DNA from: a virus
Reading direction: 5' to 3' (one strand)
Virus record (IMG/VR): IMGVR_UViG_3300022839_000006
Coordinates: 144,231 to 208,230 of that record
DNA: 64,000 nucleotides
Shown in pieces: positions 1 to 64,000 of the stretch; positions within the stretch are counted from its first letter, which is position 1, and the number at the start of each line of letters is the position of its first letter. The notes under the pieces were generated by a model. That model searched no databases and had not been told where the DNA came from. It saw only the letters and a program-made list of their open reading frames with translations. Both the position numbers and the translations under genes were made by a program.

Positions 1-440
1 TTGCACTTATCCCTATCGATCTTCTGCAACTGTGCTTGGGCAATTCTATCGCCTGCATATATTGTAATCGGCGTATCGCTTGCATTGTAGACCATTACGT
101 ATGTAGGATCAATGTAGTCCGAATCGATAACACCAACACCGTTTGCAAGCATCAGTCCATATTTTAGAGCCATGCTTGAACGAATGTAGATCTTCATCTC
201 GTGATATTTGGGGATATCAAATATCAAACCTGTAGGGACAAGAGTTCTGAACGATGCGTGAAGCTGAATAGAAGGTTTGCCACCTGCAATTCTAACTGGT
301 AGTTGCATAGTTTTGTTGTGAGGATTGTATGCTGTAACTTTGTCTTCCAGATCAAAACATGCACGAAGATCAAAACATGCTGACCCTTCTGTTGCAAATT
401 CGGGGATTACAGCTGACTCTTTATCACGAAATATTCTCAT
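1..440 (-). CDS. dut: dUTPase, partial (runs off the left edge)
   Basis: Hydrolyses dUTP to dUMP and pyrophosphate, keeping uracil out of phage DNA and feeding dTMP synthesis. The minus-strand ORF starts at 440 (MRIFRDKESAVIP) and is open to the edge, about 146 codons. The trimeric dUTPase motifs appear in order: SACFDLRA (motif 1), RSSMALKYG (motif 2), NGVGVIDSDYID (motif 3, with the catalytic Asp) and AGDRIAQAQL (motif 4). The glycine-rich motif 5 would lie beyond the edge. The start is 17 bp inside the end of regA, so the two are probably translationally coupled. Confidence 0.93.
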   Translation of the reverse strand, partial: MRIFRDKESAVIPEFATEGSACFDLRACFDLEDKVTAYNPHNKTMQLPVRIAGGKPSIQLHASFRTLVPTGLIFDIPKYHEMKIYIRSSMALKYGLMLANGVGVIDSDYIDPTYVMVYNASDTPITIYAGDRIAQAQLQKIDRDKC

Positions 441-873
441 TGTATGTTCTTCCTCTTTTGGTGCCAACTGTGTACTTGCTCTCTAACGACCAATTACTTT
501 TTTCTTTGAAGGCAATGATTTTAATTTTGTTTAACTCCGCCACGGGCGTATCAGATTGATCAGGGTACACAATTTCTAACAGTCCCCATTCTTCAAGAAG
601 AATGGCTGTGGTGTTTCTACGTGCAATGTCTTCTTCGTCTAGGGTATTATGCTTTCCATCAAGAATAAACAACTCTTTGAAATGCATAATAGCGTACCGA
701 CTTGCATCTGTACTTTTGTCTTTTTTGTGTAGTATGTGACAGGACTGGTACAAGATGCGTTCTCTCCGTGACGCAATTCCTATTCGTGTTAGTGTCTCTT
801 TTATCTTTAGGAAATTGTCTGGGGTGATTAGCTCGATTTCTACACCGTGTCCTCTAAATAGGTTCTGATACAT
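424..873 (-). CDS. regA: RegA translational repressor
   Basis: RegA binds the initiation regions of early mRNAs and blocks their translation. The 149-aa product matches T4 RegA over its length, for example DNFLKIKETLTRIGIASR, LYQSCHILHKK, MHFKELFILDGK and ARRNTTAILLEEWGLLEIV. It has a small N-terminal extension and an insertion in the middle compared with the 122-aa T4 protein. Gene order 44 - small gene - 62 - regA follows T4, but here dut, not gene 43, comes next. A T4-type late promoter lies about 65 bp upstream of the start. Confidence 0.95.
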   Translation of the reverse strand: MYQNLFRGHGVEIELITPDNFLKIKETLTRIGIASRRERILYQSCHILHKKDKSTDASRYAIMHFKELFILDGKHNTLDEEDIARRNTTAILLEEWGLLEIVYPDQSDTPVAELNKIKIIAFKEKSNWSLESKYTVGTKRGRTYNENIS

Positions 874-936
874 GTTATGTTCACTCTCATTTCTTGTTAT
901 TATCTACGACGAGTTCATTGTGAATGTTCGCATGTT

Positions 937-944
937 TATTTATC
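937..944 (-). promoter_or_regulatory. Late promoter (GATAAATA) upstream of regA
   Basis: On the minus strand this reads GATAAATA, one base off the T4 late consensus TATAAATA recognised by gp55. It lies between gene 62 and regA. Activity is inferred. Confidence 0.45.
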
Positions 945-954
945 ATTTTTATTT

Positions 955-1434
955 TTATTTTTTTGTGGGCTTCTGCTCTCCTGTTTCTGATAATGTACGT
1001 AGATCGCTGAGATTTTGCTCTGTAAGTAGTTTCAGGTATTGTTTTGCTATTTCAGGACGAACACCATACAACTTTTGAACCATCACAATGTCATCGTTCT
1101 TTTCTAGTTTGTGCCACTTTGAAAATCTCTTTCGCTTTCTGAGCGAACCCATGTAATAGTAGAACTGTGCTGTATCTGGTATACACGAATGTATATTCAT
1201 CTCATTGGCGTGCAAGACCGTATCAGGGAAAAACCCAAACCCACGATTGATGATATACGCTACATAGTCTTTTGCAACCTCAGGCTCCTGTGCAATCATG
1301 TCTTTTTTGGTTTCAGATACAGCTGTCATGAACTCGAACGGACTTTTCTTCAACGTCTTCGTAACGACTTGTTCCTCAGCACAACCTTCATATGGCTTTA
1401 TCACATCACACGCGTCAATTTCTACCAAACTCAT
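955..1434 (-). CDS. 62: Clamp-loader small subunit gp62
   Basis: With gp44 this forms the ATP-driven loader that places the gp45 clamp on primer-template. The 159-aa protein matches the T4 gp62 pattern: SPFEFMTAVSETKKDM, then NRGFGFFPDTVLHANEMN, then FYYYMGSLRKRKRFSKWHK. Length is slightly below T4's 187. Its ATG at 1434 overlaps the stop of the preceding zinc-ribbon gene (ATGA), so it is probably coupled to it. The C-terminus ends in a lysine-rich stretch. Confidence 0.92.
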   Translation of the reverse strand: MSLVEIDACDVIKPYEGCAEEQVVTKTLKKSPFEFMTAVSETKKDMIAQEPEVAKDYVAYIINRGFGFFPDTVLHANEMNIHSCIPDTAQFYYYMGSLRKRKRFSKWHKLEKNDDIVMVQKLYGVRPEIAKQYLKLLTEQNLSDLRTLSETGEQKPTKK

Positions 1435-1601
1435 AAATCCTTCCCACTGACCATTTTTTGCATCGTATCAGCACACTCTAAACACACAACAAGTACATGA
1501 TCGCCGTCCGCCGTATTGATATGTAGACTGAACTTCTCTTTTTCACTGACCATCGCTGGACATAGCTTACACTTGACTTTCTTGGCTTTGAATATGCTCA
1601 C
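1431..1601 (-). CDS. Small zinc-ribbon protein between genes 44 and 62
   Basis: A 56-aa ORF with a GTG start that overlaps the gene 44 stop (GTGA); its own stop overlaps the gene 62 start (ATGA). The product begins VSIFKAKKVKCKLCPAM and contains CKLC near residue 11 and CLEC near residue 42, the four-cysteine spacing of a zinc ribbon. Both junctions use overlapping stop-start quartets, so it looks like a genuine operon member. T4 has no gene at this place. The function is unknown; a clamp-loader accessory role is only a guess from position. Confidence 0.75.
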   Translation of the reverse strand: MSIFKAKKVKCKLCPAMVSEKEKFSLHINTADGDHVLVVCLECADTMQKMVSGKDL

Positions 1602-2542
1602 AAATCACACGATGCCATTATTTCTGTCAAACATGCAACCAAATTCAACTCGTGATCAGGAACGGAAGTGTGTTGAAACTGGTATTTTCCAAGAAGAACA
1701 ACAAAGTCAGCCATAGAGTTAAGGGGAACAACAGTAAGTCCTGTATCAAACAACTTGCGAAAGATGTTCGCGAAATCTTGGTCAGTATTAGAAGCGACCC
1801 ACTTACGCATTTCTGTGAAGTTCTTGTCTTTCAAAAACACAAACAATCCGTCAACAGACTCTTGTTTGAAGTTAACAAATATCCCCTCGTCAATTCTACC
1901 CGAAGAAGCGTATTTTTGCAATTCGTTAAGGGTCCGACGGAAATCAGGGAAATGCTTTTCAACAACTTTCGCTACTACTTTTGTGTCAAAGTCCACACCT
2001 TCCTCTTTAAGGATCGAAAGTACTCGTTTGAAGAACTGCGCGGCTATTACAGGCTTCTCAGATTTGTCGATGGAAAATTCTACAAGAGAAAAACGTGAGT
2101 GAAGAGGCTCAATGATACGGTTTTTAAAGTTGCATGTGAAAATGAATCCACAGTTGCGGCTAAACTCTTCAGAGAACGATCGAAGTGCATATTGTGTGTT
2201 TGGAGTGAGGTAATCAGCCTCGTCAATTATCACATACTTGCGACCGCCCGCAAACGATACAGAGGACGCAAAATTTGAGATCTCATAGCGGAGAGTGTCG
2301 ATGCCACCATTCAACGATCCGTTGATAATGATGTAGTCGCAGCTAAGCTCTTTGAGCATTGCGACTGCAGCAGTCGTTTTACCTGTTCCAGGCGTTCCAG
2401 AAAGTAGTAGGTTGGGGATGTTTTTATCGTCTACAAACTTTTGAAAAGACTTCGTTGTCTTTTCTGGTAGGATGATATCAGAAACTTTTTGAGGTCTGTA
2501 CTTCTGGCACCACAGCATTTCAGCAGCAATTGAATCGAGCAT
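1598..2542 (-). CDS. 44: Clamp-loader large subunit gp44 (AAA+ ATPase)
   Basis: ATPase subunit of the loader that opens and closes the gp45 clamp. The 314-aa protein has the AAA+ order: WCQKYRPQKVSDIILP at the N-terminus, Walker A GTPGTGKTT near residue 50, Walker B VIIDEADYLT near 105, and the arginine-finger SRF motif (EPLHSRF) near 147. Length is close to the 319 of T4 gp44. It follows the gene 45 transcription unit and is coupled to the zinc-ribbon gene downstream. Confidence 0.96.
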   Translation of the reverse strand: MLDSIAAEMLWCQKYRPQKVSDIILPEKTTKSFQKFVDDKNIPNLLLSGTPGTGKTTAAVAMLKELSCDYIIINGSLNGGIDTLRYEISNFASSVSFAGGRKYVIIDEADYLTPNTQYALRSFSEEFSRNCGFIFTCNFKNRIIEPLHSRFSLVEFSIDKSEKPVIAAQFFKRVLSILKEEGVDFDTKVVAKVVEKHFPDFRRTLNELQKYASSGRIDEGIFVNFKQESVDGLFVFLKDKNFTEMRKWVASNTDQDFANIFRKLFDTGLTVVPLNSMADFVVLLGKYQFQHTSVPDHELNLVACLTEIMASCDL

Positions 2543-2578
2543 AATATAATACCTTTGTGTGTGTTAATCAAATAGGGT

Positions 2579-2612
2579 GGATGGTGATGGTCTTTAAAGA
2601 CCATCACCATCC
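2579..2612 (-). terminator. 14-bp perfect hairpin between the 71-aa ORF and gene 44
   Basis: GGATGGTGATGGTC pairs perfectly with its complement around a TTTAAA loop. No U-tract follows on the minus strand, so this may be an attenuator or RNA-processing site rather than a classic terminator. The stop codon of the upstream ORF lies inside the loop. Confidence 0.6.
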
Positions 2613-2809
2613 ACTTCGTGATCCATTTCGCCATCCACTTCGGTGGCTTCAGCTGAGTGGCTCTCTATAAACACAACAAACCTCTCGCGTACAGTTCCCA
2701 CTGCAACTAACTCACTTCCTTTGAACGAGCCACGCTCTGTACAGGCATCAATGATGTTGACCACCATTCCAAGATCGTTTAGTGTCAGGCTGTTTTGTAG
2801 GTCAGTCAT
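2594..2809 (-). CDS. Hypothetical 71-aa protein after gene 45
   Basis: An ORF starting MTDLQNSLTLNDLGMVVN at 2809, 8 bp inside the end of gene 45, with AGGGG upstream as ribosome site. The tail is acidic (VDGEMDHEVDGDGL) and is encoded by the ascending arm of the hairpin. I do not recognise it. In T4 the RNA-polymerase-binding protein RpbA lies next to gene 45, but I see no clear similarity. Confidence 0.7.
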   Translation of the reverse strand: MTDLQNSLTLNDLGMVVNIIDACTERGSFKGSELVAVGTVRERFVVFIESHSAEATEVDGEMDHEVDGDGL

Positions 2810-3476
2810 GTCGTTGCCCCTTTTTATATGTTGATTTTGATTCGATTGCAATGAAGTATGTAACTTTAGATGAACAGAATTTTGATATCCCTTTTGAGGA
2901 CAGTTCAACTTCATAGTCGCCTGAGAGAAGAGGTAGATTCTCCGTTTTAATAATCAGCGAAAAAGTATCATCTGTATTGCCCAATTCGAACCCATACGAG
3001 TCAGCAGACGGGTTTGCACTGTCAATTGCTTGTAGATAACACTTGCCCTCAGCGCCCACAAACGCAATCTCAGGCAACTGAAAGACACTCGACGCCTTCA
3101 ACACCTTTGATAGATCATCTGCAGAAAGTGAAACAGACACGTCAACAGATGGCAGCTTAATTTCTTTCTCTGGGGGCGAAATTATCATGGACGGATCAGC
3201 ATAAACATACTTCGCCTTGCTCTTTCCTTCAACGATTGTGATAAAGCTGCTACCAAAGTCAAGATCAGGATCTGAATATAGGCTACATACAGACAAGAAG
3301 CGTGGAAGGTTGTATATTCCTGCTGTTCGTGGAAACTCGTCAGGAACAGTGGCAATTGCCATGATAGTTTTTAGCGGACTGATCGTTTTGAGTGTGTTGC
3401 CTTCTTTAAGAAGGATGGATTGGTTGATTCCTGCAAAATTCTTTAGTACTGTCATCGTTTCACTTGATAGCTTCAT
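2802..3476 (-). CDS. 45: Sliding clamp gp45
   Basis: Trimeric processivity ring for the DNA polymerase and, in T4, the mobile enhancer of late transcription through gp55/gp33. The 224-aa product has the gp45 length and pattern: MKLSSETMTVLKNFAGINQ at the N-terminus, KAKYVYADPSMI in the middle, and the C-terminal SKGISKFCSSKVTYFIAIESKS. It is the first gene of a clamp operon (45 - 71-aa ORF - 44 - zinc ribbon - 62 - regA - dut) with a consensus promoter just upstream. Confidence 0.96.
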   Translation of the reverse strand: MKLSSETMTVLKNFAGINQSILLKEGNTLKTISPLKTIMAIATVPDEFPRTAGIYNLPRFLSVCSLYSDPDLDFGSSFITIVEGKSKAKYVYADPSMIISPPEKEIKLPSVDVSVSLSADDLSKVLKASSVFQLPEIAFVGAEGKCYLQAIDSANPSADSYGFELGNTDDTFSLIIKTENLPLLSGDYEVELSSKGISKFCSSKVTYFIAIESKSTYKKGQRHD

Positions 3477-3508
3477 AGTATATCCTTTGTATGTGTTGGA
3501 GTGTTATA

Positions 3509-3537
3509 ATTATAACAGATCTTGGCGTCGAAGTCAA
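3509..3537 (-). promoter_or_regulatory. Consensus sigma-70 promoter for gene 45
   Basis: Minus strand TTGACT (3537-3532), 17-bp spacer, perfect TATAAT (3514-3509), about 33 bp before the gene 45 ATG. One of few such promoters on the minus strand in this window. Confidence 0.85.
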
Positions 3538-3540
3538 TGG

Positions 3541-3565
3541 GGGACCGCTCTTCAATAGCGGTCCC
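3541..3565 (-). terminator. 9-bp hairpin ending the unit upstream of gene 45
   Basis: GGGACCGCT and AGCGGTCCC flank a 7-nt loop just upstream of the gene 45 promoter. No U-tract follows. The stop of the small ORF at 3552 falls in the loop, the same arrangement as at 2579-2612. Confidence 0.55.
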
Positions 3566-3653
3566 GTTCTATGACAGACGCTGATTTTCCTCGATAGCTG
3601 GGGCTGTATTCCAGACACAATCTACTGATCATTTCCTCACGAGTAGTTGTCAT
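3552..3653 (-). CDS. Hypothetical 33-aa protein
   Basis: ORF beginning MTTTREEMISRLCLEYSP at 3653, with GGAG 8 nt upstream as ribosome site, placed between the exonuclease gene and the clamp promoter. Its last codons are read through the hairpin stem. Short and unrecognised, but it has a good ribosome site and sits head to tail with its neighbour. Confidence 0.45.
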   Translation of the reverse strand: MTTTREEMISRLCLEYSPSYRGKSASVIERDRY

Positions 3654-3687
3654 TTGTCACGCTCCATTTTTTGTAGAAGGGCGATTG

Positions 3688-4332
3688 TTATCTGTCGACG
3701 TTTTCCATGTCGAGCTCTGCACGCATAATTGCTTGCATACGAAGAATATTAGCCATAACGTCGATGCTCGAGTCTGCTTTTACATGAATGCTTTTCCAAT
3801 ATTCTTCATCGTTAATTGGCGCCATGTCAAGCTTGGGAAGATTGAACTCAAACTTCGAATCTATAAACGTTGACATGTCGCGGGACTTGTGACGAGGAAG
3901 GTGTTCGCGGATCACACCTTCTTTCGTTGATTCACAGAACAGACGCCACAAGATTGCTGCATCATCCATGCTGTTCCAAGACCACCAAAGATCGATTTTA
4001 CCGTACGGTGCTAGGTAATTTACGAATTCTTTCGTAAATTCGTCTACTGTAAGATCTTTAGAATGTGGCTTCAACGTCCTTTCAATAATCGCTTTGGGCT
4101 GAGATGTCCAAAACTCAACACCGTCTGACAGTGCCACACGTCCACGCGCTTTTTGGTCAGCAATGCTAAACTTGAATCGTCTTATCTTTGAATAGGCTGA
4201 TTTTGTAGTGTACGGAGTAGAGGATACCATTGTTTTTGTGTCGACTACAGCAACAGAGCAGTCCAAGACAATACAGCTTTCAGGGTGGTAACCAAGCATT
4301 GAGAAGTCTATGAACAGAAACTTATCCTTCAT
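3688..4332 (-). CDS. DexA-like 3'-5' exonuclease homologue, catalytic Glu replaced
   Basis: A 214-aa DEDD-fold protein resembling T4 DexA: FLFIDFSMLGYH at the N-terminus, a central WSWNSMDDAAILWRLF, then SRDMSTFIDSK, and DSSIDVMANILRMQAIM at the C-terminus. In T4 DexA the first motif is D-x-E (IDFETMG). Here it is D-x-S, so one of the metal-binding acidic residues is missing while later aspartates are kept. It may have low activity or use another residue. The start at 4332 (MKDKFLF) overlaps the upstream dCTP-deaminase-like gene by 11 bp. Confidence 0.75.
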   Translation of the reverse strand: MKDKFLFIDFSMLGYHPESCIVLDCSVAVVDTKTMVSSTPYTTKSAYSKIRRFKFSIADQKARGRVALSDGVEFWTSQPKAIIERTLKPHSKDLTVDEFTKEFVNYLAPYGKIDLWWSWNSMDDAAILWRLFCESTKEGVIREHLPRHKSRDMSTFIDSKFEFNLPKLDMAPINDEEYWKSIHVKADSSIDVMANILRMQAIMRAELDMENVDR

Positions 4333-4855
4333 TACACGTTCCCGCTTTATACAAATTAAGTTCCATTTGCTTGGTTGTACCGTCCGTTGCACGTCCATAG
4401 TCACCGTCATACGTCTTCAATGCTTCTGCTTCAAACAACACAAATTGAGCAATTCGAGTGCCTTGTTTGACTCTGACAGGCCCTGTTGTAACATGCAGTG
4501 CACCACCAACATTCCCACTGTATCCTGTATCATAAACACCCGACGTGATGAACACTCCATTACGATTAAACGAGGAGCGAATTACCAGCCATCCAGCCTC
4601 ACTCTCCCCGACCGAGACATCGCTACCCATTACAACATCATAAACACCAACGTCTAAGTTAAAATATCCGTCGGCATCAACCTCGACATTGGTGCGATCG
4701 CGGTGCTGTTTTTTATCGTCATCAATCTCAAAAAGCGCAGATGAAATGGCGAATACTCTGTCCAATCGTACATCTATCGCGTTGGAGCTTACCATGTCCT
4801 TATCGACGTTGGTCGCTGTACTGTTGCTCTGTTCACTGGCGATGTGTTTCATCAT
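4322..4855 (-). CDS. dCTP deaminase / dUTPase superfamily protein
   Basis: A 177-aa protein of the dUTPase/DCD fold: SNAIDVRLDRVF (residues 24-35), IRSSFNRNGVFITSG near 92, GVYDTGYSGNVGGALHV near 107, and GTRIAQFVLFEAE near 132. The RSSxxRxG and GxxDxGYxG motifs place it in the family. The catalytic Glu of true dCTP deaminases is not obvious, so dCTP deamination is uncertain. A clear dUTPase lies at the left edge, so the two probably differ in role. It starts four bases inside the upstream gene (ATGA). Confidence 0.8.
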   Translation of the reverse strand: MMKHIASEQSNSTATNVDKDMVSSNAIDVRLDRVFAISSALFEIDDDKKQHRDRTNVEVDADGYFNLDVGVYDVVMGSDVSVGESEAGWLVIRSSFNRNGVFITSGVYDTGYSGNVGGALHVTTGPVRVKQGTRIAQFVLFEAEALKTYDGDYGRATDGTTKQMELNLYKAGTCNEG

Positions 4856-5190
4856 GTTTCCCGACGCTCCTTGTCCGTAAAATGTGTCAGAAGGATGATG
4901 TAATGCATCGACTTGAGAAGGTCCTTCCGGTTGATACCTTCTTTACGTCCAAGTCTCATGAGATATTTGATGGCTGTCCCTTGACACATTTCACTGGCAA
5001 TGTCGAGTGATTCCCACACGTCTATTGTTTGAATCTCTTCCTTGCCGACGTAGTGTTGAGAATAAGTACTTCCGATGTACTCTCCTACGTCGCGGAGTAT
5101 TTCTTGCTCACTAAACTTGTATTTAATTGGAGGCAAGTAGTGGTCGTCTGTCGTTTCTTTATGTTGGGGTTCGTCTAATTCATCTTGCAA
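4852..5190 (-). CDS. DUF3310 (SaV-like) family protein
   Basis: About 112 aa. The C-terminal half (IQTIDVWESLDIASEMCQG, then KYLMRLGRKEGINRKDLLKS and HYIILLTHF) is typical of the DUF3310/SaV family found near phage nucleotide genes. A TTG at 5190 is preceded by GGAG at good spacing and follows the upstream gene closely. An ATG at 5244 would give a 65-bp overlap with dpdA. Function unknown; sometimes annotated as a nucleotide kinase without proof. Confidence 0.75.
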   Translation of the reverse strand: MQDELDEPQHKETTDDHYLPPIKYKFSEQEILRDVGEYIGSTYSQHYVGKEEIQTIDVWESLDIASEMCQGTAIKYLMRLGRKEGINRKDLLKSMHYIILLTHFTDKERRET

Positions 5191-6037
5191 GGTCAGTCTC
5201 CATGTTAATAAGGTTGTCGATATAATCACAATTGGTCCTGGCAAGGTTGATCAAGGCTGAATCGGTACATACCATGTCAAAATCAACCTCGTGCTCATAC
5301 TTGCCGTTCACTAAGCCTGAAGGACTATTGTCGAATCTGACGTTGTTCAATCCTGCCCACACAGCAGCAGAACTGTCCCACGTGTTAATATACCCAAGGT
5401 GATCTTTGACCAGAGATATTTCATTGGGACCGTCGACCATTCCAAGCATGTGAACACGCTTGTTGTTGTCCTGGATCTTTTGTACAATCCCACGATCAAC
5501 GAGGGCGTTCAGAAAGTGCCATCTGGAAAGAAACCGTTGAAGTTTGTTGTCTTGCTCTACGCCATATGCATTCGGTATAGCAAGAATGGACACGCCAATG
5601 TAATCTACGTGTTTGGAATCAGCTGCCCATGCAAAACCATCGATTAGATCTTCGATGTCACCAATATTCGACTGTGGGACAAAGAATGTCCCAAACCCAC
5701 CATCCCTGATTTCTCGGCTAGTTTCAACAGCTTTGTCGATTGTTTTTTGACCTGGCTCAGCAGGATAATCAGACATTACAATGTAATCGGCACCTACTGT
5801 TGTGCCCATCTCGACAAGCTTTGATGAAGGATACATAGGTAACCCTTGCTTGAACATCTCAAACCCGCCGTTATCAAGAATTGTGATGTTATCAGGGTTT
5901 TCAAAATTTTCGTCGCTATACCACTGTGCATAACGTTGATCTGTTTCAACAAGATGTGCCAACACAAGATGTGTCTTTCTTCCTTTAGCAAAGTCGTCAA
6001 GGTGGGGGGTGGGCGCAATGTGACAAAAGTCTGTCAT
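5180..6037 (-). CDS. dpdA: TGT-like 7-deazaguanine transglycosylase (DpdA-type)
   Basis: Members of this tRNA-guanine transglycosylase-like family replace guanine in phage DNA with a 7-deazaguanine. The 285-aa protein shows the TGT signature LDNGGFEMFKQGLP near residue 53 (catalytic Asp), MSDYPAEPGQ near 90, and TWDSSAAVWAGL near 222 (candidate nucleophile Asp). The zinc-binding cysteines of tRNA-acting TGTs are absent, which favours a DNA substrate. FolE, QueD and QueE, the enzymes that make the base precursor, are encoded within 6 kb. The start at 6037 is chosen because GGAGA lies 5 nt upstream. Confidence 0.8.
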   Translation of the reverse strand: MTDFCHIAPTPHLDDFAKGRKTHLVLAHLVETDQRYAQWYSDENFENPDNITILDNGGFEMFKQGLPMYPSSKLVEMGTTVGADYIVMSDYPAEPGQKTIDKAVETSREIRDGGFGTFFVPQSNIGDIEDLIDGFAWAADSKHVDYIGVSILAIPNAYGVEQDNKLQRFLSRWHFLNALVDRGIVQKIQDNNKRVHMLGMVDGPNEISLVKDHLGYINTWDSSAAVWAGLNNVRFDNSPSGLVNGKYEHEVDFDMVCTDSALINLARTNCDYIDNLINMETDLAR

Positions 6038-6064
6038 GTAGTTCTCCATACTATAAATGCAAAG

Positions 6065-6092
6065 AAGTGGAGGGCATTGGTGCCCTCCACTT
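6065..6092 (-). terminator. 12-bp perfect hairpin upstream of dpdA
   Basis: AAGTGGAGGGCA and its complement around a 4-nt loop lie in the short gap between two minus-strand genes. The following minus-strand sequence is only mildly U-rich. Confidence 0.6.
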
Positions 6093-6103
6093 ATTAGTTC
6101 TGG

Positions 6104-6484
6104 TTATTGGTAGATTGAAGTGGAGCCGTTCTCACCATCTTCAGATATTTCGATGTGAATGCCACGATCGGGATATCGCGCTGATATCTTCTCTGCAAGA
6201 TCATCTGAAATCATCTCACAGCTTTTGTAGTCTAGCTGCAGGGTACCGTCACCATACAACGATTCAAGCCAACGCTTGAATTGAATAAATTCAATGTCAC
6301 GGTCGTCGTGAAAGACGTCAATGGCCACTTTGATGTGAAAGATGTGACGATGTGGATAACCCAAAAAGCTGACATCATACTCGTCACCTGTAGCGAGTTC
6401 CGGATCAGTCAGGGCAGCGGGATATTTGTGAATCCCCTCTCGCTGAAACTTGACCCAAATACGGTTTGTAATTTTATTTAGCAT
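6104..6484 (-). CDS. Conserved T4-like phage protein of unknown function
   Basis: A 126-aa protein with a distinctive pattern: RIWVKFQREGIHKYPAA, FLGYPHRHIFHIKVAIDVFH, DRDIEFIQFKRWLESLYG, LDYKSCEMISDDLAEKI and HIEISEDGENGS. I recall very similar proteins in marine T4-like phages, where no function is assigned. The paired histidines (HRHIFH) and the CEM segment resemble T-fold enzymes such as 6-pyruvoyl-tetrahydropterin synthases, which would fit the adjacent deazaguanine genes. That link is inference. Confidence 0.75.
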   Translation of the reverse strand: MLNKITNRIWVKFQREGIHKYPAALTDPELATGDEYDVSFLGYPHRHIFHIKVAIDVFHDDRDIEFIQFKRWLESLYGDGTLQLDYKSCEMISDDLAEKISARYPDRGIHIEISEDGENGSTSIYQ

Positions 6485-6559
6485 TATACGTCTCCATTAT
6501 ATAGAAAATGATGTAGGACAGAACCTACACCATTTTGATTGTTGTTCGTCGGTTCGTCA

Positions 6560-6826
6560 TTAGTCGATTTGCGTAACAGGAACCATCGTCATTCCTCCTT
6601 TGTTATCAACTTCAACTTTTGCATAAGATCTGCCGCCGCGATTCTCAAGACCTTTATATCGTCCAGTTGTCTTCACACCCTTGGTGTTTGTAAAGGATAC
6701 AGGATCGCCTTTTTTCATCTTTTGTACGCGCTTTTTGGCTTTGTCATATTCTGCATCGCGTGATGCAGGCATGTCCTCGGAAAGCTTAGCTTTAATTGAT
6801 TCTTCGATTAGTTGTTTGATTGACAT
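6560..6826 (-). CDS. Hypothetical 88-aa protein
   Basis: Starts MSIKQLIEESIKAKLSED at 6826, with AGGAG 8 nt upstream. The C-terminal half (KKGDPVSFTNTKGVKTTGRY, then GGRSYAKVEVDNKGG) looks like a small SH3-like beta barrel. The MSIKQLIEES-type N-terminus is common in T4-like phage virion or maturation proteins. A late promoter lies 41 bp upstream. Function unknown. Confidence 0.7.
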   Translation of the reverse strand: MSIKQLIEESIKAKLSEDMPASRDAEYDKAKKRVQKMKKGDPVSFTNTKGVKTTGRYKGLENRGGRSYAKVEVDNKGGMTMVPVTQID

Positions 6827-6866
6827 GTGCAATTCTCCTGTTATTGACTTGATTAGCATTGTCGTC

Positions 6867-6874
6867 TATTTATG
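6867..6874 (-). promoter_or_regulatory. Late promoter (CATAAATA)
   Basis: Minus strand CATAAATA, one base off the T4 late consensus, 41 bp before the ATG of the 88-aa ORF. Confidence 0.6.
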
Positions 6875-6886
6875 TGAAAACGAAAA

Positions 6887-7117
6887 CTACACAACGCGGT
6901 TATCTGGAAATAATGCAAGCTGGGCTGCAATTCGGTCAAGTTCATTGGGCGTAGAGGCTTTGCGAATCGTCGACTGAAAGCGTTTGACGTTTTGGCTATT
7001 CTCGCCTTTAGCGACGAATTCTTTCACAGCTTTCAAGAGAATCTGTTGTTTTTCGTCTGCTGATTGTGCTGCCCATACTTTTTTTGCTACGTCGCTATAA
7101 TCATTCAGAGTTTTCAT
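6887..7117 (-). CDS. Hypothetical 76-aa helical protein
   Basis: MKTLNDYSDVAKKVWAAQSA; mostly alpha-helical and lysine/alanine-rich, ending FPDNRVV. It looks like a small folded phage protein. It resembles no family I recognise and lies between two other small hypothetical genes. Confidence 0.65.
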   Translation of the reverse strand: MKTLNDYSDVAKKVWAAQSADEKQQILLKAVKEFVAKGENSQNVKRFQSTIRKASTPNELDRIAAQLALFPDNRVV

Positions 7118-7122
7118 TTGAT

Positions 7123-7521
7123 CTATCCTTTTATTGACGCCTTATGATACGATTTAGAGCGACGGGAGTCAACACTGGTACTCATGAATGTAGGAGGACC
7201 GTCGCAATAAATTGTCCTATCGCCTCCTCTTTTGAGATGGTCTTTTAAGATTTTTGTGTCACACCATGCCATCTGTTGGTTTGAATTGTCAACAAAGAAC
7301 ATCCGATGTGTCTTGACAGACTCGATTAATTTGTCATTAAGCATGAGGTGTCCTCTTGAATTGAATGGAACGACAGTGCCTGTATATCCATTTGACCACT
7401 TAGGGTTCTTGAATCTTATCGTGTTGTTACCTGTTCTGTTGCATTCCCATCTCCATTTGACGATTGTATAGACTGCAGTCTTTACCGCACCATCTACTTG
7501 TAGATCAACAAATTCTTCCAC
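7123..7521 (-). CDS. Hypothetical 132-aa protein
   Basis: MEEFVDLQVDGAVKTAVYTI; central part RWECNRTGNNTIRFKNPKW with several aromatic residues, and a basic C-terminus (SRRSKSYHKASIKG). Unrecognised. It follows the Vsr-type homing nuclease on the same strand. Confidence 0.65.
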   Translation of the reverse strand: MEEFVDLQVDGAVKTAVYTIVKWRWECNRTGNNTIRFKNPKWSNGYTGTVVPFNSRGHLMLNDKLIESVKTHRMFFVDNSNQQMAWCDTKILKDHLKRGGDRTIYCDGPPTFMSTSVDSRRSKSYHKASIKG

Positions 7522-7537
7522 AATTACGTTCCTTCGA

Positions 7538-9250
7538 TTATTTTGTATACTTCAACTTTCCACAATCATACACTTTTAAAAACCCGTGATTTAGTGCGTT
7601 CTGGTGCTCTGTCAATTCGGGACAAAAAGTGTCAGGATACTTTGCTTGGAGTTTGGCTCTTGTCATTTGCCTCCGAGGGATTCTCCTCTTTGTAGCTCTA
7701 CAGTAGTAAGTGTAATCTGGTTTTGTCTGATGGGTCAGACTCATCCCCGACTTTTGATATATGTTGTTTTCAAAATCAGTCCACAACAAATCAGCATACG
7801 TGTAGACGTTGGTAACCTTTGACATTATTTTTGACAGTCCACCTACAACAGGGAGTTTTGACGCAAATCTTGTAAGATCGTGACTGTCACCATACCGCTT
7901 AAATGTCGCAACAGAAACCAACAGACCCTCATGCTCGAGGCCTATGTTGAAAGAGTGATTGACATTCCCTTGAATGTGATGATGCTCGAGAAACTCCTTA
8001 CAATCAACATCATATACTACTTTTGTCTTTCTTGCCCCTATAGATATATCTGATGGCTCCAAAAGAGACATGATTTTTCGTCGGATTAGATCTGGACCAT
8101 CTCTTAGATCATCTTCAAACAGGTGGATCAATCTTATACCATTATGTGCAGCATCTTTCTTTTTGTCTAAATGATAATTTGTAGGTTTGAATTTCTCGGA
8201 GTGCCAATAACAACCATTTATTTCAAACCCTATGTTATAATCAGGGAGAAAGATGTCAATCTCCTTACGGTCACTCAACAATGTTCTATCATTGAATATA
8301 GGAGAATAATCAGCTAGCCATCTACCAACCATGTGCTCGTAGGATGAAGGCTGTCCAATTCCCTTTCTCAGAATGTCGAAACTATCAAGCATCTCTGCTA
8401 CAATAGGGTGGCTGCATCCTAGAAATTCGCCCATTTGCTCGAGTGACATCGTTTTATAAAGTTCCTCCAACAGAACTTTGTCGTAAAGACCTTCAATGTT
8501 TTCTCTTGGTGTTCCTTTTGTAAACACACCCAGTTTGTGTATTTGTGTGTTGATTATGTGATTCTTGACCTTATATTTTTTCGCAATCTGTGGTATCGTA
8601 TATTGCTCTCTTAGTTTACGTAGAGTATCAGCACTCTGTATGTCTATATGAATCTCTACATGTGTGTTTCTTTTTGTGTCTTCTCCAGACTGTTTAATAA
8701 TATCTGATGCTGTCTGAACACTACAGCCAATTTCTTTTGAACATTGTGTGACATTAGAACCGCTATGCCATTGTTTTAATATCTGTGTTTTCACACTCTC
8801 TACATCGAACTTAAACTTGTCAAACTTTTTGTACTTTTTGGCCCACTTGGTTACAGTAGAGGGTGCATGTCCTGTAATTGCTGATATTCCAACAATTGTC
8901 TCGCACGAATCGAATAGGATAGGATCGAAGGGGATTGATTTAATCACAACAATCTTGCTAATTCTCACAAATCTTCGAACAGAATCTACTGGAACCTCTA
9001 ACCTGTCTGCAATGACTCTGCAATTGATATTTCCGCTAATATAATCATCCTGAAACTCACAGAACCTACGCGCGACAATATCATAGAACGTCTCCCTCAA
9101 TACTACGCCCCAACGATCTGCAAGTTCCTGCACCGACGAAGACGATACGCCGTACGTATTTGCAATGGAAGAGAAGCTCTCTCCCGAATCGATTAGATCC
9201 TGAAAAGAGCTTCTATTAAGAACAGACGTAAGTGTTCCTCTTTTAGACAC
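7538..9250 (-). CDS. Vsr-like (EDxHD) homing endonuclease with repeated HTH modules
   Basis: A 570-aa freestanding nuclease. The N-terminal 300 residues are a string of helix-turn-helix units (SFSSIANTYGVSSSSVQEL, IVGISAITGHAPSTVTKW, VTQCSKEIGCSVQTASDII, TIPQIAKKYKVKNHIINTQ). The nuclease core near residue 328 (EIDIFLPDYNIGFEINGCYW, then HSEKF and LDKKKDAAHNGIRLIHLFEDD) is the PD-(D/E)XK/Vsr fold of the I-Bth0305I group. It is inserted between folE and a small gene with its ATG at the folE stop, and there is no sign that it interrupts a gene. It probably drives its own spread. Confidence 0.88.
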   Translation of the reverse strand: MSKRGTLTSVLNRSSFQDLIDSGESFSSIANTYGVSSSSVQELADRWGVVLRETFYDIVARRFCEFQDDYISGNINCRVIADRLEVPVDSVRRFVRISKIVVIKSIPFDPILFDSCETIVGISAITGHAPSTVTKWAKKYKKFDKFKFDVESVKTQILKQWHSGSNVTQCSKEIGCSVQTASDIIKQSGEDTKRNTHVEIHIDIQSADTLRKLREQYTIPQIAKKYKVKNHIINTQIHKLGVFTKGTPRENIEGLYDKVLLEELYKTMSLEQMGEFLGCSHPIVAEMLDSFDILRKGIGQPSSYEHMVGRWLADYSPIFNDRTLLSDRKEIDIFLPDYNIGFEINGCYWHSEKFKPTNYHLDKKKDAAHNGIRLIHLFEDDLRDGPDLIRRKIMSLLEPSDISIGARKTKVVYDVDCKEFLEHHHIQGNVNHSFNIGLEHEGLLVSVATFKRYGDSHDLTRFASKLPVVGGLSKIMSKVTNVYTYADLLWTDFENNIYQKSGMSLTHQTKPDYTYYCRATKRRIPRRQMTRAKLQAKYPDTFCPELTEHQNALNHGFLKVYDCGKLKYTK

Positions 9251-9957
9251 TATGCGCGATTACCTGCAAACTGCTGCTGCATTTTCACATTGTCAAAGAA
9301 CTCTTGCTTGACACTTTGGTTGAAGAATTGTCCCCTAAGTTCTGTTGTTTGAGTCAAAGAGCTGTTTGCCATCACTCCTCGTGTGGAACAACATCCGTGT
9401 GTAGCTTGGATGTAGACAGCAACATCACGCGTTTCTGTCGCCTTGCTGATCTCGTTAGCAATGTCCATCGTCAACTGCTCTTGGAGTGTTCCACGACGTG
9501 CTGCATGTTGAGCAATTCGAATGTACTTCGAGAGCCCGATCACACTTGATGATGGCAAAACTCCGATATATGCGACACCTTGAACGTCCTTGTGGTGGTG
9601 ACTACACATTGAGTGGATCTCTGCACGTACAACAATCATTCCGCTATACCGTGTATCAGGATCAGTGTTTGGGAATGAAGTTACAGGTGGAGGTGGCGTG
9701 TAGCGACCTCGCATCGTTTCGTTGATGTACATCTTTGCAAGACGCTTTGCTGTTCCCATTGAGTTTGGATCTGTATTGCGATCGATAATTAGAGAGTCGA
9801 GTACACCTTCAAACTTAATTGCCAATTCATCGATCAGCATATCCGTTTCGCCCTCTTCAATGAATGGCGATATGTTGTCATTTGCCCAGAAACGGCTATT
9901 ACTGTCTTGTATCCGCGCACGTATTGTCTCGGAGATTGTTTTGTTTTCTTTCGTCAT
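9250..9957 (-). CDS. folE: GTP cyclohydrolase I
   Basis: Converts GTP to 7,8-dihydroneopterin triphosphate, the first step toward 7-deazaguanine bases (and folate). The 235-aa protein carries the FolE core: CSHHHKDVQGVAYIGVLP (zinc Cys plus catalytic His), GLSKYIRIAQHAARRGTLQ, then QEQLTMDIANEI and THGCCSTRGV. The start at 9957 (MTKENKTISET) has AAAGG upstream. It belongs to the dpdA-folE-queD-queE group. Confidence 0.93.
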   Translation of the reverse strand: MTKENKTISETIRARIQDSNSRFWANDNISPFIEEGETDMLIDELAIKFEGVLDSLIIDRNTDPNSMGTAKRLAKMYINETMRGRYTPPPPVTSFPNTDPDTRYSGMIVVRAEIHSMCSHHHKDVQGVAYIGVLPSSSVIGLSKYIRIAQHAARRGTLQEQLTMDIANEISKATETRDVAVYIQATHGCCSTRGVMANSSLTQTTELRGQFFNQSVKQEFFDNVKMQQQFAGNRA

Positions 9958-10069
9958 GTTTGTAGTGCCTTTCAGATTGTGTTTTATGTCAGTGGAAAGG
10001 AGCGAGGACTGACACACTCGGCCAACAGAAAACCTTACGGTGCAACCTGTTGGAAAGTCTTGTTGCTTT

Positions 10070-10510
10070 CTATTGTTGTTCCCAGGGAAATGTGACCCAG
10101 GGCGCATCGGCTGGGATCAACATGGCTGTCACATCACTGTTGAATATGCTATCTACTTTTGTAACAAGTGATGCGTATACGACGTTGTCTGTGCCGCCAT
10201 ACACATTGTTTATTGAGTTAAAAGTATGACCAGTATCATTGATGTCGTCAACAAATACAACTCTTTTACCTGATTTTATACCTTCTTTGAGTTCAGAGTT
10301 GTGCTCACACTTCTGAACATCGCGTGTTTGCCACACAATAGTTTGGAGCGGCAACTCAAGATGGTGTGATAGGTAAAGAGCAGGAAGAAGCCCCCCTCTT
10401 GTAATTCCTACAATAATGTCAGGACTATGTGTTTCGACGTGCGTCCTGAGGTGTTTACACATGAGATCAATATCATTGTAGCTGATATGCATTTTAGCGA
10501 CTGTGCTCAT
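10070..10510 (-). CDS. Phosphoribosyltransferase-domain protein
   Basis: A 146-aa type I phosphoribosyltransferase: IIVGITRGGLLPALYLSHHL (residues 32-51) and the PRPP-binding loop VVFVDDINDTGHTF (residues 84-97). It is close in layout to hypoxanthine/xanthine phosphoribosyltransferases and to small PRTases found in phage nucleotide and deazaguanine clusters. The place between queE and folE suggests purine salvage for the modification pathway, but the substrate cannot be read from the sequence. Confidence 0.82.
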   Translation of the reverse strand: MSTVAKMHISYNDIDLMCKHLRTHVETHSPDIIVGITRGGLLPALYLSHHLELPLQTIVWQTRDVQKCEHNSELKEGIKSGKRVVFVDDINDTGHTFNSINNVYGGTDNVVYASLVTKVDSIFNSDVTAMLIPADAPWVTFPWEQQ

Positions 10511-10538
10511 TTACGTGCTCCTATTGTAGGCGGAATGA

Positions 10539-10573
10539 ACGACAGATCTGCTTCATTCAATCAGATCTGTCGT
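10539..10573 (-). terminator. 12-bp hairpin in the queE - phosphoribosyltransferase gap
   Basis: ACGACAGATCTG and its exact complement flank an 11-nt loop in a 157-bp gap (10511-10667) in which I see no gene. A second short hairpin (CGATTTG/CAAATCG) lies near 10590-10608. Neither is followed by a U-tract. Confidence 0.55.
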
Positions 10574-10667
10574 TTGTATGTTAGGTTACGATTTGGTTTT
10601 CAAATCGATACACGTGAACTCTTGCAGCTACGTTGGGTGTGGGCACAAGAGGCTCACCACCTTGATG

Positions 10668-11552
10668 TTACGCTAAACTGGCATAGAGGTGAATCTGAAG
10701 ATTGAGAACGTAACCGTGTTCGATGCAGTATTGTGCTGCATATTCATGATTACGTTGATTTGCATCCATATCCAACAATCCAGGTTCCCAGAAGCTAATT
10801 ACCTCATCGACTGTAGATCTTTCTCCGATCTCAATTCTATTTGCTCCACTGTTCCGCAACTCCTTACTCTTTATTGGCTCGTCGTTGTATACGTTCATTG
10901 GACTGATGTAGATTGGCTTGTTTGTCTTTTCGTGCCATTCTTGTGCCCACTCTGGAATTGAGCTGTATGGGCTGTCCGGATCCGCTTCCATCACGAACTT
11001 CAAACAATCCGCATCGATCATGTTGTCTTTGTGTGGTTTGATGTACTTGCCCATCATTCCACCCTTCTCGATGCACTTTGGACTCATAACCAAAACCGTT
11101 GTTTTCGGAATACTCGATTGATGAACGATCCCATTGGATTCGATTTGAGTATTCTTAAATACCTTATTCATCCGTTCCAACAGCGGTCCAATATTCTTCT
11201 GTAAGAGGGGTTCACCACCCGTCATTACAAGAACCACTTGCTTTTTAATTCCCGTCAACGGATCATGCAAAGTCCAATCAGGACGATTCATCCCCTTGTC
11301 TGAATAGAATTTGTCTATTGCTGTTTCGATGTTCGCATCGACCTCGTCGAACGTCATCCAATCGCCATCATCAAAGAATGTGTCACAAAAACTACAAGCC
11401 AGATTACATTTTGCTAATCTAATAAAGAAAGCTGGTTCGCCCCGGAATGGCCCTTCCCCTTGTAAGGTCATGAACATCGAAGTGACGAACAACTTGTCTT
11501 CTTCTGCGTCCTTAAAATATTTTTGTCCTACTATTTCGTTTTTTCCAAACAT
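10668..11552 (-). CDS. queE: 7-carboxy-7-deazaguanine synthase QueE (radical SAM)
   Basis: Converts 6-carboxytetrahydropterin to 7-carboxy-7-deazaguanine (CDG) using S-adenosylmethionine and a 4Fe-4S cluster. The 294-aa protein has FMTLQGEGPFRGEPAFFIRL near residue 28, the cluster motif CNLACSFC near residue 49 (CxxxCxxC), VLVMTGGEPLLQ near 110, and the C-terminal LNLQIHLY typical of QueE. Insertions make it longer than the roughly 220 residues of E. coli QueE. It lies just after queD. Confidence 0.93.
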   Translation of the reverse strand: MFGKNEIVGQKYFKDAEEDKLFVTSMFMTLQGEGPFRGEPAFFIRLAKCNLACSFCDTFFDDGDWMTFDEVDANIETAIDKFYSDKGMNRPDWTLHDPLTGIKKQVVLVMTGGEPLLQKNIGPLLERMNKVFKNTQIESNGIVHQSSIPKTTVLVMSPKCIEKGGMMGKYIKPHKDNMIDADCLKFVMEADPDSPYSSIPEWAQEWHEKTNKPIYISPMNVYNDEPIKSKELRNSGANRIEIGERSTVDEVISFWEPGLLDMDANQRNHEYAAQYCIEHGYVLNLQIHLYASLA

Positions 11553-11616
11553 TACATGTCCTTATTTCTTGAGTGTTGAAATTTCATTGATCAGTTGAAA
11601 CTGTGTGTCGTTCACT

Positions 11617-12261
11617 TTACGGTGTGCCACAAGAGCATTCATGATCTCCTTGCTCGATTTTTGTTAGATGTGACCAGGATCCAAGACGCTCAATCGCATC
11701 GATTGGCGCTTCCCAATCCCATCGTGATTTGATAGGAAGAGTTTCGTGACCGCCATCAATCTTACTATTTGCATCAGCAAAGGCTGTTTGTTTATCTACT
11801 TCGCACATTGCATCGTTGCGGTTGTGCTCATATACACGTACACGTTCTACATAACAGCGTCCGTCCGTTACCTTATACACGTAATGGTTGACGTGCTCCC
11901 AGATAAACAGCGAGCTCATTTCCATAGATACACCACTTGGCAATACACGCAACGTGCCAAGTATGCCACCAGGCGCTGTCAGTTCGGACGTGATTTGTCC
12001 AAGTCTCGGATCGTCAGCAGGAAGTACTGTGACGTGATCGAAGTAATATTCGAGGAAGTGTTTCACAGGACCGAGTTCACCAAACGGAACAATCCATCCA
12101 TGTGGATCAATCTCTCCTGCAAATGTAAACTCAACTTCACGATCGTATCCGTGAACGCTTGCACAATCACCTGGCGTGCCGTCAGGATTCTTGTCAAAAT
12201 GTTGTGCATGGCCACACGGAAGGTACTTGAACACCTTCGTTGCCTTAATTTGTATTGCCAT
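11617..12261 (-). CDS. queD: 6-carboxytetrahydropterin synthase QueD-like
   Basis: Makes 6-carboxytetrahydropterin from dihydroneopterin triphosphate. The 214-aa T-fold protein has FKYLPCGHAQHFD near residue 12, GDCASVHGYDREVEFTFAG near 31 (catalytic Cys and the first zinc His), FGELGPVKHFLEYYFDHVTVL near 60, and a late VERVRVYEHNRNDAM. The usual HGH zinc pair reads HGY here, so a zinc ligand is changed. The C-terminal 50 residues are extra and end in CSC. It sits directly before queE. Confidence 0.82.
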   Translation of the reverse strand: MAIQIKATKVFKYLPCGHAQHFDKNPDGTPGDCASVHGYDREVEFTFAGEIDPHGWIVPFGELGPVKHFLEYYFDHVTVLPADDPRLGQITSELTAPGGILGTLRVLPSGVSMEMSSLFIWEHVNHYVYKVTDGRCYVERVRVYEHNRNDAMCEVDKQTAFADANSKIDGGHETLPIKSRWDWEAPIDAIERLGSWSHLTKIEQGDHECSCGTP

Positions 12262-12329
12262 TGTAAATACTCCTTTGATTATCGGTCGGAGTGTTTAGAG
12301 AGGGTCGATCCGTAGTCCTCTTGCTTAAT

Positions 12330-12791
12330 CTATTGTACGGCATTTCCATAGTTGACGTCAACAAAATTGTCGCTTATAGACGTGCCGTAATATCTGTACC
12401 AACTAGGTTTAGATCGGATTCGCTCGACGACTCTTGCTACATTCACAGCGAGATCTACACTGTTGGGGACCCAATCTTGCCACAGACCCTCAGCTCGTTG
12501 AAACACTGTCCAATCTATCACCCTTTCTTCTGGTTTCATGTTATAACCACGCATACGCAACTCAGCGATTAGGCTATGGTACCTGTTTAAGAGATACAGG
12601 CCCTTGTCGTAGTGAAAGGTTACGTGTCCCTTATTTAGCGTATAATTCTTAGGGATCCGTCCTTTGACTAGTCCACTTTTTGAGTCTAATGTGCGTCTCA
12701 GAGATGCGTTGACCATAGGCAATTCCCTATATTCAGCCATTGCATGTTGATCTGTGAGTTTCGATGGAGGAATCACGTTAATTCTAGTCAT
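12330..12791 (-). CDS. denV: DenV pyrimidine-dimer DNA glycosylase (endonuclease V)
   Basis: Cuts the glycosyl bond at UV pyrimidine dimers and nicks the abasic site. The 153-aa protein aligns with T4 DenV from its first residues: MTRINVIPPSKLTDQHAMAE (Thr2 nucleophile after Met removal), AEYRELPMV with the catalytic Glu, GHVTFHYDKGLYLLNR, and a C-terminal KPSWYRYYGTSI. Length is slightly above T4's 138. A useful enzyme for a phage in sunlit water. Confidence 0.95.
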   Translation of the reverse strand: MTRINVIPPSKLTDQHAMAEYRELPMVNASLRRTLDSKSGLVKGRIPKNYTLNKGHVTFHYDKGLYLLNRYHSLIAELRMRGYNMKPEERVIDWTVFQRAEGLWQDWVPNSVDLAVNVARVVERIRSKPSWYRYYGTSISDNFVDVNYGNAVQ

Positions 12792-12792
12792 A

Positions 12793-12978
12793 TTAGCAAT
12801 TCCAAAGGTAAGTAGTGTCTGTCTCTGGATTGTCTAGGATGTCTTCTGACATTCCAACGATCATTTCCGCTTCTTCTTCTACGTCGCCTTCAAGCTGTAC
12901 AGTGTTGATGTAATGCTCCATCGCTTTTTTGATAATTTCAAGTTGGTCAGAGTTCATCTCAATGCTAATTTTACTCAT
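12793..12978 (-). CDS. Hypothetical 61-aa acidic protein
   Basis: MSKISIEMNSDQLEIIKKAM; N-terminal strand-helix pattern and an acidic stretch (GDVEEEAEMIVGMSED) before TDTTYLWNC. Short conserved phage proteins of this type are common near denV or gene 43; no function is known. Start chosen at 12978, with GAGG upstream. Confidence 0.65.
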   Translation of the reverse strand: MSKISIEMNSDQLEIIKKAMEHYINTVQLEGDVEEEAEMIVGMSEDILDNPETDTTYLWNC

Positions 12979-13033
12979 TGCGTGTTCCTCAATGTTACTT
13001 ATACAAATAACGTACACTTCATATGAGGCAGCG

Positions 13034-14746
13034 TCAAGCGAAAAAGTCTTCCAACGTGTCAACCTTTGTGGCAGACCACCCCAATGAGTCGAGAATGTTT
13101 TGAATTGGATCTAGGAACACTTTTGAGAACTGCTTCTCTCTGTCAACGTAATTGTCTATTTCCATTTCAGCAGGAGGACTCTCAATGAACGATATTATAT
13201 TTTCGCGAAGAGGATTCGGCAGCTTCAAGTACACGAACTTGATTTTGTCTCCTGACTGTATAAGAGGATAACGATTGACGAGGTCATTGTCTACAGTCCA
13301 CTTGTTTGATAGAAGACAACCACGGATGTGAATTGGACAGGCCTTTTTGTATATCGTCCTTGGATCAGCATAGCCATCCACGTCGTTGGTCCCAGAGACC
13401 TTAGCTATGTGTTGAACAGACAAACCAAAAAACTCCTCCTTGAAGTCTCTTATAAATTCCTGTGTCTCAGACTCGCCTTGCGTAACAATGATCTTAAACG
13501 CTTCAAAAAACTTCTTTCTACATATTTCTGGTGTAGAGCTTCTTGCCGCATCAATTCCCGTGACAGACACCTTTGGCTCATCATAGTGAACACCCTCACT
13601 ATTAAGAACATTTAATATGTATCGCTTCTTTGCAACAAAGATGGCCTTGTCTGCAATCTTTTCACGTTTCATTTTCATTGCATTACGATATGCACCCATT
13701 CTTTCAGCTAAATCATCATACGCATCGTCAAGCAACGGCTCAATCTTTTCTTTGCACACTTTGTCAATAAAAGACTCGCCTTGCTCGCGCGTAACATTGA
13801 CGGTTCCAAACACCTTTTCGACGAGTGGACCAAGATTGACATACACACTGTCTGTGTCGCAATACACACAATAATCAACATCTGTCGTTTTGAGCACTTT
13901 GTTTACGTACATGTTAATTGCCTGTGCGGCCCACTTGGTGGAAAGCTGTCCTGACGTTGTAATGCCCTCAGCCATGTCACTAATGTAGTAGATAAAAAAT
14001 GCGTTGGCTGTACTTCCATAAAGTCCGTTCATTAGAATCTTGATGGACATTTGGCTGTTGTGTAGCTGGGTTATCAGCTTTTTCAACCGTACAATTTCAT
14101 CCTTCGTTGTTGCTATCTCAAGCTCAGACTCTGCCATGAGCATCTTTACTTTGATCTCTGCACGTTCGTCGTAGTATCCTTGAATGATCTGAGGAATGAT
14201 CCCCTCACGTTCTTTAGAGAAGCAAGCTCCATTTGCTGCTACTGCATACTTGGTCGTGTTTTTGTAGTTGCCGTCTAGTACAATCTGTTGTGACACGTCC
14301 TCTTTTACGTTGTGTTGATATGTTTCTGGTGACATGTTGTATTGCATCATTAAGTGCGGATAAAGGCTGTTAAGGTCAAAGGACACAACCCAATCTTTCA
14401 TTCCCTTTTGTGGGTCCTTTACATATCCACCAACGATGCCCCTTGCACTTTCCTCTGATGCAGATTTGATGAATGGTACGCGTCCTTGATCCATTAGGGC
14501 TCTGAATATAGTGGTATCCCACAGTCCCACAGTTCCAAACGCCTCGTTAAAATTGACACCACTCTTGTATGCAACAGTAAACGACAGTGCAAGAAGAGCT
14601 ACTTGCTCTTCAAACATCTCAACAAGCCTCGTGTCATACAAGTTGTAATCCAATCCAAGCTGATAATATTCACGATCGGCAAGGTCGGAATACTTGCGAT
14701 GCATTTCAAGCAACTGCTTGTCCGTTAGGTCCTTCATATCTTCCAT
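13034..14746 (-). CDS. 43: DNA polymerase gp43, C-terminal part (polymerase domain)
   Basis: 570 aa carrying palm, fingers and thumb of a T4-type family-B polymerase: motif A SFDLNSLYPHLMMQYN near residue 123, motif B KILMNGLYGSTANAFF near 237, motif C YCDTDSVYVN near 297. It also carries the third exonuclease motif (DYNLYDTRLV near residue 33), so the exonuclease active site is divided between two proteins. It starts at ATG 14746 after GGAG, 94 bp downstream of the N-terminal part. The C-terminus ends in EDFFA, plausibly the clamp-binding tail. Confidence 0.92.
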   Translation of the reverse strand: MEDMKDLTDKQLLEMHRKYSDLADREYYQLGLDYNLYDTRLVEMFEEQVALLALSFTVAYKSGVNFNEAFGTVGLWDTTIFRALMDQGRVPFIKSASEESARGIVGGYVKDPQKGMKDWVVSFDLNSLYPHLMMQYNMSPETYQHNVKEDVSQQIVLDGNYKNTTKYAVAANGACFSKEREGIIPQIIQGYYDERAEIKVKMLMAESELEIATTKDEIVRLKKLITQLHNSQMSIKILMNGLYGSTANAFFIYYISDMAEGITTSGQLSTKWAAQAINMYVNKVLKTTDVDYCVYCDTDSVYVNLGPLVEKVFGTVNVTREQGESFIDKVCKEKIEPLLDDAYDDLAERMGAYRNAMKMKREKIADKAIFVAKKRYILNVLNSEGVHYDEPKVSVTGIDAARSSTPEICRKKFFEAFKIIVTQGESETQEFIRDFKEEFFGLSVQHIAKVSGTNDVDGYADPRTIYKKACPIHIRGCLLSNKWTVDNDLVNRYPLIQSGDKIKFVYLKLPNPLRENIISFIESPPAEMEIDNYVDREKQFSKVFLDPIQNILDSLGWSATKVDTLEDFFA

Positions 14747-14840
14747 AGAGTCTCCGAGATTGGTTATTTTTCAAAAAGAGGATTCATAGTACAACGAAAC
14801 ATTAATTCTGATGCTTAACAGAAATAGTAATGGACACAAG

Positions 14841-15887
14841 CTAGACAGAAAGTCCTCTACGCTGGATTTCTTCCAGCAAAACGTCCCTTCGTTTTACACA
14901 CATTTCTCCATGTGTCAGTACATCATCGGGAAGGTCGCGCGATATTTTTACGTCCTTGGCTCCATCAGAAATGAATCGGTGAGTATCAACTTTGTTTCCG
15001 TGCGCCTCATAAGAAAGCTTCTTTGTGCCAAGTACAATCGTAGCGACGTTATCAAGCTTGTATGACTGCATCGTGCCGTACTTGTATCCGAACTTCTTAA
15101 ATGCATTCATGTAATCGACAATGCTGATACCGCTAATTACGTATGTTTTTTGCATCTTATTGAACATCTCGAACGACCGTTCGCGAACATGTCCCCACGG
15201 CGAAAGTCGTTTGACAGCAGCCATTCCAAGTATGTTTTCAATTCTCTTTACAATATACGTGATGTCAAACAGCTCGACGTTCCACCCCGTGACAACATCT
15301 GGATAGTCACTACACCACAAATCGACAAACCTGTTCAGCATGTCATACTCTGATTGACACTTGTGGTACTTGATCAATGAGGGATCAATTCCTGTTATAG
15401 TCTTTTCTGGATCGTAGTCTTTTGTACCAAACATGTAGTAATTAGACGATTTAGACGATTTAATTGCGACAGACGTAATCTCGTTGTCTGCAGTCTCCAT
15501 GTCAGGCTTCTTCTTGCTGATATCTACCTCGATGTCAAAGGTAAAGATGTTAATCAGCGAAGGATCAAAATCAATGGTACCAGGATACATGTCATATGTG
15601 AAAGACGCGACGTAATTGGTATTCCCACACATGACCATGTTCTGAACGTCTTTGTACCTCTCCACAAATTCTGTTGCACGCTTCATGTCATCACACTGGA
15701 TCGACTTCAATGGCCTGTCACCTATTAACGACACGTGCGATGGCTTTTGGTCCTCATTCTGACGATCCTCTACGTAGAATGTAGGCTGATACTTGACCTT
15801 CTTGTAGAACCGTTTGCCGTTGTCATATCCTGTCCATAGGATATCATTTCCATAACGTTCGATCTTTGTGTACATCGTGTTGTTCAT
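14841..15887 (-). CDS. 43: DNA polymerase gp43, N-terminal part (N-terminal and exonuclease domains)
   Basis: 348 aa. The first 300 match the gp43 N-terminus: MYTKIERYGNDILWTGY, exonuclease motif I FTFDIEVDI near residue 114 (D-x-E), motif II VVTGWNVELFDITYIVKR near 197, and SYKLDNVATIVLGTKKLSYE near 276-295. After KKLSYE about 50 residues (HGNKVDTHRF onward to RRGLSV) are not recognisable polymerase. The polymerase reading resumes in the separate downstream ORF. The two proteins would have to associate, or the gap might be removed at the RNA level. Confidence 0.9.
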   Translation of the reverse strand: MNNTMYTKIERYGNDILWTGYDNGKRFYKKVKYQPTFYVEDRQNEDQKPSHVSLIGDRPLKSIQCDDMKRATEFVERYKDVQNMVMCGNTNYVASFTYDMYPGTIDFDPSLINIFTFDIEVDISKKKPDMETADNEITSVAIKSSKSSNYYMFGTKDYDPEKTITGIDPSLIKYHKCQSEYDMLNRFVDLWCSDYPDVVTGWNVELFDITYIVKRIENILGMAAVKRLSPWGHVRERSFEMFNKMQKTYVISGISIVDYMNAFKKFGYKYGTMQSYKLDNVATIVLGTKKLSYEAHGNKVDTHRFISDGAKDVKISRDLPDDVLTHGEMCVKRRDVLLEEIQRRGLSV

Positions 15888-15945
15888 TGATTGTCCTTAT
15901 ATGATCTGCGTGGATTCTTCATTATGCATCAAAACGTACGAAACA

Positions 15946-17676
15946 TCAATTGTCATCATCTGCTGATTCAGCCACTTGGGTGAAATTCTTCACCTTCTCG
16001 AACTTGAGGTGGCGATCAAATCGCTCAGTGAAAGCATCACCACGGTGGGTAATGACAAAGATGTTGTCGTTTGCATTTAGCTTTTTGAGGATCTCAAGGA
16101 GCGAATCTACTCCTTGTGCATCGCTACCGCTGTCGAGTATCTCGTCCAGAATTAACAGGTTGGTCGAGACACTGTTTCTTAGTTTTGATAACGCTCTCCA
16201 TGAGAACAGCAGGCTCAGGTTGATTCGCATCTTTTCGCCCTCTGAAAATGAGCCGAACGAAAACGTATCACGGAATCTGCTTTTTATCACTTCGTTGAAA
16301 TTCTCGTCAAGATTAAAGTCTACAAACAACTCGAACCCTGAAAGATATTGATTAATTAGCGTGTTCATTATTGGAATGTAGGTCCTGACAATACTCGTCT
16401 TGATTCCTCCATCCTTTAACATTGTTGCCACAACACCAAGAGTCTCTCTTTGTTCGTACAAATCTGTCTGAACGCCTTCTAAGTCTGTCAAACTCGCCGC
16501 ATATTCAACAATTCTACTTTGATCGATCTCCCGGACGTCCTTTTCAGCAGATTGTAGTTCTTCCTTGATGTTGTTTAGTTGATTGATGGTCATCTTGACT
16601 GACAAACGACATTCACTCGCCTTGGTGTGCAATTTCTGAATGTCGTCTTCTACGACAGATATTTCTTCCAGTCGTTGTTCCAGTGCAGTTTTTTTGTTTT
16701 GAAGTTGGACAATGCCATTTCCAAGCTCGACGCCTCTGCTTGTTTTCTCCTCAACAACAGCCTGTTTGAATTCGTGTTCAATTCCCTGCTTGCAGGTAGG
16801 ACAGTTGTCATGTACAGAGTAAAAGTCAATCTCTTTTTCAAACGTTTTTTGTTTTGTGTCGAGATCGTAAATCAATTCTTTGACTTTTTCGTGTGATGTC
16901 TTCTGCTTGGATTTATCACGGATCGTCGTTGCTAGTTCTGTAATATTCGTCTCGTATCCTTCTATCTCAACTTTGTCACGCTCTACTGTAGTAAGATGCT
17001 CCGATATTCTTAGTTTGAGTTTATCAACCTCTGTTAGTTTGAGTTTTCGGATCTCTACATTGTGTTCTTTAGCGGACGTGATTTTCATCTTCAGCAAATC
17101 AACAGAATGGTTGTTGTCCGATATAAGCGTCTTGTTTGAGGATATCCGATCCTTTAGCAACGTGTTCATCGTACTGAACACTTGAATGTCGAGGAGATCT
17201 TCGATTATTTCCCTTCGTTGGCCTGTAGGAAGGTCCATGAACGGGACGTACGTTGCACTTCCCAAGATTACAATTTGTGTAAATGACTTGTAGGTCATTT
17301 TAAGAATAGACTGTTCCAAATAATCCTGATAGTCTTTTGAGGCTGCATCCTTGTTGAGTATTACACCGTCCTTGAGGACCTCAAATATGTTTGGTTTGAT
17401 TCCTCTGCGAATTGTGTAGTCACTCGACCCTATTGAGAATTCAACTTCGACGAGCATGTCCTTTTGGTTGACAGAATTGACAAGCTGTGGCTTGTTTATT
17501 TTTCTGAAACTACGACCATACAACACAAAAACAATTGCCTCAATCATCGTTGACTTGCCTGCACCATTACTGCCTGATAGCAACGTGGTCTTCACGTCCG
17601 TGAAGTTAATTTCGACAAATTGATTTCCGACAGAAAGGATGTTTTTATATCTAATGTTCTTAAAGTGAATATGCAT
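15946..17676 (-). CDS. 46: Recombination nuclease subunit gp46 (Rad50/SbcC-like ATPase)
   Basis: ATPase partner of gp47; the complex resects DNA ends for recombination-dependent replication. The 576-aa protein has Walker A SGSNGAGKSTMIEA near residue 34, long coiled coils broken by the zinc hook CPTCKQG near residue 293, the ABC signature SFGSFSEGEKMRINLS near 470, and Walker B NLLILDEILDSG near 505. Length matches T4 gp46 (560). Its ATG overlaps the gp47 stop (TAATG), showing coupling. Confidence 0.96.
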   Translation of the reverse strand: MHIHFKNIRYKNILSVGNQFVEINFTDVKTTLLSGSNGAGKSTMIEAIVFVLYGRSFRKINKPQLVNSVNQKDMLVEVEFSIGSSDYTIRRGIKPNIFEVLKDGVILNKDAASKDYQDYLEQSILKMTYKSFTQIVILGSATYVPFMDLPTGQRREIIEDLLDIQVFSTMNTLLKDRISSNKTLISDNNHSVDLLKMKITSAKEHNVEIRKLKLTEVDKLKLRISEHLTTVERDKVEIEGYETNITELATTIRDKSKQKTSHEKVKELIYDLDTKQKTFEKEIDFYSVHDNCPTCKQGIEHEFKQAVVEEKTSRGVELGNGIVQLQNKKTALEQRLEEISVVEDDIQKLHTKASECRLSVKMTINQLNNIKEELQSAEKDVREIDQSRIVEYAASLTDLEGVQTDLYEQRETLGVVATMLKDGGIKTSIVRTYIPIMNTLINQYLSGFELFVDFNLDENFNEVIKSRFRDTFSFGSFSEGEKMRINLSLLFSWRALSKLRNSVSTNLLILDEILDSGSDAQGVDSLLEILKKLNANDNIFVITHRGDAFTERFDRHLKFEKVKNFTQVAESADDDN

Positions 17677-18737
17677 TACAGATTCAAAGCCTCCTGATAG
17701 AGATCGTCGACCACGGTCTTGATCTTTATTTTGTTAATTTTTGTGTCAACCAGATCTATGTATGTGTGCATCACGTCTTTGGTATCTTTTGCTCCATCCA
17801 TCACAACATCAACGCCAACATCAGAAAGATTTAAGACATCCTCTACAGCTTTAACATCTGCAGCATTGCTGTCATTGAGACGGTTCATGAACATATCATA
17901 CAAGTAAGGATTGGTGCGGTTCTTTACCATTACCTTGACATAACAACCATCTAACATTGACAGATCAAGAGATGTAATCTCATCAATTGTCAAGTCCGAA
18001 TCATCGTACTCTAGCTTGTGGTGTATTGTCGACTGATTAGCAACAAATGTCAACTCTCTTGTTTCACAATCAAGTAAGTAGAATCCGCGCTGTGAGTTGT
18101 AATCAGACCAGCTCATTTCGTATTGAGCGCCGAGATAACGTACATTACCGTATTGGGAAGGGTGATGAAAATGTCCTGAAAACACAGATTCAAAGTGGCT
18201 AAACTTTTTGTGATCGTCACCGTGATCACTGACAAACCCCTTCATCATCTCAAAGCCTTTTAGCTCGAAATGTCCCATCAAAATGTGAGCTGTTGATTGT
18301 TGAACAGTGCTCATCGAATCAGCATAGTTTTCCTTTACGAGCCACGGACACATCATTATCCGCGTCTGATCAAACTGAAGTTCGACAGGATCCTTCTCAT
18401 AAACATGAATATTTTTGTACTCTTTTAACAGTAAAGACGATGAATTCACATCGTTTGTTGTTGTATATGTGGTATCGTGGTTACCGAGTATTGTGTGCAT
18501 GGTAATATTCTGATCGCGTAGCACATCGAAAAAGAATTCTTTGCTACGCTTCAGTGTTCCAAAGCTGATATATTTTCTACGGTCAAACACGTCACCAAGA
18601 TGTAGGACCGTGTCCACTCCGTGTTTAGCCAATGTTGGGAAAAACGTATCTGTGAAGAATTTAGATTGGTGATCAAGGAAGATCTTCGAATCGTTTCTTA
18701 CGCCAAAGTGCGTATCGTTAAGTAGCGCTACCTTCAT
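17676..18737 (-). CDS. 47: Recombination nuclease subunit gp47 (Mre11/SbcD-like)
   Basis: Metal-dependent nuclease with gp46. The 353-aa protein has the calcineurin-type phosphoesterase motifs: LLNDTHFGVRND near residue 5, LHLGDVFDRRKYI near 46, TILGNHDTTY near 82, and ILMGHFEL and FSGHFHHP in the middle. Length is near T4 gp47 (339). It lies between gene 55 and gene 46 in the T4-like order. Confidence 0.96.
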   Translation of the reverse strand: MKVALLNDTHFGVRNDSKIFLDHQSKFFTDTFFPTLAKHGVDTVLHLGDVFDRRKYISFGTLKRSKEFFFDVLRDQNITMHTILGNHDTTYTTTNDVNSSSLLLKEYKNIHVYEKDPVELQFDQTRIMMCPWLVKENYADSMSTVQQSTAHILMGHFELKGFEMMKGFVSDHGDDHKKFSHFESVFSGHFHHPSQYGNVRYLGAQYEMSWSDYNSQRGFYLLDCETRELTFVANQSTIHHKLEYDDSDLTIDEITSLDLSMLDGCYVKVMVKNRTNPYLYDMFMNRLNDSNAADVKAVEDVLNLSDVGVDVVMDGAKDTKDVMHTYIDLVDTKINKIKIKTVVDDLYQEALNL

Positions 18738-18740
18738 ACA

Positions 18741-19259
18741 TTACTCCTCGCGCTTTTTAGCTTTTGCCTTGTCTCTTGCAAGTTTGTCTTCAAAGTCGCC
18801 AATGAAGGTGTCGATATAGTCTGCATCAAGACTAAGGTTCAATCCTATCTCACTGCCACCGACGTGCGTTTCGCCCATTGCAAGTAGCGCCTGTGAGGAC
18901 TTGAGTTTTGTGTAGAGGAACTTCTTCTCTTTTGCAATCCGGCGCAAGAAAGCGAACCAAATGATCTGAGTGAAATATGCAAACGGATTGCTCGATTTAG
19001 CTGCATCGAAATTCTCGATGTACAGCAGCGAGTTTTCTATTCCATCCATAACCATGTCCTCTCTGAAGGAATATCCTGAGAAGTTAGGCTTTGATGATAG
19101 TCGATTAGAAATGTGGTAAATACACTCTCCAAGATAATTAGGAACAACGGGAAGCTGTTTACTTGCATCTCTCGCATCTTGACAGTTCTTCTTGTGCAGG
19201 ATTAGCGCTTCGAGAAAGTCAGGATTGTTCACGTAGTTTCTCTTTTTTCTCTTTTGCAT
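18741..19259 (-). CDS. 55: Late-transcription sigma factor gp55
   Basis: Directs host RNA polymerase to TATAAATA late promoters with help from the gp45 clamp. The 172-aa protein matches T4 gp55: NYVNNPDFLEALILHKK near the N-terminus, YLGECIYHISNRLSSKPNF, MVMDGIENSLLYIENFD, and NPFAYFTQIIWFAFLRRIAK (sigma region 2 type). The basic tail is normal for the family. Late promoters of the expected form occur on both strands of this window. Confidence 0.95.
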   Translation of the reverse strand: MQKRKKRNYVNNPDFLEALILHKKNCQDARDASKQLPVVPNYLGECIYHISNRLSSKPNFSGYSFREDMVMDGIENSLLYIENFDAAKSSNPFAYFTQIIWFAFLRRIAKEKKFLYTKLKSSQALLAMGETHVGGSEIGLNLSLDADYIDTFIGDFEDKLARDKAKAKKREE

Positions 19260-19279
19260 TTTGTACCCTCTGATGGTTT

Positions 19280-19314
19280 TACAGCGGTGCGGACGTTACA
19301 TCCGCACCGCTGTA
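19280..19314 (-). terminator. 14-bp GC-rich hairpin after the PARP-like gene
   Basis: TACAGCGGTGCGGA and its exact complement flank a 7-nt loop, in the gap between the end of the PARP-like gene and gene 55. The strongest intergenic hairpin in the window, but with no long U-tract. Confidence 0.65.
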
Positions 19315-19331
19315 TTTGTTAATTGTATATT

Positions 19332-22300
19332 TTAGGTTGTTGTCAACATCTTCTCTTTGAGATACGCTACGAACCGTTCCGCATAAAGAACCAGTCCATC
19401 ACCTACTAAAAGATGAGCATATCGCTCGTCGTACACTTCACTCATTGTTGCGCTTGGAAACACGACTGCAGGTCCTTGACTTGTTATGTCATAAAGCTCT
19501 TCGGGCAGTTTACCTTGTTGTAGAGCCTCTTGAAAATCGACATATTCAATTTCATTCGTTTCCACATCTACAATAGGGATCATTCCGTCCCTGAATATAA
19601 ATGTGGTTGTTGGCGCAAAGTTGTCCATTAACTGTTCCGTAATGTAATTTTTGAAGGTAGATACCTTGTTATTATTACAGTATACACCCTCAGCCAAGTG
19701 TTTGTCAACGTTTTGTTTTGTGGCTAACTCAACTTCGTACACTTGCTGAATGCGCAACTGCGCAGGCGGATTGAACACGCACCATTCAGGCGATCTGATA
19801 CCACCACCTGCTCCAGGGACACCTGCAACCTGATAGTCTGTTCTTTTTTCCCCAAGGTTGACGTCCATCGAGAACAAATAGCCCTTTTGGCCTGCACGTC
19901 TTGAGTAACCGCCGTTAGAAACATATTGTAGCGCTTTGTCGACCTTGTTGCTGAAATATATACCGTCACCAAGCATTCTACCAACAACGCCTGAATCAGA
20001 AGGCTTGATGACTCTGAACCCATATCTCAATATCATTGATGCTGCAACACCACCTGTACCATGGTAAGCAGGTTCTACTGTTCCATCACCAAACTTGTTT
20101 TTGCGGAAGTCGTCAAACAGAGGGTTGTCTGTTGTTCCGTCATATACGTTTAGAATCTTAGGAAACACATCGCCATGCTTTCCTGCATGATCTCTTTGAA
20201 TAATGGTTTTGTTCAGCGCATTAACGTTTATAGTATCGTTTTTTGCAATCTCCGGTTCGGGAAGAATTGTCCCTTTCCGAGCAATTGTAGCTTTTGCGCG
20301 TGCAAAGAACTGTGTATACGTCTCGCCCTTCTTTTTCTTTGATACTGCGCCTGATACAATTGCAGACAAATCAATGTCGTTGTATAAAAACAGCTGCTTT
20401 AATCTATTGTTATCGATTTTATCGAACGGTTTAATCTCTCCGCTAGAAATTTCATCTATCAAAACTTGCGAGCCGACAAGTGACATTCTAATCTTCTGTA
20501 CAACATGAGGTGCGAGCCCATCGATGATGTCATTGACATAATCTTCGACATCTGTGCCAATAGTGTCAAGAATGATTCCTGTTAACACTTCAACATATTT
20601 ACCTTTCTCGTCTTTGCGGATGCTTTTATACAGTCCTACACTCATAATGTATTTCTTCTGTGAGGATTTTGCGAATCTCATCCACTCTAATACTGTCTCT
20701 GATGTTGCACTTGAAAGAAGGTTCATGATAGTATCGCCACCCTTTGACGTATCAAAATCAAAACCGGTGTCTTTCTTTGCAACGATCAGTGACGCTTTGG
20801 CCAAAGCGTCACTGATCTTGTCTTTATCACCAGGCGCATATTTTGCGACACTTAGATTGCTGTAGAAACTGTTTCTTGATTCAAGGAAGTCTACTAACAC
20901 TTGTGTATCAAGATCCCCAACGCCGTCACGTCGAACCTTCACTCCCACTAGTGCCTCATCGTTGGGGAATTTAGCCATCATTTGATCAAGATCAATGTTA
21001 AGCACTCTAACAACTTTGACAGTTTTATCTACATTATATATACTATTTGAACCTATTAATTTGCCTATCAACGACTTTTCAAAACCTACATCTACAAGGT
21101 CCGCTGCATAGCGGTCGTGCAGCAGCTCAAAGAGCATGCCGCCGTTTTGAGGAGCCTGTGTATCATACACCTCTCCCTTTCTGAATTCTTCAAACAATTT
21201 TGGAACGATAGAAGCCTCATAGGTAGAAAACAAATCAGCTTGAATGAAGTGTTGAGCCATCTTCTCAATACGGTCCATCGTTGACTGTTTAAGTCTCGTA
21301 GTTACATCGGTAACTTTTGATCTACTGTCTCCTGATACTATAAGCAATTCTATAAAATTTGCCTGCGACGCTCCAACAGTCACTGTATCGTTGTACACAG
21401 TTGATAAGAAATCTATCGGCTGTGCAGCAACAAATTCCACCAGCATCTGGTCATAATATCTTCCATATTGGATATCACCACTAGGATACGATCGCGTTAA
21501 GCCATTAAATGTGTTTTGAATAAGCATTTTGCTTGAGATTTCCGGATCAGAAACAATGAACGATATCAATCTTTGTTTTTGTTTTTCCTGAACAGTGTTT
21601 TTGTATACATCTGATAGAAGAGAACTATAAAATTCACCTATATTGATTATACGCTTTATTAGTGGATCTTTTGCCTCTATTTCAAGTGCAGCGTTTATAA
21701 ACGCTGCAACAGATGATTTGCGATAGGACGCCATTTTACCACTACTGTATATCTGATCGACGAACATTTCAAGAAAACCAATTGGCGTATATTTAGTCTT
21801 CCGTACAGCATTAGCTTGTTTAAGCACTGGTGTAAAATCTTGGGAGGTGTCACGATCTCTAAAAGCTTCAATATAATTTTCAACGTTAGTCACAGTTTTA
21901 TATATTGCTTCAAATGCTTGGCGAGGTGCATCAGGTAAATTATCAGCATAAATCAAGGTATCTGCAAGATTGTATTTTGTTTTAACAAATTTAAGGGCCG
22001 CTGCTGCAAGTGCATCACTTTGATACATACCGTCCACGTGTATATCTACAAGGAGCTTTATGCCCTCATCAATCAATTGATCTATGTCGATGTTACTTGC
22101 AACTAATGTCTGCGCTGCCTCTCTTTCCTTCTGATCAATAGCAGCCTGAGCATCACGTGCCTTCTGATCAATAGCAGCCTGAGCATCAATCGCTTGTTGT
22201 GCTTGTTGTGCTTGTTGTGCAGCAGCTTGTTTAATCTGTTTTTGACGTTGATAATAACCCAGCTTCGGTGCTGTAGGCGCAGGAACAGCAGGGTCAACAG

Positions 22301-23051
22301 GCGCACCTGTCAGTGCCGCAAGCTTCTTCAGTTTTTGACGTTGATAATAGTTCATTGGTGGTGCAACAGCAGGTGTTGTAGTGACCTGAGCTGACGGATC
22401 AACAATTGGTGTTGGCACTGTAGGAGCTGCAGGTACCGCAGCTGTGGCCATAGGAGACACTCCAGCAGGCTGCGGTGTTATTTCTGTCAATCCAAAGAAT
22501 CTCTTGGCATATTTTTGATAGTCACCACCACCATCAACTGTATTGACTCTCTTCTTCAATTGAACAGCAAATCTGGAAACATCAACAGCCGTTCCGCCAC
22601 CACCTACGAAATCATCAAATACTTGACGCATCTTTGCATCTTTAATATTCAATCGGAAACTTGGAACCATCCCTCTAAGCCATCCTGCAACAACGTTCGA
22701 GTCAATAGAATCGATTTGGCCTGATTTCAACTTGAAAAGGAATTTTGTTATTTCGTTTGCTGTGATGTCCTGCTTGAAGAATCCTGCCTCATGAGCCAAC
22801 TTCACGGACAATGAAATGTCATGGTTATCATCGCCGATTGATCCAAGACGTACCTGTTTGTCTTTGCGCAAGAACTTGATAATTGTTCCACGTTGGGTAG
22901 GGCTCGTTGCGTTAATCATCCCCAGCATTCCGAGAAAGTTAAACATGAAAGCAGCAGCAACTCGATCTTTATCTGCGAGTAACGCAGCTCTTTCTGCATC
23001 GTTAGAGTAAAGAGAATTTTCCCCAAGAAAAGATTTGAAGTTTTTGGTCAT
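19332..23051 (-). CDS. Large PARP-like ADP-ribosyltransferase
   Basis: A 1239-aa protein with a PARP-type catalytic domain near residues 970-1110. It has the donor-loop motif YHGTGGVAASMILRYGFRV (His997), GDGIYFSNKVDKALQYV (Tyr1032) and SPEWCVFNPPAQLRI (Glu1089), matching the H-Y-E triad of poly- and mono-ADP-ribosyltransferases. The first 200 residues are a folded unknown domain. Next comes a Pro/Ala/Gln-rich linker with two NYYQRQK-like repeats and an AIDQKAR/AIDQKER repeat, then about 650 unknown residues. A late promoter 39 bp upstream suggests a late, perhaps virion-carried protein, as T4 Alt is. It differs from Alt (R-S-E) in its triad. Target unknown. Confidence 0.82.
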   Translation of the reverse strand: MTKNFKSFLGENSLYSNDAERAALLADKDRVAAAFMFNFLGMLGMINATSPTQRGTIIKFLRKDKQVRLGSIGDDNHDISLSVKLAHEAGFFKQDITANEITKFLFKLKSGQIDSIDSNVVAGWLRGMVPSFRLNIKDAKMRQVFDDFVGGGGTAVDVSRFAVQLKKRVNTVDGGGDYQKYAKRFFGLTEITPQPAGVSPMATAAVPAAPTVPTPIVDPSAQVTTTPAVAPPMNYYQRQKLKKLAALTGAPVDPAVPAPTAPKLGYYQRQKQIKQAAAQQAQQAQQAIDAQAAIDQKARDAQAAIDQKEREAAQTLVASNIDIDQLIDEGIKLLVDIHVDGMYQSDALAAAALKFVKTKYNLADTLIYADNLPDAPRQAFEAIYKTVTNVENYIEAFRDRDTSQDFTPVLKQANAVRKTKYTPIGFLEMFVDQIYSSGKMASYRKSSVAAFINAALEIEAKDPLIKRIINIGEFYSSLLSDVYKNTVQEKQKQRLISFIVSDPEISSKMLIQNTFNGLTRSYPSGDIQYGRYYDQMLVEFVAAQPIDFLSTVYNDTVTVGASQANFIELLIVSGDSRSKVTDVTTRLKQSTMDRIEKMAQHFIQADLFSTYEASIVPKLFEEFRKGEVYDTQAPQNGGMLFELLHDRYAADLVDVGFEKSLIGKLIGSNSIYNVDKTVKVVRVLNIDLDQMMAKFPNDEALVGVKVRRDGVGDLDTQVLVDFLESRNSFYSNLSVAKYAPGDKDKISDALAKASLIVAKKDTGFDFDTSKGGDTIMNLLSSATSETVLEWMRFAKSSQKKYIMSVGLYKSIRKDEKGKYVEVLTGIILDTIGTDVEDYVNDIIDGLAPHVVQKIRMSLVGSQVLIDEISSGEIKPFDKIDNNRLKQLFLYNDIDLSAIVSGAVSKKKKGETYTQFFARAKATIARKGTILPEPEIAKNDTINVNALNKTIIQRDHAGKHGDVFPKILNVYDGTTDNPLFDDFRKNKFGDGTVEPAYHGTGGVAASMILRYGFRVIKPSDSGVVGRMLGDGIYFSNKVDKALQYVSNGGYSRRAGQKGYLFSMDVNLGEKRTDYQVAGVPGAGGGIRSPEWCVFNPPAQLRIQQVYEVELATKQNVDKHLAEGVYCNNNKVSTFKNYITEQLMDNFAPTTTFIFRDGMIPIVDVETNEIEYVDFQEALQQGKLPEELYDITSQGPAVVFPSATMSEVYDERYAHLLVGDGLVLYAERFVAYLKEKMLTTT

Positions 23052-23089
23052 TGTGCACGGTATCCTTGTGAAAGCTGGTGTGTCTTGCT

Positions 23090-23097
23090 TATTTATC
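23090..23097 (-). promoter_or_regulatory. Late promoter (GATAAATA) for the PARP-like gene
   Basis: Minus strand GATAAATA followed by AGC, 39 bp before the ATG at 23051. Confidence 0.6.
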
Positions 23098-23120
23098 AAA
23101 ACACTCCAGCTTCGACTCTT

Positions 23121-23438
23121 TCACGTAAATTTTACAGACGTGTGCCAATATTCAACTTGTTCAGATGTCACGATCATTTCAGGATTATCATCAATCCACA
23201 CATCAACCTTGATGTTGTTGTCTTCCGCAAACGTCTTCTTATAACTGCCGCCTGTCGGCCTACAATTGTGTACTCCAATAGTCACGCCAAGTGTATCATA
23301 CACTTTCTGCATCTCGTCGTGTCGTCTGAACGTGATGCACAGAACTGTATGTCCCCTCTCCATAGCTGATTTGGCCCACAACGTCCAAAGGTCAGGATCT
23401 GCCGTATAAGTCCCATCAAAATCCAAAGCAAAAATCAT
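23121..23438 (-). CDS. HAD-like phosphatase/hydrolase
   Basis: About 105 aa. Motif I ALDFDGTYTADPDLW follows the start, CITFRRHDEM carries the motif II position, and VDVWIDDNPEM is the motif III/IV acidic pair. This is the short haloacid-dehalogenase fold seen in many phage 5' nucleotidase-like proteins. The start at 23438 (MIFALDFDG, AGGGA upstream) is preferred over in-frame codons at 23459 and 23483. Confidence 0.8.
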   Translation of the reverse strand: MIFALDFDGTYTADPDLWTLWAKSAMERGHTVLCITFRRHDEMQKVYDTLGVTIGVHNCRPTGGSYKKTFAEDNNIKVDVWIDDNPEMIVTSEQVEYWHTSVKFT

Positions 23439-23499
23439 GTCTTTATCTATCCCTGACATACAAAAATTAGCACCCCAAATCACAAGGATGCTATTTTTA

Positions 23500-23826
23500 T
23501 TACATTGTGCGTGCTACACTCGAAAGCTTCTGGTAGTATGTTGCTGCTGTGCCGCGTGACACGCCTTGCTTGACTGCAAGGTCGATCACGTCTTTGCGAC
23601 GAAGCAAACCGTAGTTTGCTTGAAAGATTTGACGAAATTCAGCAACAGGAGATACAATCGAGGACGATACAGGTGAATCTTTTTTTGTCTTTGCTTTTGC
23701 AGGAAGTGTGACAAGAATTTTACCGCCATCGCGTTTGGTGAAAATGGGCTGTACCAAGCCTGCGCGAACTGCACCGCGCTTTGCACTTGACATTGAGGTG
23801 TATGTTTTTTCAAAGTTCTTAGTCAT
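23500..23826 (-). CDS. Hypothetical basic protein with helix-turn-helix
   Basis: 108 aa. It begins MTKNFEKTYTSMSSAKRGAV, sharing the MTKNF start with the PARP-like protein. There is a basic linker (PAKAKTKKDSP) and a C-terminal helix-turn-helix-like RRKDVIDLAVKQGVSRGTAA followed by TYYQKL. It may bind DNA. A similar C-terminal module is common in small phage proteins of unknown role. Confidence 0.7.
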   Translation of the reverse strand: MTKNFEKTYTSMSSAKRGAVRAGLVQPIFTKRDGGKILVTLPAKAKTKKDSPVSSSIVSPVAEFRQIFQANYGLLRRKDVIDLAVKQGVSRGTAATYYQKLSSVARTM

Positions 23827-23915
23827 TTTTATGTTCCGTTTATTTGTTGCTGTTTGCTTACCTTTATAAGCTAGCGCCAAGCAAATAGAATGGCAACAAT
23901 GTTTTTGGAACATTC

Positions 23916-24413
23916 TTAACTAATTTCTACCAGACTGACTTTTATCTGTTTTTCACCTCTGAGTTGAGCAGCGACGACAGCATGGTGCCCATCACTTATG
24001 AAGAACCTCCCAGCATACTTAACAACATGGATGTGGTTAGGGTTTGTGTTTGTGATCTTGTCGCGTAGCTTTTCAACGTCGTTTGTCATGACGTATGGCT
24101 GTGTGGCAACCAACTGACTGATGTTCAATGTGGTCTGTTTGTTCATCTTGTCGTACTGACGCTGGCCTTCATCTCTCACCTTCTTATCTACGTCTTCCAT
24201 TCCCAACTCCATCTGCAAGTCATATAGTGCCTCTGCTGCCTGACTTGAAAGTTTTTCATCGAAGGACGTAAGGGGGATGTGACCTCCCTTTGGGACCTTC
24301 TCCCATGTGCCAAAGCTTGAACGTGTGCCGTATCTACGTGATGCACGCTGCGCGAGCCTTACAGGGTCCACCTTACGTTCAAATAATTGACAAAATTGTG
24401 TAAAAAGTATCAT
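23916..24413 (-). CDS. ParB/sulfiredoxin-like domain protein
   Basis: 165 aa. The C-terminal part (QPYVMTNDVEKLRDKI, then HVVKYAGRFFISDGHHAV and AAQLRGEKQIKVSLVEI) has the ParB N-domain signature DGHH(A)xxAA. In ParB this motif binds and hydrolyses CTP; in phages such domains are also reported as nucleases or kinases. The N-terminal part is basic (RASRRYGTRSSF). The substrate here is unknown. Confidence 0.72.
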   Translation of the reverse strand: MILFTQFCQLFERKVDPVRLAQRASRRYGTRSSFGTWEKVPKGGHIPLTSFDEKLSSQAAEALYDLQMELGMEDVDKKVRDEGQRQYDKMNKQTTLNISQLVATQPYVMTNDVEKLRDKITNTNPNHIHVVKYAGRFFISDGHHAVVAAQLRGEKQIKVSLVEIS

Positions 24414-24496
24414 TTTGTTGTTGACCTGCTTGTGAAAATAGGGATAATAGAGTTATGGCTCTGGATATAAGAGGCTATAGTAGGTGCTGAGGTGGT

Positions 24497-24775
24497 TTAG
24501 TTTAGGTCGATGTTGAACACTTTGAATGGAAATTGTTCAGAAGAATATATCTCAATTCGCTTCTTAAAGTGGTCTAATGTATAGTTAGTGTATGCGCCAT
24601 GGGTGATATCATCAGCAATGTCATACAGTGTAGCTTCGTCAGCATTGTTACCCTTTCTTAGCACTCTACCAATGGATTGAAGAATACGAACTTCTGATTT
24701 TGATCCTGAGGCGAGAATTAGATTATCAAGCCGCTTGATCGACACACCTGTGGAGAAATGTTCCATACGAAGCAA
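24497..24775 (-). CDS. uvsW: UvsW helicase, C-terminal fragment (exon 2)
   Basis: The C-terminal RecA-like lobe of UvsW, cut off from the rest by the insert at about 24773-26154. It reads HFSTGVSIKRLDNLILASGS, then KSEVRILQSIGRVLRKG, holding helicase motifs V and VI (QSIGRVLR). A TTG at 24775 could start a separate protein, but motif V and VI alone would not be a helicase. Splicing to the upstream part, or assembly of two proteins, is therefore expected. The +1 frame just upstream reads ASYGTF, the residues expected before STG in T4 UvsW. Confidence 0.85.
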   Translation of the reverse strand: MLRMEHFSTGVSIKRLDNLILASGSKSEVRILQSIGRVLRKGNNADEATLYDIADDITHGAYTNYTLDHFKKRIEIYSSEQFPFKVFNIDLN

Positions 24776-24816
24776 GTATATTGTGATTCTTAACAGCGTA
24801 TGACCTCCGTTCTATT

Positions 24817-25971
24817 TTAGTCGGTTTCATTTATAATTTCCTCTATTTTATGTTCATATCCATTTAACATACCGTATCTTTCACAATATATCTTTATGAT
24901 GTTGTGTAAATTTTCAATCGAAGTTCTATACCACCCTCTATCTGTAAGAGGATCCTTGCTAACTTTATTTTTTAGTTTATACGCTTTAATAATTTTTATT
25001 TCTATACGTTTTGCAAGTTCTGTATTTGGAGTTTTAGTATTTAATTTTCTGGAGTATTTTCCGTATGTTTTTATTATTTCATCATCAGCTAAATCTTCTA
25101 ATAGATGTATCATGTCACTTGGTATTTTATTTCTTATATGACTTATTTTTCTGCTTTTTAGTGTTCTTTCTTTGTAATTTGGATCTTTCCAAAGTTCTGA
25201 AATGGCAGATCCATCAGAACCTCTGTATTTCCTATTTTTCATTTTTTCTATAAAGACTTCATCATTTTTCCAAAGACTTTTTAATTTTTTAGAAGCTTGT
25301 TCTTTTTTCTCTTTTGATCCATTTATTTTTTTCATAGTATTTTTGAAATTGTTAAAATCGCTTTCGGACATTTCAGAATATCTCTTATTCAGCGCATCTG
25401 AATATCTTTGTGTACCATTTATTATATTATACTCTATCATGTCTTTTGATTTTTGCTCTCGTCTTTCAGGTATCCACCACCTTTTTAATTGCTCTGATTT
25501 TTTAACACGATTTTCTGGAGAATTGCCAATGGCAGACATATTTTTAGAATGCCCATTGAGCATTTGTGCTCTGGCAATGTTTCTTCTTTTTTCTCTCCAG
25601 TCTTCATATTTTGGAGACTTTTTAAATTCTATCCACGCATTTTTTGTCGCCGTTGATATTATTTTTCTATATTCTTTTGATTCTCTGGTAGTTTTAGGAA
25701 GCATAAAGTTTAATGGTCTCGTAAATCTCCTTATTGGATACGCTTTTGACAATAGAAAATGTGCTTCCACGTGATCGGTATATGTTAAAGCATATACTAA
25801 ATCATTTGCGTATATACATCGTGGAATTATATGGTGATCTTCACAATATAATTCTGATGAAATCTTGTCTGTTTTATTTTCAAGAACAAAATCTATATAT
25901 TTTTCTAGTGTAGACTCGTCTGATGGATCACCCAAAAGTTCAACAAATTTATCAAATATGATCTTTTCCAA
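24817..25971 (-). CDS. HNH homing endonuclease inside uvsW
   Basis: 384 aa. The HNH core lies near residues 43-75: CEDHHIIPRCIY and YTDHVEAHFLLSKAY. The middle is very rich in Lys/Arg and contains repeated AIGNSPENRVKKSEQLKRWW-type DNA-binding segments (NUMOD-like). Codons are strongly AT-biased compared with neighbours, typical of mobile genes. It lies inside the uvsW interruption and has its own late-type promoter 22 bp upstream, as T4 intron endonucleases do. Confidence 0.9.
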   Translation of the reverse strand: MEKIIFDKFVELLGDPSDESTLEKYIDFVLENKTDKISSELYCEDHHIIPRCIYANDLVYALTYTDHVEAHFLLSKAYPIRRFTRPLNFMLPKTTRESKEYRKIISTATKNAWIEFKKSPKYEDWREKRRNIARAQMLNGHSKNMSAIGNSPENRVKKSEQLKRWWIPERREQKSKDMIEYNIINGTQRYSDALNKRYSEMSESDFNNFKNTMKKINGSKEKKEQASKKLKSLWKNDEVFIEKMKNRKYRGSDGSAISELWKDPNYKERTLKSRKISHIRNKIPSDMIHLLEDLADDEIIKTYGKYSRKLNTKTPNTELAKRIEIKIIKAYKLKNKVSKDPLTDRGWYRTSIENLHNIIKIYCERYGMLNGYEHKIEEIINETD

Positions 25972-25992
25972 TATAATACTCCTTATAGGTAT

Positions 25993-26000
25993 TATTTATC
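25993..26000 (-). promoter_or_regulatory. Late promoter (GATAAATA) for the HNH gene
   Basis: Minus strand GATAAATA, 22 bp before the ATG at 25971. Late transcription of intron-borne endonucleases is known in T4. Confidence 0.6.
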
Positions 26001-26012
26001 AAAGATGACATT

Positions 26013-27365
26013 TCAACCGCCATTAGCTTTATTTTTTATCCAATTTTCGGAAATGTCAGAATTTTCGGTTATATTTTTTCCTAAACAGACAGATCCGTCA
26101 GTAAGAATTACTTGTTCATCTTCTTCTATTTCAAGTTTATGTTCACCGAAAAAAAGAACTACCATTGTTTTGTTATCATTTTCGATTAAATGTCGAATTC
26201 GTTCTCGTTCTTCTCCTTTGGTATCTCCGTAGATGAAGTGAAGATTTGTATCTGGGCTTTCAAGCATTGGAGCAAGAACCTTACCATGCTTCTCTACAAG
26301 TTCAAACAAAATAAGATTGTTCTGACCTTTGAGTGACCATACGAGATTGCGTATGAATGTGTTTCTCTTACTGCTATTTATGATGAACTCGCGCTCTGCA
26401 TGGTAACGCTCTTCTTTTTTCAGCTTCTTAATTGCCTTTGAGAACGTTGACCGTGTCTGTGCAGGATGTTTGAGAACAATTGCTTTGACATTAAATGTTG
26501 CAACTGTACCACTATCAATTAGGTCCTTTGTCGATACATATCTCTTAACATTTCCAAATAGTCCTGTCAAGATTAAAACGTGTGTTTTAGAATCAGAGGA
26601 GATGGTACCAGTAAAGCCAAATCTGTAGGGAGCTTCAGTGCATTTTTCCATGATCTGGGTAAGCGACTTGCCTGTAAACAAATGTGCCTCATCACCCATC
26701 ACAACGCGGAATTGGTCAAACCACTCCTTTTGTAACGGTCCTAACGACTGCCATGTTGATATTACAATTTGTGCCGAGGTGTTTTTATCAACACCCCCTT
26801 GGATCTTGTATATCAAACTTGGATCACAGCCATAATCGATGAAGTCTCCTGCCATCTGATGTACAAGGGAAATTGTTGGGACAATTATTAGAACACGGTG
26901 TTGAAAGGCAGAAATGTAGTGGTGAGATATTAAATACTGCATGAACGATTTGCCACTAGAAGTTGGCGAAAGAGATAGGGTTCTCTTTTTACGAATGGCA
27001 TTAACAATGTAGTCGTTTTGATACTCACGAAGCTCGAGCTTCGTCCCTGTTTCTTTTGCTAGTTGGTATCCGTAGTCATCAGGAACATTTGGTTCGTCGC
27101 ATATTTCTTTGTCTACAATCAGATCATACGATCTGATTTCACAAAATTGTCGAAGCTGATCGATTAGACCTATGTGGAGATAAGGCTTGAATGGGGTGAT
27201 CAGGCGAATGTACCCATCCCAAACCTTCGCCTTGTACTTCGGTGAGAATTGATAGTTTGCAGGTTGGAAGGCAAAGAATTCCATCAACTCTTGCATTATG
27301 CTCACATCAGCGATTACCTTCATGTGAACTTCGTTCATTTTCTCAACTCGAATTGTATCAGTCAC
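26013..27365 (-). CDS. uvsW: UvsW helicase, N-terminal part (exon 1 plus read-through into the insert)
   Basis: UvsW unwinds branched DNA and switches origin to recombination-dependent replication. 450 aa, of which about 404 are UvsW: an N-terminal domain (FFAFQPANYQFSPKYKAKVW), motif Q REYQNDYIVNAI, Walker A LSPTSSGKSFMQYL near residue 129, motif II MGDEAHLF near 222 and motif III GFTGTISS near 249. The last 45 residues after NKTMVVL are read from the insert. A GTG start at 27365 is preferred because the distance to the first domain matches T4 UvsW. It lies 6 bp after uvsY. Confidence 0.93.
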   Translation of the reverse strand: MTDTIRVEKMNEVHMKVIADVSIMQELMEFFAFQPANYQFSPKYKAKVWDGYIRLITPFKPYLHIGLIDQLRQFCEIRSYDLIVDKEICDEPNVPDDYGYQLAKETGTKLELREYQNDYIVNAIRKKRTLSLSPTSSGKSFMQYLISHHYISAFQHRVLIIVPTISLVHQMAGDFIDYGCDPSLIYKIQGGVDKNTSAQIVISTWQSLGPLQKEWFDQFRVVMGDEAHLFTGKSLTQIMEKCTEAPYRFGFTGTISSDSKTHVLILTGLFGNVKRYVSTKDLIDSGTVATFNVKAIVLKHPAQTRSTFSKAIKKLKKEERYHAEREFIINSSKRNTFIRNLVWSLKGQNNLILFELVEKHGKVLAPMLESPDTNLHFIYGDTKGEERERIRHLIENDNKTMVVLFFGEHKLEIEEDEQVILTDGSVCLGKNITENSDISENWIKNKANGG

Positions 27366-27371
27366 GGTATA

Positions 27372-27809
27372 TTAATAGCCTCCGTTTTGGAATTTCTGAA
27401 AGTCGATCATGTTCTTTATGATGAAGTTTCTGTTATTTATCTGCTTGATTACATCTTCAAGAAACTTAGCCATTCCTGTATAGTAATCGATCTGTAGGGA
27501 CAATTTAATTACCTCCTTGTCAGAGTGAATATATTTATCCATGTCGCTCCGAAGTATTTTCAAAGGGTTTGGCTTCCACCCACGCTCCTTCAAATCTTCC
27601 ATGGCCATCGTACCGTTGTAATATTCTATCTTGTCCTTCTCAAGGACCTTTAGGTCCGCTTTAAGTTTATTAGCTTTCATTACAGCACGGTAGTATATTT
27701 TATAGTATTTTGCGTGTAGTCCAGGGATCTTCCCCGACTCTTGCGACAAGTTAGTTTCGTTTATTGTTGCGTCTTGGGCCCACATCTCTTCATATTTTTC
27801 AATGTCCAT
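27372..27809 (-). CDS. uvsY: Recombination mediator UvsY
   Basis: Loads UvsX recombinase onto gp32-covered single strands. The 145-aa protein matches T4 UvsY: YEEMWAQDATINETNLSQES, GLHAKYYKIYYRAVMKANKL, EYYNGTMAMEDLKERGWKP, and a C-terminal INNRNFIIKNMIDFQKFQNG. Length is near T4's 137. It directly precedes uvsW. UvsX itself is not in this window. Confidence 0.93.
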   Translation of the reverse strand: MDIEKYEEMWAQDATINETNLSQESGKIPGLHAKYYKIYYRAVMKANKLKADLKVLEKDKIEYYNGTMAMEDLKERGWKPNPLKILRSDMDKYIHSDKEVIKLSLQIDYYTGMAKFLEDVIKQINNRNFIIKNMIDFQKFQNGGY

Positions 27810-27827
27810 AAATTCAATCCTATCATA

Positions 27828-28328
27828 TTATTTTGGTATCTTTTCAATTGTGAACGAGTCGTATTGAAACGTCGCCGTCGCTTGAGGGTATGTGACGTCT
27901 GAATCAGTTACATTTAACGAGACATCGCTCAGCGACGTTGGAAAGCAATTTATATATTTCACAAGAATGTTTGAGTTCTTCTTGCTGTTCATTACTGTAA
28001 TTGTAATGTCCGAAAACAGTCTTTGTACAGTATTCTGTATTTTCTCATATTGACTGTGGTTGCTTGGAAATGCTGAACCGACAATCCAATCAAAAATCTC
28101 CACGTAGTTGTTCATGTCTTCATCGATTATAAAAACAAGATCTAGATTTGAGTATGTTACGTTGCTAGGAGTCTGAAATACGGGGTTGAATCGTGTAGGC
28201 TGCACAATTGGTGATGTGCTGATGCTTGGGATCGAGGACTGTTGCGCGAAGAACTCAACATTAGGTAGCCTCTTTATTGCTACTCTAAATTCAATTGGTG
28301 AAAAATAGTTCGGTACTATTGTTGACAT
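27828..28328 (-). CDS. Tail-tube (gp19-family-like) structural protein
   Basis: 166 aa of beta-rich sequence: FRVAIKRLPNVEFFAQQSS, NVTYSNLDLVFIIDEDMNNY, FDWIVGSAFPSNHSQYEKI, then NCFPTSLSDVSLNVTDSDV and ATFQYDSFTIEKI. This is the pattern of T4-like tail-tube and related proteins found beside uvsY in marine T4-like phages. Which tube-fold protein it is (gp19 itself or a baseplate relative) cannot be decided here. A late promoter lies 48 bp upstream. Confidence 0.68.
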   Translation of the reverse strand: MSTIVPNYFSPIEFRVAIKRLPNVEFFAQQSSIPSISTSPIVQPTRFNPVFQTPSNVTYSNLDLVFIIDEDMNNYVEIFDWIVGSAFPSNHSQYEKIQNTVQRLFSDITITVMNSKKNSNILVKYINCFPTSLSDVSLNVTDSDVTYPQATATFQYDSFTIEKIPK

Positions 28329-28375
28329 GATATCCTGTTCCCTGTTGACTAAGCAATTTCAGACGACTACAGTGT

Positions 28376-28383
28376 TATTTATG
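28376..28383 (-). promoter_or_regulatory. Late promoter (CATAAATA) for the tail gene
   Basis: Minus strand CATAAATA, 48 bp upstream of the tail-tube-like ATG at 28328, in the divergent region where transcription changes direction. Confidence 0.6.
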
Positions 28384-28405
28384 TTTAAAGATGAAGGACG
28401 ACCTG

Positions 28406-28651
28406 ATGAAACAGAAGCGACACGACTTTCATATAATCAGCGGAGACAGAGTCGAAGATGCTCGAGGAAATGTGTACTTGATTACAAGCATTACGGAGCC
28501 TGTCGGATATCGATGGTGTGAACCGTATGTAGGTAGGACGGTCAATTTGGTTTGTGTGTCAGGACCAAATACTACAAGCACTCGTGCTATTGAACACAAA
28601 GTGTTGGATGGCATGTCACAGAGCTCTAAACTGTGGAAGTGTAACACCTAA
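28406..28651 (+). CDS. Hypothetical 81-aa protein
   Basis: First gene of the rightward half. MKQKRHDFHIISGDRVEDAR; the middle (GNVYLITSITEPVGYRWCEP) looks like a small beta barrel. The start at 28406 has GAAGGA 7 nt upstream; an in-frame ATG at 28391 has no ribosome site. Unrecognised. Confidence 0.6.
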   Translation: MKQKRHDFHIISGDRVEDARGNVYLITSITEPVGYRWCEPYVGRTVNLVCVSGPNTTSTRAIEHKVLDGMSQSSKLWKCNT

Positions 28652-28680
28652 CATACCACAATTTCAAGAAAAAACAACCG

Positions 28681-28709
28681 TTGACCACGTGTTCTATAAC
28701 ATGTATATA
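28681..28709 (+). promoter_or_regulatory. Early-type promoter
   Basis: GTTGACC, 17-bp spacer, TATATA, 32 bp before the lipoprotein gene. Confidence 0.75.
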
Positions 28710-28740
28710 AAACTTATAACAAACGTGAAAGAAAACCAAA

Positions 28741-28935
28741 ATGAAATGTGCAATCATCACTTCCGTCCTGCTTCTATCAGCTTGTTCTTCGCCATCGATT
28801 ACAGACCTCGATAAACGCCTTCGTGCCGAGGAAGATTTCCGCTCACACCAAATGTATCTCGAAGAACTGTACACTAAACATGACCCTGAGTTTGTAGATG
28901 ACTGCATCTACCACAATCTCAGTTGTGAGTTTTGA
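28741..28935 (+). CDS. Small lipoprotein
   Basis: 64 aa: MKCAIITSVLLLSACSSPSI has a signal peptide and the lipobox LSAC, so the mature protein would start at Cys15 and be lipid-anchored. The rest is acidic and helical (LDKRLRAEEDFRSHQMYLEE), ending NLSCEF. Size and form fit an outer-membrane spanin subunit or a superinfection-exclusion lipoprotein. No partner inner-membrane spanin is seen next to it. Confidence 0.72.
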   Translation: MKCAIITSVLLLSACSSPSITDLDKRLRAEEDFRSHQMYLEELYTKHDPEFVDDCIYHNLSCEF

Positions 28936-28993
28936 AACGACACGTGCTAGAAATAACAGCAAAAGAAGACATATTACAAAAGAGGGCGTGGAA

Positions 28994-30235
28994 ATGAAAA
29001 AATATCTTGTAGGTGGTGCAGTTCGCGACATGCAAATGGGTATTGAGCCTAAAGATCTAGATTATGTTGTAGTAGGTGCTACACATGAACAAATGATTGC
29101 TAGTGGGTTCGAGCACGTTGGTGCCGATTTCCCCGTGTTTCTACATCCTGTTACGAGTGATGAGTATGCGCTGGCACGACGTGAAAAGAAGACAGGCGTA
29201 GGATACGTCGGATTCACGTCTGAATTTGGTGTGGGTGTGACCCTGGAGGAGGATCTAGGGAGGAGAGACATTACTGTTAACAGCATGGCATATGACATTG
29301 ATGAAGGACTAATCGATCCGTTCAACGGTCAAGACGATGTTGCTAACAAAGTTCTTCGTCATACCGGCACTGCCTTTGTTGAAGATCCTGTTCGTGTTCT
29401 CCGGATCGCACGACTTCGCGCACGATTTGGCTCGGAGTGGACAGTTGCACCTGAGACAAAGGTTCTAATTTATCGTATGGCCAAATCGGGCATTCTCAAT
29501 GAGCTGCAAGCAGATCGTGTGTGGAAAGAAATGAGCCGTGCACTGATGGAGCCAAATCCACAGCTTTTCTTTGACACACTACTTGAGTGTGATGCGCTTC
29601 ATGTTATATTTCCTGAAATCTACAAACTGCTGACCGCACTGGAAAGTAACCGTTGGCACCCAGAGAAAACAGCGCTAGCACATACAATGCTTGTGCTCGA
29701 GCAATCTGCAAGGTTTGATTTTCCTCTTGATGTACGCTTTGCGTGTCTCGTTCATGACATTGGAAAGGGACTCACACGTTTTGAGAATCTTCCAAGTCAC
29801 TTTGGCCATGATGTCAATGGGGTGGCTCTTGTAGAAGCGTTTGCAAACCGAATTTCAGTTCCTGCAAAAATTCGTGACCACGCGAAGAAGGCAACACGCT
29901 ACCATATGAGCATGCATAAACTCAGTACGTTGAACGACAAGACGTTTGTTAAGATGTTTGATGCTATGAGTGTTAAGAACGACCCACGCAGCGTAGAGGT
30001 TTTACTTTGCGTTGGTATTTGCGACGAGAGAGGACGTCTTGGCTCTGAAAACAATTCTATTGACCACCTCAACGATCTGACCACGTTGTTTGAAGCATAT
30101 GACAGCGTGAAGTTTACTAATGTTTTCCCAAACGGTCAAACAAACGTCAACAAGATCAAAGACGGAATGTTCAAGGCGAGAATCCAAGCGATTAAATCAG
30201 CCAGAGCCTCTATCCGATCTGATTGTAAATTATAA
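28994..30235 (+). CDS. cca: CCA-adding tRNA nucleotidyltransferase
   Basis: Adds or repairs the 3' CCA of tRNAs. The 413-aa protein starts MKKYLVGGAVRDMQMGIEPK with the GGxVRD motif, then DLDYVVVGAT (catalytic D-x-D), EDLGRRDITVNSMAYD, and DPVRVLRIARLRARFG. The C-terminal half has an HD domain (HDIGKG near residue 253), as in E. coli Cca. The start at 28994 follows GAGG. Phage copies are rare. A role in maturing or repairing the unusual tRNAs of this phage is likely, since some lack an encoded CCA. Confidence 0.94.
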   Translation: MKKYLVGGAVRDMQMGIEPKDLDYVVVGATHEQMIASGFEHVGADFPVFLHPVTSDEYALARREKKTGVGYVGFTSEFGVGVTLEEDLGRRDITVNSMAYDIDEGLIDPFNGQDDVANKVLRHTGTAFVEDPVRVLRIARLRARFGSEWTVAPETKVLIYRMAKSGILNELQADRVWKEMSRALMEPNPQLFFDTLLECDALHVIFPEIYKLLTALESNRWHPEKTALAHTMLVLEQSARFDFPLDVRFACLVHDIGKGLTRFENLPSHFGHDVNGVALVEAFANRISVPAKIRDHAKKATRYHMSMHKLSTLNDKTFVKMFDAMSVKNDPRSVEVLLCVGICDERGRLGSENNSIDHLNDLTTLFEAYDSVKFTNVFPNGQTNVNKIKDGMFKARIQAIKSARASIRSDCKL

Positions 30236-30238
30236 ATA
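30231..30238 (+). promoter_or_regulatory. Late promoter TATAAATA
   Basis: Perfect T4 late consensus overlapping the end of cca, 31 bp before the next ATG. Confidence 0.75.
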
Positions 30239-30268
30239 AAGCACATACTTTACAAGAGGCTTACTCCA

Positions 30269-30889
30269 ATGATGTCATTTAAACAGCACGTGAATGAAAA
30301 CTATAAGAATTTTATAGGACCTGTAGAAACAAGAATTCAACGTGAGAAGTGGATTGATCGGGTGTGGGACATCGTACAGAAGTCTTACGCACCGATTGGT
30401 GGAATTCAAGGTAGCGGTTTTGGCTCTAAAAAAGATATGATCGAAAAGATCCCCTTTTGGAAATTGTACACAAAAGGGGATAACCTTGTGGCTGCAGCCT
30501 TCTATAAAGATAAAGGCGGCAGAAAGTCAGTGGCAATTGCCACTGACGGGTCCGATCTTGGTAAGAAAGTTGTTGGAGATATTTTTAAGGCGTCTCTTGG
30601 TGTTTCATATGGTGAAAAGTCAGGACCTTCTCTTGCAATGATGATAAAAACAGTCCCGTGGGACGTGTTGCAGAACTTCATGCTTACACCAAAGCAAATA
30701 TCAAAAATTAGTAGCGTGGACGTAATGACAGTGGCAGAGTTTGGTGTAGAACAATTGAACACGAAAGACAAATTAACGTACGACAAATTTCCTCAATTAC
30801 GTCCTTTCTTCTACATCAGATCACTTGGCGGTGAGATGCATCTGAAAGCTGCTATGGGAACTCCAAATCTTGGTATAATGTCAAAATAG
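30269..30889 (+). CDS. Hypothetical 206-aa late protein
   Basis: Begins MMSFKQHVNENYKNFIGPV, the SFKQHVNE-type N-terminus frequent in T4-like phage virion-associated proteins. The body (KWIDRVWDIVQKSYAPIGGI, DNLVAAAFYKDKGGRKSVAI) resembles GNAT-fold proteins described in such phages, but I see no clear acetyl-CoA motif. A perfect late promoter precedes it. A small inverted repeat inside the gene near 30451-30483 is probably incidental. Confidence 0.65.
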   Translation: MMSFKQHVNENYKNFIGPVETRIQREKWIDRVWDIVQKSYAPIGGIQGSGFGSKKDMIEKIPFWKLYTKGDNLVAAAFYKDKGGRKSVAIATDGSDLGKKVVGDIFKASLGVSYGEKSGPSLAMMIKTVPWDVLQNFMLTPKQISKISSVDVMTVAEFGVEQLNTKDKLTYDKFPQLRPFFYIRSLGGEMHLKAAMGTPNLGIMSK

Positions 30890-30891
30890 CG

Positions 30892-30920
30892 TTGACGTCT
30901 GTCTGTATTCAGCTTATAGA
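30892..30920 (+). promoter_or_regulatory. Early-type promoter
   Basis: GTTGACG, 17-bp spacer, TATAGA, 22 bp before the esterase-like gene. Confidence 0.75.
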
Positions 30921-30941
30921 TACACACAAGGAGACCGCACA

Positions 30942-31526
30942 ATGTATTACATTTACTTACACGGCTTTAATTCGGCATACGGATCAGATTCGCAGAAGGT
31001 TGTAGATCTATCTACAATTGGTGAAGTCTCGGGTATTACGTACGACACCTTTGATACGTTCTCGAACATATTTAAGTACATCGTCAGCCAAGTTCCTGAT
31101 TCCTCAGACGTTGTGTTTGTTGGAACGTCACTCGGTGGTTTCTGGGCTGCGCAGATGGGTCACTACTTTGGTGTTCCGTCTATCATAATTAATCCGTGTA
31201 CTGACCCGTTTACAATGCTTCGTAAGTATGTAGGAATGCCGCAAGTGAACTACCAGACGGGCGAAGAGCAGGTTTTAACGGACCGTGACGTAGATACCTA
31301 TTACACAGCTCCGTTGAAGAGTTGTAAAAAAACGTTTGGTGTACTTCCTCTAGTGTTACTTGATATGGGTGATGCAGTCATCGCTTCGCGCGAAACGGTG
31401 GTCACTCTTGAAGGGTTCCCAACCAATACATGGGAAGGTGGGAGTCACCGGTTTGAACACATGAAGGAAGCACTCGAACACATCGCTGCGTATGTCAATC
31501 ACGCCTCATACGTCTGTAACACATAA
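30942..31526 (+). CDS. YqiA-like alpha/beta-hydrolase (putative esterase)
   Basis: 194 aa: MYYIYLHGFNSAYGSDSQK, nucleophile elbow FVGTSLGGFWAAQMG (Ser in GTSLGG), PSIIINPCTDPF, LVLLDMGDAVI (Asp), and GGSHRFEHMKEAL (His). This is the UPF0227/YqiA family of small esterases. Substrate unknown; T4-like marine phages carry such genes among early accessory genes. Confidence 0.83.
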   Translation: MYYIYLHGFNSAYGSDSQKVVDLSTIGEVSGITYDTFDTFSNIFKYIVSQVPDSSDVVFVGTSLGGFWAAQMGHYFGVPSIIINPCTDPFTMLRKYVGMPQVNYQTGEEQVLTDRDVDTYYTAPLKSCKKTFGVLPLVLLDMGDAVIASRETVVTLEGFPTNTWEGGSHRFEHMKEALEHIAAYVNHASYVCNT

Positions 31527-31556
31527 CACACATGTAGTACAGATAAGGCAAGAAAA

Positions 31557-31670
31557 ATGTTTGAGGCTGCTTGCATGATATTCTGTAAAGAAAAGACTGT
31601 TGATGGAATAATGAGTATCTATAACATCATTGAAGAGGAAGCAGTTGCTCTTGTTGAAGCATGCAAGTAA
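31557..31670 (+). CDS. Hypothetical 37-aa protein
   Basis: MFEAACMIFCKEKTVDGIMS, then IEEEAVALVEACK. AAGG lies 7 nt upstream. Helical and acidic. Unrecognised. Confidence 0.45.
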   Translation: MFEAACMIFCKEKTVDGIMSIYNIIEEEAVALVEACK

Positions 31671-31716
31671 CATCAACACCAACCCACGTTCCCCACACAA
31701 TGAAAGCGAATATAAC

Positions 31717-31902
31717 ATGTATAGTGTCTTTTTTACTCGGCCATACTCTAACAAACCGCAATCTGCCAAGTGTCGCACGTATGCGCGTGCTCTGGATCGT
31801 CTTGACGAGGAACTGTCAAACGGCTCTGTCAAGTGCCAAATGGTTTATCGAGACACAGACGAGTCTCTTGAGCGTGAGGAACAATTCCTCTACGAAGATT
31901 GA
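31717..31902 (+). CDS. Hypothetical 61-aa protein
   Basis: MYSVFFTRPYSNKPQSAKCR, ending SLEREEQFLYED. The ribosome site is weak. A second frame through the same DNA (31661-31951) is also open; this frame is chosen because its composition looks protein-like. Confidence 0.45.
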   Translation: MYSVFFTRPYSNKPQSAKCRTYARALDRLDEELSNGSVKCQMVYRDTDESLEREEQFLYED

Positions 31903-31961
31903 AAGTGTTGATCCCCATGAGTTAAACAAGTATCTATGTTTTAAGCGATGAAAGGCTTCAA

Positions 31962-32138
31962 ATGCAAAAAGAAACACGAGCTCTGATTCATACAATCAAC
32001 AACAATTATTTCACACCTATCAGTTTGTATTCTAAAACTGATAGGGTGGTGGCGAAACTCTGTCCCAAAATTGGGAACACAGAAGGTAAAAAGTACATCC
32101 GCATTTCTTTAAACGGATCTGCGTGGACGGGAGCTTGA
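31962..32138 (+). CDS. Hypothetical 58-aa protein upstream of the TilS-like gene
   Basis: MQKETRALIHTINNNYFTPI, ending LNGSAWTGA, with AAAGG at good distance. It overlaps the GTG start of the next gene by 16 bp, so the two are probably coupled. Basic; resembles a small nucleic-acid-binding protein, but that is a guess. Confidence 0.5.
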   Translation: MQKETRALIHTINNNYFTPISLYSKTDRVVAKLCPKIGNTEGKKYIRISLNGSAWTGA

Positions 32139-32743
32139 TTAAAATTCAAGGGAAAATTGACCGTGAAGTAAACGTTGCCTGCTCAGGTGGAATCGACTCC
32201 ATGGCTGTTGTCGACTTCCTGATGCAAAACCACAAAGTGAATTTGTTGTTTTTTGATCATGGCACAGAGACATCAACAGATGCAAGAAACTTCATCACAG
32301 AAAAATTCACACAAAGAGAGTTTTCTGATGATACGCGTGTCGAATTTGGCAACGTCCAAAACACAAAATCGAAATCAGAATCGTGGGAAGAGTACTGGAG
32401 GAATGAACGGTATGCGTGGTTCCACTCATTTGACAGCCCTGTTATTACCTGCCACCATCTTGACGATTGTGTTGAAACGTGGCTGTGGTCATCCATTCAC
32501 GGGAATGGTAAGATTATCCCATATGCAAACCTAAACGTCATCCGTCCGTTCCGCCAGAACAGAAAAGCAGAATTTGCCAACTGGGCAAGACGTAAAGATG
32601 TGTCATGGATCGAAGACGTGTCCAATCAAGATGTGAAATATATGAGAAACTTCATTCGTCGTGATCTGATGCCAAAAGCATTGGTTGTCAACCCTGGACT
32701 GCACAAAGTTGTGGAAAAGAAGGTTGGGGCAGATGCACCCTAA
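32123..32743 (+). CDS. tilS: TilS-like tRNA(Ile)-lysidine synthetase (PP-loop ATPase)
   Basis: Cellular TilS changes C34 of tRNA-Ile(CAU) to lysidine so that it reads AUA. The 206-aa protein has the PP-loop VACSGGIDSMAVVDFL near residue 18, ITCHHLDDCVETWLW near 108 and the TilS signature SWIEDVSNQDVKYMRNFIRR near 160. Only the N-terminal catalytic domain is present (E. coli TilS has about 430 aa), as in other short TilS forms. A GTG start is used. The phage encodes a CAU tRNA at 45140, the expected substrate. Confidence 0.82.
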   Translation: MDGSLIKIQGKIDREVNVACSGGIDSMAVVDFLMQNHKVNLLFFDHGTETSTDARNFITEKFTQREFSDDTRVEFGNVQNTKSKSESWEEYWRNERYAWFHSFDSPVITCHHLDDCVETWLWSSIHGNGKIIPYANLNVIRPFRQNRKAEFANWARRKDVSWIEDVSNQDVKYMRNFIRRDLMPKALVVNPGLHKVVEKKVGADAP

Positions 32744-32903
32744 CGACGACGAGTATCAACAGTTCAAGCAATCTTTTTGGTTGTGGTTTGATGGGATGTC
32801 GATTGGAGAGAAAGAAAAGTTTTGGAGTTATAAAGATGACATGTCCGAAACGAACTACTACTTCTCTATGTGGTCAAAAATTAACAAGGACAACTACAAA
32901 TGA
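32733..32903 (+). CDS. Hypothetical 56-aa protein
   Basis: MHPNDDEYQQFKQSFWLWFD; aromatic-rich. It overlaps the end of the TilS-like gene by 11 bp, and its own stop overlaps the next ATG. Part of a tightly packed run of genes. Unrecognised. Confidence 0.6.
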   Translation: MHPNDDEYQQFKQSFWLWFDGMSIGEKEKFWSYKDDMSETNYYFSMWSKINKDNYK

Positions 32904-33262
32904 AACCTCTAATTCACGCGCGGAACTCAGTTAAGCGATACGGCGGAACAGTTGAAGATTATCTCGAAGTTCACAACTGGCTCGACAGTACAAAAGCGTC
33001 CACAGCAAATTTTTACCATCGAGCAATTCTCCACAATACGTTTGGAATCTTCCTTTGTGAGCAGTTGTTTGGCGTGTACGTTACTAATACAGATGGCAAG
33101 CAAGTATCTGTACGGGACGTTGCCGAGGATCATGTCAAAGAAGATTGTCAAGGTAGGATCCCTACCATCGATCAGTGGCTTGGGGACTTGCCACCACAAG
33201 ATTGGATGGTCGGCAAAGGTTTGCGAAAGCACATAATGAGTATAGGAATGGAGGCTGATTAA
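32900..33262 (+). CDS. DUF6915-type phage protein
   Basis: 120 aa: HARNSVKRYGGTVEDYLEVH, FYHRAILHNTFGIFLCEQLF, VTNTDGKQVSVRDVAEDHV and GRIPTIDQWL. This conserved pattern, with many histidines, is found in many phages and is, to my recollection, DUF6915. No function is known. Starts four bases inside the previous gene (ATGA). Confidence 0.72.
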   Translation: MKPLIHARNSVKRYGGTVEDYLEVHNWLDSTKASTANFYHRAILHNTFGIFLCEQLFGVYVTNTDGKQVSVRDVAEDHVKEDCQGRIPTIDQWLGDLPPQDWMVGKGLRKHIMSIGMEAD

Positions 33263-33549
33263 TGGAAAGACAAGAGTTTAACGAGATTGTAGATGGTGAC
33301 GGCGAAGACTATTTGCACGTCAATAGTGTAACCATTGAAGATCAGAGTCGGTGGTCGATCTATAAGAGTGTTGTAGTGCAGCAGTTTTCGACAGGGAAAT
33401 TCTTCAAGTGTTATTGGGGTGAAGGCGCCACAGAGATACAAGATGGCCAAGACGAGATGTGGTCCATCAATGAGGTCGAATCCTACACTGTTTCTGAAAC
33501 AAAATGGAGACCCGTCAAAGATGGGATTTTAATTGAAGGGAGTTGCTGA
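33262..33549 (+). CDS. Hypothetical 95-aa protein
   Basis: MERQEFNEIVDGDGEDYLHV, with WGEGATEIQDGQDEM in the second half; acidic, beta-rich. Starts at the stop of the previous gene. Unrecognised. Confidence 0.65.
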   Translation: MERQEFNEIVDGDGEDYLHVNSVTIEDQSRWSIYKSVVVQQFSTGKFFKCYWGEGATEIQDGQDEMWSINEVESYTVSETKWRPVKDGILIEGSC

Positions 33550-33551
33550 AA

Positions 33552-34226
33552 ATGGACACAAAAACACTCAAACTGCTGAAATTTGAATGTGGTGAGCTTA
33601 ACAACCAGATAGAAGCACTAAAGACGAAGGCGCAAGCGAAGTCGCGTGACCTGATGGCAGAAGGGTTCAAAGAGTTTTTTACGTGTCATGGGGAGCTTGT
33701 TGAAAACCTGTTTTGGACTCAATATACCCCACATTTCAACGACGGAGAGGAATGTTCGTTTGGTGTCAACGAGGTCTGTATATTGCTCAAGGGCGACGAA
33801 GAAGCGTGCGAGTGTGAAGGGTCGCTACTGTATGACCAAGAGAGAATTGTTGAAATTGAAAATGACATTGCCACAACTATCGCATGGCAAAAAGATCCTA
33901 TTGGCGTAGCACAGAAGTACGCAGATGATTATTTCGCAAAGTATAAGAGGGATCTGTTCCAAGCAAATATTTGGGACAGAGAAACTGTTCAACAAAAAAT
34001 GAAAAAATGGACACCGTGTCGTCAGAGCATCGTCGAACTTAATAGTGAGCTACTGTTTGCTACGCAGTTTGTTTCGAAAAGCAAGAATCTCAAAAAAGAC
34101 TTCAAACAGATCAAGAGGACAGTTGAATCAATGGACGACGATATGATGAAAATGGTGTTTGGTAATCATGTCAAAGTGATTGTTTCTAGGGACAGTATTG
34201 ACGTGGAAGAATATCATCACGACTGA
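33552..34226 (+). CDS. Hypothetical 224-aa protein
   Basis: MDTKTLKLLKFECGELNNQI, helical start; HFNDGEECSFGVNEVCILLK in the middle, CECEGSLLYDQER, then a long helical second half. Similar proteins occur in other phages without an assigned role. The start at ATG 33552 follows GAAGGGAG; a TTG three codons earlier is less likely. Confidence 0.68.
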   Translation: MDTKTLKLLKFECGELNNQIEALKTKAQAKSRDLMAEGFKEFFTCHGELVENLFWTQYTPHFNDGEECSFGVNEVCILLKGDEEACECEGSLLYDQERIVEIENDIATTIAWQKDPIGVAQKYADDYFAKYKRDLFQANIWDRETVQQKMKKWTPCRQSIVELNSELLFATQFVSKSKNLKKDFKQIKRTVESMDDDMMKMVFGNHVKVIVSRDSIDVEEYHHD

Positions 34227-34255
34227 TGCTTATTGAAAAATGAAAGGAATCCACC

Positions 34256-34507
34256 ATGTTTGAAGTTATAATTATGATTTGTGCTAGTTCTTTTGCACTT
34301 GAGGTCGATTTTGACAATTGCATATACATAAAGGATGCGTGGGGTCCGTATAAGACAGAACACTACTGTGAGATAAGGTCAGATCAATTGTCAGAAGAAC
34401 TACTTGTTGGTGAGCTTAATAGGCACTTTACAGTAATGTTAGACTATCCTGAGATGTTGTCTGCAATGGGACATTGTCGAAAAGTGGACGGCGATGAAAT
34501 GACATAA
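34256..34507 (+). CDS. Hypothetical exported small protein
   Basis: 83 aa: MFEVIIMICASSFALEVDFD looks like a short signal peptide, and three cysteines follow (NCIYIKD, YCEIRSD, GHCRK), with a fourth in the signal region. It may be secreted to the periplasm. GGAA lies 7 nt upstream. Unrecognised. Confidence 0.5.
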   Translation: MFEVIIMICASSFALEVDFDNCIYIKDAWGPYKTEHYCEIRSDQLSEELLVGELNRHFTVMLDYPEMLSAMGHCRKVDGDEMT

Positions 34508-34510
34508 ATA
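34503..34510 (+). promoter_or_regulatory. Late promoter (CATAAATA)
   Basis: One base off the late consensus, 29 bp before the ATG of the DUF6321-like gene. Confidence 0.55.
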
Positions 34511-34538
34511 ACTGTAACCTCTAAATAGGAAGCAGTTG

Positions 34539-34847
34539 ATGAATACGTTTAAGGAATATATCGTTGAGTCAGAAGCACAGCTCAAAGCAGCAGGTGTTTC
34601 AAAATACAATGAACCAAAAAGAACACCCTCACATGCAACAAAATCGCACGTGGTTGTCGCCAAAGAGGGTGGTAAAATTAAACTGATTCGGTTTGGTGAG
34701 CAAGGTGCTGAAACTGCTGGTGAGCCCAAAAAAGGCGAATCTGATAGAATGATAGCCAAGCGCAAATCGTTCAAAGCGCGACACGGTGAAGACATCGCTC
34801 GCGGCAAAATGAGTGCAGCATATTGGTCCGACAAAGAAAAGTGGTAA
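34539..34847 (+). CDS. DUF6321-like late phage protein
   Basis: 102 aa: MNTFKEYIVESEAQLKAAGV, YNEPKRTPSHATKSHVVVAK, LIRFGEQGAETAGEPKKGES and RKSFKARHGEDIARGKMSAA. Very typical of a basic protein widespread in marine T4-like phages (I recall it as DUF6321). Function unknown; the basic, late-expressed nature suggests DNA packaging or a virion role. Confidence 0.75.
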   Translation: MNTFKEYIVESEAQLKAAGVSKYNEPKRTPSHATKSHVVVAKEGGKIKLIRFGEQGAETAGEPKKGESDRMIAKRKSFKARHGEDIARGKMSAAYWSDKEKW

Positions 34848-34850
34848 TTG

Positions 34851-34891
34851 ACAATGACTACCGTTGACTAAAAAGGTAGTCATTGTATACT
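34851..34891 (+). promoter_or_regulatory. Early-type promoter inside a perfect 12-bp inverted repeat
   Basis: ACAATGACTACC (34851-34862) and its exact complement (34875-34886) flank the -35 box TTGACT (34864-34869). The -10 box TATACT is at 34886-34891, spacer 16. The repeat may be an operator, or a hairpin ending the upstream transcript that shares sequence with the promoter of the macrodomain gene. Confidence 0.75.
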
Positions 34892-34928
34892 ACGGATCTG
34901 TGTATAACCTACAAATGGAAGATTTATT

Positions 34929-35372
34929 ATGAAAATTGAGTATCGTCGCGGCGATGTGTTAACCACAGACATCGCCCACATTATCCACGGCTGTAATAGT
35001 CACGGAGTGATGGGCTCTGGCGTTGCTAAGATGGTCAGATCAAAATATCCCCCAGCATATCAAAGATACGTAGATGAGTATAACCGTGTCGGTCTTGAAC
35101 TGGGCACGGTCATCCCTTCTATCCAACGTGACGACAAAGTGATTTACAACGCCATCACGCAGCAAAACTACGGCAACAATAAAAATGTAGTGTATGTGTC
35201 ATATTGGGCCATTGCTGAAGCTTTCAGATACATTGACTCGGCCGTCAACATTAAACAGATTGCGCTGCCGATGATTGGTGCAGGATTAGCAAATGGAAAT
35301 TGGGACGTAATCTCCGCAATTATAGAAAACACCCTGACACGAACATTGCCTGTGGTATACGTCTATGGGTGA
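34929..35372 (+). CDS. Macrodomain protein
   Basis: Macrodomains bind ADP-ribose and many remove it from proteins or nucleic acids. The 147-aa single-domain protein has IIHGCNSHGVMGSGVAKMV near residue 18 (the ADP-ribose-binding N and GxGVA loop), YPPAYQRYVDEY, and LPMIGAGLANGNWDVISAII near 115 (second loop). It is closest in form to the Poa1p/TARG1-like or ADP-ribose-1''-phosphatase branch. The same phage encodes a PARP-like transferase, so this may reverse or limit ADP-ribosylation. It has its own early promoter with an inverted-repeat operator. Confidence 0.9.
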   Translation: MKIEYRRGDVLTTDIAHIIHGCNSHGVMGSGVAKMVRSKYPPAYQRYVDEYNRVGLELGTVIPSIQRDDKVIYNAITQQNYGNNKNVVYVSYWAIAEAFRYIDSAVNIKQIALPMIGAGLANGNWDVISAIIENTLTRTLPVVYVYG

Positions 35373-35511
35373 TTTGTGGTCTTCGTGTCACGTTGAACAA
35401 ACACTAAAAGGTTGGACGATTTTATATCCTGACAACACAAGCGCTTGGTCTCAATCTTTCAAAACGAGGGGTTGGGCTACAAGAACGCTTAATTGGCTCA
35501 ACAAACAGTAG
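35365..35511 (+). CDS. Hypothetical 48-aa protein
   Basis: MGDLWSSCHVEQTLKGWTIL, ending TLNWLNKQ. It overlaps the end of the macrodomain gene by 8 bp. Tryptophan-rich. Unrecognised. Confidence 0.5.
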   Translation: MGDLWSSCHVEQTLKGWTILYPDNTSAWSQSFKTRGWATRTLNWLNKQ

Positions 35512-35523
35512 TAATTACGATAG

Positions 35524-35554
35524 TTGACATTGTGTAATTCCGCATATATAAATA
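35524..35554 (+). promoter_or_regulatory. Overlapping early (TTGACA..TATAAA) and late (TATAAATA) promoters
   Basis: TTGACA at 35524, 17-bp spacer, then TATAAATA at 35547-35554, which serves both as -10 box and as perfect late consensus. The next gene could be read at all stages. Confidence 0.75.
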
Positions 35555-35594
35555 GTCTTACGTGTGCGAAGTTTTAACAAAGAAAGCAAATCCA

Positions 35595-35762
35595 ATGAAG
35601 CAAAAGAAGAAAAAGGGCCTGCCCAAACAAAGAAACGAATTTGTTGTGCAGCTGATTCAAAGAGCAGGAGCAGGTGCAGGAAGCCATCAGAAGTCGAAAA
35701 AGGCTTCGAGACGTAACGATAAAATGAAACTGAACAAGGAATGGTCAATCAAGGTCACTTAA
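35595..35762 (+). CDS. Small very basic protein
   Basis: 55 aa: MKQKKKKGLPKQRNEFVVQL, then a KSKKASRRNDKMK stretch. Highly positive, with a glycine/alanine-rich turn; probably binds nucleic acid. Served by the dual early/late promoter. Confidence 0.65.
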   Translation: MKQKKKKGLPKQRNEFVVQLIQRAGAGAGSHQKSKKASRRNDKMKLNKEWSIKVT

Positions 35763-35777
35763 TCACAGTGTCTTTCA

Positions 35778-35805
35778 TTGACTGTTCCTTTTAATGTTTT
35801 ATACA
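35778..35805 (+). promoter_or_regulatory. Early-type promoter before the topoisomerase operon
   Basis: TTGACT, 16-bp spacer, TATACA, 49 bp before the GTG of the 65-aa gene that leads gene 39. Confidence 0.7.
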
Positions 35806-35853
35806 TTGTAACTGTCAGAACCCCCCAATTACCCCAAACAGGAGGCTTGAACT

Positions 35854-36051
35854 GTGTTTCAGCTTAATAGACGCGACCAGAGATTTACTCAGGAAGAACG
35901 TGACATGATCGATGCAGCAGTTAAAGCAGGTAATGTAAGCATCGTTGAATTAGGGAGTGTAGGCTATGTTGATAAGTTTCAACAGAAGAGGGATGATGCA
36001 CGTAAAGAGCGTGCAAGATTGCGAGCGATTGAAAAGAAGGCTGAAGAGTAA
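35854..36051 (+). CDS. Hypothetical 65-aa protein leading the topoisomerase operon
   Basis: GTG start with a strong AGGAGG 8 nt upstream, which decides the start. MFQLNRRDQRFTQEERDMID; the C-terminal half is a charged helix (QQKRDDARKERARLRAIEKK). It ends 3 bp before the gene 39 ATG. Unrecognised. Confidence 0.68.
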   Translation: MFQLNRRDQRFTQEERDMIDAAVKAGNVSIVELGSVGYVDKFQQKRDDARKERARLRAIEKKAEE

Positions 36052-36053
36052 TC

Positions 36054-37883
36054 ATGACTGAAAAATTTGAAATACTGACACCACGTCAACATGTAAGGCT
36101 AAAAACAGGGATGTGGCTTGGATCGACATCTATTGAGGAGATTGATAGGTTTGTTGTGGGCAAGTGGGATAGAGTGTCCTATGTGCCAGCATTGTCAAAA
36201 ATGATCGACGAGATTGTTGATAATAGCATCGACGAAGCAATCAGAACAGACTTCAAGCATGCCAATAAAATAGGGGTCTCCGTTGACGGTGATACTGTCA
36301 CCATCGTTGATAATGGTAGAGGGATCCCACAGGATGATATCCTAGACGTGTCCACCAACGAAATGATTTCAAGACCTGTTGCAGCGTGGACAAGAAACAA
36401 TTCTGGTACGAGCTTTTCAAGTGAAAGAACGTCTATTGGCTCGCACGGACTCGGAGCAGCACTTGTAAATTATATGTCAACAAGTTTTGTTGGACACACG
36501 TGGCAGAATGGTAAATGCATTGAGGTAAATTGCCTCAATGGTGCTGAAACAATTGAGGCAAAAACCAAGAAGAAAGAAGGGCATGGCACATCTGTATCCT
36601 TTACTCCTGATTTCAGTCTTTTGGAAGTTAGTGGAGTATTAGAGCTTGATACTGTTGCTTTGGTTGAAGATAGGTTGACGTCTCTACAATTAGCATTTCC
36701 TGAAATTCAGTTCTCGTTCAATGGAAGCAAGATTAAGGTAACTGACCTCAAAAAGTATGCGGCGTTGTTTACTCCGCAAGATGCGTCCATCGTCGTTGAA
36801 AAGACAGACGACTTGTCGTTCTTCTTTGTAGCGTCTGATGACGGATTTCGTTCAAACAGCTTTGTCAACGGAGTGAATACACGCCAGGGCGGCGTCTATG
36901 TTGATTATATTGTCAACAATGTAATGGACGAACTCGGCGGAATGATTAAAAAGAAATACAAAATTGAAGTTGCTAAATCTACGCTGAAGAACGGAATTAC
37001 CTTTGTAATGTTTGCGCGTGGTTTCACAAACCCAAAGTTTGACAGTCAGACCAAAGAGAGGTTGACCAATCCACTTGTAGATGTTCGGGAGCATTTTGAG
37101 AAATCAGGAGCGAAGCCTTTTCAACATATAGCTAAGAGACTGTTTGCAGCACACGACATTATCGAGCCAATCATTGCTGCTCAGATTGCAAAGAAAGAGC
37201 AGCAGGATCGACGTGAGGCACTTCAAGCACAGAAGAAACTCAAGAAGGTTAAAGTTGCAAAGCACATCTCTGCTTCTTCGCCTGACGCGACACTCTTCTT
37301 GACTGAAGGCCAATCTGCATCAGGTTTCTGCATCAAAGTTCGCGATCCGAAAATGCACGGAATGTATCCTTTGCGTGGTAAGGTAATGAACATCTGGGAC
37401 ATGAAGGCCTCAGACGTTTTGAAAAACAAAGAACTTAGTGAACTTGTTGCTGTCCTCGGACTAAACATTAACGATCCGAGTAGCGCTCAATTTGCTCACT
37501 ATAAGAACATTGCGATCCTCGCTGATGCTGATAAAGACGGTGGACACATTGCTGCTCTTCTGGTAACATTCTTCTACAAGTTTTGGCCAAAACTGTTGGC
37601 TGATGGTCGGATCAGAATCACGCGAACACCTATTATGATCTCCACAAAGGGCAAGGAGACGTCATGGTTCTACACGTATAAGGAAGCTGAGGAATTCAAA
37701 AAGGATGTTACTAATGGATATGCACACCGATTCATAAAAGGTCTTGGATCTCTCGAAGAGAGTGAATATTCTGTGATTCTGAACGACCCAACAATGGATC
37801 AGGTTACTGTTGATGATGAAGGACTGTTTGAGGTGATGTTTGGCAATGACTCGAGCCTCCGTAAAAAGTTCATGTTGACATGA
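36054..37883 (+). CDS. 39: Type II topoisomerase large subunit (gp39-gp60 fused)
   Basis: ATPase plus metal-binding TOPRIM part of the phage topoisomerase. 609 aa: GHKL ATPase motifs DEIVDNSIDEAIRTD near residue 52, VDNGRGIP near 85, and SIGSHGLGAALVNY near 126. TOPRIM motifs are LFLTEGQSASGF near 411 and ILADADKDGGHIAALL near 490. In T4 this is split into genes 39 and 60; here it is one chain, the ancestral form. It overlaps gene 52 by 4 bp. Confidence 0.96.
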   Translation: MTEKFEILTPRQHVRLKTGMWLGSTSIEEIDRFVVGKWDRVSYVPALSKMIDEIVDNSIDEAIRTDFKHANKIGVSVDGDTVTIVDNGRGIPQDDILDVSTNEMISRPVAAWTRNNSGTSFSSERTSIGSHGLGAALVNYMSTSFVGHTWQNGKCIEVNCLNGAETIEAKTKKKEGHGTSVSFTPDFSLLEVSGVLELDTVALVEDRLTSLQLAFPEIQFSFNGSKIKVTDLKKYAALFTPQDASIVVEKTDDLSFFFVASDDGFRSNSFVNGVNTRQGGVYVDYIVNNVMDELGGMIKKKYKIEVAKSTLKNGITFVMFARGFTNPKFDSQTKERLTNPLVDVREHFEKSGAKPFQHIAKRLFAAHDIIEPIIAAQIAKKEQQDRREALQAQKKLKKVKVAKHISASSPDATLFLTEGQSASGFCIKVRDPKMHGMYPLRGKVMNIWDMKASDVLKNKELSELVAVLGLNINDPSSAQFAHYKNIAILADADKDGGHIAALLVTFFYKFWPKLLADGRIRITRTPIMISTKGKETSWFYTYKEAEEFKKDVTNGYAHRFIKGLGSLEESEYSVILNDPTMDQVTVDDEGLFEVMFGNDSSLRKKFMLT

Positions 37884-39280
37884 ATAACCAACTGACAGAC
37901 TTCTTTGAACAAGATGAACAAACACAGCGAAAGGATACTCCTCAAGTGTCAAAATCCACCGTTAAACCGTATCCTCTTTCCGCACTTGCCAGCAACGAGT
38001 GGAAAGATTACGCAATGTACACCATCGAGTCGCGCGCAATCCCAAACATGATCGATGGCATGAAGCCTGTCAATCGGTTTTATCTTTATTCGTCCATCAA
38101 AAATTCTAAGAAGGAATTTAAGAAGGTGTCTGCCGTATCAGGTGTGGTCTCGGGATATGGCTACAACCACGGCGAGACGTCTGCTGCTGCAGCGGGTCAG
38201 TTAATGGCAGCTGATTGGGCAAACAACATTTGTTTGATTCAAGGACGTGGTTCCTTTGGAACACGACTGGTTAATGATGCTGCTGCTCCACGATACACAT
38301 ATACGAAATTACACGACAACTTCGAGAAGTATATCAAGGATATCGACATTGCTCCTGTTCACAGTGACCCTGAGCACGAGCCTCCTGCATTCTACGTTCC
38401 GTCGATTCCTCTTGTTCTTGTAAATGGCATCAAGGGAATTGGTACGGGGTTCGCGACAAACATTCTACCACGCGATCCTATTGAGCTCGCACGCGCATGT
38501 GAAGAATATATCAATACAGGTGACATTGTTAATAAGGTCAATCTGAAGTTTCCTGATTTTCGAGGAACAGTGTCATATGACGTTGAGAATGATCGTTATG
38601 TCAGTCGTGGTATTTTTGAACGTAAGGGCAAGACCATCGTCACGATTACTGAAGTTCCCTACGGTTACGACAGAGAAAATTACGTGAAGATTCTTGATGT
38701 TCTTGAAGATAGGGACCTCATCGTTTCATACGACGATCTATGCGACAAGGACGGATTCAAATTTGAGGTCAAGCTCAAGCAAAGCACCTCATCAGGATGG
38801 AGCGATGAAAAGATTCTCACACAGTTTAAACTTGAGAAGATGTTCACAGAGAATCTTGTTGTGATCGATCATGATGGAAAGTTGCGCGAGTATAAAGACG
38901 AGCGACAGTTGATTAAGGACTTTTGTGACTATCGCAACACTGTAATCGAAAAAAGAATTGCAAAAAGGATCGAGGAGTGTGTTGAAGACACGAGATGGCT
39001 CAATGCTAAAATGCAATTTATTCAGGCGGTAATCGACAACAAGATCACGTTCAAGAATATGAAAAAAGACCGTGTGGCAAAACAAATTGTTGACAACACG
39101 TCTGCCAAAGACGAAGATGTTGACAAGCTACTAAGAGTTAATATGATGAGTCTTACTGATGAGATGGTCAAACAGCTCGATAAAGAATGTCAAGACGCAG
39201 AAGTTCAATTGAAGTTTTGGTCCAAGACAACCATCAAGAAGCAGTTTCTCAACGACCTAAATCAATTACAAACAAATTAG
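37880..39280 (+). CDS. 52: Type II topoisomerase medium subunit gp52
   Basis: DNA-cutting subunit. 466 aa: ESRAIPNMIDGMKPVNRFYL (GyrA-type DGLKPV region) near residue 50, LIQGRGSFGTRLVNDAAAPR, and the catalytic tyrosine in PRYTYTKLHD near 138. C-terminal coiled segments follow. Length is close to T4 gp52 (442). Confidence 0.96.
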   Translation: MNNQLTDFFEQDEQTQRKDTPQVSKSTVKPYPLSALASNEWKDYAMYTIESRAIPNMIDGMKPVNRFYLYSSIKNSKKEFKKVSAVSGVVSGYGYNHGETSAAAAGQLMAADWANNICLIQGRGSFGTRLVNDAAAPRYTYTKLHDNFEKYIKDIDIAPVHSDPEHEPPAFYVPSIPLVLVNGIKGIGTGFATNILPRDPIELARACEEYINTGDIVNKVNLKFPDFRGTVSYDVENDRYVSRGIFERKGKTIVTITEVPYGYDRENYVKILDVLEDRDLIVSYDDLCDKDGFKFEVKLKQSTSSGWSDEKILTQFKLEKMFTENLVVIDHDGKLREYKDERQLIKDFCDYRNTVIEKRIAKRIEECVEDTRWLNAKMQFIQAVIDNKITFKNMKKDRVAKQIVDNTSAKDEDVDKLLRVNMMSLTDEMVKQLDKECQDAEVQLKFWSKTTIKKQFLNDLNQLQTN

Positions 39281-39292
39281 AGGAATTATAAA

Positions 39293-39712
39293 ATGGTAAC
39301 TGTAGAACTAACGTGCGATCAAGCAGATGGCATCATACTAGCAGATCTAAAATCTGTTGTTAGAGGGATTCTTGACGATCCGTGGGAATGTCACCACAAC
39401 CTTGATGAGACATCTAGCTGTGTGGATGGATTTCTGAAAGTGATTGAGTACTACACAGTGTCGAAGGAGTATGAATATTTTGTTGAAACGTTGGATTTTA
39501 AAAAACTCAAAACAGTTTCGTCTTCGTCTGATAAAGTGGTAGGACGCGCAGAGGTTGTTGACATCACTGAAATGGAAGACGGTTCTGCAGTGGTAAATTT
39601 CAACGTCGATGTTGAAAATCAAGCGACGTTGATCGGAGAGGGATTCAAGTTCTTGATGATCAAAGCGGCACTTGGCAAAACAGATGACGAGATCATGAAG
39701 GCGTTCGATTGA
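39293..39712 (+). CDS. Hypothetical 139-aa protein
   Basis: MVTVELTCDQADGIILADLK; acidic, with a beta-rich second half VVDITEMEDGSAVVNFNVDV. The SAVVNFNVD..A..L...G type C-terminus occurs in several phage proteins of unknown function; a 62-kb gene here ends in a related pattern (DGSATYTFDMSND). GAGG lies 8 nt upstream. Confidence 0.68.
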   Translation: MVTVELTCDQADGIILADLKSVVRGILDDPWECHHNLDETSSCVDGFLKVIEYYTVSKEYEYFVETLDFKKLKTVSSSSDKVVGRAEVVDITEMEDGSAVVNFNVDVENQATLIGEGFKFLMIKAALGKTDDEIMKAFD

Positions 39713-40122
39713 TTTACGAGGTTTACAACAAGCCTAAACGGATCGAGATTGCTTTCCTCGACAAAGCAATCTCGTTTGCGTGCGATTACCTGCATGTTGA
39801 TGTTGATGTTGTGTTAGAATTTAAAAAACTTAAAAAGCACGTCTACGGTTTTTGCGATTACGAACAGGACGAAGTGGTCATTACTCTATCACAGCGACTG
39901 AACACAAATGACGTGGCGAGGACACTGTTCCACGAAATGGTTCACGTCAAACAGCACCATGATGGAAGGCTTGTACACGGACGTCCTAACACGTGGATGG
40001 GCGTTCCACACACAGAAATTTACGAGAATCTTCCATGGGAATTAGAGGCGTTCGACATCGAGAACAAAATGGTAGAGTTGTTTAGTGTTGATAATTGCAC
40101 ACCACTGTTGTCAACCACATAA
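39709..40122 (+). CDS. SprT-like HExxH metalloprotein
   Basis: 137 aa with LFHEMVHVKQHHDG near residue 65 (HExxH zinc motif) and a downstream ENLPWELEAFD that can supply the third ligand. SprT-like proteases act on DNA-protein crosslinks; phage versions are uncharacterised. TTG start overlapping the previous stop. A second member lies at 41963. Confidence 0.72.
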   Translation: MIYEVYNKPKRIEIAFLDKAISFACDYLHVDVDVVLEFKKLKKHVYGFCDYEQDEVVITLSQRLNTNDVARTLFHEMVHVKQHHDGRLVHGRPNTWMGVPHTEIYENLPWELEAFDIENKMVELFSVDNCTPLLSTT

Positions 40123-40134
40123 AGGAGAACGTAT

Positions 40135-41025
40135 ATGTCGTCCCGTGCACAGCTTATGAAGCAAAAAGGATTGATCAGTCCTCCAAAATGGTTGACACCA
40201 AACATCCACTATGAAACCATTGCAGGCTCACAATCATATGGAATCAACTCAGACGATTCAGACATGGATATTGTCGGTTTTTGTATTCCTCCCAAAGAGG
40301 ATGTGTTTCCTCACCTCGCAGGCATTATCCCAGGGTTTGGAACACAAAGAGACAAGTTCAATGTGTGGCAACAACATCATGTAACAGACAAAGAAACACG
40401 ACAGGAATACGATTTTGCGATCTACTCTATTGTGTCCTATATGTCACTTGCAATGGACAACAATCCGAACATTCTCGATTCGCTGTTCACGCCTCAACGG
40501 TGTGTGCTGTTCTGTACCACTGTCGCACAGCTTGTTCGTGACAATAGAAAATCGTTCTTGCATAAAGGAAGCTATCAGAAGTTTAGAGGATATATGTTCA
40601 GCCAACTGCACAAAATTGGCACAAAGGCAAACTCTGCTAATGAGAAAAGAGCAGCAAACATTGCCAAGTTTGGTTTTTGTACAAAATTTGCAACACATAC
40701 AATACGTCTCGGACTGCAATGCGAACAGATTCTTGTCGAGCACGATTTGGACATTGAATGTAATCGAGAAGTGCTTAAATCTGTTCGTCGTGGCGAATGG
40801 TCTTATGAAAGAATCAAAGAGTGGGCAACGCAGAAGGAACGACACCTTGATGACTTATATCAGAAGTCGACACTTCAGCAGGGCCCAGACGAGCAAGCAA
40901 TCAAAGAATTGTTGATGAGCTGTCTCGAGCAACATTATGGCTCTCTTAGCACAGCGGTCAAGCGTGAAGTCCCTTTAGATCGCATGGTCAACGAGCTTCA
41001 AGCGGTCATCGACAAGTATAGTTAA
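40135..41025 (+). CDS. RlaP-like nucleotidyltransferase
   Basis: 296 aa with a polymerase-beta-type nucleotidyltransferase motif GSQSYGINSDDSDMDIVGF near residue 31 (GS..YG..SxxSDxD), the form seen in RlaP (RNA-ligase-associated) nucleotidyltransferases. The C-terminal part is helical (SYQKFRGYMFSQLHKIGTKA). The family is linked by gene neighbourhood to RNA ligases and RNA repair; the reaction is not firmly established. AAGGAG lies 7 nt upstream. Confidence 0.78.
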   Translation: MSSRAQLMKQKGLISPPKWLTPNIHYETIAGSQSYGINSDDSDMDIVGFCIPPKEDVFPHLAGIIPGFGTQRDKFNVWQQHHVTDKETRQEYDFAIYSIVSYMSLAMDNNPNILDSLFTPQRCVLFCTTVAQLVRDNRKSFLHKGSYQKFRGYMFSQLHKIGTKANSANEKRAANIAKFGFCTKFATHTIRLGLQCEQILVEHDLDIECNREVLKSVRRGEWSYERIKEWATQKERHLDDLYQKSTLQQGPDEQAIKELLMSCLEQHYGSLSTAVKREVPLDRMVNELQAVIDKYS

Positions 41026-41315
41026 ATTTTATACTTGAGCATCGGATCGTGAGCCCATGTTATATCTGCAAATGTCAGATAACTGATAGCATCTAACTTT
41101 GTCATGTCAAACCATTCACCTTTCAACCGCTTGTAGCCAATGTCCTTGTGCAAGAATTTCTCTAATATGCGGACATTGTCCTCAGACACCTGTATAGTGT
41201 GATGCAAGTGTAGTGTTTCAGAGTTCCCTGTTTGCAATTGCTTCAGCCTTGCCTTAGGATTTTTGCTGAACCCTATTTTTTGCTTCGTCTCAGTCCCAAT
41301 CGCGTAGATTTCCAT
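41022..41315 (-). CDS. T5orf172/MUG113-type (GIY-YIG-like) protein
   Basis: 97 aa: MEIYAIGTETKQKIGFSKNP, ARLKQLQTGNSETLHLHHTI, and EKFLHKDIGYKRLKGEWFDM. This is the reduced GIY-YIG fold of the T5orf172 family. It lies on the minus strand against its neighbours, with its end overlapping the RlaP-like gene end. The ATG at 41315 follows GGAG. A nuclease role is possible but not shown. Confidence 0.8.
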   Translation of the reverse strand: MEIYAIGTETKQKIGFSKNPKARLKQLQTGNSETLHLHHTIQVSEDNVRILEKFLHKDIGYKRLKGEWFDMTKLDAISYLTFADITWAHDPMLKYKI

Positions 41316-41347
41316 CACATTCTCCAATAAAACAATATTTATTAGAG

Positions 41348-41376
41348 TTGACTTTTGATTGTAACCGTTTTATGTT
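41348..41376 (+). promoter_or_regulatory. Early-type promoter
   Basis: GTTGACT, 17-bp spacer, TATGTT, 30 bp before the zinc-finger gene. Confidence 0.65.
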
Positions 41377-41406
41377 GTGTAGGAACCGTAGAGGATACGT
41401 CAACGC

Positions 41407-41646
41407 ATGACCTACACAAAAAAAACTTGCTCTGTATGTGGCCTTCGTTGTAACCAGTCTACAATGCGAAACGAAAAGGTTTATGTCGAGACAGGAAAGT
41501 CCAAACAAGGCCTTTCATGGGCAACGTGGATTGGAGCGATACTCGGAAATCAAAAGAGTCGCCGAGCAGTATGGACATGGATTTTTAATTCAGGCCAGAG
41601 AACCTATAGCAGAAAGAGAACTGTTTGGTTCTGCCAAAACTGCTAG
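41407..41646 (+). CDS. Hypothetical zinc-finger protein
   Basis: 79 aa: TCSVCGLRCNQS at the N-terminus and WFCQNC at the very end give two CxxC pairs. The middle (SWATWIGAILGNQKSRRAVW) is hydrophobic with a basic patch. Possibly membrane-associated; unrecognised. Confidence 0.6.
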   Translation: MTYTKKTCSVCGLRCNQSTMRNEKVYVETGKSKQGLSWATWIGAILGNQKSRRAVWTWIFNSGQRTYSRKRTVWFCQNC

Positions 41647-41733
41647 AGCATGTATAACAACCTCGTTGACAAACATCCGCAGTCGAGGTAATAACAAGCA
41701 TATAAAACAACATAGACGTGGAGTCGAAAAACA

Positions 41734-41958
41734 ATGGTTGTAGTAGCTTCTATTAAATTACTGAAGGTTGGTGAACCTGATTCTGTGATTATGGCCAACA
41801 CAATCACAGATGAAATTCGAGGCGTTGTAGACGTTGTTCACACCGCAAACCATGTAATTTTCAAATTCACAGATGTTAGACACGGCGGAACTTCTGAAGT
41901 TGCTTTCCGTGCTGATAGAGTGTTATCATACTACACCTTCTTCGAAGAGGAAGTATAA
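41734..41958 (+). CDS. Hypothetical 74-aa protein
   Basis: MVVVASIKLLKVGEPDSVIM; beta-rich, like a small SH3-type barrel (EVAFRADRVLSYYTFFEEE). Ends 4 bp before the next gene. Unrecognised. Confidence 0.6.
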   Translation: MVVVASIKLLKVGEPDSVIMANTITDEIRGVVDVVHTANHVIFKFTDVRHGGTSEVAFRADRVLSYYTFFEEEV

Positions 41959-41962
41959 ACAC

Positions 41963-42343
41963 ATGAAAATCGAACTCACGTCCGATTTTGATACAAACGT
42001 TGTTGAGAGGTTTGTCACCTTTTTGTGTTCAGAATTGGACATTGTACCACGAGAGCTGACGATCGCAACATATCGCATGTCTGATGCTGTAGGGATGTGC
42101 ATTGATACGTCTCCAGACGAGTTTATCATTCTTGTTAATGAGGAAGAGAGACAACCGATTGACATTTTTGTCACAATTGCTCATGAGATGGTTCACGTGA
42201 AGCAGTACATGAAAGAGAATCTGGGGTGGTTTCTCGACAACCGATCTGATATTCCTTACATGAAACGGTGGTGGGAGGTGGAGGCTTACAAAGACTCTGT
42301 CACGTTGGTTGAAAAGTTTATACACACCATCCAAAAAAATTAA
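41963..42343 (+). CDS. SprT-like HExxH metalloprotein, second copy
   Basis: 126 aa; IAHEMVHVKQYMKENLGW near residue 72 carries HExxH, and WWEVEAYKDSV can give the third ligand. Related in layout to the 39709 protein but diverged. Followed directly by a strong terminator. Confidence 0.72.
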   Translation: MKIELTSDFDTNVVERFVTFLCSELDIVPRELTIATYRMSDAVGMCIDTSPDEFIILVNEEERQPIDIFVTIAHEMVHVKQYMKENLGWFLDNRSDIPYMKRWWEVEAYKDSVTLVEKFIHTIQKN

Positions 42344-42350
42344 ATTGAAA

Positions 42351-42385
42351 AATTCCAAGTTTATTTGTCGAACTTGGAATTTTTG
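42351..42385 (+). terminator. Rho-independent-type terminator
   Basis: AATTCCAAGTT, 9-nt loop, complement, then TTTTG; starts 8 bp after the stop of the HExxH gene. Confidence 0.8.
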
Positions 42386-42386
42386 T

Positions 42387-42394
42387 TATAAATA
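42387..42394 (+). promoter_or_regulatory. Late promoter TATAAATA
   Basis: Perfect late consensus directly after the terminator and 29 bp before the 35-aa ORF. Confidence 0.75.
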
Positions 42395-42422
42395 AGCTTA
42401 TAATTCCATTAGAGAGAAGAAA

Positions 42423-42530
42423 ATGAACATTCTACGAACATCGACATCACTGCAGTATGGGAGACCGAATAGTATCAATTCAGGTCGCATTCCATCCGTG
42501 AGTAATATAGCGAAGGCTGATTTAGAATAA
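42423..42530 (+). CDS. 35-aa late protein ending in a hairpin
   Basis: MNILRTSTSLQYGRPNSINS, ending NIAKADLE. A perfect late promoter precedes it. Its last 16 bases form the ascending arm of a long hairpin. Small and unrecognised; could be a virion peptide. Confidence 0.6.
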   Translation: MNILRTSTSLQYGRPNSINSGRIPSVSNIAKADLE

Positions 42531-42592
42531 TAGAGTTTTTTATAAACATTTTTATTCTAAATCAGCCCTGATATTGTTATCAGGGTTTTTTT
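42515..42592 (+). terminator. Double hairpin terminator
   Basis: First a 16-bp perfect stem (GGCTGATTTAGAATAA, complement at 42551-42566), then CCCTGATA-TTGT-TATCAGGG at 42566-42585 followed by seven T. A strong end to the 28.4-42.5 kb transcription unit. Confidence 0.88.
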
Positions 42593-42599
42593 GTTTTAA

Positions 42600-43087
42600 C
42601 GGTTGATGAAAAGGATCGTTGAGTATACTATGAACACTACGGACATCCAAAAAAAGAAGTTTGAAACAACACTACGACTTGGTATTTTTTAGAAATACCA
42701 ACGCTCTTTAAATCTAACTGTATCCTATGATCTTAGAGAATTTTCTCGATGATAGATTGAAAGCAAAGTTTTTGAATATACACTGTTCAAAAACTTTGCG
42801 TGAGGCAATAATTGGTGCACTGCTCTTCAGATTGTGTGGTGGTTGTTGCCTTCTGCTTTCACCTACATTGTCTCTAATCAACAAACAACGTAACTGAAAA
42901 CAGAAGAACTCGTGGTACTGCATACTGCAGCTAAGTCGCCACACTTGTGGTCGAGCCTACCCCGTTGGTAGACAGTCTCTTTGGCTGTATACGAATAGCA
43001 TGACGCCAGATGTAGCTACCTGGAAGTGGACTATATAGTCAGTGACAATTAAACACGTTCGATTCGTGGTCATGCTCACTTATTTCC
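42600..43087 (+). other. Structured non-coding stretch before the tRNA array
   Basis: No convincing gene beyond a 20-codon ORF at 42630-42692 (MNTTDIQKKKFETTLRLGIF). That ORF ends in a hairpin (TTGGTATTT/AAATACCAA) and could be a leader peptide. A 13-bp hairpin lies at about 42770-42803 (CAAAGTTTTTGAA and complement). The element TGCAGCTAAGTCGCCA at 42926-42941 recurs at 44036. A tRNA-like structure follows at 42997. Confidence 0.6.
42997..43077 (+). other. tRNA-like sequence without encoded CCA
   Basis: AGCATGA pairs perfectly with TCATGCT over seven bp. A D-arm (CCAG/CTGG) and a T-arm with the loop TTCGATT are present. The anticodon region (ACTATATAGT) does not give a standard 5-bp stem, and no CCA follows. 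Either a degenerate tRNA or one needing processing and CCA addition. Confidence 0.5.
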
Positions 43088-43128
43088 TGACGCTTAGCGT
43101 TGACGTGCTAGGCGTCATAGTGTAAAAA
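43088..43128 (+). promoter_or_regulatory. Promoter flanked by an 11-bp inverted repeat
   Basis: TGACGCTTAGC (43088-43098) and GCTAGGCGTCA (43107-43117, 10 of 11 complementary) flank TTGACG (43100-43105). The -10 box TAAAAA is 17 bp later and is weak. The layout is the same as at 34851-34891. Confidence 0.55.
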
Positions 43129-43163
43129 GATGTAGCAATCAAAAAAGGTAAAGGAACTAGACA

Positions 43164-43379
43164 ATGATTCGGAACAAAATTGAAAAACGTGAAATCGTTT
43201 TGGACCTTACAGGGCCTGATGGCAATGCATATGCTCTAATGGGATATGCGAGAGACTTGGCAAAACAACTAGGGTTTGATCATGAGCTGATCATAAATGA
43301 AATGAAAAGTGGTGATTACGATAATCTCGTACTTACCTTTGATAGATACTTCGGACGTATCGTAACTTTGGAGCGTTAA
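43164..43379 (+). CDS. Conserved hypothetical 71-aa phage protein
   Basis: MIRNKIEKREIVLDLTGPDG, then YALMGYARDLAKQLGFDHEL and SGDYDNLVLTFDRYFG. I recall very similar short proteins in many T4-like and other phages; no function is known. AAAGGA lies 7 nt upstream. It overlaps no neighbour; the next gene starts one base after its stop. Confidence 0.72.
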   Translation: MIRNKIEKREIVLDLTGPDGNAYALMGYARDLAKQLGFDHELIINEMKSGDYDNLVLTFDRYFGRIVTLER

Positions 43380-43380
43380 T

Positions 43381-43545
43381 ATGGACGTTTATGAAACTAA
43401 CGGCTTTGCGAATCGCGAAGAATATCTCGACACACTTGCAGAAGAGCATGGCCACATTGCTTTTGAACTTGCAGATCTTCTAGGTCCAACCGAAGACTTC
43501 GATGGGTTGGTCACGTCACTAGAAGATGTTGGTGACATGTGGTGA
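43381..43545 (+). CDS. Hypothetical 54-aa acidic protein
   Basis: MDVYETNGFANREEYLDTLA, helical and acidic, ending LVTSLEDVGDMW. GGAG lies 8 nt upstream inside the previous gene. Short proteins of this type recur beside the previous gene in phages, from memory. Confidence 0.62.
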   Translation: MDVYETNGFANREEYLDTLAEEHGHIAFELADLLGPTEDFDGLVTSLEDVGDMW

Positions 43546-43595
43546 TGTACTTTATTGTCAGTAGCGGAACAACTAAGAAAAATAAAATGTAGTCG

Positions 43596-43624
43596 TTGAC
43601 AAAGCTGTACAAATAAGTTACAAT
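43596..43624 (+). promoter_or_regulatory. Early-type promoter of the tRNA array
   Basis: GTTGACA, 17-bp spacer, TACAAT. It would drive the long untranslated leader and the first tRNAs. Confidence 0.75.
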
Positions 43625-44076
43625 GAACGTATCAGATAATAACACACTCTTTGAAACCAACTACAAACGTTGTTAGGTTGAAAGATGATTAAGTATGGAT
43701 AGTATCCTGTAAACCTTAATTGAAATTCTTTCTGTTCTCTACTGCATGTTAGGTATAGTCTACTTGAAAGGTTCTGATTAGTCATTAGGTTACCAAAGTG
43801 GATTAACCTGATAGGAAGCAATCTTTGGACGTGCAGTGGAAAACAGAATAACGTTTAACAACAAAAAAATTCCAGCCTTGGTTAATGCAATGTCTCAGTT
43901 AAAAGCTGTTGTAAAGTGAAACACTACTTGGTAAACTCCCAGGATAGGTCAGAAAGCCAAAACCAACTTTAGGTCAAATTGCCCAAGTGATAGAATGTAT
44001 TTAAAATTAGTAAATTAAAACACGGTAATGCATTGTGCATCTAAGTCGCCATCCGGTAGAGCCAACCACAACCATT
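43625..44076 (+). other. 450-bp leader with degenerate tRNA-like pieces
   Basis: No gene seen. It contains a hairpin AGGTTA/TAACCT near 43783-43809. Around 43921-43995, CACTACTTGG and CCAAGTG enclose a degenerate D-loop-like GGTAAACTCCCAGGA. A second copy of the element CTAAGTCGCC lies at 44041. It looks like transcribed, decayed or processed tRNA-derived sequence. Confidence 0.5.
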
Positions 44077-44147
44077 CCAATGTAGAAGAACTGGTAAACT
44101 CACCAGACGCGAAAGCACTGTAGGTTCGAGTCCTACCATTGGAGCCA
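44077..44147 (+). other. Leu-type tRNA-like gene lacking an anticodon arm
   Basis: TCCAATG pairs perfectly with CATTGGA, followed by G-CCA. The T-arm GTAGG-TTCGAGT-CCTAC is perfect. The D region (GAAGAACTGGTAAACTC) and the variable region (CGCGAAAGCACTG) are those of a class II tRNA. The roughly 17 nt that should form the anticodon arm are missing between them. Confidence 0.6.
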
Positions 44148-44198
44148 AAATTCAATAATATATATTGACACGAAAAGTTTAACACAGAACATTATATT

Positions 44199-44230
44199 AA
44201 GAAGTAATAATCGTGGTCCTTTCGTCTAAT
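44199..44230 (+). repeat. 32-bp direct repeat, copy 1
   Basis: AAGAAGTAATAATCGTGG and the following 14 bases recur at 45057-45088 with one mismatch. The repeat carries the first 16 or so bases of a tRNA (GGTCCTTTCGTCTAAT). Confidence 0.85.
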
Positions 44231-44237
44231 TAATAAC

Positions 44238-44363
44238 GGACCATTAGCTCAGTTGGTTAGAGCAGCGGACTTTGGACAGAGGATTTTAAGTCCTGTGAAG
44301 TGCGAATCTTCTATGTCAACAGTAATCCGCGTGTCCTAGGTTCGAATCCTAGATGGTTCACCA
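44238..44363 (+). tRNA. tRNA-Gln(TTG) with a 49-nt insert in the anticodon loop
   Basis: Acceptor GGACCAT/ATGGTTC, D-stem GCTC/GAGC, anticodon stem GCGGA/TCCGC, T-loop TTCGAAT and CCA are all present. After CTTTG (positions 32-36) the sequence runs 49 nt (44275-44323) before AA and TCCGC. The insert folds by itself: outer GACA/TGTC and an inner T-arm-like GAAG-TGCGAAT-CTTC. Without the insert the loop is CTTTGAA. The insert lies at the place of archaeal and eukaryotic tRNA introns (36/37 or 37/38). Confidence 0.75.
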
Positions 44364-44412
44364 ATAATTGATGTGGAGGAGGTTGAGATACTTTTTGTCA
44401 ATACCAAATAAC

Positions 44413-44499
44413 GGAAGATGATTTAATCTGGTGATTAAGACTGATTGCTAATCAAATCGTGGAGAAATCCATGGGGTTCAATTCCTCCTTCTTCCGCCA
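44413..44499 (+). tRNA. tRNA-Ser(GCT)
   Basis: Class II tRNA with a long variable arm (TCGTGGAGAAATCCATG), anticodon loop centred on GCT, acceptor GGAAGA/TCTTCC, and G-CCA encoded. Confidence 0.85.
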
Positions 44500-44518
44500 A
44501 TAACAAAGTATATTTTGC

Positions 44519-44641
44519 TCTTGTTTAGCTCAGTTGGTAGAGCGCCTGACTGTGGATACTAAAGGTAAATTGTTCAGTTCGATTCTGAAAGTATCAAAAG
44601 TAATCAGGTTGTCGCAGGTTCGAGCCCTGCAACAAGAGCCA
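44519..44641 (+). tRNA. tRNA-His(GTG) with a 47-nt insert in the anticodon loop
   Basis: Acceptor TCTTGTT/AACAAGA with G73 and CCA; D-stem GCTC/GAGC; anticodon stem CCTGA/TCAGG; T-stem GCAGG/CCTGC. After CTGTG come 47 nt (44555-44601), then AA-TCAGG. The insert starts GATAC, ends GTATC-AAAAGT, and contains a perfect T-arm (TTCAG-TTCGATT-CTGAA). The insert has the same place and plan as in the Gln gene 160 bp upstream. No G-1 is encoded. Confidence 0.75.
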
Positions 44642-44660
44642 AATATACTTGCTAACAAAT

Positions 44661-44735
44661 GGGGTCATAGCTCAGTGGGAGAGCAGTTGCTTTGCAAGCA
44701 TCAGGTCCTCGGTTCAAGTCCGAGTGACTCCACCA
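44661..44735 (+). tRNA. tRNA-Ala(TGC)
   Basis: Complete cloverleaf, acceptor GGGGTCA/TGACTCC, anticodon loop TTTGCAA, CCA encoded. Confidence 0.9.
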
Positions 44736-44745
44736 AATAACAAAT

Positions 44746-44820
44746 GCGGGCATAGCTCAGAGGCAGAGCACTAGGTTTCCAACCTGGGTGTCGGGATTTC
44801 GAAATTCCCTGTCCGCTCCA
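44746..44820 (+). tRNA. tRNA-Gly(TCC), copy 1
   Basis: Acceptor GCGGGCA/TGTCCGC, anticodon loop TTTCCAA, T-CCA encoded. A second TCC tRNA is at 46119. Confidence 0.88.
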
Positions 44821-44828
44821 AACAATGA

Positions 44829-44903
44829 TCACTGTCCGTCTATGGGTTAGGACACTACTGCGGAGTCAGTGGAGAGAAAGGTTCAAATCCTTTACAGTAA
44901 CAA
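44829..44903 (+). other. Degenerate tRNA-like sequence, no CCA
   Basis: TCACTGT nearly pairs with ACAGTAA. D-stem GTC/GAC and T-arm AAAGG-TTCAAAT-CCTTT are good. The anticodon region folds as CACT-ACT-GCGG-AGT-C-AGTG and does not present a 7-nt loop. A shortened copy lies at 47061. Confidence 0.5.
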
Positions 44904-44910
44904 TAAACAA

Positions 44911-44987
44911 GGTTCTGTGGCTCAACTGGATAGAGCAACTCCCTTCGAAGGAGTAGGTTATAGGTTCGAATCCTATCAGAATCACCA
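44911..44987 (+). tRNA. tRNA-Arg(TCG)
   Basis: Acceptor GGTTCTG/CAGAATC, anticodon stem ACTCC/GGAGT with loop CTTCGAA, A-CCA encoded. Confidence 0.9.
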
Positions 44988-45017
44988 ATAAGGCATACGG
45001 GAAAGCAAGAAAGACTG

Positions 45018-45046
45018 TTGACGAGTTCTGTAGTTTGTAGTATATT
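45018..45046 (+). promoter_or_regulatory. Early-type promoter inside the tRNA array
   Basis: AGACTGTTGACGAG, then TATATT with a 17-bp spacer. The segment around the -35 is repeated before 47324 and 48242. Confidence 0.75.
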
Positions 45047-45056
45047 AGTGTTAATA

Positions 45057-45088
45057 AGAAGTTATAATCGTGGTCCTTTCGTCTAATG
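45057..45088 (+). repeat. 32-bp direct repeat, copy 2
   Basis: Second copy of the 44199-44230 repeat (one mismatch), directly downstream of a promoter. Confidence 0.85.
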
Positions 45089-45113
45089 GGTTAAGATCCT
45101 ATCTAATTGATAG
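45072..45113 (+). other. 5' tRNA fragment (D-half plus short hairpin)
   Basis: GGTCCTTTCGTCTAATGG looks like the 5' half of an Asp/Glu-type tRNA, then CTATC-TAATT-GATAG forms a hairpin. No T-arm or 3' acceptor follows. A tRNA remnant or half. Confidence 0.5.
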
Positions 45114-45139
45114 TGTAGTAAAAGTAAGAACATAATCGT

Positions 45140-45216
45140 GGGCCAGTAGCTCAATTGGTTTGAGCAATCCCCTCATAAGGGAGAGGTTGTAGGTTCAAGT
45201 CCTACCTGGCCTACCA
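45140..45216 (+). tRNA. tRNA with CAT anticodon (Ile2 or Met)
   Basis: Acceptor GGGCCAG/CTGGCCT, anticodon loop CTCATAA, A-CCA encoded. CAT is read as Met, or as Ile(AUA) after lysidine modification. The phage TilS-like protein (32123) makes tRNA-Ile2 the likelier identity, as in T4. Confidence 0.85.
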
Positions 45217-45249
45217 TTATGTTCTTACATTAAAATTTAGGAGTTTCTT

Positions 45250-45936
45250 ATGAGTCAAGTTTGGGATGCGCTTGTCGACATTCAAGACAGGTTAGTTCAA
45301 AGATTTGAGTCTAGTGGACATGAGGTGTTTGAAGAAGGCATGACCCAGTTTAACAAACCAAACTGGGTCAACAGAGTGTGGACCAGTGAAAACTACCGTC
45401 GTGCACATGTTGATGTGGTAGATGTTAGAGAGACAAAAGGTCTTTGGATGATGCATTGTTGCATATTCCCACACCTACACAACAACGGTCCTATTTTTGG
45501 TCTTGATGTAATTGCAGGCAAAAATAAAATTACTGGATTTTTCCATGATTATTCTGCGAGTGTAGATGTTGAACATGAAATGATTATCAACTTTGGCGAA
45601 GAAGTTGACAGTTTAGAATGGCGAAAGAAACGCGATCTACCAGATTGGGCAAAAGCTATTTTTAGCCCGCATATGATTGCAGCAGGTAATATAAATATTA
45701 AAGAAGAGATTGATCAGATTGTAGAAGTCAGTTGTAAAAGCATAGACGAATATCTTTTGAGTATAGGAAAAACTAACAACACGTCTGATACAATTTTAGT
45801 GAAAGAAGCGCAAAATCGCTACGCATATTATCAGAAGCAAAACCCCCACACTCCTAAGACAATGGTTAGTTTGGGACTGTCCGAAGAAGATGTGAAGACA
45901 TTCATACAAGAATGTCTTTTTCCAGAAATTAAATAA
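45250..45936 (+). CDS. pcyX: Ferredoxin-dependent bilin reductase (PcyX-like)
   Basis: Reduces biliverdin, probably to phycoerythrobilin, with electrons from ferredoxin. 228 aa: MTQFNKPNWVNRVWTSENYR near residue 31, then the family core HCCIFPHLHNNGPIFGLDVI near 76 with the conserved Asp, and ITGFFHDYSASVD near 98. It is shorter and more diverged than cyanobacterial PcyA and matches the PcyX type described from marine metagenomic phage DNA. It lies within the tRNA array, 33 bp after a tRNA gene, with AGGAG near the ATG. The substrate would come from the heme oxygenase at 59092. Confidence 0.83.
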   Translation: MSQVWDALVDIQDRLVQRFESSGHEVFEEGMTQFNKPNWVNRVWTSENYRRAHVDVVDVRETKGLWMMHCCIFPHLHNNGPIFGLDVIAGKNKITGFFHDYSASVDVEHEMIINFGEEVDSLEWRKKRDLPDWAKAIFSPHMIAAGNINIKEEIDQIVEVSCKSIDEYLLSIGKTNNTSDTILVKEAQNRYAYYQKQNPHTPKTMVSLGLSEEDVKTFIQECLFPEIK

Positions 45937-46016
45937 CACGTTGACGGATACTAATAACTATGCAGGATTTTGGCATCTGAATACAGATGAAATTTGTGGT
46001 AACGGTTCAAAGAATT

Positions 46017-46085
46017 GTAGGAATTCCATCTAATCATACGCGGAGAGTTTGACCTAACTCGTTGATGCGATTAAGGAATTCCTAC
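46017..46085 (+). other. Long RNA hairpin after pcyX
   Basis: GTAGGAATTCC (46017-46027) and GGAATTCCTAC (46075-46085) pair perfectly, with an inner TAATC/GATTA. A structured 69-nt element, not followed by U. The rest of 45937-46118 holds no gene I can see, apart from a TTGACG box at 45945 without a good -10. Confidence 0.6.
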
Positions 46086-46118
46086 CTGCTAGAGAAATTG
46101 GTCCTCTTTAGACAGTTT

Positions 46119-46192
46119 GCGGCATTGGTATAGGGTATGTGCCTTGGTTTTCCAAACCAAAGAGGTGGGTTAAATTCCCACATGCCGCTCCA
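46119..46192 (+). tRNA. tRNA-Gly(TCC), copy 2
   Basis: Acceptor GCGGCAT/ATGCCGC, anticodon stem TTGGT/ACCAA with loop TTTCCAA, T-CCA encoded. The T-loop is TTAAATT. Confidence 0.85.
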
Positions 46193-46304
46193 AACAACAA
46201 CCGAGTCATTTGGCTTTAAACCTGTCGAACATATTATGGACTATCTACCATATATTGCTTGTATGCCTACATGGTAAATTATAGGCGCTATTTTAAACTA
46301 ATAC

Positions 46305-46379
46305 GCTGATGTGGCCGAATGGTAAGGCAACTGATTTGTAATCAGTAGATTGGGAGTTCGATTCTCTCCATCAGCACCA
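46305..46379 (+). tRNA. tRNA-Thr(TGT)
   Basis: Acceptor GCTGATG/CATCAGC, anticodon loop TTTGTAA, A-CCA encoded. The 112 bp before it (46193-46304) hold nothing I recognise. Confidence 0.9.
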
Positions 46380-46423
46380 AAAATTAAGAAACTAATGATG
46401 TGTATTCACATGATAGTAGTAAT

Positions 46424-46498
46424 GCGGGATTAGCTCAATGGTGGAGCAGTGGTGTTACATACCGAAGGTTGTTAGTTCAAGTCTAACATTCCGTACCA
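46424..46498 (+). tRNA. tRNA-Val(TAC)
   Basis: Acceptor GCGGGAT/ATTCCGT with wobble pairs, anticodon loop GTTACAT, A-CCA encoded. The anticodon stem has one mismatch. Confidence 0.82.
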
Positions 46499-46503
46499 AA
46501 CAA

Positions 46504-46568
46504 TGTCGTCTTAGCTCAGGTGGTTACGAACCAGAGTGTCCGGAGTTAGAACTTTCGTGGCAGCACCA
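46504..46568 (+). pseudogene. Degenerate tRNA remnant
   Basis: TGTCGTCTTAGCTCAGGTGG starts as a tRNA, but the anticodon and T-arms are broken within 65 nt. It ends GCA-CCA. Confidence 0.5.
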
Positions 46569-46609
46569 CTATTCAATAAACTCACGTGCGTAAATTAGCG
46601 AGTTTGTTG

Positions 46610-46638
46610 TTGACTATCTGTTCTAGATGTACTAATAT
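46610..46638 (+). promoter_or_regulatory. Early-type promoter
   Basis: GTTGACT, 17-bp spacer, TAATAT, directly before a decayed reading frame. Confidence 0.7.
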
Positions 46639-46866
46639 GAATTATAAACAAATTGAAGATGCTTAGTATGATAATTATCACTGGATACAAGATCTGAAAG
46701 AGAGCATCGGAAAGAAACTGACATACAAGGAAACTTCGTTGTTTGGCAACGAATATAAAGATGGAGAGTTCGTGGGTGCTCACCCCCTGCAGTGACCGGA
46801 CTACCTGGTCGTGAATTCCTTACAACGTTCACAATGGAAAATCGTGTGATTGTTGAGGTAAGCTAA
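46637..46866 (+). pseudogene. Decayed small protein gene
   Basis: From ATG 46637 the frame reads MNYKQIEDA, stop (TAG), YDNYHWIQDLKESIGKKLTY, GNEYKDGEFVGAHPLQ, stop (TGA), PDYLVV. A frame shift then leads to FTMENRVIVEVS and a stop at 46866. The stretches are protein-like and a promoter is present, so this looks like a recently broken gene. Identity unknown. Confidence 0.6.
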
Positions 46867-46879
46867 AAAGAATATATTT

Positions 46880-46964
46880 GGGGCCGTGGTGGAATTGGTA
46901 GACACATCACGTTTAGGTCGTGACGCCGCAAGGTATGAGAGTTCGAGTCTCTCTGGCCCCACCA
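46880..46964 (+). tRNA. tRNA-Leu(TAG)
   Basis: Class II; acceptor GGGGCCG/TGGCCCC, anticodon stem TCACG/CGTGA with loop TTTAGGT, A-CCA encoded. Confidence 0.92.
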
Positions 46965-46969
46965 AATAC

Positions 46970-47056
46970 GGAAGCTTAATGGCACAGGAGTGTCACCCGG
47001 TCTTGAAAACCGGTGGTACCGCAAGGTATGGGGATCAAGACCTCAGGCTTCCGCCA
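46970..47056 (+). tRNA. tRNA-Ser(TGA)
   Basis: Class II; acceptor GGAAGCT/GGCTTCC, anticodon stem CCGGT/ACCGG with loop CTTGAAA, long variable arm, G-CCA encoded. Confidence 0.92.
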
Positions 47057-47060
47057 ATGA

Positions 47061-47100
47061 TCACTGTTCGTCCGTGGGTTCAGACCCTTTGTAGTAATAA
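47061..47100 (+). pseudogene. Shortened copy of the 44829 tRNA-like sequence
   Basis: TGATCACTGTTCGTCCGTGG and TAATAATAAACAAGG match 44826-44911, but the anticodon and T-arm part is deleted. Part of a duplicated block. Confidence 0.6.
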
Positions 47101-47107
47101 TAAACAA

Positions 47108-47180
47108 GGTTCTGTAGCTCAACTGGATAGAGCAAAAGTAAGGGAGTAGGTTATAGGTTCGAATCCTACCTAGCCTACCA
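47108..47180 (+). pseudogene. Chimeric tRNA without an anticodon arm
   Basis: The 5' part (GGTTCTGTAGCTCAACTGG) matches tRNA-Arg(TCG) at 44911. The 3' part (TCCTACCTAGCCTACCATTA) matches the CAT tRNA at 45140 and its flank. Between them AAAAGTAAGGGAGTAGG replaces the anticodon arm. A product of recombination between array members. Confidence 0.65.
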
Positions 47181-47323
47181 TTATGCTCTTAAAGTCAGAG
47201 ACGAAACACAAGTGACGAGTTAACTAACTCTTCTAATTTCCTTGCCAATAAACCACTGTATAGTTGGACCATCTCTCACTAACCACGAATGTGCGTTGTG
47301 TTAAAGTTGTGCGAGAAAGACCG

Positions 47324-47352
47324 TTGACGAGTTGTATGGTTTGTTGTATATG
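47324..47352 (+). promoter_or_regulatory. Early-type promoter
   Basis: GAAAGACCGTTGACGAG, 17-bp spacer, TATATG, 30 bp before the 75-aa gene; near copy of the promoter at 45018. Confidence 0.75.
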
Positions 47353-47381
47353 CAATGTAACAGATGACAAAGGACATTATC

Positions 47382-47609
47382 ATGTTTCTCACACACCAAA
47401 TGACAAAATCAACCCCAATGGCAGAAAATGTGACAGTAAACGGAATTAAAAATTGCGGCTTGAGAGTGGGCGATGTTATCAAATCCAACGATGCTGCTTA
47501 CTTCCGGGTTGAAAGTTTTGTTTTTACTGAGAATATGATTGTAGTGGAGACAATTGACGGAGGACACATGAGGATTTCAGGTTCCAATAAAATTGATCTG
47601 ATATGCTAG
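47382..47609 (+). CDS. Hypothetical 75-aa protein in the tRNA array
   Basis: MFLTHQMTKSTPMAENVTVN, then LRVGDVIKSNDAAYFRVESF and a beta-rich end. AAGGA lies 8 nt upstream of ATG 47382, better than the in-frame ATG at 47364. Unrecognised. Confidence 0.6.
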   Translation: MFLTHQMTKSTPMAENVTVNGIKNCGLRVGDVIKSNDAAYFRVESFVFTENMIVVETIDGGHMRISGSNKIDLIC

Positions 47610-47796
47610 TTAATTAGTTTCAAACAAACACCGCCGCTCACTGGTTTATGTGATGAACTCACAAGGTAAAACTATTATGACTCATGATTTTACTGGACCC
47701 CAATCCGAGTAAATGAGATCGCCGATCAAGGCTCGAATGCTGTAGAGTTCTACAGGCACGCATAACTACAGTACTTTTATCAAGGCAATTTTTGAT

Positions 47797-47873
47797 GGAT
47801 CCTTAGCTCAGTAGGATAGAGCATCGAACTTCTAATTCGAGGGTCCCCAGTTCGAATCTGGGAGGGTCCACCA
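47797..47873 (+). tRNA. tRNA-Arg(TCT)
   Basis: Acceptor GGATCCT/AGGGTCC with one wobble, anticodon stem TCGAA/TTCGA with loop CTTCTAA, A-CCA encoded. The preceding 47610-47796 holds only an 11-codon ORF and nothing else I can name. Confidence 0.9.
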
Positions 47874-48092
47874 CAAATTGCCCTTTACAATTCGCTACGC
47901 GTTAGAACAAGAAGAGCATCTCGTGATTTCGTACGACCCAATATGAGCGAATCTAGCATCAAGGGTTGGCGTGACAAGCAGTCACGCCAACCCTTCTTCA
48001 TGTCTAGAGATCTTATAACTTCAGAGACGACGAGGAAAAGGTTATATCTCTGTGAAAGTGTAGTATGTTAGTTTCATCGAGCATTAGTTTTT

Positions 48093-48150
48093 GGTGCTTC
48101 TGTAGCACAATGGGGACAGTGCTACCGCCTTATGAGCGGTAGGTTGCACC
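48093..48150 (+). other. Ile(TAT)-like tRNA lacking a T-arm
   Basis: GGTGC pairs with GCACC. A 7-bp D-stem (GTAGCAC/GTGCTAC) is followed by anticodon stem ACCGC/GCGGT with loop CTTATGA (TAT, Ile). Where the T-arm and 3' acceptor should be, the sequence passes into an HNH reading frame. Probably a tRNA truncated by a homing-nuclease insertion. Confidence 0.55.
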
Positions 48151-48217
48151 TGGATATTATGAGTGTGATCACATTGTTCCTAGATCACTTGGTGGACATA
48201 CAACATTGAAAATTTAG
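48143..48217 (+). pseudogene. HNH endonuclease remnant fused to the tRNA end
   Basis: The frame GYYECDHIVPRSLGGHTTLK then a stop is the core of an HNH nuclease (ECDHIVPxSxGG). The rest of the gene is absent. It abuts the truncated Ile-type tRNA. Confidence 0.7.
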
Positions 48218-48241
48218 TAAATTTAACGGCAAGAAAGACTG

Positions 48242-48270
48242 TTGACACACACCACCAAAACACATAATAT
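48242..48270 (+). promoter_or_regulatory. Early-type promoter
   Basis: AGACTGTTGACAC, 17-bp spacer, TAATAT; precedes the tRNA-like genes at 48319 and 48435. Confidence 0.75.
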
Positions 48271-48318
48271 CAGTTTAAGAAACAAGACACGAACAAGTAC
48301 AAAAGAGTGACGTTATGT

Positions 48319-48397
48319 GCCCAAGTATCGGAACCGTCTTCTAAACGGTAGTACCGTAATTGGATCGATGGGGGTTCGAATCCCTCCTTGGGCACCA
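48319..48397 (+). other. Arg(TCT)-like tRNA with no normal D-arm
   Basis: Acceptor GCCCAAG/CTTGGGC, A-CCA and T-arm GGGGG-TTCGAAT-CCCTC are good, and ACCGT-CTTCTAA-ACGGT is a perfect anticodon arm (TCT). Only 10 nt (TATCGGA region) stand where the D-arm should be, and about 20 nt replace the variable loop. CGG/CCG could pair around the anticodon arm. Confidence 0.55.
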
Positions 48398-48434
48398 AAG
48401 GTCACTTTTTGGTACTTGATTGTATTAACACAAT

Positions 48435-48556
48435 GCCCATTTGGCGGAATGGTAGACGCCTGAGACTTCTACGATGGTTTTAAAATTGTTTGGGACCATC
48501 GCTAAAAATCTCATGTCCTTAGTGGCGTACCGGTTCGAGTCCGGTAATGGGTACCA
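48435..48556 (+). tRNA. Leu-type tRNA with a 36-nt insert in the anticodon loop
   Basis: Class II body of Leu type (D-arm GGCGGAATGGTAGACGCC, long variable arm), acceptor GCCCATT/AATGGGT, A-CCA encoded. Anticodon stem TGAGA/TCTCA encloses 43 nt instead of 7, with a perfect CGATGG/CCATCG stem flanked by CTA repeats. Removing 36 nt can leave CTTAAAA (TAA, Leu), or CTTCTAA (TCT) if cut at the 37/38 position. Confidence 0.68.
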
Positions 48557-48568
48557 GAATAAACAGAT

Positions 48569-48626
48569 TGCGGGATGGAGCATTCCAGTAACTCGTCAGG
48601 TCGACAACCAAGTCTAGGAGACTCGC
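48569..48626 (+). pseudogene. Initiator-tRNA-like remnant
   Basis: TGCGGGATGGAGCATTCCAG and TAACTCGTCAGG follow the 5' half of initiator tRNA-fMet, but the anticodon loop reads TCGACAA and the T-arm is missing. Confidence 0.5.
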
Positions 48627-48815
48627 TTAACAAATTGTCTTTAACCATCCGAAAAGGAAATTCCTGAATGTTTACAGGGCATGTCGATAATAGCTGGCAG
48701 AAGGTATGGAGACAGATGCTGCACGGCCGTGCAACATAACCAGAACTTCAATTATTGTGACTGTTTGACGAAAGCGGCCCACATCAGTGAATGTGCCACG
48801 CCAAGTTGGTAAAAC

Positions 48816-49082
48816 CACGTTCTTCGATACTCTTACAAATCCAAATTCAATCTTGACAACAAATGTAAATTTGGCCGTGGCGACGAGAATGTACTGACAG
48901 GAGACCAGTTTAAAAATTACAATTACAACAAAAGAGGTCAACACAGATCGTTATCAGCTCTTTTGATTGACGAACATTCGTCCTTGCAGAGTAATTTGAG
49001 CGCGATGGGCATCCAAGAGATGTTCGGATATGGTGTGACATTGGAGAAGAATTCCTTTGTGTTTGGTCTATCCACAAGGTAA
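48816..49082 (+). pseudogene. Remnant reading frame without a start codon
   Basis: An open frame to TAA at 49082 contains CKFGRGDENVLTGDQFKN, RGQHRSLSALLIDEHSSLQS and MGIQEMFGYGVTLEKNSF. It is protein-like but has no usable start; stops lie just upstream. Probably the end of a lost gene. The sequence from 48627 to 48815 holds nothing I recognise. Confidence 0.5.
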
Positions 49083-49105
49083 CATTCGATCTTAGAAATA
49101 ATTAC

Positions 49106-49180
49106 GCCCCTGTAACTCAGTTGGTCGAGCGTCTGGCCACTAATCAGACTGTCGTAAGTTCGAACCCCGCAAGAGGAGCA
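49106..49180 (+). pseudogene. Degenerate tRNA
   Basis: GCCCCTGTAACTCAGTTGG, anticodon stem TCTGG/TCAGA, loop CCACTAA without the invariant U33, broken T-stem and no complete CCA. Confidence 0.55.
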
Positions 49181-49209
49181 ATCTTTTTATTATGACACGA
49201 AGATATCTC

Positions 49210-49238
49210 TTGACGTCACTTACTTTAAAGGCTACAAA
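49210..49238 (+). promoter_or_regulatory. Early-type promoter
   Basis: CTTGACG, 17-bp spacer, TACAAA, 37 bp before the 95-aa gene. Confidence 0.6.
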
Positions 49239-49274
49239 GAATGAGTAAGAAGAAATTAAACGAGAGACACGACA

Positions 49275-49562
49275 ATGAAAATAGGCACACAGATCAACGA
49301 ACTGATGAAAGCACAAGGCTTTGACCACGCCGCTTACGGACGCGTTTCGAGGTACAGCACCAAGGTTGGTCTCCTAATGCACTTGTGGGCCTACACTTCT
49401 GAACACAAGAGAGTTGCTGTGAACCGTAACGAAGATGGCACTTACCACATCGATACAAACCCGACACCCGATAACTGTGCTCCTTGCATCGTTCAAAACA
49501 ACATCGCCGAAGAAGTTCTTTTTGAAACATTCGAAGCTGAAATGAGTTTGTTGGCAGCGTAA
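49275..49562 (+). CDS. Hypothetical 95-aa protein
   Basis: MKIGTQINELMKAQGFDHAA; the middle has TSEHKRVAVNRNEDGTYHID, and the end is acidic. GAGA lies upstream. Unrecognised, with its own promoter. Confidence 0.62.
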   Translation: MKIGTQINELMKAQGFDHAAYGRVSRYSTKVGLLMHLWAYTSEHKRVAVNRNEDGTYHIDTNPTPDNCAPCIVQNNIAEEVLFETFEAEMSLLAA

Positions 49563-49582
49563 AAGTATAAGGGTGTAGTAAA

Positions 49583-49755
49583 ATGGTAATTACATCAACG
49601 AAGAAATCAAAAGTTATTTAGGCGAATCGCGTCCCGAGAGAGGAGCAAAACTAGTATCCTCGATGTCATACAGCGCCGCTAAGGCTGCTGCAGACAAGGC
49701 TACGAAGAGCGCGATGCACAAAAAAGAAGCAGACAAAATGAAAAAGGCTCAGTAA
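49583..49755 (+). pseudogene. Frame-shifted small gene
   Basis: AAGGG and an ATG at 49583 start a 12-codon frame. The other frame, from about 49588, reads NYINEEIKSYLGESRPERGA, then SYSAAKAAADKATKSAMHKK to TAA 49755. One missing base after ATGG would join them (MGNYINEE..). Either a broken gene or a shorter 30-aa ORF from the internal ATG. Confidence 0.45.
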
Positions 49756-49797
49756 GCCTATATTTCAGGAGTGTGTTTGGGCTTTGTTGAAATCCTA

Positions 49798-49826
49798 TTG
49801 ACATCTCACATGTTTGAAGCTATAGA
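49798..49826 (+). promoter_or_regulatory. Early-type promoter
   Basis: TTGACA, 17-bp spacer, TATAGA, 40 bp before the 45-aa gene. Confidence 0.7.
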
Positions 49827-49865
49827 GGATGTATAGACAGAAAAGCAAACAAGTGAGGAAATGAA

Positions 49866-50003
49866 ATGACAAAATCGGAAATCGCGGCCGAAATCATCAG
49901 GGTCGAAGCCCAGTTAGAGTCCCCCGAAGGAAAGGGGAAAATCACCAGCTTAAAGGCATACCACCGCAAGCTGTGCACTGCGTACCACAAAGCCTCCGCC
50001 TAA
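49866..50003 (+). CDS. Hypothetical 45-aa protein
   Basis: MTKSEIAAEIIRVEAQLESP, then KAYHRKLCTAYHKASA. Helical, with GAGGAA upstream and a promoter. The composition is richer in GC than its neighbours. Unrecognised. Confidence 0.55.
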   Translation: MTKSEIAAEIIRVEAQLESPEGKGKITSLKAYHRKLCTAYHKASA

Positions 50004-50032
50004 ACCCACACCACCAATAAGAAAGATCGAAA

Positions 50033-50170
50033 ATGAACACTGCAGCACAGAACTTGATTGCTTCTTTTTACTCAAAGCCAGTAACATTCTTTGAGACTGA
50101 TACGGGTGAGCGTATGGTTCATGATCCCTCCGCAAGAATGGTTAGTCTAAACATGTTAATTTGCCATTAA
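50033..50170 (+). CDS. Hypothetical 45-aa protein
   Basis: MNTAAQNLIASFYSKPVTFF, then DTGERMVHDPSARMVSLNML. AAAGA upstream; 29 bp after the previous stop. Unrecognised. Confidence 0.5.
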   Translation: MNTAAQNLIASFYSKPVTFFETDTGERMVHDPSARMVSLNMLICH

Positions 50171-50188
50171 CATTATAAAGGAAACAAA

Positions 50189-50701
50189 ATGAAAAAATGT
50201 TATGTCATGGTGGGTGTTCCTGCCAGTGGAAAATCAACATTTGTGAAAAATGTCATTTCTGCTGATCCGGATTCGTACTTTGTATATAGCACTGATCAGT
50301 TTATTGAAGATGCTGCTACTCATTTCAATTCAACGTACAATGAAATGTTCGAGAATAATATCAAGGGGGCAACTGCCTCGATGAATCAGATGTTGGAAGA
50401 AGCGGTTGCTGATGAACGTCAGTGGATTATCTGGGACCAGACAAATCTAGGCATCAAGAAACGGAAGTCAATCATCAACAAGATGAAATCCGTGGGTTAT
50501 TCTGTTGAGTGTGTTAGTTTTACACCTCCAGAAACAGAAAATGAACGTGCTGAATGGCACCGACGTCTAGGGTCTCGTCCAGGTAAGACTATCCCAGACC
50601 ATATTCTAAATAGCATGATGAAAAACTATCAGAAGCCAGAATTGTCAGAGGGGTTCGACGACATCACGACGTATGATATGTTTGGCACTGTGATCACGTG
50701 A
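50189..50701 (+). CDS. Polynucleotide-kinase-like P-loop kinase
   Basis: 170 aa: MVGVPASGKSTFVKNVI (Walker A) near residue 7, STDQFIEDA (acidic pair near 34), WIIWDQTNLGIKKRKSII near 86, and a C-terminal IPDHILNSMMKNYQKPE that recalls T4 Pnk (VPIDVLRSMYKSM). It corresponds to the 5'-kinase domain of T4 polynucleotide kinase without the 3'-phosphatase. A role in RNA 5'-end repair is inferred, and it would fit the tRNA-rich neighbourhood. Confidence 0.8.
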   Translation: MKKCYVMVGVPASGKSTFVKNVISADPDSYFVYSTDQFIEDAATHFNSTYNEMFENNIKGATASMNQMLEEAVADERQWIIWDQTNLGIKKRKSIINKMKSVGYSVECVSFTPPETENERAEWHRRLGSRPGKTIPDHILNSMMKNYQKPELSEGFDDITTYDMFGTVIT

Positions 50702-50756
50702 GTAGCTTACTGCAAAGAGCAGGAAATTAGAGTACACATCTGAACAAGTTCGTTCC

Positions 50757-50861
50757 ATGATTAACAAAGAACGAACGTTTCAAAGGATCCTCGACTGCAA
50801 ATCTGTCGAGGATATCAAGATACTTCTATTGGTGTGGGTTGAAGAAGAGAAGATTAGATGA
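50757..50861 (+). CDS. Hypothetical 34-aa protein
   Basis: MINKERTFQRILDCKSVEDI, ending VWVEEEKIR. Its stop overlaps the next ATG (ATGA). Unrecognised. Confidence 0.5.
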   Translation: MINKERTFQRILDCKSVEDIKILLLVWVEEEKIR

Positions 50862-51070
50862 GCACTGAAGAACAACTGAAATCAAAGTTGACCGAAACTT
50901 CTGTCATTTTAGCTAAAACACGAGAAGGAGCAATTTATCAAATTGTTTTCTCTGAAGCAGAAGATGAGGATGGACAGTCCTCATACCACACAGAGAATTG
51001 GTCGCATTGCTGGAATACAAACGGCGAATCTGTTAAGAATCCAAGTCTTGACATTGTAGAGGTAATGTAA
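50858..51070 (+). CDS. Hypothetical 70-aa protein
   Basis: MSTEEQLKSKLTETSVILAK; acidic, ends SLDIVEVM directly before the Thg1-like gene. AGAAGAGA upstream. Unrecognised. Confidence 0.58.
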   Translation: MSTEEQLKSKLTETSVILAKTREGAIYQIVFSEAEDEDGQSSYHTENWSHCWNTNGESVKNPSLDIVEVM

Positions 51071-51301
51071 ATGAAACGTGATGACTTTGGAAATAGAATG
51101 AAGGCATTTGAATCAGTTTACACTGATGTTAGAATTCCAATTGAATTGCCAATGATGGTGAGAGTGGATGGCAAAGGGTTCAGCAAGTTTACAAAAGGAT
51201 TCAACAAACCTTTTGACGATGACTTGAGCGGTGCCATGATTGCCATGATGCTGCACCCAAATTCTGCCAGACCGTCAGAGGAATTGTCCTGCGATGGTTA
51301 G
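51071..51301 (+). pseudogene. Truncated Thg1-like 3'-5' nucleotidyltransferase
   Basis: The first 57 residues (DDFGNRMKAFESVYTDVRIP, MMVRVDGKGFSKFTKGFNKP) match the N-terminus of tRNA-His guanylyltransferase/Thg1-like proteins, including the metal-binding RxDGxxF motif. After LSGAMI the sequence changes to a short unrelated tail ending at 51301. Full Thg1 is over 220 aa, so catalysis is not possible alone. A broken gene or a fragment left by deletion. Confidence 0.78.
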
Positions 51302-51470
51302 GCGATACACAGTGACTGGACTGTTTAGTGATGGTGGCAGAGATGTTGGGTCGCGTTCTGATCTGGGAGAAGCAAGACTTCTAGCCGAATCTGCAATTCA
51401 CAGTGGCGCACAGAGAGTGATAATCACAATGGTCCAAGAAACACACGTTGAAACAATCAGACAGAAATAA
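51294..51470 (+). CDS. Hypothetical 58-aa protein
   Basis: MVRRYTVTGLFSDGGRDVGS, then ARLLAESAIHSGAQRVIITM. It overlaps the end of the Thg1 fragment by 8 bp. It looks like a small two-layer fold. Unrecognised. Confidence 0.5.
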   Translation: MVRRYTVTGLFSDGGRDVGSRSDLGEARLLAESAIHSGAQRVIITMVQETHVETIRQK

Positions 51471-51529
51471 CATCTTGACAGCATACAAGATGTGGTTCAT
51501 AGTGAGGTACGTATACTAATAAGGAGTTT

Positions 51530-51589
51530 ATGATAAAGCCCTTGCCAAGCTTACTGACATTGAAAAGGAATGATTGGGTCTGTTCATGA
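51530..51589 (+). CDS. Hypothetical 19-aa leader-like peptide
   Basis: MIKPLPSLLTLKRNDWVCS with a strong AAGGAG at 5 nt. Its stop overlaps the ATG of the next small membrane protein (ATGA), so it may act as a translational leader. Confidence 0.4.
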   Translation: MIKPLPSLLTLKRNDWVCS

Positions 51590-51678
51590 TGTCTAGTCTG
51601 TATGCAGTATTCTTGGTGTTGGCCTCGGTTAGGTTGTACAGATGGTACAGAAACTACAAGCAAATCATACAATACTGA
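51586..51678 (+). CDS. 30-aa single-helix membrane protein
   Basis: MMSSLYAVFLVLASVRLYRW then basic YRNYKQIIQY: one transmembrane helix with a positive tail. Coupled to the peptide at 51530. Confidence 0.45.
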   Translation: MMSSLYAVFLVLASVRLYRWYRNYKQIIQY

Positions 51679-51687
51679 AAAGAGGAG

Positions 51688-51716
51688 TTGACGTGGCCCC
51701 TCTTTTGTTTTATAAA
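51688..51716 (+). promoter_or_regulatory. Early-type promoter
   Basis: GTTGACG, 17-bp spacer, TATAAA, 32 bp before the 61-aa gene. GAGGAG before it and CCCCTC in the spacer could also pair. Confidence 0.72.
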
Positions 51717-51747
51717 GTATATAGAAACACGATAGAGAGATGTAGTG

Positions 51748-51933
51748 ATGAAAGTTTATGTTGTAACAGCAGATACAGTGACAGATTGTTCAGGCGAAGT
51801 GTTTTCGGATGGATATGTTATTGGAACTTTCTCGTCCTATGAGAAAGCAAGCAGTGCAATTGAAGCAATTGAAGAAAACTACACTCGAAAGCGGCGTGAT
51901 TATGACATTGAAGAATTTGAAGTGGACATTTGA
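51748..51933 (+). CDS. Hypothetical 61-aa protein
   Basis: MKVYVVTADTVTDCSGEVFS, then YVIGTFSSYEKASSAIEAIE. The ferredoxin-like alternation resembles small phage proteins described as host takeover factors; unassigned. Start ATG 51748. Confidence 0.6.
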   Translation: MKVYVVTADTVTDCSGEVFSDGYVIGTFSSYEKASSAIEAIEENYTRKRRDYDIEEFEVDI

Positions 51934-52069
51934 CGTGGAACTAGATAACAATAAGGGTGGGTGCACTGTTGACGGTCTGCACATTTATCAGCTATGTTGT
52001 CGTTACGTATATTGCAACGATCTTCAGCTCACTACCAAAGATCGTTTGTGCGCTAGGGGCGTGTTGTGA
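51902..52069 (+). CDS. Hypothetical 55-aa cysteine-containing protein
   Basis: MTLKNLKWTFDVELDNNKGG, then YQLCCRYVYCNDLQL. It overlaps the previous gene by 32 bp and the next by 4 bp. The start is uncertain (GTG at about 51932 is possible). Confidence 0.4.
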   Translation: MTLKNLKWTFDVELDNNKGGCTVDGLHIYQLCCRYVYCNDLQLTTKDRLCARGVL

Positions 52070-52368
52070 GCGCGCCGGAGCGGATCGACTTGATCGAAGC
52101 GAGCGGAATGGTGCATGACTATTGGCGAGGAAATTACCAAGGGTCCGGTAGTATCCCGACTTCCTACGTCCGCGCAGACCTTGTCCTGCAATGGCAGAAC
52201 ATATCAACCGCACCGAAAGATGTACTTTTGGAGATGGGGTATTGGAACGTCGAGACGTGTGGGGATGTCAATTGGACAACGGTGTTTGATATGTATGCTT
52301 GCACAAAAGGCTCGTGGTACACGCCGAGAGTCACTCACTGGAAACATACTACTGCGCCACCATTTTGA
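52066..52368 (+). CDS. DUF551-like protein
   Basis: 100 aa, GTG start: MSAPERIDLIEASGMVHDYW. The pattern WQNISTAPKDVLLEMGYWN, then PRVTHWKHTTAPPF, matches the W..I.TAPKDG...THW..LP form of DUF551 proteins common in phages of Rhodobacter-like hosts. First gene of a GC-richer island. Confidence 0.62.
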   Translation: MSAPERIDLIEASGMVHDYWRGNYQGSGSIPTSYVRADLVLQWQNISTAPKDVLLEMGYWNVETCGDVNWTTVFDMYACTKGSWYTPRVTHWKHTTAPPF

Positions 52369-52402
52369 AAATTCTTATCGCGGCAAGCAAAGGAGAAAAG
52401 AC

Positions 52403-53350
52403 ATGACAGATTTTGACGTTTGGTGGACTGATCAAGATTGCGGAAACCTAGACACGAAAGACCTGTGCCGAGACCAATGGGTCACGATGGAGAAAAACGG
52501 ATTGGACTGCTCAACCATAACAAAAATTATGGGCAATTTTTGGGCATCTGAATTTTCCAAGCGTATCGCGGCAATGAATGAACTGGCCGCACTTGGTCAA
52601 GATTTTGACCGTTCACAATCAGGTCCAACAAAACCACGAAATCTGGCGGAAGCAGCGCGGGTAATGCAAAAGCGCATTGGCTCAACGCCCTTTCCCGGCG
52701 AATTTCAGCAAATTGCAGATGATGCCCACATGATGATTGCCCGGCAAATGTTTCGCATTGCGGATTTGGAAAAGCGTATGACAGTATTTTCCGAGGAAAC
52801 TTTTGCGACACCTGCTACGAGATTGGAGACTGACATGACTAATCCAGACACCAGCACAGAGGCGGTGGAGAAGTTGGCAGAAAATCTGAAGGATTGGGAC
52901 GAGATTGACGAGGGCGTGATAAACGACTGGCGGGGTCGTGCATCCGTAACGGTGATCGCCCTTGCAGCCGAACGTGACACTCTACATACTGCCATAAAGC
53001 GTCAGGCTGGGGCAGCAAAAACATTGCACGAGTTTACGCTTGATCAGGTACAACACTTGAGGGATGTAGATCGTACCAATTACATCGCCCCAAGCGTTAT
53101 TCAGGGTGAACGTGAGGCAAACGCTTCACTGAGCGCTGACAACGAAGCTCTACGTGACAGACTCACAACAGTAGAGGCGCGGGTCAAAGCTGCCGATGCC
53201 CTGGTAGGGATGCTACAAGAAACTGTAGCAGAACACGACACTGCGGACTACGGACACGACGAGGAAAACCCGTGGACTATGAAGGAATGGTTTGATGAAG
53301 AAGATAGGGAAGCCATTAAAAATTACATCGACGCAGGAGAAAAGCCATGA
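52403..53350 (+). CDS. Hypothetical 315-aa protein, probably two joined genes
   Basis: MTDFDVWWTDQDCGNLDTKD starts after AAGGAG. Residue 144 onward (MTNPDTSTEAVEKLAENLKD) looks like an independent N-terminus: it has GGAG 7 nt upstream and is a familiar start of Rhodobacter-phage proteins. The second part has coiled coils (ALRDRLTTVEARVKAADAL) and an acidic end. Fusion or missed stop; function unknown. Confidence 0.6.
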   Translation: MTDFDVWWTDQDCGNLDTKDLCRDQWVTMEKNGLDCSTITKIMGNFWASEFSKRIAAMNELAALGQDFDRSQSGPTKPRNLAEAARVMQKRIGSTPFPGEFQQIADDAHMMIARQMFRIADLEKRMTVFSEETFATPATRLETDMTNPDTSTEAVEKLAENLKDWDEIDEGVINDWRGRASVTVIALAAERDTLHTAIKRQAGAAKTLHEFTLDQVQHLRDVDRTNYIAPSVIQGEREANASLSADNEALRDRLTTVEARVKAADALVGMLQETVAEHDTADYGHDEENPWTMKEWFDEEDREAIKNYIDAGEKP

Positions 53351-53601
53351 CTGATACAAGCGCAGTGGAGTTTCTAGACATGCCCGGCGGGGATATGCGC
53401 GGTCTTATTTGTCGTCAGTCTGATACCATAGCAGCTCTACGTGCCAAACTCGCAACGGTAGAGGATGAACGTGACGCGCTAACCGCAGAGATTGCAACGC
53501 AGGTTGGTTATAAGAATGACTACAAAGCCGCATACGCGGAGTGTGTCGAGAATCATCACACCTTTAGGGCGCGTATTACACAGGAGAACAACAATGAATA
53601 A
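53347..53601 (+). CDS. Hypothetical 84-aa coiled-coil protein
   Basis: MTDTSAVEFLDMPGGDMRGL, with a coiled coil IAALRAKLATVEDERDALTA. Coupled to the previous gene (ATGA). Unrecognised. Confidence 0.55.
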   Translation: MTDTSAVEFLDMPGGDMRGLICRQSDTIAALRAKLATVEDERDALTAEIATQVGYKNDYKAAYAECVENHHTFRARITQENNNE

Positions 53602-53857
53602 TATTGATATAGAGGCAGCAATGGGATACGATTCTGCGACTATACTGGAAATAGTCAGCGACTTGCGCAATGTCGCTGAAGCGGAGGGAGACGTTCTATG
53701 CCGCGCAGCCGCTAGTCTTATTGACACTCTTCGCGACCGGCTTGTCGCCGCAAACGGTGCGCTGGAGATATGCAGCAAGTCTTGGGAAGAGTGTAACACT
53801 CAGCTTATCGCTGCACAGGCCCAGACGGCGCGGGATGATGCTCTCCGAGAGCGATGA
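53594..53857 (+). CDS. Hypothetical 87-aa helical protein
   Basis: MNNIDIEAAMGYDSATILEI, then LCRAAASLIDTLRDRLVAAN. AGGAG 8 nt upstream. Part of the overlapping run. Unrecognised. Confidence 0.55.
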   Translation: MNNIDIEAAMGYDSATILEIVSDLRNVAEAEGDVLCRAAASLIDTLRDRLVAANGALEICSKSWEECNTQLIAAQAQTARDDALRER

Positions 53858-54012
53858 TGCCTGTACACACGTTATCAAGGACTGTCCAAACGGCACAACA
53901 TACGAAGGCTGGCATGGCACAAACGGCGGCGGTACGCCTCGTCAGTGTTGCTCGCGAAGACATCCGCGCCCTAATAGCGGCTCTGGTTGACGAACAACAA
54001 ACAGGAGACTGA
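53857..54012 (+). CDS. Hypothetical 51-aa protein
   Basis: MPVHTLSRTVQTAQHTKAGM, ending REDIRALIAALVDEQQTGD. The internal ATG (MAQTAAVRL) has AAGG upstream and may be the true start. Another frame over the same bases is also open, so this call is weak. Confidence 0.4.
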   Translation: MPVHTLSRTVQTAQHTKAGMAQTAAVRLVSVAREDIRALIAALVDEQQTGD

Positions 54013-54068
54013 ACCAACGGAAACAAAAGAAGTTTACGCGGTGTGTGTCAAACTACTGATCGTGCAAA

Positions 54069-54100
54069 TGTTCTCGTTGTCACGCATCACAACGAGAACA
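54069..54100 (+). other. 12-bp perfect hairpin
   Basis: TGTTCTCGTTGT, 8-nt loop, complement; in the 230-bp gap after the GC-rich island. No U-tract. Nothing else seen in the gap except the next promoter. Confidence 0.5.
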
Positions 54101-54183
54101 TAAAGAAGTGTCACCACGAAATTTTATTTGGTAGTGTAACAACTGTGCCAATAATTACAGCGGCAGAGAAACAAAATGACACG

Positions 54184-54212
54184 TTGACACAGACTATAGA
54201 ATATCGTAATAT
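54184..54212 (+). promoter_or_regulatory. Early-type promoter
   Basis: GTTGACA, 17-bp spacer, TAATAT, 32 bp before the 81-aa gene. Confidence 0.78.
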
Positions 54213-54243
54213 GAATTGTAGACAAACAAAAAAGGTAGCACCC

Positions 54244-54489
54244 ATGTCACGTAAAACAGTTGAAGTTGGTAAGATTTTGGCAATGGTCAATGTGGCATTG
54301 GCTTGTCCAGACAGTACACCAGATGGTCGTGAAGCCTTGTGCACGATGCTTGAGACAGTATTGATGGACGCGGGTAGTTACCAAGGTTATTCTTACATTG
54401 ACACTGATGAGGTAGAAGGAAATGGTACACGTCGAAAGTATTTTGCCCACAAGACCAATGTTGACGACTATCAAGAGTGTATTAAATGA
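54244..54489 (+). CDS. Hypothetical 81-aa protein
   Basis: MSRKTVEVGKILAMVNVALA, then TPDGREALCTMLETVLMDAG and YFAHKTNVDDYQECIK. Helical; conserved-looking. Short relatives occur in other large phages, from memory. Function unknown. Confidence 0.65.
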   Translation: MSRKTVEVGKILAMVNVALACPDSTPDGREALCTMLETVLMDAGSYQGYSYIDTDEVEGNGTRRKYFAHKTNVDDYQECIK

Positions 54490-55022
54490 CCTATTTTTTC
54501 AAAAATGACAGAGAATCAAGTCAGTAACCAAGTCAGTTGTTATGCCAGTGGCCACGTGTCTGGAAAAATGTAAAGACCAGCACTTATTAAATAATTATGT
54601 GGTTGTTGAAATTGGTTGTTGACACGCAAACAAAAATATGTTAATATAACCTATAAGACCAAGCAGAGTAAGTAACTTGTAAGACTTGGTTGATCAAACA
54701 AATTCTGGATTGCACGAGACAAAATGCTGTGGCAATGGACTTATATGGAAGGGTTGCTCCTTTAACATTATAAGTTCTAGACGGCAATCTGGAGGCGCTA
54801 TACGATACTAAAGCTTGATGAATAGTTCTATACTATGAACGTAGACATTAATAACATTCCAAATTTTCAAGAGTAGAAAAGCAATCTCATTGCTTTGTTT
54901 TTAGCGGAATAAACAAAGCATGATGTGGCGCAGTACTTGCCGGCCATGTTTGAAACGTAAATGCCAGTTTGCCTCAACCCAGACTGTTCTTCAAAAATTA
55001 GTACAAATCAAAGGACAAAGAC
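54490..55022 (+). other. 530-bp gene-free region with a promoter
   Basis: Holds a promoter (54619-54647) whose transcript would run about 370 nt before the next start codon. Possible pairings include CCAAG/CTTGG near 54660-54689 and ACTTATA/TATAAGT near 54739-54775. A long leader or small RNA is likely; no gene seen. Confidence 0.5.
54619..54647 (+). promoter_or_regulatory. Early-type promoter
   Basis: GTTGTTGACAC, 17-bp spacer, TAATAT. Confidence 0.78.
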
Positions 55023-55583
55023 ATGAAAATCTCTCTTCGTAAGGCAAATGCAGTACAGAATTCAATCAACGAGCAGATCAAATCTCTTGGTCTCAGTCAC
55101 ACTGTTCAATTCAACGAATTCCAATCTGTTCAAGGACAGATTGACACTGTGAGGGACAAATTCTTCAAGGATGTTGAAACATGGACACGCTTGATGTCTT
55201 CGTTGTATGAAATTCGACAGTCTGTTGGAACTGCCAATGCAACCTCAAAGATTAATGAAATTCTTTCCACAGCGGCAAAATTGGAAAAAGATGGCAACTT
55301 TGTTGCGATGTTGGCGAGCAAGGGAACACAGACCGACTTGGCTGTTCTAAATGGTAAACTCAAGAAAAATGCCAATGTGGTTGAAGATTCTTATCGCCCC
55401 TGCGCACCGATCAGTACCACGATCTTCACACAAGAAGAGGTTGATGGCTACAAATCAACAGCGGCGAATCTCAAGAAACAGAAGCAAAAGCTTCAGGACC
55501 AGCTTCTAGAATTGAACATTACAACCCAGATTGAATTGAGTGATGCTACTGCTCAGTTCTTGACTGGATTGGACATCATTTAA
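55023..55583 (+). CDS. Hypothetical 186-aa coiled-coil protein
   Basis: MKISLRKANAVQNSINEQIK; helical throughout, with NLKKQKQKLQDQLLELNITT near the C-terminus. I recall similar MKISLRKAN-type proteins in marine T4-like phages, function unknown. AAAGGA lies upstream and it has a long transcribed leader. Confidence 0.68.
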   Translation: MKISLRKANAVQNSINEQIKSLGLSHTVQFNEFQSVQGQIDTVRDKFFKDVETWTRLMSSLYEIRQSVGTANATSKINEILSTAAKLEKDGNFVAMLASKGTQTDLAVLNGKLKKNANVVEDSYRPCAPISTTIFTQEEVDGYKSTAANLKKQKQKLQDQLLELNITTQIELSDATAQFLTGLDII

Positions 55584-56069
55584 ACAGTTTGGTGGTTATG
55601 TAGGATAGACTCCTAGGAGAACCTGTAAACCACCGCAGTAAAGGGAAGAAAGAGAATAATCAACGTAAGGTAATTCTTACATATCAAATGGAGGGTTTTA
55701 ACCCATAATTTCATGCTCCAGTGTAAATAGATCACCCCAGGGTGTTGCACTTTGTTTACTGGAAACAAGAATTTATTTCACTTTGAACGTTGCACTTTGC
55801 ACGAATGGGGCCTATATACCGCGCCGCCATACGCACATTGTCCTGATTATCACTCACTTCTCTTTGCTAAATATTTGACCAAATGGTCACCAAAATCAGT
55901 AGCGAAGTTGAGATGCTCAGCCCGAGGGTGGCTGCGATAGCCTGAAAGAGAACTGCGGGAATTAAATAATATCAACAACCGGCTTGCTAGGTCGGTATAT
56001 AAAACATCAGTGGAACCCACCTGAGCAGCATGGCTGAAGCCTGTGGAAAAACTGCTCTGCAAATTACAT
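55584..56069 (+). other. Gene-free region before the second tRNA group
   Basis: About 490 bp with only short frames. A pairing GGTGGTT/AACCACC (about 55592 and 55622) follows the previous gene. Scattered tRNA-like words (CCGGCTTGCTAGGTCGG near 55978) suggest decayed tRNA sequence. Confidence 0.4.
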
Positions 56070-56157
56070 GTCCAGTATTGGCTAGGTTCGGCCGGTTATG
56101 ATTGTCTAGGCGTCACAGTTATAATCAGAGGGGGTTCAATTCCCCCACTGGATACCA
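56070..56157 (+). other. tRNA-like gene with a 21-nt anticodon loop
   Basis: Acceptor GTCCAGT/ACTGGAT, A-CCA, T-arm GGGGG-TTCAATT-CCCCC and D-stem TGGC/GCCG are good. Anticodon stem GTTAT/ATAAT encloses 21 nt (GATTGTCTAGGCGTCACAGT plus T), 14 more than normal. An inner ATTGT/ACAGT can pair. Identity unclear (Asp if GTC is the anticodon). Confidence 0.55.
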
Positions 56158-56162
56158 AATAT

Positions 56163-56238
56163 CCTGAGTTGGTGTTAGCGGTTAGCACGTCTGGTTGTGG
56201 ACCAGGAAGGAACAGTTCAAATCTATTACTCAGGACCA
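56163..56238 (+). tRNA. tRNA-His(GTG), uninterrupted, A73 and no G-1
   Basis: Acceptor CCTGAGT/ACTCAGG, D-stem GTGT/GCAC, anticodon stem TCTGG/CCAGG with loop TTGTGGA, A-CCA encoded. No G-1 is encoded and the discriminator is A, as in alphaproteobacterial tRNA-His. Confidence 0.85.
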
Positions 56239-56266
56239 TATCTACTATAAATAGTAGCAACACCGC

Positions 56267-56341
56267 AGGGGTGAGGGAAACTGGCAATCCGCAGGTCTCC
56301 AAAACCTTGAGAACCCAGTTCGATTCTGGGCACCCCTGCCA
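56267..56341 (+). tRNA. tRNA-Trp(CCA)
   Basis: Acceptor AGGGGTG/CACCCCT, D-stem GGA/TCC, anticodon loop CTCCAAA, T-arm CCCAG/CTGGG, G-CCA encoded. Confidence 0.88.
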
Positions 56342-56383
56342 AATTTTCTAGGAGTATCGAAGTATATAACGACACAAGACGTG

Positions 56384-56412
56384 TTGACACAATATCTTCT
56401 TTGTGCTAAATT
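56384..56412 (+). promoter_or_regulatory. Early-type promoter
   Basis: GTTGACA, 17-bp spacer, TAAATT, 32 bp before the 114-aa gene. Confidence 0.75.
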
Positions 56413-56443
56413 GAATGTATAGAGAAGATATAAAGGAAACGCC

Positions 56444-56788
56444 ATGTCTTTTGAAACAACAAATCGTCCCTCTGTCGGAGAAGTAAACGGTCTTGTGAAC
56501 GGTGCACAGTACCACAACGAACGCTACGCTCAAAAAGGTGGTGTTGCTAAAGTGTGTTGGACGACAGCAGGTCTTGAGATTACACGTCTCCGTCTGCTTT
56601 CCGACCGAGGATGTCCTTTCTTTGATGTGTCATATTGTGACGGCGTTCTCAACGGACAGCACGTCAATGTCCAGCTTCCTTTTTCGCAGTTGCCGAAGCG
56701 TACAATGAAAGCGTTTCTTTATAAAGAAGCTAAGGACACTGGAAAGTTCATCAAGGGACTTTTCAATGCGGTTTCGTCACTGTGTTAA
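56444..56788 (+). CDS. Hypothetical 114-aa protein
   Basis: MSFETTNRPSVGEVNGLVNG, then TTAGLEITRLRLLSDRGCPF and VQLPFSQLPKRTMKAFLYKE. AAGGAAA upstream, own promoter, and a strong hairpin after the stop. Unrecognised. Confidence 0.65.
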   Translation: MSFETTNRPSVGEVNGLVNGAQYHNERYAQKGGVAKVCWTTAGLEITRLRLLSDRGCPFFDVSYCDGVLNGQHVNVQLPFSQLPKRTMKAFLYKEAKDTGKFIKGLFNAVSSLC

Positions 56789-56792
56789 AAAA

Positions 56793-56828
56793 TGGCTCCT
56801 ACTTGCACGATTGTTTAAGTAGGAGCCA
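56793..56828 (+). terminator. 12-bp hairpin after the 114-aa gene
   Basis: TGGCTCCTACTT, 12-nt loop, exact complement; 5 bp after the stop codon. No long U-tract. Confidence 0.7.
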
Positions 56829-56860
56829 ACAACAGAAACTCAATTACAAGAAACAACATT

Positions 56861-56944
56861 GGTCAGCGGCTCGGATGATAAGAGGCGGGATTGCAAATCC
56901 CAGGCACTGCAAGGTAACGTGTTTGATTCACGTGCTGACCTCCA
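56861..56944 (+). tRNA. tRNA-Cys(GCA) with an unusually long variable region
   Basis: Acceptor GGTCAGC/GCTGACC, T-CCA, T-arm ACGTG/CACGT, anticodon loop TTGCAAA within GGGA/TCCC. About 14 nt (CAGGCACTGCAAGG region) stand where Cys tRNAs normally have five. Confidence 0.72.
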
Positions 56945-57010
56945 AAAAACAAATCCTGTGATCTCTTTGAGGATGACTGTAGGATTTTCATCTCAGGATT
57001 GAATTTGACA

Positions 57011-57190
57011 ATGAAAAAACTTATTATGATAATTGTCATGATGGTGTCTCTTTCTGCCTGCGTGGTGAGCATCGAACAGTATCTAGTCGTTCAACCACAT
57101 GTCTTGTGTACAAAGCAGATATGTGGCCATGTAGACCTCTATGGGTCACATGACACTACAGTTCGCGTGACTGAATATGGACATGCATAA
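57011..57190 (+). CDS. Small lipoprotein, second
   Basis: 59 aa: MKKLIMIIVMMVSLSACVVS has a signal peptide with lipobox LSAC (Cys17). The mature part has two more cysteines (VLCTKQICG). Like the 28741 protein it could be a spanin-type or surface-exclusion lipoprotein. A weak hairpin (AAATCCT/AGGATTT) lies between it and the Cys tRNA. Confidence 0.65.
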   Translation: MKKLIMIIVMMVSLSACVVSIEQYLVVQPHVLCTKQICGHVDLYGSHDTTVRVTEYGHA

Positions 57191-57191
57191 T

Positions 57192-57199
57192 TATAAATA
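57192..57199 (+). promoter_or_regulatory. Late promoter TATAAATA
   Basis: Perfect late consensus, 25 bp before the dps start. Confidence 0.78.
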
Positions 57200-57223
57200 A
57201 GTTTATAATAAGGAGTATTAACA

Positions 57224-57667
57224 ATGGACAACATGGCCCTCGCGGAGTTTCTCAAGACGCTTCTCGCATCAACAGTATCACTGAGCATTAAAGCGCAAAA
57301 TTATCACTGGAATGTCAGCGGGATAAATTTTGGTGATCATCATAAGTTTTTTCAGAAGTATTACACTTCGTTGAATGGATATACAGATATGTACGGAGAG
57401 CACATTCGACAGCTCGGTGCTTACGCTCCTGGATCACTCACCAGATTTTCAGAATTGACAAAAATCTCAGACGAGGTGGGGATCCCCAGTGCTAAGTTCA
57501 TGTTTGTTCGTCTGTCAGGCGACAATGCGCTAATCGAGACACTGATTCAGGAGGTGCATGTAGCAGCCACGTTGAACGGTAGTATAGCCCTTGTGACGAC
57601 GCTCGAAGATGCTATACGCTTTCATTCCAAAATGCAGTGGACAATCGACAGCTATGCAGGCACCTGA
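57224..57667 (+). CDS. dps: Dps/ferritin-like protein
   Basis: 147-aa four-helix protein of the Dps family: KAQNYHWNVSGINFGDHHKF near residue 23 with the ferroxidase His and Asp, then QKYYTSLNGYTDMYGEHIRQ with the Glu ligand. Dps binds iron and protects DNA from oxidation. It has a late promoter, so protection of packaged or late DNA, or a virion role, is possible. Confidence 0.85.
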   Translation: MDNMALAEFLKTLLASTVSLSIKAQNYHWNVSGINFGDHHKFFQKYYTSLNGYTDMYGEHIRQLGAYAPGSLTRFSELTKISDEVGIPSAKFMFVRLSGDNALIETLIQEVHVAATLNGSIALVTTLEDAIRFHSKMQWTIDSYAGT

Positions 57668-57711
57668 TTGTATACTGATTTCAATCCATTTCTATCGGAG
57701 GCGACTCACAC

Positions 57712-57942
57712 ATGTTTACAAACGAATTTTTCTCTGACGAGACAGTAACAACTGTAATGGACGATCGAGGCAATCACGAGGACGTTCACGTTTTTATTGA
57801 TGGCAACGAAGTGTTTATTCGCCAATGGAACGAAAACATAGCTCGCTATGATTTGATCAACATGTCACACTCTATGTGGTTCGAAGCCCAACAAGCAATG
57901 AAAACAACAGAAGGTGTATTCAGAATTGAGTACAACACTTAA
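57712..57942 (+). CDS. Hypothetical 76-aa protein
   Basis: MFTNEFFSDETVTTVMDDRG; acidic, with IDGNEVFIRQWNENIARYDL and a SMWFEAQQAM helix. I recall relatives in marine T4-like phages without a function. Good GGAGG 12 nt upstream. Confidence 0.65.
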   Translation: MFTNEFFSDETVTTVMDDRGNHEDVHVFIDGNEVFIRQWNENIARYDLINMSHSMWFEAQQAMKTTEGVFRIEYNT

Positions 57943-57944
57943 AA

Positions 57945-58406
57945 ATGTTCACAGTAAATCAAGAAGAGCAGTTAGTTGAATTGCTTTGTTCGTTAAGTCC
58001 TGATACAAGACTGTATATAGGAACTGATTCGTTCAGATTCAAAATATGCAATGTTTGGCATGCTCGATACGCGACTGTGCTTGTCGTTCATAAAAACGGT
58101 CGCCATGGATGTACGATCTACAGATCTGAACATGTTGCACGAGATTATGATGAAAAGAAAAACCGTCCTTCAATCCGTTTAATGACTGAAGTGCAGAAGT
58201 CATGCGAACTTTACACTCAACTTGCACCCCTAATTGATTCGTATGATGTTGAAATACATTTGGATATTAGCAACGACACGAAGAACGGATCAAGCTGTGT
58301 CGCAACACAGGCTGCAGGCTATGTTCTTGGCGTCACAGGAATTCAAGCAAAGTTAAAGCCTGAATCGTGGGCTGCTTCTACGAGCGCAGACCACTACACA
58401 AGGTAA
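57945..58406 (+). CDS. YkuK/DUF458-like RNase H-fold protein
   Basis: 153 aa: RLYIGTDSFRFKICNVWHAR near residue 22 (first Asp of the RNase H fold), YATVLVVHKNGRHG, MTEVQKSCELYTQLAPLIDS, and EIHLDISNDTKNGSSCVATQ. The family has a predicted RNase H-like nuclease fold; its substrate is unknown. Starts 2 bp after the previous stop. Confidence 0.78.
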   Translation: MFTVNQEEQLVELLCSLSPDTRLYIGTDSFRFKICNVWHARYATVLVVHKNGRHGCTIYRSEHVARDYDEKKNRPSIRLMTEVQKSCELYTQLAPLIDSYDVEIHLDISNDTKNGSSCVATQAAGYVLGVTGIQAKLKPESWAASTSADHYTR

Positions 58407-58458
58407 ACCAATACAACCGAGCAATAATGCTCATACAACACAACACTAAGGACACTAC

Positions 58459-59025
58459 ATGAAAACATTTATGATGACACTAGCAGCGATTGCCACACTT
58501 CTAGTTACACCAGCCATTGCAGACAACTTCAACAACACAACAGCTGACCTCACACTCGTGTCTGGAGCACTTGACGTCGAAGTTGGTGCAAACAACGACG
58601 GCTTGGCAGACATTCAAGTGGGCGTGACTGTATCTGACTTCCACATTGCTGTCGGCACGGACATCGTTGAATCAGACAATTTGTACGTGCGTGGAGAGTA
58701 CACGCGATCTGCTACTTTGATTGACAGTGTTGATGTTTACGGCACCGCGGCTATTAAATATGCAAGTACGGTAGATTTCAGCAGTGGTGTATGGTCTATT
58801 GATCCTACTGTGGGCGTATCACATGAGATTGCAGACATGGTCAGTGTATATGGTGAAGTTGGGTACACGTGGGACGCGTCAAACGACTTTAACGGTTTGG
58901 GCGGCGTTGTAGAAGTTGGGACACCATTCACACTCACATCCGGAACGACTGTTACACCAAGTGTAACATATTCAACTGAGTCTAAAAACGTAGACTTGAA
59001 TGTAAACGCGACATATCGTTTCTAA
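58459..59025 (+). CDS. Outer-membrane beta-barrel-like secreted protein
   Basis: 188 aa: a signal peptide (MKTFMMTLAAIATLLVTPAI, cut after AIA) and then alternating polar/hydrophobic strands (YVRGEYTRSATLIDSVDVYG, VSVYGEVGYTWDASNDF). It ends NATYRF, with the C-terminal Phe typical of outer-membrane barrels recognised by BamA. Possibly placed in the host outer membrane to alter adsorption or uptake. Unusual cargo for a phage. Confidence 0.75.
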   Translation: MKTFMMTLAAIATLLVTPAIADNFNNTTADLTLVSGALDVEVGANNDGLADIQVGVTVSDFHIAVGTDIVESDNLYVRGEYTRSATLIDSVDVYGTAAIKYASTVDFSSGVWSIDPTVGVSHEIADMVSVYGEVGYTWDASNDFNGLGGVVEVGTPFTLTSGTTVTPSVTYSTESKNVDLNVNATYRF

Positions 59026-59027
59026 CC

Positions 59028-59035
59028 CATAAATA
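59028..59035 (+). promoter_or_regulatory. Possible late promoter (CATAAATA)
   Basis: Late-type octamer 57 bp before the heme oxygenase start, but with a strong hairpin between them. Confidence 0.35.
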
Positions 59036-59043
59036 TAGATTGT

Positions 59044-59074
59044 AGAAGGAGGGGCCATTATGGCCCCTCCTTCT
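59044..59074 (+). terminator. 13-bp GC-rich hairpin after the outer-membrane gene
   Basis: AGAAGGAGGGGCC, 5-nt loop, exact complement, then CATTAATAG. Separates the barrel gene from heme oxygenase. Confidence 0.75.
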
Positions 59075-59091
59075 CATTAATAGGAGTTACA

Positions 59092-59664
59092 ATGTCATTA
59101 AAAGAGCTGACGTGGGAAAATCACAAAAAGGTCGAGAGAACTGTTTTTGTGAAACGCCTTCTCAAAAAACATCTTTCACAACACCAATATTATGTATATC
59201 TTTGTAACCTACACCACGTGTACGTACATCTTGAAGGATGTGCGAGACAAGTAGGTGTGCTCGAAGGCATTGAAGACATTTCAAGAGCTTCCAAGATGAA
59301 CGACGACATGTTGGAGATGGAGAGCTCAAATGCTTCGTTTGTAGTTCCTACAATGTGTAAAGCTACATACGCTTACATCGACCATTTAAACGCCATCAAA
59401 GAGGATTACGATTCCCTTTTAGCTCATGTTTATGTCAGACACATGGGCGATCTGTCTGGTGGCCAAATTATCAAAAAATACGTGCCAGGACCTTCGACAC
59501 ATTATGAATTTGACTGTGAGGTAGATGACTTGAAAGCTAGAGTGAGAGAAAAATTACATGATGGTCTTGCAACTGAAGCTAACCTGTGCTTTGAATTTGT
59601 CTACAAAGTTTTTGATGAAATTGAAGTGGTGTTTGCTGACATGGAATCGCCGACCAAACCATAA
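59092..59664 (+). CDS. ho: Heme oxygenase
   Basis: Opens heme to biliverdin, CO and iron. 190 aa: LTWENHKKVERTVFVKRLLK at the N-terminus (the heme-ligand His region), CNLHHVYVHLEG, YVRHMGDLSGGQIIKKYVPG near residue 121 (distal-helix glycines), and FVYKVFDEIEVVF near the end. It should supply biliverdin to the PcyX-like reductase 13 kb upstream. AGGAG lies 7 nt upstream. Confidence 0.92.
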   Translation: MSLKELTWENHKKVERTVFVKRLLKKHLSQHQYYVYLCNLHHVYVHLEGCARQVGVLEGIEDISRASKMNDDMLEMESSNASFVVPTMCKATYAYIDHLNAIKEDYDSLLAHVYVRHMGDLSGGQIIKKYVPGPSTHYEFDCEVDDLKARVREKLHDGLATEANLCFEFVYKVFDEIEVVFADMESPTKP

Positions 59665-59711
59665 CTGTTAATAATGTACCGTATACTTGGACCCCTGCAC
59701 GAAACCCTAGG

Positions 59712-59840
59712 ATGGACCAAGAGGCGGTGTTTGCGGCCTTGACTTACCTGTGGGTCCACCGTGCCTGGCTTAATAGCTTGAGTGCTGTTTGCGTGTCAAC
59801 TCCACCTGCGGAAAAGGAACAATTAGAATGTCAGATGTAA
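59712..59840 (+). CDS. Hypothetical 42-aa protein
   Basis: MDQEAVFAALTYLWVHRAWL, ending EKEQLECQM. The ribosome site is poor; it overlaps the next ORF by 13 bp. The composition is protein-like. Confidence 0.4.
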   Translation: MDQEAVFAALTYLWVHRAWLNSLSAVCVSTPPAEKEQLECQM

Positions 59841-59923
59841 TCAAGAGTGACTTCCAACTGGACGTGTACGGCGCGATGGGCATCGCTGAGGATATAACGC
59901 TGATGTTGTATGTGAATACGTAG
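59828..59923 (+). CDS. Hypothetical 31-aa protein
   Basis: MSDVIKSDFQLDVYGAMGIA, ending LMLYVNT, with AAGGA at good distance. Unrecognised. Confidence 0.45.
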   Translation: MSDVIKSDFQLDVYGAMGIAEDITLMLYVNT

Positions 59924-59938
59924 CAAGGATGGAATAAA

Positions 59939-60079
59939 ATGTACTTATCTAAGGTAATATTCTCTGTTGATAATGTGTCTAGTCTTCACACTATGGCCAC
60001 CTTCACTCGTTTTCTTGATACTAAGCGTGCTACGGGGAACTTGAGCCCTCTTTACGGTGGGTCAGGCCAACTTCGATAA
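59939..60079 (+). CDS. Hypothetical 46-aa protein
   Basis: MYLSKVIFSVDNVSSLHTMA, ending GNLSPLYGGSGQLR, with AAGGA upstream. Unrecognised. Confidence 0.45.
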   Translation: MYLSKVIFSVDNVSSLHTMATFTRFLDTKRATGNLSPLYGGSGQLR

Positions 60080-60101
60080 ATTCATTCGAGACACTGACTA
60101 G

Positions 60102-60281
60102 GTGGAGGACCAACAGAGCGTATTGCATGTGACTACCGATGTGTGTCAGCTATGTGTGTTGGAGTATCAAGTCAGTGGTCACGTGGAAACCCTTGGTCCT
60201 ATGCGTGAAACATCTTACAATTTCGCTAAGCGGATTGAGAGCTGGACATGTGTGCAAGTCACAGGTATGCTTGACATGTGA
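60102..60281 (+). CDS. Hypothetical 59-aa protein (GTG start)
   Basis: MEDQQSVLHVTTDVCQLCVL, then SGHVETLGPMRETSYNFAKR. Contains CQLC. The start is uncertain: GTG at 60102, or a later GTG at 60129. Confidence 0.38.
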   Translation: MEDQQSVLHVTTDVCQLCVLEYQVSGHVETLGPMRETSYNFAKRIESWTCVQVTGMLDM

Positions 60282-60305
60282 GGTACGCGGCAACGCATCA
60301 CTTAG

Positions 60306-60410
60306 ACGGCAGAACATAAAGCTGCTACATCTAAGAAGCCTAGTTGTAATGGTAAAGAAGTAGTAATTGGTGGTATTACTTACACCCTAAAGGAGAGTAA
60401 ACTAAAATGA
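60306..60410 (+). pseudogene. C-terminal remnant of a MORN-like repeat protein
   Basis: The frame TAEHKAATSKKPSCNGKEVV, then IGGITYTLKES, matches the ends of the two intact repeat proteins downstream (AEHKAATSP..CEGKEVVIDG). The repeat part is lost; a stop lies just upstream. Confidence 0.7.
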
Positions 60411-61132
60411 TTGAATATACAGTTAAAGTATATACTGATGGCACTAAGTATTGGTACCTCAACGGTAAGCGGCACCGAGAAGATGGGCCTGCTGTTGAGT
60501 ACAGCAGTGGTAATAAGTCTTGGTGCCTCAATGGTAATCTACACCGAGAAGATGGTCCTGCTGTTGAGTATAGCAGTGGTTATAAGTCTTGGTACCTCAA
60601 GGGTAAGCGACACCGAGAAGATGGGCCTGCTACTGAGTATAGCGACGGTACTAAGTTTTGGTACCTAAACGACAAGCGACACCGAGAAGATGGACCTGCT
60701 ATTGAGTATAACAATGGTACTAAGTTTTGGTACCTAAACGACAAGCGACACCGAGAAGATGGACCTGCTATTGAGTATAACAATGGTGATAAGTGGTGGT
60801 ACCTTAAAGGTAAGCAACACCGAGAAGATGGCCCTGCTATTGAGTATAGCAATGGTAATAAGTCTTGGTACCTTAACGGTAAGCTACACCGAGAAGACGG
60901 CCCTGCTATTGAGTGGGCCAATGGCTCTAAGTCTTGGTATCTTAACGGTAATCTACACCGAGAAGATGGACCAGCTATTGAGCATAGCAATGGTGATAAG
61001 TGGTGGTGCCTCAATGGTAAAGATTTGAAAGAAGCAGAGCATAAAGCTGCTACTTCACCTTCAGCTAAGGCTACTTGTGAAGGTAAAGAGGTAGTAATTG
61101 ACGGTGTGACTTATATTCTAAAGGAGAAATAA
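60407..61132 (+). CDS. MORN-like repeat protein
   Basis: 241 aa made of eight 20-residue repeats of the form WYLNGKLHREDGPAIEYSNG, an aromatic/Gly pattern of the MORN-variant type found in phages and bacteria, then a unique tail KEAEHKAATSPSAKATCEGK. The DNA repeats are about 60 bp. Function unknown; such repeats are thought to bind proteins or lipids. It overlaps the remnant stop (ATGA) with AAGGAG 13 nt upstream. Confidence 0.8.
   Translation: MIEYTVKVYTDGTKYWYLNGKRHREDGPAVEYSSGNKSWCLNGNLHREDGPAVEYSSGYKSWYLKGKRHREDGPATEYSDGTKFWYLNDKRHREDGPAIEYNNGTKFWYLNDKRHREDGPAIEYNNGDKWWYLKGKQHREDGPAIEYSNGNKSWYLNGKLHREDGPAIEWANGSKSWYLNGNLHREDGPAIEHSNGDKWWCLNGKDLKEAEHKAATSPSAKATCEGKEVVIDGVTYILKEK
60440..61020 (+). 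repeat. 60-bp tandem repeat (8 units)
   Basis: Each unit contains a variant of CACCGAGAAGATGGNCCTGC. Two neighbouring units (60661-60780) are nearly identical, showing recent duplication. The same unit occurs once in the gene at 61134. Confidence 0.9.
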
Positions 61133-61133
61133 A

Positions 61134-61373
61134 ATGATTGAAGCTACAGTTAAAGTAGGCACTAATGGTTCTAAGTATTGGTACCTCAACTATAAGCTAC
61201 ACCGAGAAGATGGCCCTGCTATTGAGTATAACGATGGTGATAAGTATTGGTACCTTAATGGTAAGCTACTAACAGAAGCAGAGCATAAAGCTGCTACTTC
61301 ACCTAAGAGGCCTAGTTGTGAAGGTAGAGAAGTAGTAATTGATGGTATTAATTATATTCTAAAGGAGAAGTAA
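61134..61373 (+). CDS. Short MORN-like repeat protein
   Basis: 79 aa: one full repeat (LHREDGPAIEYNDGDKYWYL) between the same N-terminus and the same tail (LTEAEHKAATSPKRPSCEGR) as the larger protein just upstream. A paralogue with fewer repeats; starts 1 bp after the previous stop. Confidence 0.75.
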   Translation: MIEATVKVGTNGSKYWYLNYKLHREDGPAIEYNDGDKYWYLNGKLLTEAEHKAATSPKRPSCEGREVVIDGINYILKEK

Positions 61374-61378
61374 ATAAG

Positions 61379-61576
61379 ATGGCACGCATGGTACTTCCTC
61401 AGTCCCTAATGACCGAATTTTACTGGTCTGGCAGCCTAGATGCCTTCGCTGCGATGTGCCGACTACGCTGCGCCAGTGACACACAGTATGAAAGCCGTGT
61501 CGTGGCGGACCAGATCAGTGAGGGAATGCGGGAGCTGTTCCCCGTGAGTTGGTCGGCTTTGATGGGGGAGGGGTAA
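61379..61576 (+). pseudogene. thyX: C-terminal fragment of thymidylate synthase ThyX
   Basis: 65 aa: MARMVLPQSLMTEFYWSGSL, then AMCRLRCASDTQYESRVVAD and LFPVSWSALMGEG. This matches the last third of ThyX (ARxVLPxSLxTExYWxGSL..LR...AQYE.R). The FAD and substrate motif RHRxxS would lie in the missing part. GC is higher than in the genes to the left. Either a remnant or recombination debris. Confidence 0.78.
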
Positions 61577-61625
61577 CAGAATGTCTATGGATAGAGACAT
61601 GGACTACTACAGAGAGGATAGACTA

Positions 61626-61835
61626 ATGACTAAACTAGAAGAACTCAAGGCAGCTCAAGCTGCTGCTAAAGCTGCTGATGCTTATGCTGCTAAAGCTGCT
61701 GATGCTGCTTATGATGATGCTGATGCTGCTGATGCTGCTTATGCTGCTTATGATGATGCTGATGCTGCTGATGCTGCTGATGCTGCTTATGCTGCCTATT
61801 ACACTGAGCTAAACAAGGAACAAACAAATGGCTAA
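61626..61835 (+). CDS. Alanine/aspartate-rich repeat protein
   Basis: 69 aa: MTKLEELKAAQAAAKAADAY, then repeated DADAADAAYAAY units made from GCTGATGCT-type tandem DNA repeats. An in-frame ATG at 61581 would add 15 residues. Low-complexity proteins of this type are common in phages and vary in repeat number. Confidence 0.65.
   Translation: MTKLEELKAAQAAAKAADAYAAKAADAAYDDADAADAAYAAYDDADAADAADAAYAAYYTELNKEQTNG
61670..61800 (+). repeat. GCTGATGCTGCTTAT-type tandem repeat
   Basis: Triplet-phase repeats coding Ala-Asp-Ala-Ala-Tyr units; likely to change length by slippage. Confidence 0.8.
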
Positions 61836-62103
61836 AGACAAACTAGACTTACGTTCAAGCAGCATACTGTCTGTTAAGTTCGCAGAGGTGCTGAAAGATT
61901 ATCAGGACGACTACGAAGATGAAATCGTCGTTGTTACACTGCTAAACTATTATAGGATGTGTAGTGGGGATGAAGACTTGCAGTGGGCCGTTGAACGTGT
62001 ACTGCAAGAGTTCATGCCACCAAATAACTTCCTTGAGTGGCAACGTGCAAGAGCTTTAGGAGAGCTTGCTGAGTTAGATAAGGAGGAGATTGCAAATAAC
62101 TGA
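61828..62103 (+). CDS. Hypothetical 91-aa protein
   Basis: MAKDKLDLRSSSILSVKFAE, then LQWAVERVLQEFMPPNNFLE; acidic. It overlaps the previous gene by 8 bp and the next by 14 bp. Unrecognised. Confidence 0.62.
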   Translation: MAKDKLDLRSSSILSVKFAEVLKDYQDDYEDEIVVVTLLNYYRMCSGDEDLQWAVERVLQEFMPPNNFLEWQRARALGELAELDKEEIANN

Positions 62104-62347
62104 TAAAGAAAAGACACACTACCTCGTCGTAGAAAAGGTGACAGAACATGAGGATGGCTCAGCCACCTACACGTTTGACATGAGTAACGACACCAACGAC
62201 GTGTTTATAAAGGATGAAGACATACGTAATACTACTGAGTTCATTGTTGATAAGAACAGGCCTTTCAGTAAGCTAGGTAAGGCCGGTTCAATATTTTATA
62301 ATTCTGAAACTACTATATTAGAAGAGTACGGTTTTGATGGAGTATGA
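62090..62347 (+). CDS. Hypothetical 85-aa protein
   Basis: TTG start inside the previous gene, close behind a strong AAGGAGG. MQITDKEKTHYLVVEKVTEH, then EDGSATYTFDMSNDTNDVFI. The second part resembles the C-terminal pattern of the 39293 protein. Unknown. Confidence 0.55.
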   Translation: MQITDKEKTHYLVVEKVTEHEDGSATYTFDMSNDTNDVFIKDEDIRNTTEFIVDKNRPFSKLGKAGSIFYNSETTILEEYGFDGV

Positions 62348-62352
62348 CGTTG

Positions 62353-62381
62353 TTGACTTTGATAATGAGGACTAGTATAAT
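62353..62381 (+). promoter_or_regulatory. Consensus promoter
   Basis: GTTGACT, 17-bp spacer, perfect TATAAT. A 16-codon ORF (MNKDLDYLDNDTGDSQ, 62381-62431) overlaps the next ATG (ATGA) and may be a leader. Confidence 0.82.
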
Positions 62382-62426
62382 GAATAAAGATTTAGATTAC
62401 CTAGACAATGACACTGGAGACAGCCA

Positions 62427-62630
62427 ATGACTAACACACGCAAGGAATCGTTGACGGCGCTGCGGGACGAGATCGCGGGCAATGGCAGGGGCGAGTGGGA
62501 CACAACACCGGAGTTGTTGGAAACATGGGCGCAACATCATAAGGAACAGCGGCAGAATACGACTGCCATGCTTCTGCGTGAATACGCCAGCATCCTGTCC
62601 GCCCTGATCGCAATGGAGGATGGGGAATGA
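62427..62630 (+). CDS. Hypothetical 67-aa protein
   Basis: MTNTRKESLTALRDEIAGNG, then ELLETWAQHHKEQRQNTTAM and ILSALIAMEDGE. High GC compared with the phage core, and of the type seen in Rhodobacter-host phages. Unknown. Confidence 0.58.
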   Translation: MTNTRKESLTALRDEIAGNGRGEWDTTPELLETWAQHHKEQRQNTTAMLLREYASILSALIAMEDGE

Positions 62631-62688
62631 GCAGGTGGATAATGTCGGTAATATACAGAGCCGAAGTTGCTAAACAAGGAATTACAAA

Positions 62689-62781
62689 ATGACAGAACCC
62701 TGCACATGGCCTAGCGGCGCTTGCGCCTGCATGATGGCACAAGAGGCAAAGCCTGACGACATTATAGGGATACAACGATGA
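62689..62781 (+). CDS. Hypothetical 30-aa cysteine-rich peptide
   Basis: MTEPCTWPSGACACMMAQEA; CACMM gives closely spaced cysteines. It overlaps the next gene (ATGA). Unrecognised. Confidence 0.45.
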   Translation: MTEPCTWPSGACACMMAQEAKPDDIIGIQR

Positions 62782-62948
62782 CACCACTTAGGCAAAAAAG
62801 ACTTACGGTCGTAATTTTAGCTTTTTCACTGCAAATTCCTGCGATTATTTGCCTTTGGGCTTTGGGCTTTGAACCGGCGTCTTCAGTGTATACTACGGCA
62901 ATACCTGCACTTGCTCTTTTGTGGAGCATGAAAACAAGGATAAACTGA
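62778..62948 (+). CDS. Two-helix small membrane protein
   Basis: 56 aa: MTPLRQKRLTVVILAFSLQI starts a first transmembrane helix (to about ICLWALGF), and a second helix is TTAIPALALLW, ending MKTRIN. The layout could fit a holin-like or inner-membrane accessory protein; not shown. Confidence 0.52.
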   Translation: MTPLRQKRLTVVILAFSLQIPAIICLWALGFEPASSVYTTAIPALALLWSMKTRIN

Positions 62949-63139
62949 TGGACGAAACATTTGAAGGATATACTGACGGACTTGACATGAATAACCCAGA
63001 GCCGTCCAAAAATCGGAGCCATTCTTATAGGCATGGATTTGCAAACGCTAGGGATGATAAACGCGGCGAACCACGCGCCCCTGCTTACATATTAAGGGCG
63101 GCCCACATTGCCGCTCTTGAAAAAGACAACGTATTTTAA
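62948..63139 (+). CDS. Hypothetical 63-aa protein
   Basis: MDETFEGYTDGLDMNNPEPS, then SYRHGFANARDDKRGEPRAP. The GF.NARDD..GEPRA pattern is familiar from small phage proteins. Starts at the previous stop (ATG overlaps TGATG). Unknown. Confidence 0.55.
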   Translation: MDETFEGYTDGLDMNNPEPSKNRSHSYRHGFANARDDKRGEPRAPAYILRAAHIAALEKDNVF

Positions 63140-63151
63140 GGAGCAATAGAC

Positions 63152-63307
63152 ATGGATTTATCTGCATTCGCTGGCGTTTCTTTTGGCATTTCAATCGGGG
63201 TTGGGATAGCGTTTGGGTTTGAAGCTGTGATGCGCCTGTCTGGTGACGGTAGGGCCGTAATCCTGACACGGGCACGCACTAAGAGCGAACAAGGAATCAC
63301 AGAATGA
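63152..63307 (+). CDS. Small membrane protein (51 aa)
   Basis: MDLSAFAGVSFGISIGVGIA then FGFEAVMRL: one glycine-rich transmembrane helix with a basic tail. AAGGAG at good distance; overlaps the next gene (ATGA). Confidence 0.52.
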   Translation: MDLSAFAGVSFGISIGVGIAFGFEAVMRLSGDGRAVILTRARTKSEQGITE

Positions 63308-63471
63308 CAGACCAAGAGCACGCAGACGAAATCAATCGCGCCGTTTACGAATTAAACGTAGCAATACGAGGGGCTTGCAAAAATGGGTTGGTCGTGTCGG
63401 CTTCAGCCCTTAATCAACAGCGGTTCTGCGGCCCTAGTTGCGTTCGGGTGGAAATTACTAGAACTTTATAA
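63304..63471 (+). CDS. Hypothetical 55-aa protein
   Basis: MTDQEHADEINRAVYELNVA, ending CVRVEITRTL. A second frame (63383-63571) overlaps it and reaches the next gene directly, so a frame shift in this stretch is possible. Confidence 0.48.
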   Translation: MTDQEHADEINRAVYELNVAIRGACKNGLVVSASALNQQRFCGPSCVRVEITRTL

Positions 63472-63567
63472 CCCGCTTGCGCACCATGTTCGCTTGTGGT
63501 ATAATCGCCGCATTCGCGCGCCAGTCGTGGAGGTGGCAGGACAGAACAAATTAACCGGAGAGAACCA

Positions 63568-64000
63568 ATGACTAATATTCTAACACGAAACTACGACACC
63601 CTTGTCGCTGAGGTAAAAGCGCATATCGCAGCTGATGCTATTGTTCGCGGCTCATACTGGAAGCCGTCTGACAACGAACTAGGCGGCATAGGTTGCTTTA
63701 TTGGGTGCTTGACGCACTCCGACGACCCGGCCCCAGCCTCTGAGCGTTTTGGCCTGACCGAGCCGCTTCTTCGGATTGCAGAAAGCATTTTTGAGGCTCT
63801 TCCAAGCGCAGATGGAACGGCATTTTTCGCCGCACTGCCAGCTGCTGTGGCTTGCGATGGGAAAGACCTTTCGCGCGTTCACTGGCATTTTCTAGCGGCT
63901 GAATTGCGGGCATTGCCTGCGCAGACCGGCGACGTAAAAGCGGCAATTGATCGCGTTATTGTTGGCATGGATTTGCTTGCTAAAGGCCAAGAGTGGCCAG
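63568..64000 (+). CDS. Hypothetical protein, partial (runs off the right edge)
   Basis: At least 144 aa: MTNILTRNYDTLVAEVKAHI, GSYWKPSDNELGGIGCFIGC, LTEPLLRIAESIFEALPSAD, VHWHFLAAELRALPAQTGD. GC-rich; similar proteins occur in prophages and phages of alphaproteobacteria, from memory. No function known. Open to the last base. Confidence 0.68.
   Translation, partial: MTNILTRNYDTLVAEVKAHIAADAIVRGSYWKPSDNELGGIGCFIGCLTHSDDPAPASERFGLTEPLLRIAESIFEALPSADGTAFFAALPAAVACDGKDLSRVHWHFLAAELRALPAQTGDVKAAIDRVIVGMDLLAKGQEWP

Follow-up and report, generated by a model that had tools for sequence, protein, structure and literature searches.

Interrupted tRNA Genes and a D-Armless tRNA-Arg Gene Conserved in a Phage tRNA Array

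The systems closest to the genes described here are the tRNA introns of archaea and eukaryotic nuclei, the group I introns of bacterial tRNA genes, the D-armless tRNA-Ser of metazoan mitochondria and the T4 Pnkp/Rnl1 tRNA repair, which mends damage by host PrrC. tRNA-Lys(UUU) is a known anticodon nuclease target, and in a substrate of RNase P the acceptor stem is stacked on the T-stem, with about 12 layers from the T-loop to the cut. In a passage of a 2014 review, all phage introns described until then are placed in protein genes, despite the many tRNA genes of phages (PMC3984707). HisRS and the E. coli ribosome are described as accepting an engineered tRNA-His without D-arm, mini HisT (PMC11551756), and arginylation in E. 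coli is described as depending mainly on A20 (PMC9976931). Searches of open-access literature, judged by title and abstract opening, gave no earlier report of phage tRNA introns or of a D-armless phage tRNA.

The window analysed is a stretch of 64,000 nucleotides of DNA from a giant phage (positions 144,231 to 208,230 of IMG/VR record IMGVR_UViG_3300022839_000006), and all the features given below lie on its plus strand. Nine ordinary tRNA genes were called by ARAGORN within 44661–47873, including a tRNA-Arg(UCU) at 47797–47873, and abnormal genes are interspersed, in agreement with a previous sequence-only reading of the window. Two class II genes, probably tRNA-Ser(GCU) (44413–44502) and tRNA-Ser(UGA) (46970–47056), were missed by ARAGORN; they scored 41.6 and 42.8 bits with the tRNA-Sec model, below the family cut-off of 47, and their isotypes were assigned by eye. 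The previous reading attributed the odd genes either to fast recombination or to functional pieces, and each arm of this statement is right for different genes, the array being debris mixed with two conserved non-canonical tRNA designs. Most of the odd genes with good acceptor stems are probably conserved non-canonical tRNA genes and not products of decay, which can be explained jointly by intron-containing Lys, Asn and Leu genes and by a working D-armless tRNA-Arg at 48319.

The tRNA-Lys(UUU) gene (44238–44363; exons 44238–44273 and 44323–44363) and the tRNA-Asn(GUU) gene (44519–44641; exons 44519–44553 and 44601–44641) are interrupted between anticodon positions 35 and 36, and the tRNA-Leu(UAA) gene (48435–48556; exons 48435–48468 and 48505–48556) between positions 34 and 35. 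None of the three had been named in the previous reading. The Rfam tRNA model matched them with their inserts in place, at 55.9 bits over 123 nt (Lys), 56.4 bits (Asn) and 42.5 bits (Leu). Plain ARAGORN missed all three genes and its intron mode called all of them, the first two as Lys(ttt) with a 49-nt insert and Asn(gtt) with a 47-nt insert. In-silico splicing gave Lys(ttt) with an acceptor stem GGACCAT/ATGGTTC, A73 and CCA for the Lys gene and Leu(taa) for the Leu gene, while the exons of the Asn gene carry U1-A72 and G73. One extra intron-mode call in the array was an artefact fusing two neighbouring tRNAs. As controls, Markov shuffles of the window (40, together 2.56 Mb) and a set of 52 unrelated viral loci (453 kb) gave no call in this mode, and a set of 20 bacterial loci (141 kb, with 44 plain tRNAs) gave two; the three interrupted genes exceed the chance expectation of such calls.

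Once the insert was removed at the fixed site, 14 of 14 genes were called as tRNAs with a consistent isotype, against 0 of 14 called unspliced, as expected of tRNA introns in the broad sense. The calls were Asn in six Asn-type genes, Lys in three and Leu(taa) in all four Leu genes; one class II gene, with an insert of the Lys/Asn kind, was called 'Asn(gtt)' after splicing and would read GUU. Since U1-A72 and G73 are kept in 6/6 Asn-type exons, His/Gln or Thr as isotypes reached through shifted splice sites were ruled out. In the examined stretches of G000, plain ARAGORN called neither an Asn nor a Lys nor a Leu(UAA) tRNA in intact form; in G004–G006 an intact Asn tRNA is present besides the interrupted one. 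We infer that the Lys, Asn and Leu genes are spliced in cells. The earlier suggestion of halves to be joined came close for these genes, in which the two halves flank, in cis, an insert whose structure is conserved.

The inserts measure 32–50 nt across the genes. Those of the Lys/Asn kind (class A) are tRNA-like, with a 7-layer acceptor-like stem, a T-arm and a 4-nt tail. In the Asn insert (44554–44600; 40.2 bits with model R2) the acceptor-like stem, with G1 opposite A72, is followed by an AAAGG linker, a 5-bp T-stem with the T-loop UUCGAUU and the tail AAAG; the fold of the Lys insert (44274–44322; model R2, 38.9 bits at 44265–44330) contains an acceptor-like stem, a central hairpin, a T-arm-like hairpin and the tail ACAG. 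Acceptor-like stem and T-stem add up to 7 + 5 layers in seven Asn-type copies, including the class II one, and to 7 + 4 in the Lys type. Covariation was scored over 17 pairs in 10 distinct copies (from the window, Agrobacterium phage Atu_ph07 and five other contigs) after removal of the linkers. Pairing was found in 94.7% of 170 cells and double-sided changes in 13 of the 17 pairs, with a score of 0.805 against 0.193 for shuffled sets (reached in 0/500) and at most 0.164 when the helices were slid; for the inner stem alone 93% was paired and the score was 0.942 against 0.251. RNAalifold, unprompted, recovered 16 of the 17 pairs. Folded singly, seven class A genes were only modestly better than shuffles (z −0.38 to −2.72), and all seven showed 5 + 2 bp, a 3 × 3 internal loop and one 3-nt bulge. 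The Leu insert (48469–48504) is a 36-nt hairpin without a T-arm-like part; the fold of the whole gene had z −3.05, with 0/200 shuffles as stable, and relatives of the gene with hairpin inserts are present in L101, L102 (z −4.44) and L103/L105 (z −5.02 for L103).

The Lys insert has a homologue in Atu_ph07 (68159–68280), and the Asn gene an 85% identical counterpart in the same phage, with a 46-nt insert whose removal would leave the loop CUGUUAA. Among cultured phages, Atu_ph07 (as two records) was the only one with insert-spanning BLAST matches to the intron-bearing tRNAs or their middles. The contig L019, apparently a sister, is a fragment of the window's own phage, at 100% identity, and not independent evidence. 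Some class A copies may be decaying: one lies in the class II gene mentioned above, the copy in G005 has U73 and a tail AACC in place of the paired AG, and that at G003:26609 (25 bits) is degenerate, without a pairing 5′ acceptor half. Pattern matches in L003/L005/L007, L006, L015 and L104 were judged to be chance, as were 52 of 58 further stretches (L033–L084) that did not look like tRNAs. The 20/20 bacterial matches were set aside likewise, all being ordinary tRNAs whose anticodon stem was a normal 5/5 and whose insert stem did not exceed 4. Three intron-mode calls in L026 and the stretch L094:4998–5117 were doubtful and left out of the counts. Further hairpin inserts were observed in a Met/Ile-CAU-like gene of Atu_ph07 (L092:13106–13214), a Gln-like gene of G001 (L090:1664–1771) and a class II gene (L087:16368–16480).

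In the splicing that we propose, the pre-tRNA would fold so that the insert protrudes from the anticodon loop. The Lys/Asn-class insert would behave as a minimal tRNA made of acceptor-like stem plus T-arm, its 5′ end coinciding with the point where RNase P would measure its cut, and pairing of its last two bases with C32 and U33 would make the exon ends adjoin. Cuts at U35^G1 and G76^U36 and joining of the exons would then yield normal tRNA-Asn(GUU) and tRNA-Lys(UUU); in the Leu class the cut would be at 34/35. The exons could be sealed by a phage T4-Rnl1-type ligase where one is encoded and otherwise by another activity. Profile searches detected Rnl1 (PF09511) in G000, G002 and G003, the gene of the window phage itself being split across two ORFs. 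Neither Rnl1 nor RtcB was found by profile in G001 (315 kb, possibly incomplete), and RtcB was absent from all four genomes so tested; thus a phage ligase is not general. A possible origin of the inserts, compatible with splicing, is from mobile mini-elements that home site-specifically to anticodon loops, where their removal would make them tolerable. The insertion site is fixed in two isotypes and like inserts occur in several phage contigs, with two neighbouring copies in G001; their helix sequences, however, are fully diverged among the copies, and we consider this origin rather unlikely.

The second design is the D-armless tRNA-Arg(UCU) gene with CCA at 48319–48397 (41.9 bits with the Rfam tRNA model, 83 bits with model R1), whose description in the previous reading was confirmed, with 7/7 acceptor pairs. 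The anticodon arm is enclosed by a 3-bp helix (48329–48331 with 48354–48356) and followed on its 3′ side by a D-loop-like GGA at 48362–48364. With a homologue as query, 252 phage records were matched, 171 of them over at least 80% of its length; the carriers include many well-known phages, among them phi92 and Felix O1-like phages, and the gene is mostly unannotated. In 18 copies the D-arm is missing and the other arms are intact, 98.6% of 360 cells are paired and 15 of 20 pairs show double-sided changes (0/500 shuffles); RNAalifold, unprompted, gave an identical consensus fold. Stem-preserving changes in relatives, which the sequence-only reading had proposed as a test of selection, are thus present in this gene. 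The 48319 gene would be a working tRNA-Arg, in which the 3-bp helix stands in for the D-stem and the GGA provides the T-loop contact bases and the arginine identity base A20.

It appears unlikely that this tRNA-like RNA serves in regulation or anti-defence and stays outside translation. Its redundancy would fit such a role, since the window, G003 and G007 each also have a canonical Arg(UCU); three observations speak against it. The 7-nt anticodon loop with U33 is constant. Copies with an Arg anticodon (UCU, CCU or ACG) carry GGA in 23/23 cases, and two copies with other anticodons carry GGU; the bacterial tRNA-Arg elements C35, U/G36 and A20 are present, the last by positional inference from the A of GGA, although the canonical cloverleaf is absent. 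Finally, no canonical Arg tRNA was found among the 15 tRNAs of phi92 or the 24 of Alf5, in which the D-armless gene appears to be the sole arginine tRNA. Charging by ArgRS is predicted for the tRNA-Arg proposed here.

For the decoy or regulatory roles raised in the previous reading no specific support was obtained. The inserts of the interrupted genes could be kept as decoys or sponges for tRNA-binding proteins, for a tRNA-like insert could bind RNase P or others, or as shields of the anticodon against host nucleases, as the choice of tRNA-Lys(UUU) would suit, the tRNAs never being spliced. This is distinctly unlikely, as the exons retain cloverleaf stems and isotype features, for which there would be no need unless a tRNA is made.

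That every abnormal gene is a decay product of rapid recombination is very unlikely, although true debris exists and bears out the recombination part of the earlier claim. A degenerate chimera copied from the Glu/Arg/Met part of the array (47058–47182; 83% to 44880–44975 and 78% to 45146–45218; 25.8 bits, below cut-off) looks like decay, as do some fragments. The reported 5′ fragment at 45072 (45060–45110) is from a Glu-like tRNA, and its part 45060–45087 is a 28-nt, 96% copy of 44203–44230. The T-armless piece (48093–48165) gave a weak tRNA match, 23.9 bits and below cut-off, with one 14-nt chance match and no homologue in 11 related records, and is probably decayed. The supposed initiator-like half at 48569 had no match by local blastn against the loci compared, and the piece at 46508 is likewise without relatives; the degenerate class A copy in G003 also fits decay. 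The gene described without an anticodon arm (44076–44150) is tRNA-like (32.6 bits), with 7/7 acceptor pairs, a T-arm, GCCA and no recognisable anticodon arm, its single central hairpin being ambiguous, and a full-length relative is absent from the loci compared. Against general decay, compensatory changes maintain the helices of the inserts and of the D-armless gene, the exons yield isotype-consistent tRNAs and the insert position is fixed. Acquired archaeal-type introns are extremely improbable, for although a short helix holds the exon ends with a 3-nt bulge (36–38) on the 3′ side, the second 3-nt bulge and the 4-bp helix of a bulge-helix-bulge are replaced by a 3 × 3 internal loop and a 2-bp helix in 7/7 folds, and the site is 35/36, not 37/38.

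The full reading comprises a new class of phage tRNA introns, in which a minimal tRNA nested in the anticodon of another tRNA would be cut out by tRNA-processing enzymes of the cell, with RNase P acting at the 5′ site, before sealing by a phage RNA ligase, together with a natural non-cloverleaf tRNA-Arg, its D-loop identity element moved beyond the anticodon arm, working in ordinary bacterial translation; taken whole it is tentative, with somewhat less than an even chance. If true, such a tRNA-Arg conflicts with the statement that the bacterial tRNAs known so far are all cloverleaves. In Alf5, whose recorded source is E. coli K12, the D-armless gene (KX377933 25847–25924) is the apparent only Arg tRNA, which makes the question directly testable. 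Inserts splitting the anticodon would extend phage biology by tRNA splicing, and T4-type RNA ligases might then have a second role. Since both odd kinds of gene escape much annotation, phage tRNA repertoires are under-counted. An example is Atu_ph07, for which a passage of the genome paper reports tRNAs for all amino acids but Asn and Thr (PMC6102473); judged by its sequence, the interrupted Asn gene is the Asn tRNA missing from that annotation.

Like archaeal and eukaryotic nuclear tRNA introns, the phage inserts are short and non-coding, lie in the anticodon loop and hold the exon ends by insert-exon pairing; unlike them, they occur in phage genes at 35/36 or 34/35, without a bulge-helix-bulge, and the insert of the Lys/Asn kind resembles a tRNA and has a T-loop. 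The Leu site, 34/35, is presumably that of the group I intron in cyanobacterial tRNA-Leu(UAA), but the conserved catalytic core of group I introns takes at least some 200 nt, far more than these inserts offer, and neither group I families (E up to 10 within 42400–49300) nor other ribozyme families were matched in Rfam. As in T4 Pnkp/Rnl1 repair, breaks in the anticodon loop would be sealed, and the Rnl1 family is present in three of the phages; the gap here would be an excised insert and not PrrC damage. The D-armless gene shares with metazoan mitochondrial tRNA-Ser the acceptor, anticodon and T arms and the missing D-arm, but it belongs to phages of ordinary bacteria, has Arg identity and carries the 3-bp helix around the anticodon arm followed by the D-loop-like GGA. 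It likewise resembles mini HisT, which is described as an artificial, plain deletion of bases 11–25 (PMC11551756), whereas the phage gene occurs in nature and is equipped with replacement elements.

The 208,230-bp viral record, of which the window is the 3′-most 64 kb, is T4-like in character (topoisomerase II subunits, DNA polymerase), and its tRNA array lies at 44.0–48.6 kb of the window. ARAGORN found nine ordinary tRNAs in the array and two at 56 kb of the window, and the Rfam tRNA model gave extra matches at 44238–44360, 44519–44638, 48435–48553 and 48319–48394. The first three correspond to genes of about 122 nt each, a size explained by an insert in the anticodon loop. In intron mode, ARAGORN called Lys(ttt) with a 49-nt insert (44238–44363), Asn(gtt) with a 47-nt insert (44519–44641) and a third gene with a 36-nt insert (48435–48556), labelled Phe through another choice of ends; one further call in the window was a mere joining of two adjacent tRNAs. 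In silico excision at U35/U36 restored Lys(ttt) and Asn(gtt), and excision at U34/A35 restored Leu(taa) from the third gene, while moving the insert ends by 1 or 2 positions gave different isotypes for all three. U1-A72 and G73 occur in the Asn exons, and G1 and A73 in the Lys genes of both the window and Agrobacterium phage Atu_ph07.

The Asn gene with its insert was found by blastn, unannotated, in Atu_ph07, which likewise carries the Lys gene. Between the window and Atu_ph07, a 6-bp helix of the Asn insert is altered on both strands (GATACT/AGTATC to AGAGGC/GCCTCT), with loop parts unchanged. Pattern scans of IMG/VR, whose contigs used for comparison may include fragments, added Asn genes in G001 (315 kb), G003 (285 kb), three short contigs sharing one insert (G004–G006) and one truncated (G007). 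A Lys-type insert is present in G005/G006, and G001 has a second insert of the same class within a class II tRNA; this tRNA (L088:2669–2807) adjoins the Asn gene and would have anticodon GUU after excision, an odd identity. Leu(UAA) genes with hairpin-type inserts of three kinds were found in four more contigs. Hairpin inserts in or close to the anticodon were also seen in other tRNA genes: L092:13106–13214 (Met/Ile-like), L090:1664–1771 (Gln-like), L087:16368–16480 (class II) and L138:5213–5307 (unassigned). A scan of genome_contigs for the insert pattern returned 20 matches, every one an ordinary tRNA. Plain ARAGORN found no intact Asn tRNA in the stretches examined of the window phage's genome (G000), G001–G003 and G007; for G000, intact Lys and Leu(UAA) tRNAs were likewise missing from these stretches. 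An intact Asn tRNA is present in G004–G006.

Ten distinct copies of the Lys/Asn insert were compared in tRNA numbering. All ten begin with strand 1–7 and a linker of 9–16 nt, position 1 being unpaired with 72. A T-arm follows, with a 5-bp stem (4 bp in the Lys type) and a 7-nt loop whose fifth base is A (10/10), and then strand 66–72, four tail bases and U36-A37-A38 of the host tRNA; the G005 copy fits this layout only in the 4-bp T-stem register. The tail is AAAG or ACAG in nine copies, and its AG is paired with C32-U33 in nine of the ten. Here and below, comparison sets were assembled through sequence similarity or pattern matches, and structures were tested on related sequences. In the ten copies, both-sided changes were found in 13 of 17 pairs, with a covariation of 0.805 vs. 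a shuffled mean of 0.193 (0/500 shuffles) and at most 0.164 in slid registers. A covariance model of the insert gave its own copies at least 31 bits and nothing else in 584 kb more than 16.3; over 18 whole records it added only a weaker copy in G003 (25 bits), with the 5′ half unpaired.

Conservation extends to the tRNA character of the exons and to the tRNA-like fold of the insert, so selection seems to act on both the mature tRNA and a specific insert structure. We infer excision by cuts resembling tRNA processing, followed by ligase sealing: the 5′ end of the insert would be the RNase P cut point for a tRNA with 7+5 stacked layers, and its 3′ end would take the place of tRNA base 76. RNase P as the cutter is the weakest step of this proposal. 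Genes for a T4-Rnl1-type ligase are present in G000, G002 and G003, but none was detected in G001 or five shorter contigs; RtcB was absent from all four genomes tested. The G000 ligase gene is split between two ORFs, one of 202 aa (G000:62683–63291, equal to L140:684–1292) and one of 185 aa (G000:63672–64229, equal to L140:1673–2230). The approximately 380 nt between them contain an inverted repeat, and no Rfam intron match was obtained in this gap.

An AAA_33-family P-loop kinase of 170 aa (50189–50701) is polynucleotide kinase-like, with no match to a phosphatase domain. A short ORF (51071–51301) matches the Thg1 (tRNA-His guanylyltransferase) domain; a passage of PMC6102473 reports Thg1 in Atu_ph07 too. 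Within the array, a ferredoxin oxidoreductase gene (45250–45936) resembles bilin reductases according to its Mosig match. It lies 13 kb from a heme oxygenase gene (59092–59664), and together they may represent a bilin pathway.

Among the remaining odd pieces, 47058–47182 is a chimeric copy of adjacent genes and 45060–45087 a short duplicate. The gene at 44077, described in the sequence-only reading as devoid of an anticodon arm, retains acceptor and T arms. Comparisons with related phage sequences gave no relatives of the pieces at 48093 and 48569. A Glu-like gene whose anticodon arm is abnormal (44830–44904) has a diverged counterpart at L008:9345–9420, beside the G007 Asn gene.

The D-armless gene (48319–48397) has a 78% relative in G007, detected by local search, with compensated acceptor and anticodon stems. 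Unannotated relatives were found by blastn in Limnohabitans phage DC31, Salmonella phage SSBI34, Stenotrophomonas phage SOVA965, Agrobacterium phage Atu_ph04 and the Listeria-labelled phage LPML1 (taxonomy Ounavirinae). The LPML1 copy, used as query, matched 252 phage records at E ≤ 0.01; the match covered at least 80% of the query in 171 records and only a portion of it in some of the others. Of 60 listed matches, four were labelled as tRNA genes: two as tRNA-OTHER, one as tRNA-TERM and one simply as tRNA. Eighteen copies were aligned, comprising those of the window, G007 and the five named phages and 11 hand-picked for diversity from the match lists. Unprompted RNAalifold gave acceptor, T and anticodon stems and a 3-bp helix around the anticodon arm. 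Pairing held in 98.6% of 360 cells and 15 of 20 pairs changed both-sidedly, matched by 0/500 shuffles; the 3-bp helix was paired in 54/54 cells, with double changes in two of its three pairs. Run over 599 kb, a covariance model of the gene gave 10 matches scoring at least 46 bits, including copies in G003, G004, G005/G006, G007 and the 373-kb contig L026; no other match exceeded 37.2 bits. HNH endonuclease genes adjoin the gene in five annotated phage records (L143, L145, L148, L150, L154).

The D-armless gene probably encodes an arginine tRNA. U33 is present in the anticodon loop, and 17 of the 18 copies have the anticodon UCU, the other CCU. ARAGORN found 15 canonical tRNAs in phi92 and 24 in Alf5, none for Arg, in array stretches that include every Rfam tRNA match of both whole genomes; a canonical Arg(UCU) accompanies the D-armless gene in the window, G003 and G007. 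The two D-armless tRNA-like genes in L026 (5614–5691 and 6263–6338) have anticodons UAU and possibly UGA, and the fold therefore extends beyond arginine. A D-loop-like GG followed by A lies 3′ of the anticodon arm in 18/18 copies. Among 25 copies examined, GGA occurs in all 23 with Arg anticodons (UCU, CCU, ACG) and GGU in the two with non-Arg anticodons, UAU and the doubtful UGA. For the E. coli ArgRS, a passage of PMC9976931 gives A20 as the main determinant of arginylation in E. coli.

What the first reader, a model, noticed from the sequence alone, without database searches (positions are those of the whole stretch)
44238..44641. Two tRNA genes (Gln, His) with matched 47-49 nt inserts in the anticodon loop
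Both genes are otherwise normal cloverleaves. Each is opened at the same point, directly after anticodon position 36 or 37. Both inserts begin GA (GACA, GATAC), close with the complement (TGTC, GTATC), end A(A/C)AGT before AA, and carry an internal T-arm-like hairpin (TGCGAAT and TTCGATT loops). Shared place, length and plan make random damage unlikely. They are far too small for group I or II introns, and bacterial systems are not known to cut archaeal-type tRNA introns. They could be a new class of mini-intron, a decoy for anticodon nucleases, or a tRNA fragment inserted twice.
Basis: seen in the sequence. Interest (0 to 1): 0.92.

Follow-up and report, generated by a model that had tools for sequence, protein, structure and literature searches.

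The report
Phage tRNA introns resembling tiny tRNAs
Two tRNA genes of this large phage are interrupted in the anticodon loop by short inserts that fold like miniature tRNAs; related inserts sit at the same place in tRNA genes of many other giant phages, including a cultured Agrobacterium phage, which points to an overlooked class of tRNA introns that may be cut out by ordinary tRNA-processing enzymes.

Summary
Excised precisely, the genes are tRNA-Lys(UUU) (44238-44363) and tRNA-Asn(GUU) (44519-44641), not Gln and His. Both inserts lie between anticodon nucleotides 35 and 36 and are the only Lys and Asn genes found in the 208-kb phage record. A third interrupted gene, tRNA-Leu(UAA) at 48435-48556, was missed; its insert is a plain hairpin. 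Each of the pair imitates a tRNA: acceptor-like stem, linker, T-arm, 4-nt tail. A covariance model built without the window finds them at E about 3e-18 (Asn) and 2e-5 (Lys). Close relatives interrupt tRNA-Asn in six other large phages. One is the isolate Agrobacterium phage Atu_ph07, published as lacking only Asn and Thr tRNAs; I find both there, interrupted. A wider sister group (34 unique cases) has inserts that are whole or minimal tRNAs ending in CCA, always after nucleotide 34, 35 or 36; excision exactly at CCA restores a 7-nt loop. Preferred mechanism: RNase P cuts the 5' side, tRNA 3'-end processing the 3' side, and a phage RNA ligase joins the exons. Excision and enzymes are inferred; the structural class is shown. 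'Enigmatic' tRNA introns were reported in Lak megaphages in 2019.

The parts
44238..44273 (+). tRNA-Lys(UUU) 5' exon, ends CTTT (nt 35)
   Evidence: spliced gene called tRNA-Lys by ARAGORN, best phage matches tRNA-Lys (39)
44274..44322 (+). 49-nt insert in tRNA-Lys: GGACAGA / linker with its own hairpin / GAAG-TGCGAAT-CTTC / TATGTCA / ACAG
   Evidence: R2 model built without the window finds it, E about 2e-5 (73); same plan in the Atu_ph07 tRNA-Lys (68)
44323..44363 (+). tRNA-Lys 3' exon, starts TAA (nt 36-38), ends ACCA
44519..44553 (+). tRNA-Asn(GUU) 5' exon, ends CTGT (nt 35)
   Evidence: U1:A72 and G73 as in tRNA-Asn
44554..44600 (+). 47-nt insert in tRNA-Asn: GGATACT / AAAGGTAAATTG / TTCAG-TTCGATT-CTGAA / AGTATCA / AAAG
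   Evidence: R2 model, E about 3e-18 (73); covariation with 7 relatives
44601..44641 (+). tRNA-Asn 3' exon, starts TAA, ends GCCA
48435..48556 (+). third interrupted gene, tRNA-Leu(UAA); 36-nt hairpin insert at 48469-48504 after U34 (boundaries ambiguous by about 1 nt)
   Evidence: no T-arm, not found by R2 (73); a similar hairpin insert in another phage Leu gene, L590 (90)
28898..30235 (+). CCA-adding enzyme (tRNA nucleotidyltransferase)
   Evidence: Pfam PF01743, PF12627 and HD
32123..32743 (+). PP-loop protein, probably TilS (tRNA-Ile lysidine synthetase)
   Evidence: Pfam PF01171 (109)
50189..50701 (+). P-loop kinase, polynucleotide-kinase-like
   Evidence: Pfam PF13671 (109)

Best explanation
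The two inserts are introns of tRNA-Lys(UUU) and tRNA-Asn(GUU) that imitate a tRNA. The acceptor-like stem stacked on a T-arm marks the intron's ends for the cell's tRNA end-processing machinery. RNase P cuts at the start of the acceptor-like stem, right after nt 35, leaving a 3'-OH on the 5' exon. A tRNA 3'-end endonuclease (RNase Z type) cuts after the 4-nt tail, leaving a 5'-phosphate on the 3' exon. A phage RNA ligase (Rnl1 or Rnl2 type) joins the exons, which are held together by the outer cloverleaf. Shown: structure, conservation, insertion site, exon integrity, ligase genes. Inferred: that excision happens, and which enzymes do it. Step confidence: belongs to a conserved structural class 0.95; removed as an intron 0.85; RNase P at the 5' site 0.6; tRNA 3'-processing at the 3' site 0.5; phage ATP-dependent RNA ligase 0.6.
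For: (1) Conserved family: the same insert in tRNA-Asn of six other phages of 162-490 kb. The pattern that fetched them required no stem pairing, yet 97.7% of pair cells pair and 14 of 16 pairs have changes on both sides, 0 of 500 shuffles. (2) R2, built without the window, finds window Asn and Lys (73) and several CCA-ended inserts in other phages. (3) Of 3000 tRNA-like elements tested for excision, 36 (34 unique) reveal an outer tRNA at nt 34-36, with 7-nt loops and usable anticodons only when N73+CCA goes too; random joins gave 1 in 30,000. (4) The 5' junction is mostly U(-1) (30/34) and G(+1) (27/34); U(-1) exceeds expectation, P=0.0026. This is the known preference of bacterial RNase P (own knowledge). 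(5) RNase P needs the T-loop and acceptor stack while the D-loop is dispensable (PMC4919913). RNase Z of several prokaryotes can cut just after an encoded CCA (PMC7479834). T4 Rnl1 seals tRNA anticodon-loop breaks (PMC3400036). (6) Records of at least 80 kb with such inserts: 25/26 have an RNA-ligase match, versus 15/27 large comparison records, Fisher P about 0.001. (7) Atu_ph07 was published as lacking exactly Asn and Thr tRNAs; both are present, interrupted. (8) In this phage record the interrupted genes are the only Lys, Asn and Leu-UAA tRNAs found.
Against: No RNA data. The window inserts lack CCA (tails AAAG, ACAG) and have a G1.A72 mismatch, so they are imperfect RNase P and RNase Z substrates; the model built from CCA-ended inserts (R1) does not find them. 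The 5-7 bp stems make a shorter stack than a normal tRNA. Bacterial RNase Z is often inhibited by CCA and normally cuts after N73, so the 3' cut is the weakest step. This phage's Rnl1 is split into two reading frames, and its Rnl2-like protein scores just below the Pfam cut-off. RNA ligases are common in large phages, and the comparison records were not a random sample.
Confidence: 0.55

Rival explanations
1. True introns, but cut by a dedicated or unknown nuclease (phage- or host-encoded) that reads the anticodon-stem/intron junction, then ligated. The tRNA-like fold only keeps the ends close together or stable.
For: In the window type the intron's last G and the base before it can pair with C32 and U33, leaving a UAA bulge, a loose bulge-helix-bulge look (sequence). 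The tail is NNG instead of CCA. Hairpin-only inserts in Leu and Thr cannot be RNase P substrates. In Lak-A1 the intron begins about 30 nt before the inner tRNA.
Against: No archaeal-type splicing endonuclease (PF01974) in 22 phages with such inserts, while the search rings in four archaeal controls. T-arm, D-loop-like GG linker and exact CCA boundaries are unexplained by this reading.
Confidence: 0.25
2. The insert stays in: the RNA is a decoy or sponge for anticodon nucleases, or another regulatory RNA.
For: It sits in the anticodon loop, the target of anticodon nucleases; Lys and Asn are among targets known in bacteria (own knowledge).
Against: The anticodon is interrupted, so the nuclease target is destroyed. 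Exons keep full cloverleaves, identity elements and a joined anticodon; these are the only Lys and Asn genes found in the record. The Atu_ph07 tRNA set is complete only if they are spliced.
Confidence: 0.08
3. Self-splicing or self-cleaving mini-ribozyme.
For: Some phage mini-inserts have conserved cores, and several huge phages with another insert type carry RtcB.
Against: No match to any catalytic RNA family in Rfam in the window. Variable linkers leave little conserved sequence beyond the T-loop, GG and tail. The phages with the window-type insert carry ATP-dependent ligases, and no RtcB was found in this phage.
Confidence: 0.06
4. Decaying tRNA genes with random or passenger insertions.
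For: The cluster contains tRNA fragments and pseudogenes, and relatives show rapid turnover.
Against: Covarying stems across distant phages, identical insertion point, intact exons.
Confidence: 0.03

Closest known systems
Lak megaphage 'enigmatic' tRNA introns (Devoto et al. 2019, PMC6784885)
   Same: Small unclassified inserts in phage tRNA anticodon loops, one predicted to contain a tRNA. In Lak-A1 I find tRNA-Thr(UGU) and tRNA-Asn(GUU) whose introns end exactly after the discriminator base of an inner tRNA.
   Different: Lak introns are 93-114 nt with an extra hairpin and spacer before the inner tRNA and no encoded CCA. R2 does not find them. No structural class or processing route was proposed in the passages I read.
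Group I introns in bacterial tRNA anticodon loops
   Same: Position; the Leu(UAA) insert lies after U34, the place of the cyanobacterial group I intron (own knowledge).
   Different: 36-49 nt, far below a catalytic core; Rfam finds none.
Archaeal and eukaryotic tRNA introns (bulge-helix-bulge, splicing endonuclease, RtcB or Trl1)
   Same: Short, anticodon loop, structured.
   Different: Junction after nt 34-36 rather than 37; no PF01974 endonuclease in 22 phages; no canonical 4-bp helix flanked by two 3-nt bulges.
T4 anticodon-loop repair (Pnkp and Rnl1)
   Same: A phage ligase joins tRNA halves broken in the anticodon loop (PMC3400036).
   Different: There the break is made by a host anticodon nuclease, with no insert to remove.

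Membership tests
Window-type (type B) mini-tRNA inserts: tRNA-Asn/Lys, tail A-NNG | Junction between nt 35 and 36, 3' exon TAA | tested here: met
   window Asn and Lys, six other phages
Window-type (type B) mini-tRNA inserts: tRNA-Asn/Lys, tail A-NNG | 6-bp stem with unpaired position 1/72, stacked on a T-arm | tested here: met
   covariation; R2 hits E about 3e-18 (Asn) and 2e-5 (Lys). The Lys stem is weaker (one internal mismatch, 4-bp T-stem).
CCA-ended nested tRNA inserts (type A) | Inner element ends N73-CCA exactly at the 3' exon | tested here: not met
   window tails are AAAG and ACAG; model R1 does not find them
CCA-ended nested tRNA inserts (type A) | Acceptor stem plus T-arm in the anticodon loop; exact removal leaves a 7-nt loop | tested here: met
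   R2 also hits type A inserts
Group I or II self-splicing introns | Catalytic core matching Rfam | tested here: not met
   only tRNA families over threshold
Archaeal/eukaryotic protein-spliced tRNA introns | tRNA splicing endonuclease PF01974 present | tested here: not met
   0 of 22 phages; host genome unknown
Archaeal/eukaryotic protein-spliced tRNA introns | Canonical bulge-helix-bulge at the junctions | tested here: inconclusive
   only a 2-3 bp loose version can be drawn (sequence)
RNase P substrates | Cleaved at the acceptor-like stem | not testable with these tools
   needs an in vitro assay; U(-1) and G(+1) fit
Any intron | Removed from RNA and exons joined | not testable with these tools
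   no transcript data

The most novel reading that the evidence does not exclude
A further way of splicing RNA: the intron is a pseudo-tRNA, excised by the ordinary tRNA end-processing enzymes (RNase P and RNase Z) and the exons sealed by a phage RNA ligase, used widely by giant phages for Lys, Asn, Gln, Ile, Leu, Glu, Arg, Thr and Pro tRNAs.
Probability: 0.45. Interest if true: 0.95.

Novelty: new variant of a known kind. Interest (0 to 1): 0.87.

Why it matters
tRNA introns outside group I/II were thought absent from bacteria and their viruses; the few seen in Lak phages were called enigmatic. A defined class with a mechanistic hypothesis and a cultured example makes the question testable now. 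It would explain 'missing' tRNAs in giant-phage genomes, give phage RNA ligases a second job besides repair, and show RNase P used to splice. Standard annotation misses these genes (ARAGORN here; tRNAscan-SE in the Atu_ph07 paper), so phage tRNA repertoires are undercounted.

Tried and rejected
Rejected: His and Gln identity; group I/II; archaeal-type endonuclease; private decay. The genome scan of 84,980 prokaryote species gave only two true nested tRNAs, both on MAG contigs and probably phage.

Full report
WHAT IS THERE. The window is part of a 208,230-bp T4-like phage record. At 44238-44363 and 44519-44641 lie two full cloverleaves opened in the anticodon loop by 49 and 47 nt. ARAGORN misses them; the Rfam tRNA model reaches across the inserts. 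A third interrupted gene is at 48435-48556.

ISOTYPES CORRECTED. Removing 44274-44322 gives a 77-nt tRNA-Lys(UUU). Removing 44554-44600 gives a 76-nt tRNA-Asn(GUU). Removing 48469-48504 gives tRNA-Leu(UAA). The spliced Asn gene is 98% identical over 58 nt to tRNA-Asn of Agrobacterium phage OLIVR5, and the spliced Lys gene best matches tRNA-Lys of T4-like phages at 86%. The acceptor end of the Asn gene (U1:A72, G73, CCA) also fits Asn. An uninterrupted tRNA-Asn with a similar 3' half stands in the related phage contig L409 at 10186-10261. Intact tRNAs in this record are Ala, Arg (2), Gly (2), His, Leu-UAG, Met, Phe, Thr, Trp and Val. So Lys, Asn and Leu-UAA were found only in interrupted form.

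ANATOMY. Asn: CTGT | G GATACT - AAAGGTAAATTG - TTCAG TTCGATT CTGAA - AGTATC A - AAAG | TAA. Lys: CTTT | GGACAGA - hairpin-bearing linker - GAAG TGCGAAT CTTC - TATGTCA - ACAG | TAA. That is an acceptor-like stem, a linker with a D-loop-like GG motif (Asn), a T-arm, and a 4-nt tail.

RELATIVES OF THE SAME TYPE (type B). A DNA pattern requiring only a T-loop, GTAA and the outer T-loop returned eight loci. Six carry the insert in tRNA-Asn at the identical place and one in tRNA-Ile(GAU); L507 has a second one in a class II tRNA; one hit (L509) did not fit. The pattern did not ask for stems, yet the predicted stems hold in 97.7% of cells, 14 of 16 pairs have changes on both sides, and no shuffle reaches this. 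Model R2, built from seven of these without the window, finds the window Asn insert at about 3e-18 and the Lys insert at about 2e-5 (E-values rough). One member is the isolate Agrobacterium phage Atu_ph07 (490,380 bp). [quoted passage not shown] I find tRNA-Asn at 323,905-324,023 and tRNA-Lys at 68,159-68,280, both with type B inserts, and tRNA-Thr(UGU) at 335,108-335,213 with a hairpin insert. The two 'missing' tRNAs are thus present but interrupted.

WIDER CLASS (type A). Scans of IMG/VR gave many phage tRNAs whose anticodon-loop insert is itself a tRNA, from complete down to 44 nt (acceptor, GG linker, T-arm, CCA). I took 3000 tRNA-like elements in the fetched viral loci, removed each with 0 to 8 following bases and asked whether a tRNA appears across the join. 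At offset 4 (N73+CCA) 36 cases (34 unique) give a proper tRNA with the junction after nt 34 (17), 35 (14) or 36 (3). Other offsets mostly give wrong loop sizes or implausible anticodons. Random joins gave 1 in 30,000. Caveat: two of the scans required CCA and a T-loop spacing, so the CCA frequency is biased; the coincidence of CCA with the exact exon boundary is not. R1, built from nine minimal type A inserts, does not find the window; R2, built from type B, does find several type A inserts. The two types share architecture; common descent is not proven.

LAK PHAGES. The published Lak introns fit the same principle at the 3' side. In Lak-A1, tRNA-Thr and tRNA-Asn introns of 114 and 93 nt end exactly after the discriminator of an inner tRNA; these outer genes do not encode CCA. 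Their 5' side has an extra hairpin and spacer.

MECHANISM. The 5' junctions prefer U before and G after the cut (30/34 and 27/34; U excess P=0.0026), as bacterial RNase P does (own knowledge). RNase P needs the T-loop and acceptor stack but not the D-loop (PMC4919913). RNase Z of several prokaryotes can cut after an encoded CCA (PMC7479834). These two enzymes leave 3'-OH and 5'-phosphate (own knowledge), the ends that Rnl1/Rnl2 ligases join; T4 Rnl1 is known for sealing anticodon-loop breaks (PMC3400036). The window's phage encodes an Rnl1-like protein, split into two frames, and an Rnl2-like protein next to it. RNA-ligase matches occur in 25 of 26 insert-bearing records of at least 80 kb and in 15 of 27 large comparison records; several matches are weak and the comparison is not random. 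Weak points: no CCA and a 1-72 mismatch in type B, hairpin-only inserts, and the 3' cut.

NOVELTY. Literature searches found only the Lak report. I rate the structural class a new variant of a known but unexplained kind. If the processing route is right, it is a new way of splicing.

Noticed in passing
L023, L028, L067, L078, L080, L081, L090, L092, L094, L096, L127 (tRNA genes): A second kind of tRNA insert in very large phages, 55-70 nt, conserved '...GTTACTT' 3' end, often inside the 5' strand of the anticodon stem. The two larger records tested (G019, G020) carry RtcB, unlike the window type.
   Followed up: partly
L407:16270-17199: In a 95% relative the same tRNA-Lys 5' half is split after CTT by an ORF with homing-endonuclease-like features behind a T4-like late promoter (TATAAATA); its 3' half survives in a chimeric tRNA.
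   Followed up: partly
L408:18050-19210: tRNA-Tyr split at the anticodon loop by about 1 kb with a reverse-strand ORF; a near-identical contig (L409:11273-11360) has it intact.
   Followed up: partly
G000:62683-64229 (L313:2684-4230): Rnl1 gene split into two reading frames (202 and 185 aa) about 380 bp apart; in G082 the same gene is split with almost no gap. Possibly a two-part ligase.
   Followed up: partly
window:45250-45936 and 59092-59664: Ferredoxin-dependent bilin reductase inside the tRNA cluster (Pfam PF05996) and an ORF that looks like heme oxygenase (not tested): phage bilin synthesis genes.
   Followed up: partly
window:44040-44148, 44210-44235, 45068-45100, 47060-47180: Many truncated tRNA fragments, including a tRNA-Asn copy lacking its anticodon arm and repeated 5' pieces 'TGGTCCTTTCGTCTAAT'.
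   Followed up: no
L507:1952-2080: A class II (long variable arm) tRNA with the same insert; splicing gives CTGTTAA, an odd anticodon for such a tRNA.
   Followed up: no
L329-L398 (genome-contig hits): Only two prokaryote assemblies showed a true nested tRNA (L352 Mollicutes MAG, L378 Clostridium MAG), probably phage contigs.
   Followed up: partly
Sinorhizobium phage AP-J-162 (PMC11242549): Published as lacking tRNA-Tyr; a candidate for another overlooked interrupted gene.
   Followed up: no
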